The notes below the pieces were generated by a model. It did no database searches and was not told where the DNA came from. It was given only the letters and a program-made list of their open reading frames with translations. DNA of 33,353 bases from an uncultured Bacteroidales bacterium (GTDB taxonomy: Bacteria > Bacteroidota > Bacteroidia > Bacteroidales > F082), in assembly GCA_946610645.1 (NCBI GenBank), contig CAMOCK010000108.1:1-33353 (forward strand), given 5' to 3'. Shown here piece by piece: positions 1-33,353 of this stretch (the first letter of the stretch is position 1; the number at the start of each line of letters is the position of its first letter). The position numbers and the translations under genes are program-made.

Positions 1-819
1 ATCAACAACCGCAAGGTGCTGGCGGGCATCGCCGAATACATCGGCAAGCCTGAGGCTTTGGTCGACATCACCGTGGCCATCGACAAGTTAGACAAAATCG
101 GCATTGAGGCCGTCAACGCCGAACTCGCCGAGAAGGGTTTGGAAGCTGAAGCCATAGAAAAGCTTCAGCCCATACTCTTCATGAAAGGCGACACGAGGGA
201 GAAACTTGCCCAACTGAAGCCTTTGTTAGACAACGAAGTAGGCAAAAAAGGCATCGAGGAGTTGGAGACCTTGTTTGACTACATTGACGACATGGAACTC
301 AGCATCGCCACCGAGCTCGACTTGACCTTGGCCCGTGGCCTGAACTATTATACAGGCGCCATCTTCGAGGTGAAAGCCTTGGACTTCGCCATCGGCAGCA
401 TCTCGGGCGGCGGTCGTTACGACAACCTGACGGGCATCTTCGGTCTGCCCAACGTGTCGGGCGTAGGCATCAGCTTCGGTGCCGACCGCATCTACGACGT
501 TTTGGAAGGCCTCAACCTCTTCCCCGAGACCATGTCGGAGAGCACCAAGGTCATCTTCCTCAACTTCGGCAAGAACGAGGAAAGATACTGTCTGAAGTAC
601 CTCAACCAAGTGCGCAAGCACGGCATCAACGCGGAAATCTATCCCGATGCGGCCAAGATCCAGAAACAGATGAAATATGCCGACCAACGGAACATCCCCG
701 TCGTCGTCATCGCGGGCGAACAAGAGGTGGCTGAGGGGAAATTCACCGTCAAGTTCATGAAGGAAGGAATGCAAGAGACCGTGGAAGCCAACAAATTGGT
801 GGAAACGATTTTGAAATAA
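1..819 (+). CDS. hisS: Histidyl-tRNA synthetase, C-terminal part (5' end outside window)
   Basis: This is the last 272 residues of a class II aminoacyl-tRNA synthetase that charges tRNA-His with histidine in the cytoplasm. The reading frame is open from base 1, so the N-terminal part (motifs 1 and 2, roughly 170-180 residues by comparison with usual HisRS length) lies upstream of the window. The histidine-binding signature RGLNYYTG starts at visible residue 112, and class II motif 3 follows as GISFGADRIYDVL. The last ~95 residues have the alternating character of the HisRS anticodon-binding domain (KVIFLNFG, then a C-terminal KFTVKFMKEGMQETV strand). The end is a TAA stop. A REP-like repeat pair follows directly, then hutH, so the two histidine-using genes are neighbours but are separated by about 100 bp. 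Confidence 0.95.
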   Translation: MNNRKVLAGIAEYIGKPEALVDITVAIDKLDKIGIEAVNAELAEKGLEAEAIEKLQPILFMKGDTREKLAQLKPLLDNEVGKKGIEELETLFDYIDDMELSIATELDLTLARGLNYYTGAIFEVKALDFAIGSISGGGRYDNLTGIFGLPNVSGVGISFGADRIYDVLEGLNLFPETMSESTKVIFLNFGKNEERYCLKYLNQVRKHGINAEIYPDAAKIQKQMKYADQRNIPVVVIAGEQEVAEGKFTVKFMKEGMQETVEANKLVETILK

Positions 820-822
820 ACG

Positions 823-886
823 TTGTAGGGACGCATCGCATGCGTCCGCCAACAGCAAAGCGGACACACACGGTGTGTCCCTACAA
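823..886. repeat. REP/BIME-like inverted pair, copy A
   Basis: Two half-elements face each other. The left half begins TTGTAGG and continues into a perfect 8-bp stem with a 3-nt loop (GGACGCAT/cgc/ATGCGTCC). The right half, read on the opposite strand, begins with the same TTGTAGG and forms GGACACAC/cgt/GTGTGTCC. The stems differ at several bases yet remain fully paired. It lies in the hisS-hutH spacer. Confidence 0.75.
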
Positions 887-920
887 CCACAACAATTAAA
901 CAATTAAACAATCAACAAAT

Positions 921-2432
921 ATGAACACCCATTACATCTCATCGAAGGAATTGACCTTCAAACAGGTAAATGAAATAATCACGAAAGGCTACAAGCTCGC
1001 CTTGAGCGACGACGCCATCGCCCGCATCCAAAAATGCCGCGACTACCTTGACAAGAAGATGGAGAACCCAGAGAAACCCATCTATGGCGTGACCACCGGC
1101 TTCGGCTCGCTCTGCGACCACAGCATCTCGAAAGAAGACCTGAGCACTTTGCAGAAGAACCTCGTCATGTCGCACGCCTGCGGCACGGGCGAGATGGTGC
1201 CCGAAGAAATCATCCGCCTCATGCTGTTATTAAAGGTGCAAAGCCTCAGCTACGGCAACAGCGGCGTGCAGGTGGTGACCGTCCAGCGCCTCATCGACTT
1301 CTTCAACAACGACGTGCTGCCCGTAGTCTACAACCAAGGCTCACTCGGTGCCTCTGGCGACTTGGCACCCTTGGCCAACCTCATGCTGCCTTTGCTCGGC
1401 TTGGGTGAGGTGCATTATGAAGGCAAGATCGTCCCCGCCCAGCAAGTTTTAGACAAGTTTGGCTGGGAACCCATCACATTGCAATCGAAAGAAGGCTTGG
1501 CTTTGCTCAACGGTACGCAATTCATGAGCAGCTATGGCACTTATGTCCTATTGAAAGCCTTCCGCCTCAGCTACTTGGCAGACCTCATCGGAACGGTTTC
1601 GTTGGAAGCCTTCGATGGCCGCATTGAGCCTTTCTACGACCAAGTGCACCAAATCCGTCACCACAACGGACAAATCGTCACCGCCAAACGTGTGCGTGAG
1701 TTCACCAAAGGCAGCGAGCTGATTGTCAGGGAGAAGAAACACGTGCAAGACCCCTACTCGTTCCGTTGCATGCCGCAAGTGCATGGTGCCTCGAAGGATG
1801 CCATCGACTATGTGGCCTCAGTATTTTGTGAGGAAATCAACGCCGTCACCGACAACCCGACCATCTTCCCCGACGACGACTTGGTCATCAGCGCGGGTAA
1901 CTTCCACGGCCAACCTTTGGCCATCACCTTGGACTTCTTGGCCATCGCCATGGCTGAGTTGGGCAACATCAGCGAGCGTCGTATCTATCAGCTCATCAGC
2001 GGCAAACGCGACCTCCCGTCGTTCCTCGTCGCTGAGCCTGGACTGAACAGCGGCTTCATGATTCCGCAATATGCCGCCGCCAGCATCGTCAGCCAAAGCA
2101 AGCAACTCTGCACGCCCGCCTCGGTCGACAGCATCGAGTCGTCGCAAGGACAAGAAGACCATGTCAGCATGGGTGCCAACGCTGCCACCAAGGCATTGCG
2201 CGTAGCCGAAAACCTGGAGCGTGTGTTGGCCATAGAGCTTTTCAATGCAGCCCAAGCCTTGGAGTTCAGAAGACCGCTGAAGTCGTCGCCCTGCGTTGAG
2301 CAATTCGTCGCCGAATACCGCAAGCAGGTGGAGTTTGTGCGCGTCGACAAGGTGATGTACACCGAGATTGCCAAGAGCGTCGAGTTTGTGAAGGACTATC
2401 CGCTGGATTTTGATATTTTGAAGAACGAATAA
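921..2432 (+). CDS. hutH: Histidine ammonia-lyase
   Basis: A 503-residue member of the MIO-cofactor aromatic amino acid lyase family, which removes ammonia from histidine to give urocanate, the first step of histidine catabolism. The internal triad Ala-Ser-Gly that cyclises to form the MIO electrophile is at residues 144-146 within GSLGASGDLAPLA, and the catalytic tyrosine is Y55 in YGVTTGFGS. The substrate-side motif MSHACGTG and the C-terminal block QGQEDHVSMGANA are those of histidine lyases. Length is usual for HutH (about 500). No hutU, hutI or ftcD lies in the window, so the rest of the pathway must be elsewhere. A related flavobacterial tyrosine ammonia-lyase also has an SH pair at the selectivity site, so histidine as substrate is likely rather than proven. 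A tandem AT-rich repeat precedes the start. Confidence 0.92.
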   Translation: MNTHYISSKELTFKQVNEIITKGYKLALSDDAIARIQKCRDYLDKKMENPEKPIYGVTTGFGSLCDHSISKEDLSTLQKNLVMSHACGTGEMVPEEIIRLMLLLKVQSLSYGNSGVQVVTVQRLIDFFNNDVLPVVYNQGSLGASGDLAPLANLMLPLLGLGEVHYEGKIVPAQQVLDKFGWEPITLQSKEGLALLNGTQFMSSYGTYVLLKAFRLSYLADLIGTVSLEAFDGRIEPFYDQVHQIRHHNGQIVTAKRVREFTKGSELIVREKKHVQDPYSFRCMPQVHGASKDAIDYVASVFCEEINAVTDNPTIFPDDDLVISAGNFHGQPLAITLDFLAIAMAELGNISERRIYQLISGKRDLPSFLVAEPGLNSGFMIPQYAAASIVSQSKQLCTPASVDSIESSQGQEDHVSMGANAATKALRVAENLERVLAIELFNAAQALEFRRPLKSSPCVEQFVAEYRKQVEFVRVDKVMYTEIAKSVEFVKDYPLDFDILKNE

Positions 2433-2440
2433 TTTTGTGG

Positions 2441-2556
2441 TTGTAGGGCTGTCGTATCACGGCAGCCGCCATTCGTGCATTCGAGACGAAACGAATCCAG
2501 GCGGCTGCCACAATGTGACAGCCCTACAAGATTGCCACGGTATGGCAGCCCTACAA
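2441..2556. repeat. REP/BIME-like element, copy B (three half-units)
   Basis: The first half-unit (2441-2470) starts TTGTAGGG and forms GGCTGTCGT/atc/ACGGCAGCC with one T-G wobble. A second in inverted orientation (2500-2529) forms GGCTGTCAC/att/GTGGCAGCC. A third, also inverted (2530-2556), repeats the tag with a related stem. The 29-bp middle part holds its own short palindrome (ATTCGT...ACGAAT). It fills the spacer downstream of hutH. Confidence 0.75.
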
Positions 2557-2567
2557 AGCATAACAAT

Positions 2568-3080
2568 ATGGAAACCATCGAACAAAAGAAACGCCCCACG
2601 GGCATGACCATCTTCCTCGTGTTGTCGTTCATCAACGCTTGCTGGAACATTTTGCGTTCCTTCATCATGTATGTCAGCACTCCGATGATGACCAAGATGA
2701 TGGAAAACGGTGAGTTTGAGGACGCGATGGAGCCTTTCGTGGCCACTTTAGGCGAGGAGATGCGCCAAGCCATGATGGACAACATGACCCAACTCGCCAG
2801 CATCAACCCGAGGTATTACCTTATATTAATACTGCTGTTCGTCGGATCGCTTGTCGGCGTGTTGAAAATGTTCAAGTGGGACAAGCGCGGTTTCCACATC
2901 TATAGCATCGCGCAAATCCTCATGCTCATCAACGCCTCGGTGTATCTGTATCCATTGCAGCACCCGTCGCCCTTCACCTACGACCTGCTCCTCACCGTGA
3001 TGTTCATCCTCATGTATTACCTCTATTTCAAGCGCAAGGAACAATTTGATAATATACAACCTAACGATGATCAAATATAA
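2568..3080 (+). CDS. Small integral membrane protein, unknown function
   Basis: A 170-residue protein with four hydrophobic segments: about residues 13-35 (MTIFLVLSFINACWNIL region), 84-105 (YYLILILLFVGSLVGVL), 113-132 (IYSIAQILMLINASVYLY) and 140-158 (DLLLTVMFILMYYLYF). A charged stretch with many Met and Glu residues sits between segments 1 and 2. The start at ATG 2568 was chosen because any upstream in-frame start would lie inside the REP-like repeat. No motif reveals a function. It lies before a second small membrane protein and a lipoprotein in the same orientation, perhaps one transcription unit acting at the envelope. I do not recognise a named family. Confidence 0.75.
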   Translation: METIEQKKRPTGMTIFLVLSFINACWNILRSFIMYVSTPMMTKMMENGEFEDAMEPFVATLGEEMRQAMMDNMTQLASINPRYYLILILLFVGSLVGVLKMFKWDKRGFHIYSIAQILMLINASVYLYPLQHPSPFTYDLLLTVMFILMYYLYFKRKEQFDNIQPNDDQI

Positions 3081-3177
3081 GAACCATGACTTGTGGCAAT
3101 GACCACTTAAACAAAAGCAATAAGATTCTACTATTTGCAAAAGCGGTCATGGTCAGAAGTCATAGTCAAGAAACACC

Positions 3178-3696
3178 ATGAAACAGCCCGAAGGAAAAAT
3201 CTTCAACCTGAAGCCCGAGATGACGCTCGCCATGAAGCTGGCAGCCACCTTTGCCATCACTTATTATGGCCTGCTGCTCATTTTCGAAATCTTAGTGGTG
3301 GTTTTCCGTCGGTATTATTTCGATGCGCTGTATCTCAACCAAGAGGAACTTACGCTCAATTCGAGGGATTTTGTCTATCAAATCATCCAACTGGTGCTTT
3401 CCGTTGTTTTGGTTTTCAGTCTGATACAGATTTTCCGAAAGAAGGTGAACGGCAAACTCATCTTCGTTGCGGCCACATTGGTGCTTATCGTGTTCCAATT
3501 CATCGCCACGGGACCGATTCCGATTCTGAAATACATCCTTGAGCTGCTGATGCTGTTTTTCATCGCGCCGTTGCGGGTGAAGAAGAAAATCCGAATGAAA
3601 GACGGAAAACTGAAACTCGAGAATGTGGAGTCATCGGAAAACACCGCTCTTTCTTCAGAAACCACCTCAGAACCAAACACTTCCACCTATGAATAA
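3178..3696 (+). CDS. Small integral membrane protein, unknown function
   Basis: A 172-residue protein with four hydrophobic segments, roughly residues 17-43 (AATFAITYYGLLLIFEILVV), 62-84 (VYQIIQLVLSVVLVFSLIQIF), 92-113 and 117-131 (YILELLMLFFIAPL), followed by a hydrophilic Ser/Glu-rich tail. It has the same general layout as the preceding gene, though I see no clear sequence repeat between the two. The stop codon overlaps the start of the next gene by 8 bp, which points to translational coupling with the lipoprotein downstream. No catalytic or binding motif is visible and no function can be assigned. Confidence 0.75.
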   Translation: MKQPEGKIFNLKPEMTLAMKLAATFAITYYGLLLIFEILVVVFRRYYFDALYLNQEELTLNSRDFVYQIIQLVLSVVLVFSLIQIFRKKVNGKLIFVAATLVLIVFQFIATGPIPILKYILELLMLFFIAPLRVKKKIRMKDGKLKLENVESSENTALSSETTSEPNTSTYE

Positions 3697-4195
3697 GCCA
3701 AGACTTGTTATAGTCCTCCTATTGATTATCGTTGCCACCGCCTGCAAAAAGGTGGAATACAATGGACAGACGGGCAGAATCTTCCACAAGACCTACAGTC
3801 CCGCGCTCAACATCAACTATGTGATGAACGACGAGGAACAGCATTGCGACACCCTCAAGCTCGACCTCGACCAAGACGGCGCCACCGACCTGAAAATCTG
3901 CTTCCAGTACGATACACCCTACATCATCGGCTCGAAAGACTGGGAACTCAGCGTGGCCTACGACGACCTCTATATCAACCAAGTGGACTGGTGGAACCGC
4001 GACTACCATGTGTATTTGAGCCAAATGAATGCCATCTGCGTGCGACACACCATTGACGACGAATATTGCTACGGCTGGATTGACGCTTATACCAAAATAG
4101 GCAGCGAAGGCCAAGTGGACGCCATTCGGTTTTACCTGCGCGAAACAGCCTATTGCACCTGCCCGAACTACCCACTCAAATGGGGCGAAAAATAG
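3689..4195 (+). CDS. Small predicted lipoprotein, unknown function
   Basis: A 168-residue protein with a lipoprotein signal peptide: basic start (MNKPR), hydrophobic core (LVIVLLLIIV) and lipobox ATAC with the modified cysteine at residue 19. The mature part is acidic and aromatic-rich, with an Asp-rich segment (LDLDQDGATDLK) resembling calcium-binding loops; whether it binds calcium is unknown. Five or more further cysteines (for example CYGW and CTCPNYP) could form disulfides outside the cytoplasm. The ATG at 3689 is chosen because it gives a complete signal peptide and overlaps the preceding stop by 8 bp. It is the last gene before a strong terminator. Confidence 0.8.
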   Translation: MNKPRLVIVLLLIIVATACKKVEYNGQTGRIFHKTYSPALNINYVMNDEEQHCDTLKLDLDQDGATDLKICFQYDTPYIIGSKDWELSVAYDDLYINQVDWWNRDYHVYLSQMNAICVRHTIDDEYCYGWIDAYTKIGSEGQVDAIRFYLRETAYCTCPNYPLKWGEK

Positions 4196-4196
4196 A

Positions 4197-4230
4197 AATT
4201 CCCGACTGGAACTTCCAATCGGGAATTTTT
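4197..4230 (+). terminator. Intrinsic terminator after the 2568-4195 gene group
   Basis: A hairpin with arms AATTCCCGA/TCGGGAATT and an additional inner stem TGGA/TCCA is followed directly by a T run on the + strand. It begins 2 nt after the lipoprotein stop. Confidence 0.85.
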
Positions 4231-4232
4231 CC

Positions 4233-4293
4233 TGTAGAGACGCATTGAATGCGTCTCGTTTTCAATAAAGACGCAAGCATTGCGTCTCTACAA
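4233..4293. repeat. REP/BIME-like inverted pair, copy C
   Basis: The left half is TGTAG followed by GAGACGCAT/tga/ATGCGTCTC. The right half, on the other strand, is TGTAG followed by AGACGCAA/tgc/TTGCGTCT. The layout is that of copies A and B, with different stem bases that keep pairing. It sits between convergent genes, directly after the terminator. Confidence 0.75.
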
Positions 4294-4295
4294 CA

Positions 4296-4865
4296 TTATT
4301 TCGTGGCCTGCTCGTAGCCGGCACGCACGGCCTGGATGTTGAGGTCGACGACCTCTTGGCCTTTCTTGCCGAAGATGTGGGCGATGGCCTCTTCCACCTT
4401 CTCCATCTCGATGCCGAGGTAAGGCACCGTGGCACCCAGCAGCACCATGTTCGAGCGGGCTTTCAGTTGCTTGGCAATCTCGTTGGCGTTGAACGAAACC
4501 ACATGCTCTAACTTGCCCAACTCGGCGTTAATCAACTCCATGTCAGGATAGTTGCCGATATTGACAAACGGCTCGTTGTTGGTGATGACCCAGCCCTCCT
4601 TGCTCAGCCAAGGCAGGTAGCGAAGGGCTTCCATCGGCTCAGAGGAAAGGATGATGTCGGCCTGACCTTCGGGGATGACGTCGGCAAAAATCTCGTTGTC
4701 GGACAAACGGAGGTGCGAGAACACCGAGCCGCCACGCTGCGACATGCCGTGGATTTCGCTCTGTTTCAGGTTCATGCCCATATTCAAGGCAGCGTCAGAG
4801 ATAATCTTGGCCACCGAAACGATGCCGTCGCCACCCACGCCGCATAATACTATGTCTTTTTTCAT
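4296..4865 (-). CDS. iorB: Indolepyruvate:ferredoxin oxidoreductase, beta subunit
   Basis: A 189-residue gamma-type subunit of the 2-oxoacid:acceptor oxidoreductase family. With IorA it oxidatively decarboxylates aryl pyruvates (from Trp, Phe and Tyr transamination) to aryl-acetyl-CoA, passing electrons to ferredoxin. The N-terminal glycine-rich stretch (LCGVGGDGIVSVAKII) and the conserved EIHGMSQRGGSVFSHLR block are diagnostic, as is the SSEPMEALRYL segment. Length is normal for IorB. It lies 98 bp downstream of iorA on the same strand; the spacer holds inverted GAGAC/GTCTC-type repeats and a short AT-rich tandem repeat just before the start. Cytoplasmic, with a role in anaerobic amino acid fermentation or synthesis of aromatic amino acids from aryl acids. 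Confidence 0.92.
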   Translation of the reverse strand: MKKDIVLCGVGGDGIVSVAKIISDAALNMGMNLKQSEIHGMSQRGGSVFSHLRLSDNEIFADVIPEGQADIILSSEPMEALRYLPWLSKEGWVITNNEPFVNIGNYPDMELINAELGKLEHVVSFNANEIAKQLKARSNMVLLGATVPYLGIEMEKVEEAIAHIFGKKGQEVVDLNIQAVRAGYEQATK

Positions 4866-4901
4866 ATGTTGAATGTTTACTGTTTAATTGTTTAATCGTT
4901 G

Positions 4902-4963
4902 ACTCGGGACTTCGGGACGTGAGACTTTTTCGTCCCGTGTCTCGCGTCTCGCAGTCTCGTGTC
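4902..4963. repeat. Repetitive iorA-iorB spacer with direct and inverted 7-8-mers
   Basis: Read on the - strand the spacer contains consecutive near-copies of CGAGAC (ACGAGAC, GCGAGAC, GCGAGAC, ACGGGAC), then GTCTCACGTCCCG, which is complementary to them. It can fold in several alternative ways within the iorA-iorB message. Its function is unknown. Confidence 0.5.
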
Positions 4964-6544
4964 TTATTTCTTCATGTGTTTCTTCAATTCCACGATGCAG
5001 GTGCGGTGCGGGATGATGACCGATACGCCGTTGTAGTTAACCTCTTCCTCGATGATTTTCACGTTCTCGTCGTGGTTCTTCGGCAGCGGGACGATGTCGC
5101 GGATGTGTTCGGGCTCCACGCCGAGGCCTTCGCAGATGCGGCGGATCTTGTTGTGGGCCGACGAAGGCTGGCCGCCCGTCATGGCGGTGATGTCGTTGTC
5201 CAAGATGACGATGACGACGTTGGCTTTCTCGTTGACGCAGTCCATGAGGCCCGTCAGTCCGCTGTGGCCAAACGTGCCGTCGCCAATGACCGCCACGCTC
5301 GGGAAAATGCCCACTTCGCTGGCGCCTTTGGCCATGGTGATGGAGGCACCCATGCACACAGTAGTGTTGATGGCACCCATGTTGAAGCCCAACGTGTAGC
5401 AACCGATGTCGCCAAACACCTTGCCGCCCTTATGGTTGGCCATCACCTCGTTGAGGGCGTTGTAGCTGTCGGTGTGGGGGCAGCCTTGGCAGAGCGCGGG
5501 CGGGCGGTTGGTGACTACCTCCGGCACCTTGAACATGGTAGGCACGTCCATGCCGAGAGCCTTGGCCACCTTTTCGGCGTTGAGCTCGCCGTCGCGGCGG
5601 ATGGTCTCGTCCAAGCGGCCCATCACGTTCTTGCCCTTGCCGAGGAAGCCCTTGATGTGCTCCTCGACGAAAGGCTGGCCGTCTTCGAGGACGAGGATTT
5701 CGTCGCACTCGTCGTACAGCTTATTAATCATGTCGTAAGGCAGCGGATACTGCGTGATTTTCACGACGGGATAGGGGCAGCGGCCATCGGGGAAGTTCTC
5801 CATCAGGTAGTTGTAGGCGATGCCCGTGGTGATGATGCCGAGGTTCTTCTTCGAGCCGTCGAAATACTTGTTGTAGCCCGACGTGGCCGATGCCTCCTCG
5901 AAAGCGGGTTGCTTGTCGATGAGGTTACGATAGAGACGCTTGGCGTTGGCCGGCAGCAGCACGAACGACTTGGCGTCGGCGGGCTCGGTGAGCTCGTTTT
6001 GCGGACGCACGGGCTTGCGCACCACACCGGCGCGGCTGTGGGCAAGGCGGGTAGGGATGCGGTAGAGCACCGGCGTGCCGAGTTGCTCGCTGAGTTCAAA
6101 GCCGTAGTGAACCATGTCGTAGGCCTCCTGTTGGTTCGAGGGCTCGAGCATGGGAATCATGGCCCAGTGGCCGTAGAAGCGGCTGTCTTGCTCGTCTTGC
6201 GACGAGAACATGCTTGGGTCGTCGGCCACGACGACGAGCACGCCCTTCGTGCCGATGATGGCAGCGTTCATGAAGGGGTCGCCGCACACGTTGAGCCCCA
6301 CATGCTTCATGCAGGTCATGGCGCGTTTGCCGGCGTAGGCCACGCCGAGGGAGGCCTCGAGGGCCGTCTTCTCGTTGGCGCACCAGTTGGCGATCACGCC
6401 TTGTTCCTTGGCTTGTTTCGAGTTGATGACATACTCCGTGATTTGGGTCGATGGCGTGCCCGGATAGCTGTTGATGGCCGAGCCGCCCGCGTCGATGAAG
6501 CCTTGTGCAATGGCCTCATCGCCTAAAAGCAGTAATTTCTCCAT
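4964..6544 (-). CDS. iorA: Indolepyruvate:ferredoxin oxidoreductase, alpha subunit (short form)
   Basis: A 526-residue thiamine diphosphate enzyme subunit that partners IorB. The N-terminal pyruvate-oxidoreductase domain is seen at SYPGTPSTQITEYV (about residue 29) and ANEKTALEASLGVAYAGKRA. A CQGCPH segment follows near residue 355, and the ThDP/Mg-binding motif GDGTFGHSG begins near residue 421 and closes with ILDND. The protein stops soon after VSVIIPHRTCIVELKKHMKK. IorA proteins of archaea and many bacteria continue for another 60-100 residues with a two-[4Fe-4S] ferredoxin domain; the expected cysteine clusters are absent here. Such short forms may use a separate ferredoxin. A good Bacteroidetes promoter lies upstream, and heptad repeats fill the 5' leader. 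Confidence 0.9.
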   Translation of the reverse strand: MEKLLLLGDEAIAQGFIDAGGSAINSYPGTPSTQITEYVINSKQAKEQGVIANWCANEKTALEASLGVAYAGKRAMTCMKHVGLNVCGDPFMNAAIIGTKGVLVVVADDPSMFSSQDEQDSRFYGHWAMIPMLEPSNQQEAYDMVHYGFELSEQLGTPVLYRIPTRLAHSRAGVVRKPVRPQNELTEPADAKSFVLLPANAKRLYRNLIDKQPAFEEASATSGYNKYFDGSKKNLGIITTGIAYNYLMENFPDGRCPYPVVKITQYPLPYDMINKLYDECDEILVLEDGQPFVEEHIKGFLGKGKNVMGRLDETIRRDGELNAEKVAKALGMDVPTMFKVPEVVTNRPPALCQGCPHTDSYNALNEVMANHKGGKVFGDIGCYTLGFNMGAINTTVCMGASITMAKGASEVGIFPSVAVIGDGTFGHSGLTGLMDCVNEKANVVIVILDNDITAMTGGQPSSAHNKIRRICEGLGVEPEHIRDIVPLPKNHDENVKIIEEEVNYNGVSVIIPHRTCIVELKKHMKK

Positions 6545-6604
6545 ATCTCTATTTCAGATTTCAGATTTCAGATTTATGACCATAACCTTTTTGCAAGGGT
6601 TGGG

Positions 6605-6634
6605 CAAAGATACGGATAAAAACGATACGCGCAA
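6605..6634 (-). promoter_or_regulatory. Promoter for iorA-iorB
   Basis: On the - strand TATCTTTG (6605-6612) fits the -7 consensus TAnnTTTG, with TTG (6632-6634) exactly 19 nt upstream. The leader to the iorA start is about 55 nt and includes three tandem AAATCTG heptads. Confidence 0.7.
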
Positions 6635-6656
6635 GCAAAACTTGGGATTTTGTTTT

Positions 6657-7331
6657 TCAATCGTTCCCGATATTCCTCAGCATCGGCACGAACTTGAAAT
6701 CGCCGAATTCTTCTTTTTGCAGGCTGCCGTCGGGTTGTTTGGTGAGGCGAAGCATGAGTTGGCCGTTGCCTTCGGGACTGTCTATGGGGACGACCATCAT
6801 GCCTCCCGTTTTCATCTGTTCCACCAACGCCGTTGGCACGCTGGGTGCGCCTGCCGTGATGATGACCCGGTCGAAAGGTTGGTAGGTAGGCAAGCCTTCA
6901 AAGCCGTCGCCGAGGAAGGTTTTCACGCGGAAGGGCAGATGGTCGAGGATTTCCTTGGTCTTGAAGTAGAGGTTGCGCTGTCGCTCGATGCTGAACACTT
7001 TGGCACCGAGGGAGGCAAGCACACAGGCTTGATAGCCCGACCCTGTGCCTATTTCGAGCACTTTCATGCCGCGTTCCACGTTCAGCAGTTGTGTTTGGAA
7101 GGCCACGGTGCTTGGCTGCGAAATGGTTTGCCCCGCCCCGATGGGGAAAGCCTTGTCCTGATAGGCCTGCTCTACGAAGGAAGAGTCAAGGAACACATGG
7201 CGAGGCACCTCGTTGATGGCGGCCAAAACCGCCTCATCGGTGATGCCTTTGGCGCGCAGTTGATCCACGAGATGCTTGCGGAGGCCTTTGGCGCGGTAAT
7301 TGTCTTGCAGATTATGGTTCATTATTTGCAT
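6657..7331 (-). CDS. pcm: Protein-L-isoaspartate O-methyltransferase
   Basis: A 224-residue cytoplasmic repair enzyme that methylates isoaspartyl residues in aged proteins, using S-adenosylmethionine. The family signature GAGQTISQPSTVAFQTQLL is followed by SAM motif I, VLEIGTGSGYQA, and by the acidic SAM-ribose residue in FSIERQ. Later PCMT blocks (FDRVIITAGAPSVP and MVVPI) are present. Length matches the family (205-230). A start three codons downstream (7322) is equally possible. It is divergent from the oxidoreductase gene at 7397, with about 65 bp between starts, so the two probably share a promoter region. It lies upstream of iorA in the same direction, but iorA has its own promoter. Confidence 0.93.
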   Translation of the reverse strand: MQIMNHNLQDNYRAKGLRKHLVDQLRAKGITDEAVLAAINEVPRHVFLDSSFVEQAYQDKAFPIGAGQTISQPSTVAFQTQLLNVERGMKVLEIGTGSGYQACVLASLGAKVFSIERQRNLYFKTKEILDHLPFRVKTFLGDGFEGLPTYQPFDRVIITAGAPSVPTALVEQMKTGGMMVVPIDSPEGNGQLMLRLTKQPDGSLQKEEFGDFKFVPMLRNIGND

Positions 7332-7371
7332 TTGTGGCGCGAAATTACGGCAATCCTAACGATAAAAGAAC

Positions 7372-7379
7372 TATTTTTG
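7372..7379 (+). promoter_or_regulatory. Probable -7 element for the 7397 oxidoreductase
   Basis: TATTTTTG fits TAnnTTTG and lies 17 bp before the ATG at 7397, implying a very short leader. No clear TTG is seen at the expected -33 distance. The position argues against a start at 7334. Confidence 0.5.
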
Positions 7380-7396
7380 CGCAAAATTTTTCGATT

Positions 7397-8383
7397 ATGC
7401 TGAAAATAGGTGTCTTAGGTGCTGGGCATTTGGGGAAGATCCATTTGAACTGCATCCGACAGATAAGAGAATACGAATTGGTGGGTTTTTACGACCCCGA
7501 CGGGGCTATTGTACAACAGGTGGAAACCGAGATGGGCATCAGGCATTTCGACAGCATCGAAACGTTGATTGATGCGGTGGATGTGGTTGATATCGTGACG
7601 CCTACCATCAGCCATTTTGAATGTGCCTCGAGGGTGCTGAAAAAACGCAAGCACGTCTTCATAGAGAAACCCATCGTGGCCACCCCTGGCGAGGCCAACG
7701 CCTTGAAAGTCTTGGCCGACGAGGCCAACGTGAAGGTGCAAGTGGGCCATGTGGAGCGCTTCAACCCGGCCTTCATCGCTGCCGAGCCGTTCATAGGCAG
7801 GCCTTTGTTTATCGAGGCTCACCGTTTGGCGCAATTCAACCCGCGAGGCACCGACGTTCCTGTTGTCCTCGACTTGATGGTGCACGACTTGGACATTTTG
7901 CTCTCCGTGGTGAAGTCGCCCGTTTCGCATGTCAGCGCGAGCGGCGTGAGCGTGGTAAGCCCCACGCCCGACATCACCAACGCCCGCATTGAGTTCGAAA
8001 ACGGTGCGGTGGCCAACCTTACTGCCTCGCGCTTGTCGATGAAAAACATGCGCAAGACCCGCATTTTCCAGAACGACGCCTACATCGCAGTAGACTTCTT
8101 GGACAAAAAGGCCGAAATCGTGCGCATCCACGACGAAGTTGACGAAAGCAACCCTCTTTCGACCACCATCACCCTTGCCAACGGCAGCGAGAAACAAATC
8201 ACCTTTGAGATGCCTGAAGTCCGCCCGATTAATGCCATACAGACCGAACTGGAATGTTTTTACGAAGCCATCATGCACAATACCACCCCCGTTGTCAGCA
8301 TCGACGACGGAATCGACGTGCTCAAGCTGGCCTACCGCATCTTGGATGCCGTCGGCGAATCGAGTGCCAAGGTGATGAAATAA
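7397..8383 (+). CDS. Gfo/Idh/MocA-family NAD(P)-dependent oxidoreductase
   Basis: A 328-residue dehydrogenase, probably acting on a sugar or sugar nucleotide. The start at 7397 places the Rossmann dinucleotide motif GVLGAGHLGKIH at residues 5-16, as is usual; the longer open frame from 7334 would add a non-conserved segment across the promoter. The family's catalytic EKP motif (VFIEKPIVATPGEA) lies near residue 93, and the sequence GHVERFNPAF begins the C-terminal substrate-binding domain. The GHVERFNP type is found in UDP-GlcNAc 3-dehydrogenases such as GnnA, but no partner aminotransferase is seen here, so the substrate stays open. It precedes envelope-polysaccharide genes, which fits a sugar-nucleotide role. 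Confidence 0.82.
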   Translation: MLKIGVLGAGHLGKIHLNCIRQIREYELVGFYDPDGAIVQQVETEMGIRHFDSIETLIDAVDVVDIVTPTISHFECASRVLKKRKHVFIEKPIVATPGEANALKVLADEANVKVQVGHVERFNPAFIAAEPFIGRPLFIEAHRLAQFNPRGTDVPVVLDLMVHDLDILLSVVKSPVSHVSASGVSVVSPTPDITNARIEFENGAVANLTASRLSMKNMRKTRIFQNDAYIAVDFLDKKAEIVRIHDEVDESNPLSTTITLANGSEKQITFEMPEVRPINAIQTELECFYEAIMHNTTPVVSIDDGIDVLKLAYRILDAVGESSAKVMK

Positions 8384-8441
8384 AACCTTTTGGCAAACAA
8401 TAAACCCCATCGCCATCCGTTACATAGAAAACACGTTTATT

Positions 8442-9365
8442 ATGACGAAAACACATACCTTTTTCGCGTTGCTTTTGTTCGGTGCCGCCTTTTCCTCGTG
8501 CCACAAGTTCGAGGGGCAGCGCATTCCGGCCTATATCCACATCGACTCCATTTCTTTGGAATGTGATTACTACACCTATGGCGCGGCCTCATGCCGTTTC
8601 ACCGATGCATGGGTTTATATCGACGACCAGATTATCGGCTGTTACGAATTGCCTGCCACCTTCCCCATCTTGGAGAAAGGTCAGCACAAGGTGAGCATCT
8701 ATGGCGGCATCCAAATCGACGGCATCGGTGCCACGCGCTCGCCCTATGTTTTCTGCCAACCGAAAGTATATCCAAACCTCAATTTGGTGGAAGACAGCAT
8801 CATCAACCTCAATCCCGTGCTCAACTATTATCCCATCGGGTCGGGCGTCAATTTCGGCTGGAGCGAAGACTTCGAGAGCACCAACACGCTTGCCAGCTTG
8901 TCGTCGAGCGACACCAGCGCGATCCGCATCGGCGGCAACGAGGCTTGGCGTTCCGAAAACTCGTTCTATTCGGCCAAAATCACGCTTCCTCCCGACTCGC
9001 TCGACTTTTGGGTGGCTTGTACCGAAGAGATGGATTTCCACAACAACTATTTGAATTTCTGCATGATGGAGATGGACTACAAGTGTAACGACACCTTCTT
9101 TGTAGGCGTGATGTATTACAAAGACTACACCCTTTACCGGCAACCCCTCGTGAAAGTGTTGCCTACCGATAAAGAACACACCACACCAGAAGTGTGGAAA
9201 AAAATGTATGTGAATATTGGCAAATACATGAACTCGCAAGTGAACTCCTCGTATTTCAAGGTTTATTTCACCTCCGACCTGACCACGAAATATGATCCGC
9301 CGTACCATCCCATCAACGAGCAGAGATATTACTATTTCGACAACCTGAAAGTGATTTACCGCTGA
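8442..9365 (+). CDS. Predicted lipoprotein, unknown function
   Basis: A 307-residue exported protein. The signal is MTKTHTFFALLLFGAAFSSC, with a possible lipobox FSSC at Cys20 (weaker than the LxxC consensus, but typical of Bacteroidetes lipoproteins). The mature chain is rich in Tyr, Phe and Asp, with predicted beta-strand character throughout and a C-terminal segment YYYFDNLKVIYR that resembles the last strands of a jelly-roll/carbohydrate-binding-like fold. I cannot name the family. The stop overlaps the ATG of the sugar-phosphate transferase by one base (TGATG), so the two are probably translated together and this protein may work in the same surface polysaccharide pathway or at the outer membrane. 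Confidence 0.8.
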   Translation: MTKTHTFFALLLFGAAFSSCHKFEGQRIPAYIHIDSISLECDYYTYGAASCRFTDAWVYIDDQIIGCYELPATFPILEKGQHKVSIYGGIQIDGIGATRSPYVFCQPKVYPNLNLVEDSIINLNPVLNYYPIGSGVNFGWSEDFESTNTLASLSSSDTSAIRIGGNEAWRSENSFYSAKITLPPDSLDFWVACTEEMDFHNNYLNFCMMEMDYKCNDTFFVGVMYYKDYTLYRQPLVKVLPTDKEHTTPEVWKKMYVNIGKYMNSQVNSSYFKVYFTSDLTTKYDPPYHPINEQRYYYFDNLKVIYR

Positions 9366-10786
9366 TGATGAACAAGAAAAAACTGGCTTGCCTCTATTTC
9401 TTCGTCGATTGGACGGCGTTCATTCTGGCGTGGGTGCTGTTCTATTTCTTCCGCAAGACGCACGAGGACCTCTACCTCAACTATTGGGACCGCATCTCTT
9501 ACTCGCTAGGGACTACCAGTTTCTGGCTCGGCGTGATACTCATCCCTGTTTGCTGGCTCATTCTCCACGCCATGACCGGAGCCTACGAAAAGGTCTATTT
9601 CAAGTCGCGGCTGAAAGAGTTGGGGCAATCTTTCTTCATCACGCTGCTCGGCGTGGTGGTGCTTTTCTTTGTGGTCATCCTTGACGACGAAGTGGCAACA
9701 TACAAGTCTTATTACCAGTCGTTTATCGCGTTGTTTACGATACAATTCCTGCTCACTTATATACCGCGTCTCATCATCACCACGACGGTGATTTCGCGCA
9801 TCCGCAGCAAGAAAATCTGGTACAACACCCTCATCGTGGGCAGCAACGACAACGCCTGTGCCATCTATAAGGAAATTGAGGACGAGGTGAAGCCGTCGGG
9901 GCGTAAAGTCGTCGGTTTTGTCCATGTTTACGACAAGAACGTATACAAATTGTCTGACCGCCTGCCCAACCTGGGTTCCTATCGCGACATTGGACGCATC
10001 GTGAAGGAATATGACGTGGAGGAGGTCATCATCGCCATCGAGCGCTCCGAAACGGAAACCATGAACGTGCTGCTCTCTGTTGCCGACCAAACCGACGTGA
10101 AAGTCATTCCAGCCATGCAAGACCTTGTGTTTGGCACCATCAAGCAATCGGCCATTTGGCATGCTCCTTTGGTTCAGGTCACGCCCGATCTGATGCCCAT
10201 CTGGCAAAGAGTGGTCAAGCGTATTTTCGACATCGTGGCCTCCACATTGGCCTTGGCGGTGCTTTCGCCCGTGTTTTTGGTTTGCGCCATCATCATCAAA
10301 TCCACCTCGAAAGGGCCTGTCTTCTATGTGCAAGAACGCATCGGAAAGGGCGGAAAGCCTTTCAAAATGGCCAAATTCCGCAGTATGCGCGTTGATGCCG
10401 AAGCCGCCGGAACGCCACAACTTTCGAGCGACAACGACCCACGCATCACCAAGTTCGGCAAATTCATGCGCAAGGTTCGCTTGGACGAGATACCCCAATT
10501 CTGGACCGTGCTGAAAGGCGACATGTCGCTGGTAGGCTATCGTCCTGAACGCCAGTATTTCATCGACAAAATCATGGAACGTGCGCCCTATTATCGCCTC
10601 CTTTTGATGGTTAAACCCGGCATCACGAGTTGGGGCGAAGTGAAATATGGCTACGCCGAGAACGTGGATGAGATGATCGAACGCTTGAAATATGACGTGC
10701 TCTATATTGAGAACGTTAGTTTGGCATTGGATATCAAAATATTGATTTACACCGTTCTAATAGTCATCCAAGGGAGAGGAAAGTGA
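9365..10786 (+). CDS. Exopolysaccharide polyprenyl-phosphate sugar phosphotransferase
   Basis: A 473-residue membrane enzyme of the polyprenol-phosphate hexose-1-phosphate transferase family (WbaP/WcaJ type), which starts repeat-unit assembly by moving a sugar phosphate from a nucleotide sugar to undecaprenyl phosphate at the inner membrane. Four N-terminal hydrophobic segments (about residues 7-25, 46-68, 85-105 and 115-135) are followed by a CoA/NAD-binding-like domain with LIVGSNDNA. A further hydrophobic helix (IVASTLALAVLSPVFLVCAI, near residue 285) enters the catalytic bacterial sugar transferase domain, marked by KFRSMR, TKFGKFMRKVRLDEIPQFW and GDMSLVGYRPER. The acid-base pair DE in RLDEIPQ is present. 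Start and stop overlap the neighbouring genes by one base each. Confidence 0.92.
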   Translation: MMNKKKLACLYFFVDWTAFILAWVLFYFFRKTHEDLYLNYWDRISYSLGTTSFWLGVILIPVCWLILHAMTGAYEKVYFKSRLKELGQSFFITLLGVVVLFFVVILDDEVATYKSYYQSFIALFTIQFLLTYIPRLIITTTVISRIRSKKIWYNTLIVGSNDNACAIYKEIEDEVKPSGRKVVGFVHVYDKNVYKLSDRLPNLGSYRDIGRIVKEYDVEEVIIAIERSETETMNVLLSVADQTDVKVIPAMQDLVFGTIKQSAIWHAPLVQVTPDLMPIWQRVVKRIFDIVASTLALAVLSPVFLVCAIIIKSTSKGPVFYVQERIGKGGKPFKMAKFRSMRVDAEAAGTPQLSSDNDPRITKFGKFMRKVRLDEIPQFWTVLKGDMSLVGYRPERQYFIDKIMERAPYYRLLLMVKPGITSWGEVKYGYAENVDEMIERLKYDVLYIENVSLALDIKILIYTVLIVIQGRGK

Positions 10787-11856
10787 TGAATATCGCCGCT
10801 TTGGTTTCGGGGGGCGTGGATAGCTCCGTGGTGGTGCCACTGCTCAAGGAGCAGGGCTACGACCCACATATCTTCTATATCAAAATAGGAATGGAAGGCA
10901 AAGAAGACCTGTCGAGCTGCCCTTCGGAGGAAGACATAGAGATAACCACTTATATCGCGAAGAAATACGGTTGCAAGTTCGACATTGTCGATTTGCAGCA
11001 CGAGTATTTCGAGACCGTCGGGAAATACACCATGGAAATGGTGCGCAAGGGCCTCACGCCCAATCCCGACGTGATGTGTAACCGCTGGATCAAACTCGGT
11101 GCCTTCGAGGAAAAGGAAGGCCACAACTTCGACAAAATCGCGACAGGGCACTACGCCCGCTCGTGGGAAGACGAAAACGGCTATTTCTGGCTCGGCACGG
11201 CTGCCGACACCTTCAAGGACCAGACTTATTTTCTTGGACGCATCACCTATTCGCAGTTGAGCAAGGTCATCTTCCCCATCGGCGACATTCCAAAACCCGA
11301 AGTGCGCCAAATAGCCGCAAAATATAAACTTCCCAGCGCGGAACGCCACGACAGCCAAGGGATTTGCTTCTTGGGAAAGATTAATTACAACGACTACATC
11401 CGTGAATACCTTGGCGAAATGCCTGGCGACATCGTGGAGATGGAAACAGGCAAGAAACTGGGGTGCCACAAGGGTTTTTGGTTCCACACTATCGGACAGC
11501 GCAAAGGCCTCGGCTTGAGTGGCGGTCCCTGGTTCGTGGTGAAGAAGGACATCCCGAACAACATCGTATACGTTTCGCAAGGCTACGACCCAATTTCACA
11601 ATACACCAACATCGTCCCTTTAGGCGACCTGCAGCCGATGAATCCCATTTTGCAATTCGTTGATGGACAACGGGTTCGTTTCAAGATTCGGCACCAGCCA
11701 GAATTCACCTTCGGCACAATTCGCCTCACCGAGCGAGGTGCCGACATCGTTTCGGAAGAAGCCCTATCGGGCGTGGCACCCGGACAGTTCGGCGTGGTTT
11801 ACCATGAGACGGAGCCGTTTGTTGTGGGGAGTGGGGTGATAGTTGAAAGTTTGTAG
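10786..11856 (+). CDS. mnmA: tRNA 2-thiouridine(34) synthase MnmA
   Basis: A 356-residue cytoplasmic enzyme that thiolates the wobble uridine of tRNA-Lys, -Glu and -Gln, using ATP and sulfur relayed from a desulfurase. The PP-loop motif SGGVDSS lies at residues 8-14. The two catalytic cysteines are in GLTPNPDVMCNRWIKL (nucleophile) and in HDSQGICFLGK (persulfide carrier). A C-terminal beta-barrel segment with FVVKKDIPNNIVYV follows. ATG 10786 is preferred over GTG 10783: it overlaps the upstream TGA by one base and follows the purine-rich AGGGAGAGGA. Length matches the family (about 350-370). It appears to be cotranscribed with the sugar transferase gene although the functions are unrelated. 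Confidence 0.95.
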   Translation: MNIAALVSGGVDSSVVVPLLKEQGYDPHIFYIKIGMEGKEDLSSCPSEEDIEITTYIAKKYGCKFDIVDLQHEYFETVGKYTMEMVRKGLTPNPDVMCNRWIKLGAFEEKEGHNFDKIATGHYARSWEDENGYFWLGTAADTFKDQTYFLGRITYSQLSKVIFPIGDIPKPEVRQIAAKYKLPSAERHDSQGICFLGKINYNDYIREYLGEMPGDIVEMETGKKLGCHKGFWFHTIGQRKGLGLSGGPWFVVKKDIPNNIVYVSQGYDPISQYTNIVPLGDLQPMNPILQFVDGQRVRFKIRHQPEFTFGTIRLTERGADIVSEEALSGVAPGQFGVVYHETEPFVVGSGVIVESL

Positions 11857-11872
11857 TAAGCAGTTGATAGTT

Positions 11873-12556
11873 ATGAGTTTAAGTGACCGAATCCTCTACG
11901 AAGACAACCACCTCATCGTGGTGAACAAGTTGCCGTCTGAAATCGTGCAAGGCGACAAGACGGGCGACAAGTGCTTGCTCGATGACGTGAAAGAATACAT
12001 CAAGGAGAAGTACGACAAGCCTGGCAACGTGTTTGCCGGCCTCGTCCACCGCATCGACCGCCCAGTGAGTGGCGCCGTGGTCTTCGCCAAGACGAGCAAA
12101 GCGCTCTCACGCATGACCGTCAAGGTGAAAGACCGCGACTTCCGCAAGACCTATCTCGCATTGGTGAAAAACCATCCGCCCAAACAGGCTGGCGAACTTG
12201 AAGATTACCTCGTCAAAAACGAGAGAATGAACAAGTCGTTCATCGTTACAGAAGGCACCAAAGAAGCCAAATTGGCACGCTTGGGGTATCGGGTAGTCGG
12301 AAAGTCGGAAACGTTTTATTTGCTTGAAGTTGAACTGTTTACAGGACGTCATCATCAAATTCGTTGCCAATTGTCCAACATCGGTTGTCCTATCCGTGGC
12401 GACCTAAAATACGGCTATCCACGCAGCAACCCCGACGGCTCCATCAGCCTTCATGCCTGGCGCATCGCCTTCGAACATCCTGTTTTGAAGACACAAGTCG
12501 AGGTGACAGCACCATTGCCCAATGTTTCGCCATGGAACCAGCTGACGATTCCTTGA
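11873..12556 (+). CDS. RluA-family pseudouridine synthase
   Basis: A 227-residue enzyme converting uridine to pseudouridine in rRNA or tRNA. The catalytic aspartate is in the family motif [16 protein letters not shown] (canonical HRLDxxTSG), and the conserved [21 protein letters not shown] block in the C-terminal half follows the RluA pattern (TGRTHQIR). No N-terminal S4 domain is present, which resembles the single-domain RluA/RluF-like group common in Bacteroidetes, but the exact target position cannot be told from sequence. ATG 11873 is used because the upstream in-frame TTG lies inside the end of mnmA, and because [15 protein letters not shown] is the usual N-terminus. Spacing of 16 nt from mnmA suggests the same transcript. 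Confidence 0.9.
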
Positions 12557-12582
12557 ACAAGACCCAAATTTTCCTATTTTTG
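12553..12582 (+). promoter_or_regulatory. Promoter for dut
   Basis: TTG at 12553-12555 and TATTTTTG at 12575-12582, separated by 19 nt, match the Bacteroidetes -33/-7 consensus. The -33 box overlaps the stop region of the preceding gene, and the ATG of dut is 30 nt downstream. Confidence 0.7.
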
Positions 12583-12612
12583 CGTTTTAATTTAATTCGA
12601 CATTTTGCCGTT

Positions 12613-13050
12613 ATGCAATTCAACATCGTAAACTCCTCAAACAACCCCTTGCCAGCCTACGAGACGAAAAACTCCGCCGGCATGGACCTCCGCGCTTATC
12701 TTCCTGACGGCCCAATCACCCTTGAACCCTTGCAACGGGCCTTGGTGCCGACAGGCCTTTACATGGAAATCCCCGAAGGCTACGAAGGGCAAGTGCGGCC
12801 TCGCAGCGGCTTGGCACTGAAAAGCGGTATCACCGTCTTGAACTCGCCCGGAACCGTGGACGCGGACTACCGCGGACAAGTGTGCGTCATCCTGATAAAT
12901 CTCTCTGACATGCCCTTCACCATCAACAGCGGCGACCGCATCGCGCAAATGGTCTTTGCCAAATGCGAACAAATGGAACCCGTTTTGGTGGAAACGCTCT
13001 CTGATACCGAGCGCGGAGCAGGAGGTTTTGGGCATACGGGGAAAAATTGA
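12613..13050 (+). CDS. dut: dUTP diphosphatase (dUTPase)
   Basis: A 145-residue trimeric-type dUTPase that hydrolyses dUTP to dUMP and pyrophosphate, keeping uracil out of DNA and feeding thymidylate synthesis. All five family motifs are visible: AGMDLRAY (1), [10 protein letters not shown] (2), the catalytic-Asp motif [11 protein letters not shown] (3), GDRIAQMVF (4) and the flexible C-terminal P-loop-like [10 protein letters not shown] (5). ATG 12613 gives the normal length and follows a promoter with a short leader. The stop codon is part of a 12-bp direct repeat that runs up to the start of the TPR gene. Confidence 0.97.
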
Positions 13051-13075
13051 GGTATGAAGTTAGGAGGTATGAAGT

Positions 13076-14686
13076 ATGAAATATAGATTCCTTTTATTGT
13101 GTTTGGTTTTGGGCTGCACCATGTGGAGTTTTGCCCAAACGATGGAGTCGGAGTTCAAGGACAGACCCGACAAGAAAAAGAACGCCACCTATTTCTCAAA
13201 CGGATTGCAAAGCAAGTACCGCGAAGACATCGAAGGCGCCATCCGCAACTTCGAGCAGGCCTTGCGTTACATGCCCAACGACGATGCTTCGATGTTTGAG
13301 CTTTGCGAACAATACTACAACGCCGGTCGCATGGAGGACGCTTTCCGCATGATTCAGCAGGCCGCCGAACTCGACCCCGAAAACAAGTGGTACCAACTGC
13401 GCCTCGGGCAATTCTACCGCAATCTGGAGCAATACGACGACTTCATCAAGCTCTACGAATCGCTCACCGCCAAGTATCCCGACGACCCCGACATGCTCAC
13501 CGAACTCATTGACGCTTACATGATTACGGATCAATACGACAAGGCTCTGGCCAAGATGGACGTGCTGGAGAAACAAGTCGGGCAGAACGAGATTATCACG
13601 GAGCAACGCTTGGGCATCCTCAATCGGAAAGGCGACAAGAAAAAGGTGGTTTCCGAACTCGAGAAACTCATCAAGGAAAACCCCGAAAACCCACGCTACT
13701 ACAGCATGTTGGCGCAAGTTTATGCCGAACAAGGCAAGGAAAAAGACGCCCTGCTCATGTACGAGAAAATCAAGGAAATGAACCCTAACGACCCGTACAT
13801 AAACATTTCGCTTTTGGAGTTTTACGAGAAAAACGGCGACAAAGAGAAAGCCTTCAACGAGCTGATTGCGGCCATCCGAAACAAGAGCCTCGACCTCAAC
13901 ACCAAGGCCAACATTTACGACTACTGGATGCAGAAAAACCAAGATTCGCCCAACATCAACGAGCAAGCCAAGCAATGCGGCCTCGCCTTTAGCGAAACCC
14001 ATCCCGACGACAAAATAGGCTACCTGATACTCGGCTCCTATTACATCGTCACAGAAAACGCTTCGCTGGCCCGCACCTATTACAAAAGGTCGCTCGCCAT
14101 CGACAGCACCGACTTCCTCTCGTGGCAAAACCTCATCATCAGTGAATCAAGGCTGAACGAGAACGAGTCCGTCCGTGACCACGCTGTCAAAGCGCTGAAA
14201 TACTACCCGATGCAGCCTGTATTCTATTGGTACGCAGGTGTTTCCAATGCGGTTCTAAAAGAAAACGAGAACGCCATCAGCTATTTGGAAAAAGGCCGTC
14301 GTTACACCACGGACAAAATCCAAATGGCCAACTTCGACGCTTTTTTGGGCGACCTCTACCACGAGCAAGGCTATGAGGAGAAAGCCTTCGATGCCTACGA
14401 GCGCACCCTTCGCAACGACCCCGACAATGTGCTGGTTCTCAACAATTATGCCTATTATCTTGCTGTGAAAGGCCAAGACTTGGACAAGGCCTTGGAAATG
14501 TCCACCAAAGCCATCGCCGCCGAACCCGACAACCCGATCTATCTCGATACCCACGCCTGGGTGCTGTACATGAAAGGCGACTACAAGGAAGCCGAAAAGC
14601 ACATGAGCAAGGCCCTAAAACTGCTGAAAGAGCCTGACGAAACCTATACGAAACATTATGAGGCGATTAAGAGCAAGTTGAAGTAA
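13076..14686 (+). CDS. Exported tetratricopeptide repeat protein
   Basis: A 536-residue protein with an N-terminal signal peptide (MKYRFLLLCLVLGCTMWSFA, likely cleaved near AQT). The rest is almost wholly helical TPR units: clear examples begin at NAGRMEDAFRMIQQAAELDP, EQGKEKDALLMYEKIKEMNP, QGYEEKAFDAYERTLRNDPD and ALEMSTKAIAAEPDNPIYLD. The last repeat (GDYKEAEKHMSKALKLL) is typical of superhelical protein-binding scaffolds. Its place directly after dut is one I associate with other Bacteroidales, where DUF4292 and murein hydrolase activator genes follow; those are absent here. Envelope or periplasmic assembly is a plausible role, by inference only. The ATG follows a perfect 12-bp tandem repeat containing AGGAGG. 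Confidence 0.88.
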   Translation: MKYRFLLLCLVLGCTMWSFAQTMESEFKDRPDKKKNATYFSNGLQSKYREDIEGAIRNFEQALRYMPNDDASMFELCEQYYNAGRMEDAFRMIQQAAELDPENKWYQLRLGQFYRNLEQYDDFIKLYESLTAKYPDDPDMLTELIDAYMITDQYDKALAKMDVLEKQVGQNEIITEQRLGILNRKGDKKKVVSELEKLIKENPENPRYYSMLAQVYAEQGKEKDALLMYEKIKEMNPNDPYINISLLEFYEKNGDKEKAFNELIAAIRNKSLDLNTKANIYDYWMQKNQDSPNINEQAKQCGLAFSETHPDDKIGYLILGSYYIVTENASLARTYYKRSLAIDSTDFLSWQNLIISESRLNENESVRDHAVKALKYYPMQPVFYWYAGVSNAVLKENENAISYLEKGRRYTTDKIQMANFDAFLGDLYHEQGYEEKAFDAYERTLRNDPDNVLVLNNYAYYLAVKGQDLDKALEMSTKAIAAEPDNPIYLDTHAWVLYMKGDYKEAEKHMSKALKLLKEPDETYTKHYEAIKSKLK

Positions 14687-14811
14687 GTTGCTCATTCCAC
14701 AACATATCCTCCACCGTCATTGTGTCGCGGTCGAACTGGATGCCGATATTCACTACTCGGCGGCCTTCGGTGTCGTTCTATACCAACGGCGTGGAGATCC
14801 ATGTTTGAACT
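14687..14811 (-). other. Possible remnant of a gene, unrecognised
   Basis: Between the TPR stop and the duplicated dehydrogenase end there is no intact gene. On the - strand one frame reads NDTEGRRVVNIGIQFDRDT and then MTVEDMLWNE before running into the TPR gene; it is cut by an in-frame TAG upstream. This could be the tail of a decayed gene. It is short, so chance cannot be excluded. Confidence 0.25.
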
Positions 14812-14886
14812 TTAGCACCCAATGGCTCTCGAAATCACCAGACGGAGGATTTCGGAGGTGCCTTCGCCGATTTGCAAGATGCGCTG
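14812..14886 (-). pseudogene. Duplicated 3' end of the acyl-CoA dehydrogenase gene
   Basis: These 75 bp match the last 25 codons (with stop) of the dehydrogenase gene at 16180-16254 at 70 positions. The five differences are all synonymous (ATC/ATT, TTG/CTG, AGA/AGG, GCC/GCT and stop TAA/TGA), so both copies encode the same C-terminus from QRILQIGEG to RAIGC. The similarity stops abruptly on the side facing the ATPase gene. The copy is an orphan with no upstream coding part. Confidence 0.85.
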
Positions 14887-14901
14887 CAAAAGTAATCAGA
14901 A

Positions 14902-16038
14902 TCAGATATACTCCGAATAATTATTAGCGTTCACCACCGCAAATTTAGCCTCTGGATAGGCTGCGTCAAAGGCTTTTGGTGCCGATGGCGACTTCTTCCC
15001 CGACTTCATCTCAAAAGCATTCATCACGCCCGAACCAATCTCTATCAGGTCAATTTCCTGCTTGTCGTAGGTGCGCCAAAAGTGGAACTCAAGCCCAAGT
15101 CGCTCATTTTGATTGCGTTTCATTCGCTCGGTGATGATGTAGTTCTCCCAAAGTGCGCCACGGTCGGCATCGGTCCGCAACGAAAGCGGCTCGAAATTGC
15201 GGATGACCGCATTGCGAACCCCATTATCGGTAAAATACCACTTGCTCGATTTCGTGACCTCTTTCCGAAGGTTCTTGGAGAAGCCGCCCAAACGATACAA
15301 TACGAACACCTTTTGCAGCAAGTCCAAATAACGCTCGACCGTGTTCTTGCTGATTCCCAATTGTTTGCCGACCTCCTCACAGGATAGTTCGTCGCCCATT
15401 TGGTAGGCCACCAAGCGCAGCAAGTCACGAATCTTGGCCGAGTTCTTGATGCCATCCACGGCGAGGATGTCCTTCAGCAAATACGACTCCACTATATCAT
15501 TAAGGTATTCCTTTTTCTCCGCAAACGTATCCAACATAACCACCTCGGGATAGGAGCCGTAAATCAGACGCGCCTCCAAATTCCGTTTGCTCTCAATGGG
15601 CGACTCCACCGTGGCAATCTCCTGTTGTGAAAAAGGCAGCAAAACAAATTGGGTTCCACGACCTACCAATGGCTCGCCGGCTTGGTTTTTCAGGTCGAAG
15701 GAAGAGGAACCGCTCGCAATGACGCGGATGCCGGGAACTTCGTCCACGATGAGTTTCAACTTCTTCCCGATGTCGGGGATGTGTTGCGCCTCGTCGATGG
15801 CCAACAGATCCATACCTTCCAACACATGGCGATAGTTGGCAATGCTTATCGGCTCAAGCATGGCAATGGAATCTGCATCCTCGCCGTTGAGCATAAGCGA
15901 CTTGCCCTTAAACGATTGCACGATTTGCTTGAGCAGGAAAGTCTTCCCCACTCGGCGTGGTCCGAAAATCATCATGACCTTTTGTGGCTTCATGCGATCC
16001 ACCACCCGCTGTTGCAATGCCCTTTGAATCGTATCCAT
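14902..16038 (-). CDS. AAA ATPase with DUF4143-type C-terminus
   Basis: A 378-residue cytoplasmic ATPase of the AAA_14/DUF4143 kind, abundant and strain-variable in Bacteroidales. Walker A is GPRRVGKT at residues 26-33 and Walker B is LLAIDEAQ with D82-E83. A winged-helix-like segment (CEEVGKQLGISKNTVERYLDLLQ) follows near residue 225. The C-terminal domain has a PD-(D/E)xK nuclease-like pattern: E328-x-D330 and E343-x-K345 in FEMKSG. Whether it cuts nucleic acid is unknown; toxin-like, defence and mobile roles have all been suggested for such genes. Start 16038 (MDTIQRAL) is preferred because the promoter at 16059-16088 lies just upstream, inside the longer open frame. It sits between a duplicated dehydrogenase end and the intact dehydrogenase gene. 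Confidence 0.88.
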   Translation of the reverse strand: MDTIQRALQQRVVDRMKPQKVMMIFGPRRVGKTFLLKQIVQSFKGKSLMLNGEDADSIAMLEPISIANYRHVLEGMDLLAIDEAQHIPDIGKKLKLIVDEVPGIRVIASGSSSFDLKNQAGEPLVGRGTQFVLLPFSQQEIATVESPIESKRNLEARLIYGSYPEVVMLDTFAEKKEYLNDIVESYLLKDILAVDGIKNSAKIRDLLRLVAYQMGDELSCEEVGKQLGISKNTVERYLDLLQKVFVLYRLGGFSKNLRKEVTKSSKWYFTDNGVRNAVIRNFEPLSLRTDADRGALWENYIITERMKRNQNERLGLEFHFWRTYDKQEIDLIEIGSGVMNAFEMKSGKKSPSAPKAFDAAYPEAKFAVVNANNYSEYI

Positions 16039-16058
16039 ATCATTGAGAATTAACGACG

Positions 16059-16088
16059 CAAAAGTACGATAATTTCTCCTTCTGACAA
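16059..16088 (-). promoter_or_regulatory. Promoter for the ATPase at 14902-16038
   Basis: On the - strand TTG (16086-16088) and TACTTTTG (16059-16066) are 19 nt apart, a full match to the Bacteroidetes consensus. It sits just downstream of the terminator of the dehydrogenase operon and sets the ATPase start at 16038. Confidence 0.7.
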
Positions 16089-16090
16089 GC

Positions 16091-16127
16091 AAAAAACAAA
16101 AATTCCGTCAGTTGACTGACGGAATTT
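16091..16127 (-). terminator. Terminator of the acyl-CoA dehydrogenase operon
   Basis: A perfect 13-bp inverted repeat with a 2-nt centre (AAATTCCGTCAGT / ACTGACGGAATTT, 16100-16127) is followed on the - strand by TTGTTTTTT. It fits a rho-independent terminator for the operon reading from 19345 to 16180. Confidence 0.75.
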
Positions 16128-16132
16128 AGCTA

Positions 16133-16160
16133 AATTGCGTCAGTTGACAGACGGAATTTA
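16133..16160. repeat. Second, degenerate copy of the terminator palindrome
   Basis: This 28-bp unit matches the palindrome at 16100-16127 at all but two bases (AAATTGCGTCAGT / ACAGACGGAATTT), 5 bp away and in the same orientation. One of the changes sits in each arm, at non-matching places, so pairing is slightly weakened. It is the first of the two met by transcripts from the dehydrogenase. Confidence 0.6.
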
Positions 16161-16179
16161 CAGTTTTCCTATTCAAAAA

Positions 16180-17322
16180 TCAGCACCCAATAGCCCTCGA
16201 AATCACCAGACGGAGGATTTCGGAGGTGCCTTCGCCGATTTGCAGAATGCGCTGGTCGCGGTAGAAACGCTCCATGTCGAACTCTTTCAGCAGCCCGTGG
16301 CCGCCCATCACCTGAACGGCGTTGTCGCACACCTCGGCGGCCACCTCGGAGCAATAGAGTTTCGCCATCGCAGCCTCCTTTCCGAAGGGGCGGTGCTGGT
16401 CCTTGAGCCAGCAGGCGTGGTAGAGCAGGTTGCGTGCGGCCTCAATCTTCACGGCCATGTCGGCGAGCTTGAAGGCCACGGCTTGGAACTTGCACACGGG
16501 CTTGCCAAACTGCACGCGCTTCTTGGAGTAGGCCAAGGACATCTCGTAAGCACCTTGCGCACAGCCCAATCCCATTGCGGCAATCGACAAACGGCCCGAA
16601 TCCAAGGTGGCGAGCATGATGTGCGAGCCTTCACCGGGCTTGCCGAGGATGCAGTCGTCGCCGAGGCGCACGTCCTCGAAAACGAGCTTGCCCGTGTTAG
16701 ATGCACGCCACATCATCTTGTCGTGCATGGGCGTTTGTGTGAAGCCTTCCTTCTTGTTCTCGACGAGCAGGGCCGTGAACTCCGGCTTGCCGTCCTTCAT
16801 GCCCGAAACGGCTTGCACCGTCGTGCCCAAGGTGAGCGGTGTCGCGCTGTTGGTGATGAAGATTTTGGAACCGTTGAGGTGCCACAGTGTGCCGTCGTAT
16901 TTGGCGGTGGTCTTGGTGCCGCGCGAGTCGCTTCCGGCATCTTCCTCGGTCAGGCCGAAGCCCCACAGACGGTCTTTGCAGAGGCGGGGCAGATATCGTT
17001 GCTTCTGCTCCTCGGTGCCGTAATCCTTGATGGGTCCGATGCCCAAACTGTTGTCGGCGGCGATGGTGGCGGCGGTGGAGCCGTCAACGCGGGCGAGTTC
17101 CTCCACGGCGATGATATAACTCAGGTTGTCAAGCCCTTGTCCGCCATATTCCTTCGGGACTGTCATGCCCAAAAGGCCGAGTTCAGCCATTTTCAGCGTC
17201 AGTTCGACATCGAAATGCTGGTCCTCGTCGTTTTCGCGGGCCACGGGTTTCACTTCCTGTTCGGCGAAGTCGCGCACACGTTGGCGCAGGGCTTCCTGTT
17301 CTTTAGTGAGGTCGAAGTTCAT
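16180..17322 (-). CDS. Acyl-CoA dehydrogenase (short-chain/butyryl-CoA type)
   Basis: A 380-residue FAD enzyme that introduces the alpha-beta double bond into short acyl-CoA esters, passing electrons to electron-transfer flavoprotein. Family landmarks are the N-terminal helical block (EQEALRQRVRDFAEQEV), GFGLTEEDAGSDSRGTKTTA lining the flavin, YSKKRVQFGKP, and QVMGGHGLLKEFDMERFYRD. The catalytic base is probably E364 in IGEGTSEI, the position used by butyryl- and medium-chain enzymes; isovaleryl-CoA dehydrogenases have Gly or Ala there, which argues against that substrate despite the similar tail. It begins 28 bp after the biotin carboxylase gene on the same strand, so the two are probably cotranscribed. 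Its 3' end is duplicated at 14812-14886. Confidence 0.92.
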   Translation of the reverse strand: MNFDLTKEQEALRQRVRDFAEQEVKPVARENDEDQHFDVELTLKMAELGLLGMTVPKEYGGQGLDNLSYIIAVEELARVDGSTAATIAADNSLGIGPIKDYGTEEQKQRYLPRLCKDRLWGFGLTEEDAGSDSRGTKTTAKYDGTLWHLNGSKIFITNSATPLTLGTTVQAVSGMKDGKPEFTALLVENKKEGFTQTPMHDKMMWRASNTGKLVFEDVRLGDDCILGKPGEGSHIMLATLDSGRLSIAAMGLGCAQGAYEMSLAYSKKRVQFGKPVCKFQAVAFKLADMAVKIEAARNLLYHACWLKDQHRPFGKEAAMAKLYCSEVAAEVCDNAVQVMGGHGLLKEFDMERFYRDQRILQIGEGTSEILRLVISRAIGC

Positions 17323-17350
17323 ATATTTTTGGATTTCAAGATTTCATATT

Positions 17351-19345
17351 TCAAGATTCCAACTCTAAAAGTTGCATTTTATTATCCACCATCTGCCCTT
17401 CGGCGACGAGGATTTTCTTCACTTTGGCGGTTCCGGCGGCCACGATGTTGTTCTCCATCTTCATGGCTTCCACTACCATCATAATCGTACCTTCGTTCAC
17501 TGTGTCGCCTTCTTTTACGTTGATTTTCACCACCTTGCCTGGCATAGGCGACACCAATCGCGACTTGTCGCTCACCGTTTCCTTGCAGGCGTAGTCGGTC
17601 GTGTCGTTCAGTTGGTCGGTGCGGAAACAATTGAAGTTGAGGCCATGGAAATTGACGATGGTCTTTTGCTCGTCGTTGATGGAGCAGTAAACCGTCTCGG
17701 TGCGACCGTTCAGCATGATTTTCAGTTGTTTGTTGTCGTATTGGATAAACTCCACCCCAAACGGATGGCCATCAACCGCGCCTTTGATTTTTCCTGCTTC
17801 GGCGGCGCAAATGCTGACGGGAATCTTCTTGCCTTCCACATCCACAACGAGTTGCATATTGTAGCGCCAATAGCCGATTTTTTCCCAAACGTTTTCGGGA
17901 TGCTGCTCGACTTGTTTCTTGCAGAAGTCGTACATGAGGAACGAAACAGTAATATCGTTGATATTCAAGTTGTTGCGACTTTCATTCAAGGCTTTCAACA
18001 AAACCTCTTGATGCGAGGCACAAAAACCTGTATCTATCTTGTTATCAACGAAATCCGCATTTTTGATGACTTCCCAAAGATAGGCCTTGTTGGTGGTCAG
18101 GCCTTGGATGATGAAGTCTTTCAGGGCGCGTTGGGCGGTTTCCAAAGCCGCTTGACGGTCTTTGGCATGACAGCTCAACTTGGCAATCATTGGGTCGTAA
18201 GCTTCTGAAATCGTGCAGGTTCCGTCAATGCTACTATCGACCCTTGCGCCGCGCACTTGCGGCTCGTGGTAGGCCGTCACTTTGCCGGGCGTGGGCAGGA
18301 AGCCGTTTTCAGGGTTTTCAGCGTAAATACGAAGTTCGACAGCATGTCCTTGCGGCTGTATGGATTCCTGCGTCCAGCCCATTTCCTTGCCTCGCGCGAT
18401 GCGAATCTGCTCCTCCACGATGTCGATGCCCGTGCGCAGCTCCGTGACGGGATGCTCCACCTGAATGCGCGTGTTCATCTCCAAAAAGTAGAAATTCAGG
18501 TCTTTATCGACCAAAAACTCCACCGTTCCAGCATTTTGGTAGCCGATGGCCATGCACAACTTGACCGCTGTTTCGCACAATTGTTGGCGTTTTTCGTCCG
18601 TCAAAGTCGGCGAGGGCGACTCCTCGATGATTTTCTGGTAACGGCGTTGTATGGTGCACTCGCGCTCGTGCAAATGGATGACTTTGCCGAAGTGGTCGGC
18701 CAAAACCTGCACTTCGACATGCCGCGGATTTTCAATGTATTGCTCGACGAAAACGATGCCGTCGCCGAAGTATTTTTCCGCCTCGCGGGAGGCGCGTTCC
18801 ATCTCGTCCTTCAGGTCGCTTTTTTCCCAAACGATGTGCATTCCCTTGCCGCCGCCACCCGCCGCCGCCTTTATTAATATAGGATAAGGAAGCGTGTCGG
18901 CCTGTTCAAGAATCTCCTCATGGCTGCCCATCATGCCGAAAGTGACAGGGATGCCATGCTTGACCGCCACTTTTCTTGCCGCCACCTTGTTGCCCATCAG
19001 CCGCATGACTTCGGCGTTGGGACCGATGAAAACCAGGTTGTTGGCTTCGCAAGCCTCGACCAATTCAGGGCTTTCGGAAAGGAAACCGTAACCCGGATGA
19101 ATGGCATCCGCGCCCGTGTCCAAAGCCGCGTCGATGATTTTCTGTACGTTGAGATAGGTGTCTTTCAACGCGCCGTTGCCCAAAGGACAAGCCTCGTCGG
19201 CCATGCGCCGGTGTAAGGCGTTGGAATCGTCGTCGGCAAAGACCGCCACCGAGGCGATGTGCAGCTTGCGCAAAGTCTTGATGATGCGCACGGCAATCTC
19301 CCCTCGGTTGGCAATCAGCACTTTATGGATTTTCTTGCTGTTCAT
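17351..19345 (-). CDS. Acyl-CoA carboxylase alpha subunit (biotin carboxylase + biotin carrier)
   Basis: A 664-residue fused subunit of the propionyl-/methylcrotonyl-CoA carboxylase class. The biotin carboxylase part starts at KVLIANRGEIAVRIIKTL and carries the ATP-grasp glycine loop KAAAGGGGKGMHIV and the active-site block EMNTRIQVEHPVTE. A middle BT-like region follows, and the C-terminal biotinyl domain has VVEAMKMENN with the biotinylated lysine at K629. ATP and bicarbonate carboxylate the biotin; a separate carboxyltransferase subunit, not in this window, would transfer the carboxyl group. ATG 19345 is preferred over 19360 because the -7 element at 19365-19372 would put transcription start at about 19358. 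With the acyl-CoA dehydrogenase it suggests branched or odd-chain acyl-CoA metabolism; the exact substrate is unresolved. Confidence 0.9.
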   Translation of the reverse strand: MNSKKIHKVLIANRGEIAVRIIKTLRKLHIASVAVFADDDSNALHRRMADEACPLGNGALKDTYLNVQKIIDAALDTGADAIHPGYGFLSESPELVEACEANNLVFIGPNAEVMRLMGNKVAARKVAVKHGIPVTFGMMGSHEEILEQADTLPYPILIKAAAGGGGKGMHIVWEKSDLKDEMERASREAEKYFGDGIVFVEQYIENPRHVEVQVLADHFGKVIHLHERECTIQRRYQKIIEESPSPTLTDEKRQQLCETAVKLCMAIGYQNAGTVEFLVDKDLNFYFLEMNTRIQVEHPVTELRTGIDIVEEQIRIARGKEMGWTQESIQPQGHAVELRIYAENPENGFLPTPGKVTAYHEPQVRGARVDSSIDGTCTISEAYDPMIAKLSCHAKDRQAALETAQRALKDFIIQGLTTNKAYLWEVIKNADFVDNKIDTGFCASHQEVLLKALNESRNNLNINDITVSFLMYDFCKKQVEQHPENVWEKIGYWRYNMQLVVDVEGKKIPVSICAAEAGKIKGAVDGHPFGVEFIQYDNKQLKIMLNGRTETVYCSINDEQKTIVNFHGLNFNCFRTDQLNDTTDYACKETVSDKSRLVSPMPGKVVKINVKEGDTVNEGTIMMVVEAMKMENNIVAAGTAKVKKILVAEGQMVDNKMQLLELES

Positions 19346-19364
19346 GGTTCGTTCAGTCATGGGA

Positions 19365-19372
19365 CAAAAGTA
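19365..19372 (-). promoter_or_regulatory. Probable -7 element for the carboxylase-dehydrogenase operon
   Basis: TACTTTTG on the - strand fits TAnnTTTG. A TTGG lies 23 nt upstream, longer than the preferred 19-21. It ends only 5 bp before the 19360 ATG, which decides for the start at 19345 with a short leader. Confidence 0.5.
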
Positions 19373-19460
19373 GTGAATTTTTGAAATTTCGCCGCCAAAA
19401 ACTGATTTCTTGTGTTTTTCGGGGTTTCGGCGAGTCTTTTTGAACGCCAAAAAGTGCCTT

Positions 19461-19505
19461 CAACTCTGCGGAAAGTGCTTTTTTTTGATAGATTCCGCAG
19501 AGTTG
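19461..19505. repeat. 45-bp direct repeat, left copy (hairpin) flanking the 19548 ATPase
   Basis: Identical over all 45 bp to 20986-21030. Each copy is an inverted repeat with perfect 12-bp arms CAACTCTGCGGA / TCCGCAGAGTTG around a loop containing a T8 run. The left copy can extend outward (AAAAAGTGCCTT / AAGCACTTTTTT) with one bulged base; the right copy cannot. Confidence 0.9.
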
Positions 19506-19519
19506 AAGCACTTTTTTGT

Positions 19520-19527
19520 TATTTTTG
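19520..19527 (+). promoter_or_regulatory. Probable -7 element for the 19548 ATPase
   Basis: TATTTTTG fits TAnnTTTG, 20 bp before the ATG. No TTG at the usual distance is seen; the position 19 nt upstream falls inside the 45-bp repeat. Confidence 0.45.
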
Positions 19528-19547
19528 CGGCATCAAATCCATGCAAG

Positions 19548-20966
19548 ATGATTATCGGAAGAACCAAAGAAAAGGAAAAGATGATACGGGCGTATCAGTC
19601 TGAGTATTCGCAATTTGTAACTGTTTATGGCCGTCGTCGCGTAGGCAAAACCTTTTTTGTCAAGGAAACTTTCGGCTATAAATTCACCTTCGAGCACGCA
19701 GGATTGGCGCGCACCGGCATGAAAGGGCAGTTGGCCGCATGGAAATCGTCGCTCCACGACGCGGGCGTGGCCAAGCCTAAACTCCCCAAAAACTGGCTCG
19801 ACGCCTTCGACATGCTCAAAGAGCTCATCAAGGCCTCCGACGAGAAAAAAAAAGTCATCTTCATCGACGAAATGCCTTGGATGGACACTTTGCACTCCGG
19901 ATTCATCCCGGCATTGGAACACTTTTGGAACGGCTGGGCCTCGGGACGGAAAGACATCTTGCTAATCGTTTGTGGTTCAGCCACTTCATGGATTATCAAC
20001 AAACTCATCAAGAACCATGGCGGACTGCGGGGCCGCATCACGGCGAAAATCTTCATCCAGCCTTTCACCTTGGCGGAATGCGAGCGTTATGCCAAAGCCT
20101 TCAAGTTGGGCATGAGCCGAAGGCAAATCGTTGAAGCTTACATGGTTATGGGTGGCATACCTTTCTATTGGTCCTATCTCGACAGGACAAAGAGCCTCGC
20201 GCAAAACATTGACGACTTGGTTTTCAACCCCAATGGCGAACTTTACGACGAGTTTGACGCGCTTTATGCCTCACTGTTCAAAAACCCCGAGGCCTACGTC
20301 CAAGCCATCACCATCCTTGGGAAAAAGAAGGCCGGCATGACTCGTGAGGAGTTGATCAAAGAAGGCATGGACGACAACGGTAAACTCACTAAAATCCTCG
20401 CCGAACTCGAATATTGCGGCTTCATCAGGAAATACAACACTATCGGCTTCAAGAAGAAAAACGCTGTTTTTCAATTGATTGACTCATACACCTTGTTCTA
20501 TTTCAAGTTCATCGCGGAGAACTCGCGCGGCGACAAGCATTTTTGGTCTGTCAATCAAAACACGCCACTGTATTACAATTGGTGCGGCTTGGCTTTCGAG
20601 CGGGTTTGTTTCGCCCACGAGGAGCAAATCCTTCAGGCTTTGGGCATTTCGGGCGTTTCGACTGTTTTCTACTCGTGGCGGACAACGGCAGACGAAAACA
20701 CAGAATCGGGGGCGCAAATCGACTTGGTCATCGACCGCACCGATGGGGTCATCAACCTTTGCGAAATCAAGTTCACGAAAGAGCCATTCGCGGTAAATGC
20801 CGACGACGAGGACAATTTGGAAACCAAAATCGCCCGTCTTTCCGAAGAAACCCGAACCGACAAGGCCATTCATTTGGTGCTGATTTCAGCCAAAGGATTG
20901 AAGAAAAACGAATATTCAAGTATCTTCCAGAATATCATCACTTTAGAAGATTTATTCAAAGCATAA
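19548..20966 (+). CDS. Archaeal-type AAA ATPase with DUF234-like C-terminus
   Basis: A 472-residue ATPase of the STAND/MNS-like group (archaeal ATPase plus DUF234). It opens with IIGRTKEKEKMIRAYQSE, Walker A is GRRRVGKT (residues 28-35) and Walker B is VIFIDEMPW (D107-E108), with a sensor-like LLIVCGSATSW after it. A winged-helix stretch (MTREELIKEGMDDNGKLTKILAELEYCGFI) precedes a C-terminal PD-(D/E)xK-like domain: D392 in GAQIDLVIDR and E406-x-K408 in CEIKF. Start 19548 is preferred since it begins at the conserved IIGR and follows a -7 element; the longer frame would run through the 45-bp hairpin repeat. The gene is bounded by identical 45-bp repeats. Function unproven; nuclease or defence-related activity is possible. 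Confidence 0.88.
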   Translation: MIIGRTKEKEKMIRAYQSEYSQFVTVYGRRRVGKTFFVKETFGYKFTFEHAGLARTGMKGQLAAWKSSLHDAGVAKPKLPKNWLDAFDMLKELIKASDEKKKVIFIDEMPWMDTLHSGFIPALEHFWNGWASGRKDILLIVCGSATSWIINKLIKNHGGLRGRITAKIFIQPFTLAECERYAKAFKLGMSRRQIVEAYMVMGGIPFYWSYLDRTKSLAQNIDDLVFNPNGELYDEFDALYASLFKNPEAYVQAITILGKKKAGMTREELIKEGMDDNGKLTKILAELEYCGFIRKYNTIGFKKKNAVFQLIDSYTLFYFKFIAENSRGDKHFWSVNQNTPLYYNWCGLAFERVCFAHEEQILQALGISGVSTVFYSWRTTADENTESGAQIDLVIDRTDGVINLCEIKFTKEPFAVNADDEDNLETKIARLSEETRTDKAIHLVLISAKGLKKNEYSSIFQNIITLEDLFKA

Positions 20967-20985
20967 TCCTCCAAAAAACAGCCCT

Positions 20986-21030
20986 CAACTCTGCGGAAAG
21001 TGCTTTTTTTTGATAGATTCCGCAGAGTTG
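20986..21030. repeat. 45-bp direct repeat, right copy (hairpin) flanking the 19548 ATPase
   Basis: Perfect copy of 19461-19505, beginning 20 bp after the ATPase stop. It may also serve as the ATPase's transcription terminator, although its T run lies in the loop rather than after the stem. Confidence 0.9.
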
Positions 21031-21107
21031 GAGTATGTATTTTGGTTCATAACAGATAGAAAAACAAGTTTTTTTCCAAAAACCAAAGCACAGTTTCAAA
21101 AACAATG

Positions 21108-21115
21108 TAATTTTG
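21108..21115 (+). promoter_or_regulatory. Probable -7 element for the leader/HTH gene
   Basis: TAATTTTG fits TAnnTTTG. No TTG at the usual -33 distance. Transcription would start near 21122, at the beginning of the folded leader. Confidence 0.5.
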
Positions 21116-21117
21116 CA

Positions 21118-21395
21118 CCGTCAACCCGCCGAAGCCTCTGACGGGACAGCGGACGGGTGACAAACATTTTGAGAAGACGTTAGACTGACGTTTTATCTGC
21201 GGCTTGTTCGAATCTCGCAAATTCAATTCGTTCGCATGGTAAAGCAATGGCTGGCGTCCATGGCATCGTTGACACCTTATATATATTGTGTCAACGAGGG
21301 CGTGGGCTTCGGTATTGCTTATCTTCGAACGAAGGGCAATGCGAGAGCCTGAACAAGCGGGATAAGCAAAGACAGGATTCCCGCGCTTTTTCTTT
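21118..21395 (+). ncRNA. Candidate structured leader or small RNA with intrinsic terminator
   Basis: No gene is seen in 20967-21471; this part folds strongly. Four nested pairings occur in order: 21193-21219 with 21340-21369 (GCTTGTTC/GAACAAGC core, imperfect), 21227-21234 with 21326-21333 (TTCGTTCG/CGAACGAA), 21243-21249 with 21314-21320 (AAGCAAT/ATTGCTT) and an apical hairpin 21268-21276/21289-21297 (CGTTGACAC/GTGTCAACG). An alternative hairpin GCGGGA (21357-21362)/TCCCGC (21379-21384) is followed by TTTTTCTTT (21387-21395), a terminator that shares bases with the outer stem. A further hairpin TCGGCA/TGCCGA (21425-21446) precedes the HTH gene. This is either an attenuated leader of the HTH gene or an independent small RNA. 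Identity inferred only from pairing seen by eye. Confidence 0.45.
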
Positions 21396-21471
21396 ATGTT
21401 CCAACGAAACAAGACGACAAAACCTCGGCATCTGGGAGTCTGCCGATAAGGAAAAGAAGGACGGTCCAAAC

Positions 21472-21723
21472 ATGAACGACATCCATTTCGGCAATATGAT
21501 TCTCCGCGAATTGCGCAAGCAACGCTATAGCGTGTCATGGTTTGCAAAAGAGATGGGCAGCGACCGCAGCAACATGTACAAGCTATTGGCCCGCCCGCAC
21601 CTCAACACGGATTTTGTGCTTCGAGCCTCGCGCTTGCTCCGTCATGATTTTTTTGGCGAAGCCTCAACCCAATTACTTGACAAGTCCTGTGCTTGTGGTG
21701 AAAACAACAACATCTTGTGGTGA
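21472..21723 (+). CDS. Small HTH DNA-binding protein
   Basis: An 83-residue protein of a type common in Bacteroidales: after HFGNMILRELRKQ, the segment YSVSWFAKEMGSDRSNMYKL reads as an XRE-like helix-turn-helix, followed by LLARPHLNTDFVLRASRLL and RHDFFGEAS. The remaining tail (CACGENNNILW) is short. It probably binds DNA as a dimer and regulates transcription; the target is unknown. ATG 21472 is chosen because the conserved-looking fold begins there, whereas the open frame extending upstream crosses the structured leader and has no protein-like character. The 350-nt leader upstream suggests control by attenuation. A lipoprotein gene follows with its own promoter. Confidence 0.75.
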   Translation: MNDIHFGNMILRELRKQRYSVSWFAKEMGSDRSNMYKLLARPHLNTDFVLRASRLLRHDFFGEASTQLLDKSCACGENNNILW

Positions 21724-21743
21724 AAGTAACAACAAGGAATAGG

Positions 21744-21773
21744 TTGGTTTTTAAGAGATTAGTCGTTACTTTG
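21744..21773 (+). promoter_or_regulatory. Promoter for the 21827 lipoprotein
   Basis: TTG (21744-21746) and TTACTTTG (21766-21773) are 19 nt apart; the -7 box deviates from TAnnTTTG at one position. The leader is about 45 nt. Confidence 0.55.
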
Positions 21774-21826
21774 CTTAATCTAACTACAAAAAAAGAAAAA
21801 ATCGTAACACATTAAAATTCAAGACT

Positions 21827-22669
21827 ATGAAACAAATTTACAAAAATCTCGCACTGCTCGTCATGCTGGGAGCGGCCCTTGTCGGATGTAGCAAGAAAGT
21901 GGACAACCCAAAACCGAGCGTTAAGGCGATTTCGGGCAATGGATTCGTGTCCGACTCAAAAAAAATAAAGCCCAACACCACAGTCAAGTTTGGCTTTGAT
22001 GCGGCCAGCAATGCACAAACCAACCAAAGCCTTTCCAAATTCAGGGTTTTCATCTCTGGAGAGCCTAACACCAACACCGTGATTTACGACACCGTCTTCA
22101 CGTTGAACGATGAAAAGACTTTCCATTTTGAAGGTGAATTCACCTTTGCGGAGCTTGGAAGATGGCAAATCGTGGGTCGCGCTTTCGATGCCGCTGGCGA
22201 GGAAGGTTCGGAGTACATTGATATTACAGTGCTGATGGAAAACTCCTTCACATGGAAAAAAGCAGGCGGCACGCTGACAGGCTTCGGCGAATATGGCTTG
22301 ATTTGGGACGAAGGCTTTGCACAAGACACCATTTGCCTGACCCCTGCTGACACCATGACGACAGTACTTCTGAAACTCTCCACTACAGAGTGGAACAACA
22401 TCTACACAGAAGCCCACAAGAGGTTGCTTTTCAACGACATCAGAAAGAACTACAACAAAGAAGACCAAACCAAGAACGAATACAAAAAGTACGAGATAGA
22501 AACTTATAAAGGCATTTTGACCAAAAAGGAAACAGCCACCTACAACGATGTGCTTGTTGTGTATAACAAGGACGACGACGAGAAAAACCTTCTGCTTTAC
22601 ATCAACAATTCCTATGCGGAGGACTACAACGGCCAGTTGTATCTGACGGTACACGGGAAACTGAAATAA
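21827..22669 (+). CDS. Predicted lipoprotein, unknown function
   Basis: A 280-residue exported protein with a clear lipoprotein signal: MKQIYKNLALLVMLGAALVGC, lipobox LVGC with Cys21. Residues of about 30-130 have an Ig/PKD-like beta pattern (TVKFGFDAAS, FRVFISGEP, FHFEGEFTFAELGRWQIVGRAFDAAGEEGSEYIDITV), which is often found in outer-membrane-anchored surface proteins. The second half (FTWKKAGGTLTGFGEYGLIWD onward) is rich in Lys, Glu and Tyr with no family I recognise. It has its own promoter and is followed by a hairpin, so it is probably transcribed alone. Confidence 0.82.
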   Translation: MKQIYKNLALLVMLGAALVGCSKKVDNPKPSVKAISGNGFVSDSKKIKPNTTVKFGFDAASNAQTNQSLSKFRVFISGEPNTNTVIYDTVFTLNDEKTFHFEGEFTFAELGRWQIVGRAFDAAGEEGSEYIDITVLMENSFTWKKAGGTLTGFGEYGLIWDEGFAQDTICLTPADTMTTVLLKLSTTEWNNIYTEAHKRLLFNDIRKNYNKEDQTKNEYKKYEIETYKGILTKKETATYNDVLVVYNKDDDEKNLLLYINNSYAEDYNGQLYLTVHGKLK

Positions 22670-22705
22670 AACAGTAATAACACATAGATATAGATAATGA
22701 TGGTT

Positions 22706-22729
22706 CAAGGCCACTTTCGGGTGGCCTTG
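22706..22729 (+). terminator. Hairpin after the lipoprotein gene, possible terminator
   Basis: Perfect 9-bp stem CAAGGCCAC / GTGGCCTTG with a 6-nt loop, 36 bp after the stop. There is no T run after it on the + strand, so termination by this hairpin is uncertain. A second inverted repeat (CGCTTCAAA / TTTGAAGCG, 22750-22804) follows. Confidence 0.5.
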
Positions 22730-22852
22730 TCCGTTCATAGGTCAAAATTCGCTTCAAACCTGCTAAACTTCGAAAATTTTGGCCTGTTAAGTAGTTTTGA
22801 AGCGGGTATGTGGCCAAAATCAGATGTTTTTCCGAGCAAACTAAAAATTCCC

Positions 22853-22860
22853 TACTTTTG
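22853..22860 (+). promoter_or_regulatory. Probable -7 element for the SDR gene
   Basis: TACTTTTG, a perfect TAnnTTTG match 20 bp before ATG 22881. No TTG at -33. The open frame extending upstream to 22860 would overlap this element. Confidence 0.5.
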
Positions 22861-22880
22861 TGTCGCTCAATCGACAACAA

Positions 22881-23720
22881 ATGGAAAAAAGAAAAGTGAT
22901 TCTGCTCACAGGCGCCAGCAGCGGCATAGGGTTTGACACGGCTCTGATGCTGGCTGGGCAAGGCCATAAAGTGTATGCCGCCGCACGAAGGGTGGAGAAA
23001 ATGGAACCATTGCGCGACAAGGGCGTGGCCATCCTCCGCATGGACGTGACCGACGAAGCCTCGATGCAAGAAGGCATCAAAACCATCCTTGAGGCCGAAG
23101 GACGAATCGACGTGCTCATCAACAATGCGGGCTATGGCTACTTCGGTGCCATCGAGAACGTTGCGATGGAAGAAGCCCGAAAGCAGATGGAAGTCAATGT
23201 GTTTGGTTTGGCGCGGTTGTGCCAGTTGGTGCTGCCTATCATGCGTATGCAAGGCTCGGGGCGCATTATTAATACTTCTTCGGTGGCGGGCAAAGCGGTG
23301 CTGTATTACGGCGGATGGTACCATGTCAGCAAGTTTTCCGTCGAGGCCTTCAGCGACGCGCTTCGCATGGAGATGCAACCTTTCGGCATCGATGTGGTGA
23401 TGATTGAGCCGGGCGGCATCCGTACCGAGTGGGGCCATATCGCCGCCGACCATTTGGCCGTGTCGTCGAAGGGAACGCCCTACGAAACCACGGCCCTGCG
23501 TGAAGCCGAAAACCTCCACAAAGGCTATGGTTCGCGCTTTCTTTCCGACCCGTCGGTGGTGGCCAAGGCCATCAGCAAAGCGGTGAACAGCCGCCGTCCG
23601 CGAGCACGCTATCGTATCGGAGCCTTCGCTCACGCGATTGTATTTTTCCATTGGCTTCTGCCCGCCCGCTGGTGGGATGCCCTGCTGCGGAAAATGGGGA
23701 AAATAGACGTTCCTCTTTAA
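22881..23720 (+). CDS. Short-chain dehydrogenase/reductase (SDR family)
   Basis: A 279-residue classical SDR oxidoreductase using NAD(P). The cofactor motif TGASSGIG lies near residue 10, NNAGYG at about residue 83, the catalytic serine in INTSSVAGKA, and the catalytic pair in YHVSK (Tyr and Lys). The C-terminal hydrophobic segment (IGAFAHAIVFFHWLLPARWW) is typical of the SDR group acting on lipid-like or steroid-like substrates and may associate with the membrane. ATG 22881 gives the usual start a few residues before the glycine motif. The substrate cannot be told from sequence. It lies upstream of trkA but is separated from it by a promoter, so functional linkage is not implied. Confidence 0.9.
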   Translation: MEKRKVILLTGASSGIGFDTALMLAGQGHKVYAAARRVEKMEPLRDKGVAILRMDVTDEASMQEGIKTILEAEGRIDVLINNAGYGYFGAIENVAMEEARKQMEVNVFGLARLCQLVLPIMRMQGSGRIINTSSVAGKAVLYYGGWYHVSKFSVEAFSDALRMEMQPFGIDVVMIEPGGIRTEWGHIAADHLAVSSKGTPYETTALREAENLHKGYGSRFLSDPSVVAKAISKAVNSRRPRARYRIGAFAHAIVFFHWLLPARWWDALLRKMGKIDVPL

Positions 23721-23737
23721 CATTTCAGAAAAATACA

Positions 23738-23745
23738 TACATTTG
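23738..23745 (+). promoter_or_regulatory. Probable -7 element for trkA-trkH
   Basis: TACATTTG fits TAnnTTTG, 20 bp before the trkA ATG. No TTG is seen 19 nt upstream. Confidence 0.5.
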
Positions 23746-23765
23746 CACCACTAAATTGATTTGAA

Positions 23766-25106
23766 ATGAACATTGTCATAGCTGGAGACGGTGAAGTGGG
23801 TCTGCATCTGGCCGAAGCCTTGGTGCGCAGCAACCACAACATCACCATCGTCGATCCGCACGAGGAACTGCTGAAAATGATGGAATCGCACAGCGACCTG
23901 ATGACCATCACCGGCGAATCCACCTCGACCGCCGTGCTGCAACGCGCCAACGTGAAACATTCCGACTTGGTCATCGCCGTGCTGCACGACGAGCACATCA
24001 ACCTGCTCACGGGAATCATCGCCAAGAAACTCGGAGCAAAGAAAGTCATTGCCCGCGTCAATACCATGGAAAACCTCAGCCCGGAGGTTTGGCGCATGTA
24101 TCAAGACCTCGGCATCGACGGATTGCTTTCACCGGAAGACATTGCCGCGCAGGAGATCATCTCGCTTCTGAAACAAAATGCCTCTTTGGAAACCTACGAC
24201 TTTTCGGGTGGCAAGCTGCAACTTTTCATGGTAAAATTGGAATCGGAGGCTGCCATTTTGGGAAAGACCGTCGATGAGGTCATCAACCAATACGAGCACC
24301 TACAATTCCGCATCGCGGCTATACACCGCAGGCAGAACACCTTCATCCCGCAAGGCGAGGATGTGTTCCAAATGGGCGACATGGTGTATGTTGTCACCAA
24401 GCCACACGCGGTAAAAGACATCATCAAACTGAGCGGAAAGAAAAAACTCAACATCCACAACGTGATGATTGTGGGCGGCGGTAGGGTAGGGCGTATCACC
24501 GCAAAACGTTTGGAAAACGAGTTGAATATCAAGGTTTTGGAAAACAACAAGGAACGTTGCATGGACTTGACCAACTACCTCTCAGAGGCATTGGTGGTCA
24601 ATGCCGATGCACGCGACCTCGACCTTCTCGAAGACGAAGGCATCAAAGACATGGATGCCTTCATCGCCGTGACCGACAACACCGAGACCAACATCCTTAC
24701 CTGCCTTCAAGCCAAGTCGTTCGGTGTGAAAAAGACCATCGCGCTTGTTGAGAACATCGACTATATCGGCATCTCGCAAAACATCGGCATCGACTCCATC
24801 ATTAACAAGAAATTGATTGCGGCGAGCTATATGGTGAAATATACCCTAGGAGCCAAGGTGTCATCCCTGAAATGCCTCAGTGGCATTGATGCCGACATCG
24901 TGGAGTTCGACGTGAGAGCCGGGTCGGCCGTAACGCGCAAGACCATAGGACATTTGGCCATGCCCACGGATGCCATTATCTGCGGTATCACCCGCGACGG
25001 CGAGAGTTTCATCGCCACCGACGACTTCCAAATCGAGACCGACGACCAGGTGGTGGTGTTGGCTCTGCCGAATGGCATTCCCGCTGTTGAACGGCTGTTT
25101 TATTGA
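23766..25106 (+). CDS. trkA: Trk potassium uptake regulatory subunit TrkA
   Basis: A 446-residue cytoplasmic protein that binds NAD(H)/nucleotides and gates the TrkH potassium channel. It contains two tandem RCK units: a first Rossmann TrkA_N domain with GDGEVG at residues 7-12, then a TrkA_C domain (about 135-215), and a second TrkA_N with MIVGGGRVGRITAKRL near residue 237 followed by a final TrkA_C (about 360-446). Length matches the two-domain TrkA of other Bacteroidetes. The stop is 2 bp before the trkH ATG, so the two are translated from one transcript. Together they import potassium for turgor and pH homeostasis. Confidence 0.95.
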   Translation: MNIVIAGDGEVGLHLAEALVRSNHNITIVDPHEELLKMMESHSDLMTITGESTSTAVLQRANVKHSDLVIAVLHDEHINLLTGIIAKKLGAKKVIARVNTMENLSPEVWRMYQDLGIDGLLSPEDIAAQEIISLLKQNASLETYDFSGGKLQLFMVKLESEAAILGKTVDEVINQYEHLQFRIAAIHRRQNTFIPQGEDVFQMGDMVYVVTKPHAVKDIIKLSGKKKLNIHNVMIVGGGRVGRITAKRLENELNIKVLENNKERCMDLTNYLSEALVVNADARDLDLLEDEGIKDMDAFIAVTDNTETNILTCLQAKSFGVKKTIALVENIDYIGISQNIGIDSIINKKLIAASYMVKYTLGAKVSSLKCLSGIDADIVEFDVRAGSAVTRKTIGHLAMPTDAIICGITRDGESFIATDDFQIETDDQVVVLALPNGIPAVERLFY

Positions 25107-25108
25107 CC

Positions 25109-26572
25109 ATGAACTTCAAAAGCACAATAAACATCCCCTTGGTGCTTCGCATTGAAGGCTTCCTATTGTTGATGGAAGGCCTTTTCATGCTCACCGTGCT
25201 TCCCGCGACCTACCTATACCACGGGCTTTACACTTTCAGTATGCCTTTCTCTGCACTCATCACATTGCTCACAGGATTCGTTTTGCTCATTGCCACGCGA
25301 GGCCACAAAGGCGAGAAGACCTCTTCGCGCGATGGCGTTTTCATCGTTTGCACCTCATGGCTCGTGTTGTCGCTATTCGGTGCCATGCCCTACCTGCTCA
25401 GCAAGAGCGTGCCCAATTTCACTGACGGTTTCTTTGAGGCGTTGTCAGGCTTCACCACTACGGGAGCCACCATCTTGACCAACATTGAGGCCGTACCGAA
25501 AGACATCCTCCTTTGGCGTAGCATGACGCAATGGATTGGGGGCTTGGCCATCATTGTATTCACCATCGCCATCCTTCCTTTCTTGAGCATGAGCGGGATG
25601 CAGCTTTTTGTGGCCGAGATGAATGGCATCAACTACGACAAACTCCACCCGCGCATTATGCACACTGCTTGGCGTATTTGGGGTATCTATTTGTTTCTCA
25701 CCATTTTGGAAACCCTGTTGCTCTTTTGGGGCGACATGAATCTATACGACGCTCTCTGCCACTCGATGACCACGGTCAGTTCGGGCGGTTTCTCGACGCG
25801 AACAGCCAACATGGGTGCTTTCTCCAACTATTCACAGGTGGTGGTGAGCATCTTCATGGTGCTCTCGGGCTGCAACTTCTCGTTGCTTCTGCTTTCTCTG
25901 AGCTGGAAGTCGTTTGCCATACTGAAAAACCAGGAATTCAACGCTTTCCTTCAGTTCATTCTCCTGTTCGGCGCGGGCATCGGGTTGTTTTTGTTGTTCG
26001 GTTGCCACAAAAGCATCGGATCCTCTTTCCGCGAATCGTTTTTCAGCGTCATTTCCTCCTTGACCACAACGGGCTTTTTCGTTAGCGACTACACGACTTG
26101 GCCAGCCTTTGTCGGCATCATATTGTTCCTTTTGATGTTCATCGGCTCATGCACGGGTTCCGCTTCGGGTGGCATCAAGATTTTCCGCCACTTGATTTTC
26201 ATCAAGAATTCGATGATCGAGTTGAAGCGCATCATACACCCGAATGCCGTTTTGCCTGTGAAAATCAACGGGAAATCCATCTCCACGGGAGGTGTTTACA
26301 AGAATATGACCTTCATTCTCATCTATTTCCTCCTATTCCTTTTTGGTGCCATTGTGCTTCTGACCATGGGCAGCGACTTCGACACTGCCATGGGCGCGTC
26401 GGTGGCCACATTGAGCAATGTGGGAACAGGCATAGGCCGTGTTGGGCCAAGCGGATCGTATGTGGATTTCTCCATTTCCACCAAATGGATTCTCATGCTA
26501 CTCATGCTACTTGGCAGGGTTGAATTATTCTCCATCATCACCCTCTTATCGCGCGGTTTTTGGCGAAACTGA
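25109..26572 (+). CDS. trkH: Trk potassium transporter, membrane subunit TrkH
   Basis: A 487-residue inner-membrane potassium channel subunit. The four pore-loop repeats are recognisable by their filter segments: GFTTTGATI (repeat 1), TVSSGGFSTR (2), SLTTTGFF (3) and SNVGTGIG (4), each between hydrophobic helices. Further landmarks are the M1 helix EGFLLLMEGLFMLTVL and the conserved W/G-rich TQWIGGLAIIVFTIAILPFL after repeat 1. ATG 25109 is chosen, 2 bp after the trkA stop; an earlier TTG would overlap that stop. Length is normal for TrkH (about 480-490). Works with TrkA and the proton or sodium gradient. Confidence 0.95.
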   Translation: MNFKSTINIPLVLRIEGFLLLMEGLFMLTVLPATYLYHGLYTFSMPFSALITLLTGFVLLIATRGHKGEKTSSRDGVFIVCTSWLVLSLFGAMPYLLSKSVPNFTDGFFEALSGFTTTGATILTNIEAVPKDILLWRSMTQWIGGLAIIVFTIAILPFLSMSGMQLFVAEMNGINYDKLHPRIMHTAWRIWGIYLFLTILETLLLFWGDMNLYDALCHSMTTVSSGGFSTRTANMGAFSNYSQVVVSIFMVLSGCNFSLLLLSLSWKSFAILKNQEFNAFLQFILLFGAGIGLFLLFGCHKSIGSSFRESFFSVISSLTTTGFFVSDYTTWPAFVGIILFLLMFIGSCTGSASGGIKIFRHLIFIKNSMIELKRIIHPNAVLPVKINGKSISTGGVYKNMTFILIYFLLFLFGAIVLLTMGSDFDTAMGASVATLSNVGTGIGRVGPSGSYVDFSISTKWILMLLMLLGRVELFSIITLLSRGFWRN

Positions 26573-26573
26573 C

Positions 26574-26617
26574 AAAACAAAAATCCTCCAACCCGTTGAT
26601 TATCAGGTTAGAGGATT
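26574..26617 (-). terminator. Terminator of the tRNA-Arg gene
   Basis: On the - strand, arms AATCCTCTAACC / GGTTGGAGGATT (one mismatch, 12-nt loop) are followed by TTTTTGTTTTG. It begins 7 bp after the tRNA and could also end trkH transcription from the other side. Confidence 0.8.
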
Positions 26618-26623
26618 GTCTTG

Positions 26624-26695
26624 TAGCCCCACTAGGACTCGAACCTAGATTTAAAGTTTAGGAAACTTCCGTTCTATCCCTTGAACTATGAGGCC
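26624..26695 (-). tRNA. tRNA-Arg (anticodon CCT)
   Basis: A 72-nt gene folds into a full cloverleaf: acceptor GGCCTCA/TGGGGCT (with G-T pairs), D stem GTTC/GAAC, anticodon stem GAAGT/ACTTT with loop TTCCTAA, variable loop of 4, and T arm CTAGG-TTCGAGT-CCTAG, then discriminator A. The anticodon is CCT (complement of 26660-26662), reading AGG arginine codons. CCA is not encoded, as usual in this phylum. Confidence 0.95.
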
Positions 26696-26711
26696 CTTGC
26701 GAATGAGGCCA

Positions 26712-26741
26712 CAAAGGTACTACATTTCCCGAAAAGCACAA
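26712..26741 (-). promoter_or_regulatory. Promoter of the tRNA-Arg gene
   Basis: On the - strand TTG (26739-26741) and TACCTTTG (26712-26719) are exactly 19 nt apart, with transcription expected about 9 nt before the mature tRNA. Confidence 0.7.
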
Positions 26742-26788
26742 ACTCCTCGCCGAAAAAAAATCCAAAATCGGCATTGGGCACAAACGTT

Positions 26789-27550
26789 TCACTTCAACTC
26801 AAGCACAACAGGACAATGGTCGGAATGTACCGCTTCGGGCTCGATGCCAACAGAGGCAATGCTATCGCGGAGGCCATCGGTCACGATATGGTAGTCGATG
26901 CGCCAGCCGAGGTTTTTGGCGCGTGCGCCCGCACGGTAGCTCCACCAGCTGTATCGGTTAGGATCCTTCACCAAGTGGCGGAAGGTGTCGATGTAGCCGT
27001 CGGCAAGGAAGTCGGTCATCCACTGCCGTTCTTCGGGCAGGAACCCCGACGAGGTGTCGTGTTTTCGCGGGTTGTTGATGTCGATGTCCTCGTGACAGAT
27101 GTTGTAGTCGCCCGAAAGCACAAGATTGGGGCGTGTTTTGCGCAATTCATTGACGTATTTGCGGAAAAAGTCGAGCCATTGCATCTTGAAGGCTTGTCGC
27201 TCGTCGCCCGTGGTGCCCGAAGGGTGATAGACGCTCACCACCGAGAGTCCGCCGAAGTCGGCACGAAGGAAACGGCCTTCGGTGTCGTAGAGCGGGTTGT
27301 CCATACCGTAAACCACGTTGTCGGGCTCTTGTTTGGCGACGATTCCTACGCCGCTGTAGCCTTTCTTCTGTGCCGGAAACCAGTAATGGTGGTAACCCAT
27401 CATCTCGAAGTCCATCAAAGGAATCTGGTCGGGAGTGGCCTTCAGTTCTTGAAAACAGAGCACATCGGGTTGGTATTCGTTGATCCATTGCAGCAAGCCC
27501 TTGTTGATGGCCGCACGGATGCCGTTCACGTTGTAGCTGACGATTTTCAT
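26789..27550 (-). CDS. xth: Exodeoxyribonuclease III (AP endonuclease, ExoA/Xth family)
   Basis: A 253-residue base-excision-repair enzyme that cuts the backbone at abasic sites and has 3'-5' exonuclease activity. Metal and catalytic residues are seen in SYNVNGIRAA (Asn), CFQELKATPD (metal Glu), SGDYNICHEDIDI (Asp and Asn), GWRIDYHIVT, and the terminal SDHCPVVLEL (Asp-His). ATG 27550 begins at the conserved MKIVSYNVNG; the in-frame start at 27577 would overlap the -7 element at 27575-27582. Length is typical (about 250-260). It is followed downstream by the tRNA-Arg gene on the same strand. Confidence 0.95.
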   Translation of the reverse strand: MKIVSYNVNGIRAAINKGLLQWINEYQPDVLCFQELKATPDQIPLMDFEMMGYHHYWFPAQKKGYSGVGIVAKQEPDNVVYGMDNPLYDTEGRFLRADFGGLSVVSVYHPSGTTGDERQAFKMQWLDFFRKYVNELRKTRPNLVLSGDYNICHEDIDINNPRKHDTSSGFLPEERQWMTDFLADGYIDTFRHLVKDPNRYSWWSYRAGARAKNLGWRIDYHIVTDGLRDSIASVGIEPEAVHSDHCPVVLELK

Positions 27551-27574
27551 AGTGTTTTGTGTTTTACCGAAACG

Positions 27575-27582
27575 CAAAAATA
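27575..27582 (-). promoter_or_regulatory. Probable -7 element for the exonuclease III gene
   Basis: TATTTTTG on the - strand fits TAnnTTTG, about 24 bp before the ATG. It lies in the 42-bp gap after the lamin-tail gene. Confidence 0.5.
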
Positions 27583-27592
27583 GGAAAAAACA

Positions 27593-30172
27593 TCACCTCG
27601 TAGCCACCACGGCTGCGTTTTTGAATTGTTTTACCTTGCCGTCGAAACCAAAAATCTCCGTCATGACAACATACACGCCCACGGGGACGCGGTTGCCATT
27701 GTTGTCGAGGCCATTCCAGATGATACTGCCTTCTTGCCCAACCAGTTCGCCTTTGGCCAGATGGCGCACCAATTGCCCGCCCACGTTGAAGATAAAGACA
27801 TTCATCGTGTAGCCCGATTCGTCGAAACGATAATTCACGAAACAGGCATCGTCGGAACCGTCGCCGTCGGGCGAGAAAACGTCGGGGCTAATGGTGATTT
27901 CATCATGCGAAGGCTCGGCATTTTGCATCATCGAGTTGGGTTGACCAGGCGTTCCGAACTTCACTTTTTCGGCTGCCGAGTGCCAATTGTCGGCCTTCAT
28001 CGAAGGCTGGTCGAAACTGACACGTTCCAAAGCCACGCCCTTGGTCACTTTAAGCAATGGATAATGCATTTTTTCGGAGAAAAACATCTGGTCGATGGCG
28101 GTGCCGCCTTTGCTCATCAGTATGGCGGTGCCGCCGGCATTGGCATAACTCGGAAACGAGGCCATTTGAACGTAATTGTCGGTCGGGCAACCGTATTGCT
28201 GCCCAACGATTTCGCTGTTGGTGGACAGCAAGACGTAGCTGCGAGGCAAAAACAGGCGACTTTCGGCGGAGATTTCCTTCAAGGTGGTGTCGGCGGGATT
28301 GGGGAAGCTTTCTCTCACAACGCCCAGCATCAATGCGCTAAGGTCGAAGGTTTTGTCGGTGTTGTTGTAAAGCTCCACATAGTCCACACCTGGCGTGATG
28401 GGGTCGAAAAGAATCTCATTGATTAGGATTTCGCTCTCGGCAATCTCGTTGGGAATGCCAAACTGGACGCGGGTGCCGTTCTCGATGGGATGACCAACAC
28501 AATTGGATACATTGTTGATAATCAATGTATAAACTATGCCGGTTTCAAATCCGTTGTCGAAAATCAGTTCAACGTATGTGGGGTCGTTGGGATTGGAATT
28601 GGCTTGTTGCGGACGCACGCCAAGTTCCTCGACGTAGTAATTCTGCAAGTCCAGCAGGCTTTCCGTGTTCATCTGTTGGTCGAACCAAAGCTGGACAATG
28701 AAGTTGGAGAACATGCTCACGCGCTCAATTTGCGGTTTCTTGTTGTTTTCGCCATCCACCGAATTGCGTCGTCCGGGCGTTCCGCCTGAAGCGTCGTCGG
28801 AGGCCGTCCAGTTGGAAGCCCCGGCGCAAGGATTCAGGGGGTCGATTTGCTCTACCGACCAACCGCCGTTGGCCTTGTTGGAGTCATGGTACCATGTGTT
28901 GCTGAAGTTAACCCGCGAGACCAACAGGCCTTCTTTGCTATAAAGATACATCGCCGAAGCGCTGTTGCCAACAGAGAAACTTCCGAAACCGATGCATTCG
29001 CCAAACTGCCGCAATTCGGGCACGGCATCACGATGGCAGAGGATGACATAAGCATGAGGTGCCAGCACATGACTGTCGAATGTGTTGTCGTTTGAACCTA
29101 TTTGTATCTGCCAGTCTTTCAGGTCGATGGCAAATTCCGTTGTGTTGTAAAGCTCCACATATTCCCATTCTGGCAGGCCCACAACAGGCGTTGGGTCGGC
29201 CATGATCTCGTTGATGACGATGTCGTATTCCGAAGCTTCATACACCGAAAAAGAGAATGACGTGGTTTCCATCGTGTTGTTCCAAAGGTCCTTGAGGCCA
29301 CTGACGCTCAAGGTGTAGTTCACGCCGTTGCCGATTTCACGCTCAAACTCCAGCACCACTGTGGCCAAATTGTCGCCAAAACCGACCGAAACGGGGTGTC
29401 CCAAGCCGTTGTCCACCAAATAATTGGATGGATTGAGCGCGGAAGTCTCGTCCAAAGCCTCGCTGAAGGCCAGGCGGAGATGCGTCAAATCGAGCACTTC
29501 GCCATTGAGGAGCACGGGCGGGTCGTGGTCGATGACGCGGGGGCCAACATACACGTCGTCGAAATAGACTTTCTTGGCGTTGCTGCCCGTGAAAGTGGCA
29601 TGAAGACCAAAGAAGCCACTACGGCCATTAGTATCATCACTACCTTGTGCTTCAATGACATAAATACCCGAGTTGTCATAGCAGGTCTGCAACATCCAGT
29701 GGCCTTCGCGGTCGCAGTTCACCTTGACGGCCACTGCAAACGCCGCCGCGATGGCACCTTCTGTGCCACGCAGAATGCTTTGTTGTCCGCTGGCGTCTTT
29801 TCGGAACAACTCGATGGCATCGCTACTGCCGCCTTCGCCGAAACGCAGGAAATAGCCTTGTGTGGCTTGCTGCAAGTCGGCGTTGTCGGCACTCAGCCAA
29901 ACATCTGTGAAATTGTTGCCCGAAGGCGAAAAGGCCTCGCGGATCCAAAACTGCCATTCCATGCTCTCATATTCTGTGATAGGCAACGAAAGCCATGCCG
30001 TGCCCGCCTCCTCGGCGTTGAGCTGCAGTTGGGCGTTGTTATTGACGATGAACTTGTCGGCCGTACCCGACCAGGCGGGGTTTTGGGTGAAGTCGCCGTC
30101 GGAGAAGTCGTCGGTGACCTGCGCGAAGAGCGCGAAGGGCAACATGAGCAGGAAAAGGAAGGTTTTTTTCAT
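27593..30172 (-). CDS. Large exported lamin-tail protein with T9SS type B-like C-terminus
   Basis: An 859-residue secreted or surface protein. MKKTFLFLLMLPFALFAQ is a signal peptide, which fixes the start at 30172. The N-terminal ~200 residues look like a concanavalin/laminin-G-like fold (YFLRFGEGGSSDAIELF). An Ig-like bacterial domain follows (HLRLAFSEALDETSALNPSNY). Two lamin-tail domains occur, near residues 318-440 (VINEIMADPTP, YVELYNTT) and 580-690 (LINEILFDPITPGVDYVELY). The last ~100 residues, with DVFSPDGDGSDDACFVNYRF and WNGLDNNGNRVPVGVYVV, match the gliding-motility/T9SS type B C-terminal domain that directs export through the type IX system. The role on the surface is unknown; binding or attachment is a fair guess. 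It has its own -7 element. Confidence 0.9.
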   Translation of the reverse strand: MKKTFLFLLMLPFALFAQVTDDFSDGDFTQNPAWSGTADKFIVNNNAQLQLNAEEAGTAWLSLPITEYESMEWQFWIREAFSPSGNNFTDVWLSADNADLQQATQGYFLRFGEGGSSDAIELFRKDASGQQSILRGTEGAIAAAFAVAVKVNCDREGHWMLQTCYDNSGIYVIEAQGSDDTNGRSGFFGLHATFTGSNAKKVYFDDVYVGPRVIDHDPPVLLNGEVLDLTHLRLAFSEALDETSALNPSNYLVDNGLGHPVSVGFGDNLATVVLEFEREIGNGVNYTLSVSGLKDLWNNTMETTSFSFSVYEASEYDIVINEIMADPTPVVGLPEWEYVELYNTTEFAIDLKDWQIQIGSNDNTFDSHVLAPHAYVILCHRDAVPELRQFGECIGFGSFSVGNSASAMYLYSKEGLLVSRVNFSNTWYHDSNKANGGWSVEQIDPLNPCAGASNWTASDDASGGTPGRRNSVDGENNKKPQIERVSMFSNFIVQLWFDQQMNTESLLDLQNYYVEELGVRPQQANSNPNDPTYVELIFDNGFETGIVYTLIINNVSNCVGHPIENGTRVQFGIPNEIAESEILINEILFDPITPGVDYVELYNNTDKTFDLSALMLGVVRESFPNPADTTLKEISAESRLFLPRSYVLLSTNSEIVGQQYGCPTDNYVQMASFPSYANAGGTAILMSKGGTAIDQMFFSEKMHYPLLKVTKGVALERVSFDQPSMKADNWHSAAEKVKFGTPGQPNSMMQNAEPSHDEITISPDVFSPDGDGSDDACFVNYRFDESGYTMNVFIFNVGGQLVRHLAKGELVGQEGSIIWNGLDNNGNRVPVGVYVVMTEIFGFDGKVKQFKNAAVVATR

Positions 30173-30195
30173 GGCATTGTCGGTTTTGGAAAGGA

Positions 30196-30203
30196 CAAAA
30201 ATA
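30196..30203 (-). promoter_or_regulatory. Probable -7 element for the lamin-tail gene
   Basis: TATTTTTG on the - strand fits TAnnTTTG and lies 24 bp before the ATG at 30172. No TTG at exactly 19 nt. Confidence 0.5.
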
Positions 30204-30431
30204 AGGTTTTTCCAAACAAACTCAGCAAAGAAAACCACTTTTCCTTCTTAAATGAAACGACAAGCCTTACGAATAGGTCAGAAATCATTGAATACACGAA
30301 AGTATTCTATGGTAAAACATTGGCACACTCACAATGCCATTCCGTCCCACGGTGTGTCGTTCTGTTTCGAGACTGTTTTGTGTGATTTTTGTTTCATCCC
30401 GCATTGCAAATGCCGGCCTCACGGCTTCCGA

Positions 30432-30440
30432 ATTGCAGAT
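30432..30440. repeat. Target site duplication, left copy (9 bp)
   Basis: ATTGCAGAT, directly before the left IS end; the same 9 bp follow the right IS end at 31838-31846. Confidence 0.9.
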
Positions 30441-31837
30441 CACGAGCGGTCGAAAGATGAAAAGTGTCAAGTCCTAATGTGGTAGCGTGAGGTGAAGCTT
30501 TCGACATCACCGCCACTGAAGTAGACAGCCAAAGCAGTGACCCAATCGTTCATCTCCGTTCGGAAGCAGAACTTGGCCATGTCGTATCCCATCCCGTTCT
30601 CGCGCTTGTAAATCATTATCAGCATGGCGGTTATCAGTGTCATGTAGAGGATGATTTTTATGCCGTTTTCGCTTACCGAGAGGAAGTGGGAGAAGTTGAG
30701 TTCCTGCTTGAGGAAACGGAAGAACGCCTCGATGTCCCACCTGCGGCGGTAGGCCTCGGCGACTTCCTGCGGAGTGAGTCCGAAGTCGTTCGTGATGAAG
30801 TATATGTCGTTCTCCACCCGCTTCACCCTCCCCTTGTTGGCAGGCCTGGTGGTGTCCCTCGGCTCCTTGAACCGGGCCTTGACCACGCGGAAGGTCCGTT
30901 TCGTCTTCTCCTTCGTCTTGGTGTACAGCCGTACCTCGATATCGTCGACCAGTTCCAGTCTCCCCAGATCCTTGTCGCCTCCCTCTTCCATCAGGTTCCT
31001 GACAACCTCCATGCCCCTGTTCGTCTTGATTCTCCCCACGAACTTCGCCTCCGAGTCGGACATCGCCTCGAAGCTTGCCGAAGAGGCCAGACCCCTATCC
31101 ATCACATACAGGTTTCTGTGCCTGGCATCGGCCTTTACCAACGCGTCCAACACTGCTGGCATGGCAACATCCTCGCTCACGAATTTCGGTTCGTCGAACA
31201 CCTCCGCCAGCTTCGCCGCGAAGCCGTCGTAGGCCACCGTGTACTTCAGCTGCTTCCGGTCTTCACGCCCCTTCGCCTTCTTCCCTATCGTGAAGCCTTT
31301 CTTGAGCTTGTTGCACGCCTCGGCTACCATCGAGCTGTCGACCCTGATGAGGTACATCTGGCCTATCTCGCGCTCCGTGTACAATTCCGACAGCCTGCCA
31401 TATATCAGGCCGTATGCCTTCTCAAAAAATGACACGTCCATCTTGGAAAGCCGTGTCGAGATCGAGCTCCTTGACACGGTCAGGCATTCTGCGTAGTTGA
31501 ACATCGCCTTGAACTGCTGGCTGTTGAACATCACCTCGAGCCTCCGCTGGCTCATCCTGTCCGTGTTGACGAAGGCGTACAGAAGCAGGTTGAACATCCG
31601 TTCCCCGCTCAACACTTTGCTGTAATAGTCCACATGGGTCTCCCTTGCAAGTCGTGAGAGATCCTCGTCTGGTATCATCCGCACCAATTCCTGCGCATGT
31701 AGCTTAATCTTGTCTAATATCATGCTGTTGGTTTTTCCCTTTCAACGGCATGATCCCTCTTTTAGTATTAATCGGCTGTATCGTTTATCTCTTTTTTTGT
31801 ATTTTTGGTACTTTTGCATGTCTTTCGACCGCTCGTG
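30441..31837 (-). mobile_element. Complete IS4-like insertion sequence (1,397 bp)
   Basis: Both ends start with the same 17 bp, CACGAGCGGTCGAAAGA, in inverted orientation, and the similarity continues with small gaps for another ~15 bp. The element is flanked by the 9-bp direct repeat ATTGCAGAT and encodes one intact transposase, so it looks recently inserted and possibly active. The empty target reads as a short palindrome, CTTCCGAA-TTGCAGA-TTCGGAAG. Confidence 0.92.
30467..31723 (-). CDS. IS4-family DDE transposase
   Basis: A 418-residue transposase. The N-terminal domain (residues 1-120) is helical with an HTH-like region around SRSSISTRLSKMD. The RNase-H-like catalytic core has D129 in IRVDSSMV, D209 in YVMDRGLASS and E332, with the IS4 signature Y325-x2-R328-x3-E332-x6-K339 in YRRRWDIEAFFRFLK. 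The beta-strand-rich insertion between the second Asp and the Glu (FVGRIKTNRG to KRVENDIYFITND) is typical of this group. The frame is intact and ends 26 bp from the left end of the element; the start is 114 bp from the right end. It is in the same orientation as the interrupted gene. Confidence 0.93.
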   Translation of the reverse strand: MILDKIKLHAQELVRMIPDEDLSRLARETHVDYYSKVLSGERMFNLLLYAFVNTDRMSQRRLEVMFNSQQFKAMFNYAECLTVSRSSISTRLSKMDVSFFEKAYGLIYGRLSELYTEREIGQMYLIRVDSSMVAEACNKLKKGFTIGKKAKGREDRKQLKYTVAYDGFAAKLAEVFDEPKFVSEDVAMPAVLDALVKADARHRNLYVMDRGLASSASFEAMSDSEAKFVGRIKTNRGMEVVRNLMEEGGDKDLGRLELVDDIEVRLYTKTKEKTKRTFRVVKARFKEPRDTTRPANKGRVKRVENDIYFITNDFGLTPQEVAEAYRRRWDIEAFFRFLKQELNFSHFLSVSENGIKIILYMTLITAMLIMIYKRENGMGYDMAKFCFRTEMNDWVTALAVYFSGGDVESFTSRYHIRT

Positions 31838-31846
31838 ATTGCAGAT
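31838..31846. repeat. Target site duplication, right copy (9 bp)
   Basis: ATTGCAGAT, directly after the right IS end, matching 30432-30440. On the - strand it encodes codons Ile-Cys-Asn of the interrupted gene. Confidence 0.9.
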
Positions 31847-32358
31847 TCGGAAGAACGGGGAAACAGTCTCATTCCTCTTGTGCGCTGGAAGTTTCGTGTT
31901 GATTCTTTCCACAATTTGAAGGTTTTTTGAAAGGAAAGCAGAATCTGCCATGGCAGCCACCGTGTTTCTGTCTTTTGCATTCCGATTGCTTTTAACATTG
32001 GCCAAATAAAGCGTTGCATCGCAAAGTGTAACGGTGAGGAACTTAGGCACAATGTCATAAAGTGCATTGGTTTCAAAGGCTGCATCTTGAAACTGTGTGT
32101 TTTCCTCTGTGGCATAGAGGGTGTTACGCTCATAAACCAACCATTCGTGGTCATAATTATCAACTAGAACTACCCTGATGAAAGCGGTATCCGAAAAGAG
32201 TTGTCCCTAGCCGTCAATACTAATTCCAAAACTACGGATATTGCTATAAAAAGGTCTAACGGTATCAGTGCAACTCATGTTTCTGTTAATGTTGTATGTT
32301 GTGGTCTGTGCGCTCAGGTGAAGGCTTAATAGACTGATGATCAGTATGGTAATTTTTC

Positions 32359-33261
32359 TCATTTTTTTATGAATTTGAAATTAATGGTTTGTGTATCAGC
32401 AACAATTTGGACGAGATACATCCCCTTGGGCTTGCTGGCAAAGTCAATTTCCAAGGTCGTGTCTGAGGTTTCTTTTGTGAAGATTGTCTTCCCTATAGCA
32501 TCAGAGATTCTGATTTGTTTTATGTTTTCTTGCATTTTTGAAAAGTCGATGCGAAGAAAGTTCTCAACAATTGTGTTCATGGCAACGGTTTCCACGTCAA
32601 AGCGCTCGTCAATGGCCACAATCTCATAATCGCATTCCGTATCCGAAGCAATCAATGGTATGCCTTCTTCTGAGTAACAACGGATTTGGCTGTGCATACA
32701 CGGCGGAGGTCCTTCCCAATCATAAAATGGAAACAAAGACCTGTCCATACCAATGCCTTCGATGATATTGTTGATATACAGGTTGTCATCAAGTGTAAAG
32801 GTTTGCATTGCTTTCCTGACGCTGCCATCCTCCAGTATCATGGTTGAAGTGTCTATGACAAAAACTTCAACATCATATTTAGACGCATACCAACTTTCAC
32901 CAGGATTCTTGCCGAAGTCATAAAGCAGTAACCTTTGTCCGTTTTCCACTTCATATACTTGGTCGCCTTCTTGGGTGATGTAGCGAAGTTCCGTGTAAGG
33001 ATTGACCAAGCCGTCACAATCGAGATGCTGATATAGTTCGATTTCCTTACATTCCCATCCGTTTATCTCAACAGTTCTCAACGAGCGGAATCTGTCGTAG
33101 GCGACACCCGTGTAGTTCCAGCCTTCCCTATACAAGCGTTCATAGTACCACTCCGCCCCCACGGGAGCGAACTCATGGCTTTGTGCCTTCGCCGCCCCCG
33201 CCGCAACCAGCAGCAGCAAGAACAGAAGGGCTTTTTGTCTTATGTTGTTTAATGCTTTCAT
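32359..33261 (-). CDS. Exported protein with T9SS type A sorting domain
   Basis: A 300-residue secreted protein. The signal peptide has a hydrophobic core ALLFLLLLVAAGAA and likely cleavage at AKAQ. The middle part (YELRYITQEGDQVYEVENGQRLLLYDF and so on) shows regular beta-strands but no family I recognise; several Cys residues (CKEI, LDCDG, CMHSQIRCY, TECDY) may form disulfides. The last ~70 residues, from FLRIDFSKMQENIKQIRISDAIGK-type strands to PKGMYLVQIVAD and a terminal basic FKFIKK, fit the T9SS type A C-terminal sorting domain. It has a full consensus promoter, and its TGA overlaps the start of the broken downstream gene by 4 bp, so the two formed a translationally coupled pair. Confidence 0.85.
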   Translation of the reverse strand: MKALNNIRQKALLFLLLLVAAGAAKAQSHEFAPVGAEWYYERLYREGWNYTGVAYDRFRSLRTVEINGWECKEIELYQHLDCDGLVNPYTELRYITQEGDQVYEVENGQRLLLYDFGKNPGESWYASKYDVEVFVIDTSTMILEDGSVRKAMQTFTLDDNLYINNIIEGIGMDRSLFPFYDWEGPPPCMHSQIRCYSEEGIPLIASDTECDYEIVAIDERFDVETVAMNTIVENFLRIDFSKMQENIKQIRISDAIGKTIFTKETSDTTLEIDFASKPKGMYLVQIVADTQTINFKFIKK

Positions 33262-33292
33262 TTTGTATAAGGTCTTTGTTATTTATTTGAGG

Positions 33293-33322
33293 CAAAGATA
33301 GTCATTTTTTCGTGGTTTGCAA
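33293..33322 (-). promoter_or_regulatory. Promoter for the 32359-33261 operon
   Basis: On the - strand TTG (33320-33322) and TATCTTTG (33293-33300) are 19 nt apart, a full consensus match. The leader to the ATG is about 25 nt. Confidence 0.7.
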
Positions 33323-33353
33323 GGGTTTGGCGGCGTTTTTTTCTTCGCTGTAG

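Follow-up and report, generated by a model that had tools for sequence, protein, structure and literature searches.

T-box leaders are long leaders with an alternative terminator and antiterminator, and riboswitches and attenuators in general combine a position 5' of a gene with a conserved core, mutually exclusive folds and a terminator-like stem followed by a U-tract, with unrelated genes behind. Bacteroidota dominate many guts, and to our knowledge few of their regulatory RNAs are understood. The Bacteroidales leader described here has all of these general features of riboswitches and attenuators, but differs from them in that it has no known ligand or leader peptide, that two of its loops pair with each other, and that a hairpin past the U-tract tracks the terminator arm. 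With T-box leaders it shares the length and the alternative terminator and antiterminator, but it is without any Rfam match and the genes behind it are not of one amino-acid kind.

Three published surveys come close to this leader in subject. Fremin and Bhatt 2021 (PMC8040213) reported 15 candidate structured RNAs within 25 bp of HTH_XRE genes from human microbiomes; in the passages covered, their examples measure 38–132 bp and show no two-state or kissing fold, and pieces of our leader family could be among these candidates. The study of Flavobacterium psychrophilum (PMC9723704) gives 64 structured 5' regions, some of them without an Rfam match, and the examples named in the passages covered precede pheA, hisG, ftsY, acsA, alaS and rimP, which sets them apart from our leader by description rather than by sequence. 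The transcriptome map of Bacteroides thetaiotaomicron (PMC7366714) catalogues long 5' UTRs, sRNAs and riboswitches in a member of the Bacteroidales, and its passages covered here contain no leader like ours, again compared by description and not by sequence. In the titles and abstract openings of the literature covered, no description of the leader was found. Searching Rfam 15, as the earlier note on this DNA had suggested, detected no family that matches the element at gathering scores, either in its own locus or in 40 further loci, and a permissive search gave matches to the element only far below the family thresholds. The guess in the earlier note that no Bacteroidales motif of such architecture had been described holds for Rfam 15 and the literature covered.

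The window, i.e., the whole stretch of 33,353 nucleotides that was analysed, is a contig of an uncultured Bacteroidales bacterium (CAMOCK010000108.1). The earlier note, made from the sequence alone, had pointed to a nested hairpin with an overlapping terminator ahead of a small HTH gene and regarded it as a candidate attenuator or small RNA. In our reading, the RNA is probably a pseudoknotted, bistable cis-regulatory leader, either an attenuator or riboswitch-like, which would switch gene expression. The locus is composed of the following parts:

21108..21115, + strand: promoter −7 box TAATTTTG of the TAnnTTTG type, read from the sequence
21120..21161, + strand: P0, a variable 5' hairpin (GTCA...TGAC) located where transcription is expected to begin; the fold of 21118-21162 reaches −19.9 kcal/mol
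21158..21404, + strand: conserved core of the leader RNA, matched by covariance model R1 with 249 bits
21357..21395, + strand: terminator-like stem T (21357-21362/21379-21384) and U-tract 21387-21395; 93.2% paired, 4/4 pairs double-changed
21426..21445, + strand: hairpin D, with a loop GGGAGUC (21434-21440) complementary to 21376-21382
21472..21723, + strand: gene for a small HTH-type protein of 83 aa, a candidate HTH judging from relatives and predicted structure
21827..22669, + strand: gene for an exported lipoprotein behind the HTH gene, predicted from the sequence

TAnnTTTG is the −7 box of Bacteroidota promoters, and TAATTTTG at 21108-21115 is of this type; its position fits a transcription start predicted near 21122. 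Of 129 copies, 88 had such a box 25–95 nt ahead of the RNA, as compared to 8 of 320 control windows. The arms of P0 matched better within the same copy than after swapping between copies (0 of 2000 permutations, n = 89). Further upstream, directly after an AAA ATPase gene (19530-20966, + strand), a 28-nt inverted repeat with T-runs at 20971-21045 looks like a terminator parting this gene from the promoter of the leader. The window contains a second AAA ATPase gene at 14905-16038 on the − strand, and one of the two carries DUF4143.

At its energy minimum (−114.3 kcal/mol), the stretch 21118-21410 contains, in the order in which the earlier note had proposed them, all four nested pairings (21193-21219/21340-21369; 21227-21234/21326-21333; 21243-21249/21314-21320; 21268-21276/21289-21297). 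Its stability far exceeds that of 200 dinucleotide shuffles, none of which came up to it (mean −83.9, standard deviation 4.95; observed z −6.14). The proposed alternative pairing of GCGGGA with TCCCGC to a terminator was likewise recovered without mismatch at 21357-21362/21379-21384, with the U-tract TTTTTCTTT (21387-21395) directly after it; across the copies, the tract has a median of 9 U per 16 nt. A simple terminator scan did not list this stem, whose loop of 16 nt exceeds the limit of 8 set in the scan. The stem appeared in the energy folds of only 9 of 64 homologues; the terminator reading rests on the covariation of its four pairs together with the U-tract.

To compare homologues, DNA searches and covariance models were used. 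The genome of the window holds three copies by DNA search, the other two being 71 and 73% identical to the window, and 53 of 99 genus genomes gave matches. An alignment of 32 copies including their flanks revealed a shared order: a promoter box is followed by the variable hairpin, the core, the stem with its U-tract, D in most copies, and then a gene. Covariance model R1, which was built from these copies and comprises 63 pairs, 24 of them with double changes, gave at least 215 matches in at least 75 of the 99 genus genomes (21 candidates scored per genome; the weak matches include copies of the compact relative described below). In a sample of the order, it matched 75 of 393 genomes, with matches in 42 of 206 genera (five candidates scored per genome). 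In a sample of the phylum, matches were confined to 3 of 395 genomes: that of the window itself, a second from its order and a third from its phylum. Scanning named genomes for a pattern added 71 loci, mostly from Bacteroidales or Bacteroidia MAGs and many of them from ruminant guts; one locus (L124) came from an Erysipelotrichaceae MAG, and the locus of Candidatus Limimorpha caballi contains a stretch of 1600 nt identical to a genome (G061) of the genus of the window.

For covariation analysis, we used a set of 64 sequences consisting of the window, the two other copies of its genome, 60 copies from the order and one from the phylum search. Two folds were scored, the one proposed in the earlier note (first fold) and a second one made up of P9, Palt, P7, P8 and kissing hairpins. 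The helices of the core are:

21163..21400, + strand: P1, closing stem (21163-21167/21396-21400); helix-scan z 10.6, 84% of cells paired, 5/5 pairs double-changed
21175..21193, + strand: P2, hairpin of the first fold (21175-21180/21188-21193); helix-scan z 4.3, 96.1% paired
21176..21258, + strand: P9 of the second fold, which excludes P2 (21176-21183/21251-21258); helix-scan z 6.5, 87–93% paired
21192..21243, + strand: Palt of the second fold, which competes with P6 (21192-21199/21235-21243); 73–83% paired
21202..21358, + strand: P3 (21202-21208/21352-21358; 21202-21209/21351-21358 in the fold of the window); helix-scan z 24, 98.8% paired, 7/7 pairs double-changed
21210..21224, + strand: hairpin H (GAAU/AUUC), with a loop that pairs with the K loop; helix-scan z 6.4 for the stem
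21227..21333, + strand: P5 (21227-21234/21326-21333); helix-scan z 28, 8/8 pairs double-changed
21244..21318, + strand: P6 of the first fold (21244-21249/21313-21318); mostly invariant, weak covariation with helix-scan z 3.1–4.0
21256..21307, + strand: P8' (21256-21262/21301-21307), beneath a variable apical hairpin (21268-21297); helix-scan z 8.4
21300..21386, + strand: P8 of the second fold, which occupies the terminator 3' arm (21300-21306/21380-21386); own-versus-swapped z 8.0
21316..21368, + strand: P7 of the second fold, which occupies the terminator 5' arm (21316-21324/21360-21368); 96.4% paired
21335..21349, + strand: hairpin K (GGC/GCC), kissing partner of H, with a nearly invariant stem; own-versus-swapped z 4.8

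The earlier note had named missing compensatory changes among homologous leaders as evidence against its proposal, and such changes proved abundant. In the first fold, to which the alignment was fitted, 95.4% of the cells were paired and 43 of 50 pairs double-changed; in the second fold, whose helices except P1 lie outside the covariance model (as does D), the values were 88.7% and 30 of 44 pairs. None of 500 shuffles came as high in either case, and pairing in slid controls went down to 31–53%. A scan for helices over column pairs (effective number 57 at 80% identity) gave high values, from z 28 down to 6.3, for P5, P3, P1, H-K, P8', P7, P9, H and T; those for Palt, P2 and P6 were lower, from z 4.8 down to 3.1. 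The loop-loop pairing of H and K (21213-21219/21340-21346) reached z 9.5 with 99.6% paired, and the K stem was 97.9% paired with a double change in one of three pairs. Palt gave z 4.8 and 3.3 in the helix scan and z 13 when own and swapped partners were compared, and P7, which is absent from the model, gave z 7.0 and 5.0 with five of nine pairs double-changed. P8 was 88–93% paired with double changes in three of seven pairs and did not appear in the helix-scan list for the column pairs of the 64 sequences, and P6 is weakly tested because it is mostly invariant. Swapping partners between sequences lowered complementarity in 13 of 13 helices and in D, and none of 2000 permutations reached the observed mean, while the same statistic on an upstream control stretch gave z 0.6; these permutations ignore ancestry, and relatedness inflates the partner-swap test.

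Some columns covary with two partners, namely 21250-21254 with 21180-21184 or 21309-21313, 21358-21364 with the terminator arm or P7, and further ones at about 21235-21240. T and P7 covary on shared columns, and the mutually exclusive terminator and antiterminator helices of an attenuator are both conserved, although T is formed in only 9 of 64 energy folds and P8 is missing from the helix-scan list. The compensatory changes keep the pairing as in a conserved structured RNA family. The idea of mutually exclusive folds in the earlier note stands in so far as there are two covarying helix sets, but the competitor of the terminator is the second fold, which that note did not describe. The sequences argue strongly for a conserved structure and for two competing helix sets.

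Parts of the leader were predicted to fold differently from the whole. When cut out of the window, segment 21170-21260 adopted P9-Palt-H (−25.7 kcal/mol) and segment 21296-21390 adopted P8-P7-K (−38.4 kcal/mol), whereas 21118-21395 gave the long arm of the earlier note (−112.8 kcal/mol). With half of the pairs required for a helix to be counted, P9 was obtained in 60 and Palt in 51 of the 64 isolated 5' domains, and P7 in 43 and P8 in 31 of the 64 isolated 3' domains, all by energy folding without a shuffled control. Among the full-length folds of the same homologues, P3 was formed in 61, P5 in 62, P6 in 59 and T in 9, as compared to one for P9, two for Palt and none for P7 or P8. Such a difference would be expected of a leader that folds in one way early and in another way late. 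We favour a bistable leader because both folds covary in the 64 sequences, with some columns having two partners, and because parts and whole fold differently across the homologues. During transcription, the 5' half would fold first as P9-Palt-H, and as the 3' half emerges, a signal (a ligand, a protein or the speed of transcription) would select the fold. If P7 and P8 are formed, both terminator arms would be occupied and the gene transcribed; if the long P3-P5-P6 arm is formed, the terminator would be freed and transcription would stop ahead of the gene. Which of the folds represents the ON state is a guess, because P8 is missing from the helix-scan list, stops at this U-tract too and might act as a terminator of its own. 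Further points against the bistable leader are the small share of energy folds with T (9 of 64) and the compact relatives described below, whose helix list does not include P7.

A single, static pseudoknotted structure is conceivable as well, because P3, P5 and H-K fit either helix set. The leader would then bind a protein or RNA polymerase through an H-K kiss braced by P3, P5, Palt and P7, e.g., as a processive antitermination or mRNA-stability element, and the remaining complementarities would be by-products. P3, P5, H-K, Palt and P7 have no bases in common and might be formed side by side, the compact relatives support P3, P5, H-K, Palt, H and P8', and the diversity of the downstream genes agrees with this reading as well. 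We nevertheless regard it as rather unlikely, since P9 and P2 share bases, as do P6 and Palt or P7, each with some covariation, and since most homologues fold differently as parts and as a whole.

The element extends past the U-tract to D, beyond the hairpin noticed originally. The stem of D varies, and its loop follows changes in the terminator 3' arm, as illustrated by GGAGCC with GGCUCC in L191 and GGGGUUUU with AAAACC in L214; the comparison of own and swapped arms gave z 8.8 (z 0.6 for the upstream control). By a strict rule demanding a stem and a 6-nt match, D was present in 36 of 63 copies, as compared to 397 of 1239 swapped arms (32%) and 49 of 252 windows further downstream (19%); it is common, not universal. 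In the read-through mRNA of a bistable leader, the D loop could pair with the terminator 3' arm.

These data also bear on the second option of the earlier note, a small RNA of about 275 nt, which would then stand alone and act in trans with the gene behind it as a bystander. Its own promoter box and terminator-like end and the several paralogues per genome would suit such an RNA, but D lies past its end and covaries with it, and a terminated small RNA would have no need of D. Moreover, same-strand frames of at least 150 aa starting within 320 nt behind the RNA are commoner (51 of 63 copies) than in the opposite-strand upstream control (26 of 63), and in two compact copies (L284 and L288) the U-tract runs directly into the start codon, where the same switch might act on translation. 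We consider this option quite improbable and favour a cis-acting leader because of the order of promoter, RNA and gene, the position of D past the U-tract, and the enrichment of exported-like genes behind the RNA.

The RNA lies between the promoter box and a gene on the same strand, and a same-strand frame of at least 60 aa follows in 129 of 131 copies, with a median start 59 nt past the model end, which says little because the control has such frames in 50 of 63 cases. The 131 copies exclude three that are cut by locus ends (L073, L111 and L128) and the duplicate L005, and count at least one locus twice (L082 = L179). Exported-like proteins, as defined by a home-made hydrophobicity rule and a home-made choice of reading frames, made up 79 of 129 downstream proteins as compared to 105 of 294 other frames (at least 150 aa, genus-level loci only; Fisher p 1.4e-6). 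Among the 25 of 71 Pfam families listed for these proteins, there were ten BspA-type LRR, three BACON and three Por secretion tails, the rest being scattered, and among the 25 of 134 PADLOC models listed, none matched more than two of the 129 proteins. The genes controlled by the leader would mainly code for exported proteins and small HTH regulators.

The HTH protein of the window gave no Pfam match and nothing above the cut-offs in NCBIfam and PDB sequence searches; eight of 19 relatives match HTH_35 and others Cro/C1-type models, all weakly, and AlphaFold2 predicted five helices (pLDDT 87.4). The lipoprotein gene at 21827-22669 is perhaps part of the same unit, and a protein judged similar by eye is encoded behind the HTH gene at L072. 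The HTH gene emphasised in the earlier note is not typical for the class of the window, where a similar protein follows only 7 of 129 copies and many copies precede exported proteins, but it is typical for a compact, diverged RNA which was recognised by eye upstream of HTH paralogues of the genus (10 of 29 loci) and is in part weakly matched by R1. There, 29 of 31 copies from the genus precede an HTH-like frame, another (L273) starts such a frame where the contig ends, and L241 is without one. Among 50 compact copies taken best-scoring first, 34 had an HTH-like frame by rule, one of them (L286) as a chance motif. Those in other families are mostly located ahead of exported or other proteins, a few of the wider class ahead of TonB-receptor-like or sigma-factor-like proteins, as judged by eye.

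Model R2, built from nine compact copies (the compact set does not include L244), did not match the window. It detected 96 of 99 genus genomes, with up to 18 matches per genome; in the order, it matched 44 of 149 genomes, and in the phylum 24 of 296, of which 23 are in other families of the class. Of the two models, only R2 reaches further in the phylum than the 3 of 395 genomes of R1, and counts per class are not clean because weak R1 and R2 matches overlap (e.g., G232:C31). A scan of 76 compact sequences in a plain MAFFT alignment supported P3, H-K, P5, Palt, H and P8'; P7 was not found in this list and P8 at most by weak overlap, and by eye the genus copies lack D as well as a separate 5' arm of the terminator, which also speaks against the bistable reading. 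At L280 (G168:C706), a tandem pair of compact copies precedes one gene. Several compact copies (L289, L290, L291 and L293 of G177; L302 and L304 of G051) are located 200–300 nt from a contig end with the upstream side outward, and the four from G177 have similar sequence upstream of the RNA, i.e., repeated promoter regions. One RNA copy (L238, 542-564) resides on an IMG/VR viral contig of 85.7 kb.

Many copies per genome, several of them close to contig ends in fragmented genomes, and the similar upstream sequence of the four G177 copies could also point to a part of a mobile element, such as a repeat or a transposon-borne guide RNA. We regard this as very improbable: the copies read have no common protein behind them except for the HTH genes of the compact class, they vary in P3, P5 and the loops, blastn of the core of the window against plasmid and phage records gave no match, and IMG/VR contributed one contig with one pattern.

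Beyond the bistable leader itself, we tentatively suggest an unrecognised riboswitch-like switch of class or phylum scale, by which one common signal would set surface proteins and small HTH regulators; two large hairpin loops, with the stems Palt and P7 closed, would pair at three places (P3, the H-K kiss and P5). With several copies per genome, a class-wide spread and a frequent position before exported proteins or regulators, the family could be among the larger RNA regulons of Bacteroidota, and a two-loop fold with three joint pairings would be of interest to work on RNA structure.

A type III toxin-antitoxin RNA was rejected as an assignment, since the element contains no direct repeat in place of the expected tandem repeats. 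The sole direct repeat found within 20900-21900 consists of two 21-nt units (CTTGTGGTGAAAACAACAACA) with a start-to-start spacing of 22 nt (21692-21734) at the end of the HTH gene. Elsewhere, the window carries a DDE transposase gene (30470-31723, − strand) and a tRNA-Arg gene with anticodon CCT (26623-26695, − strand), which was also matched as tRNA by Rfam.
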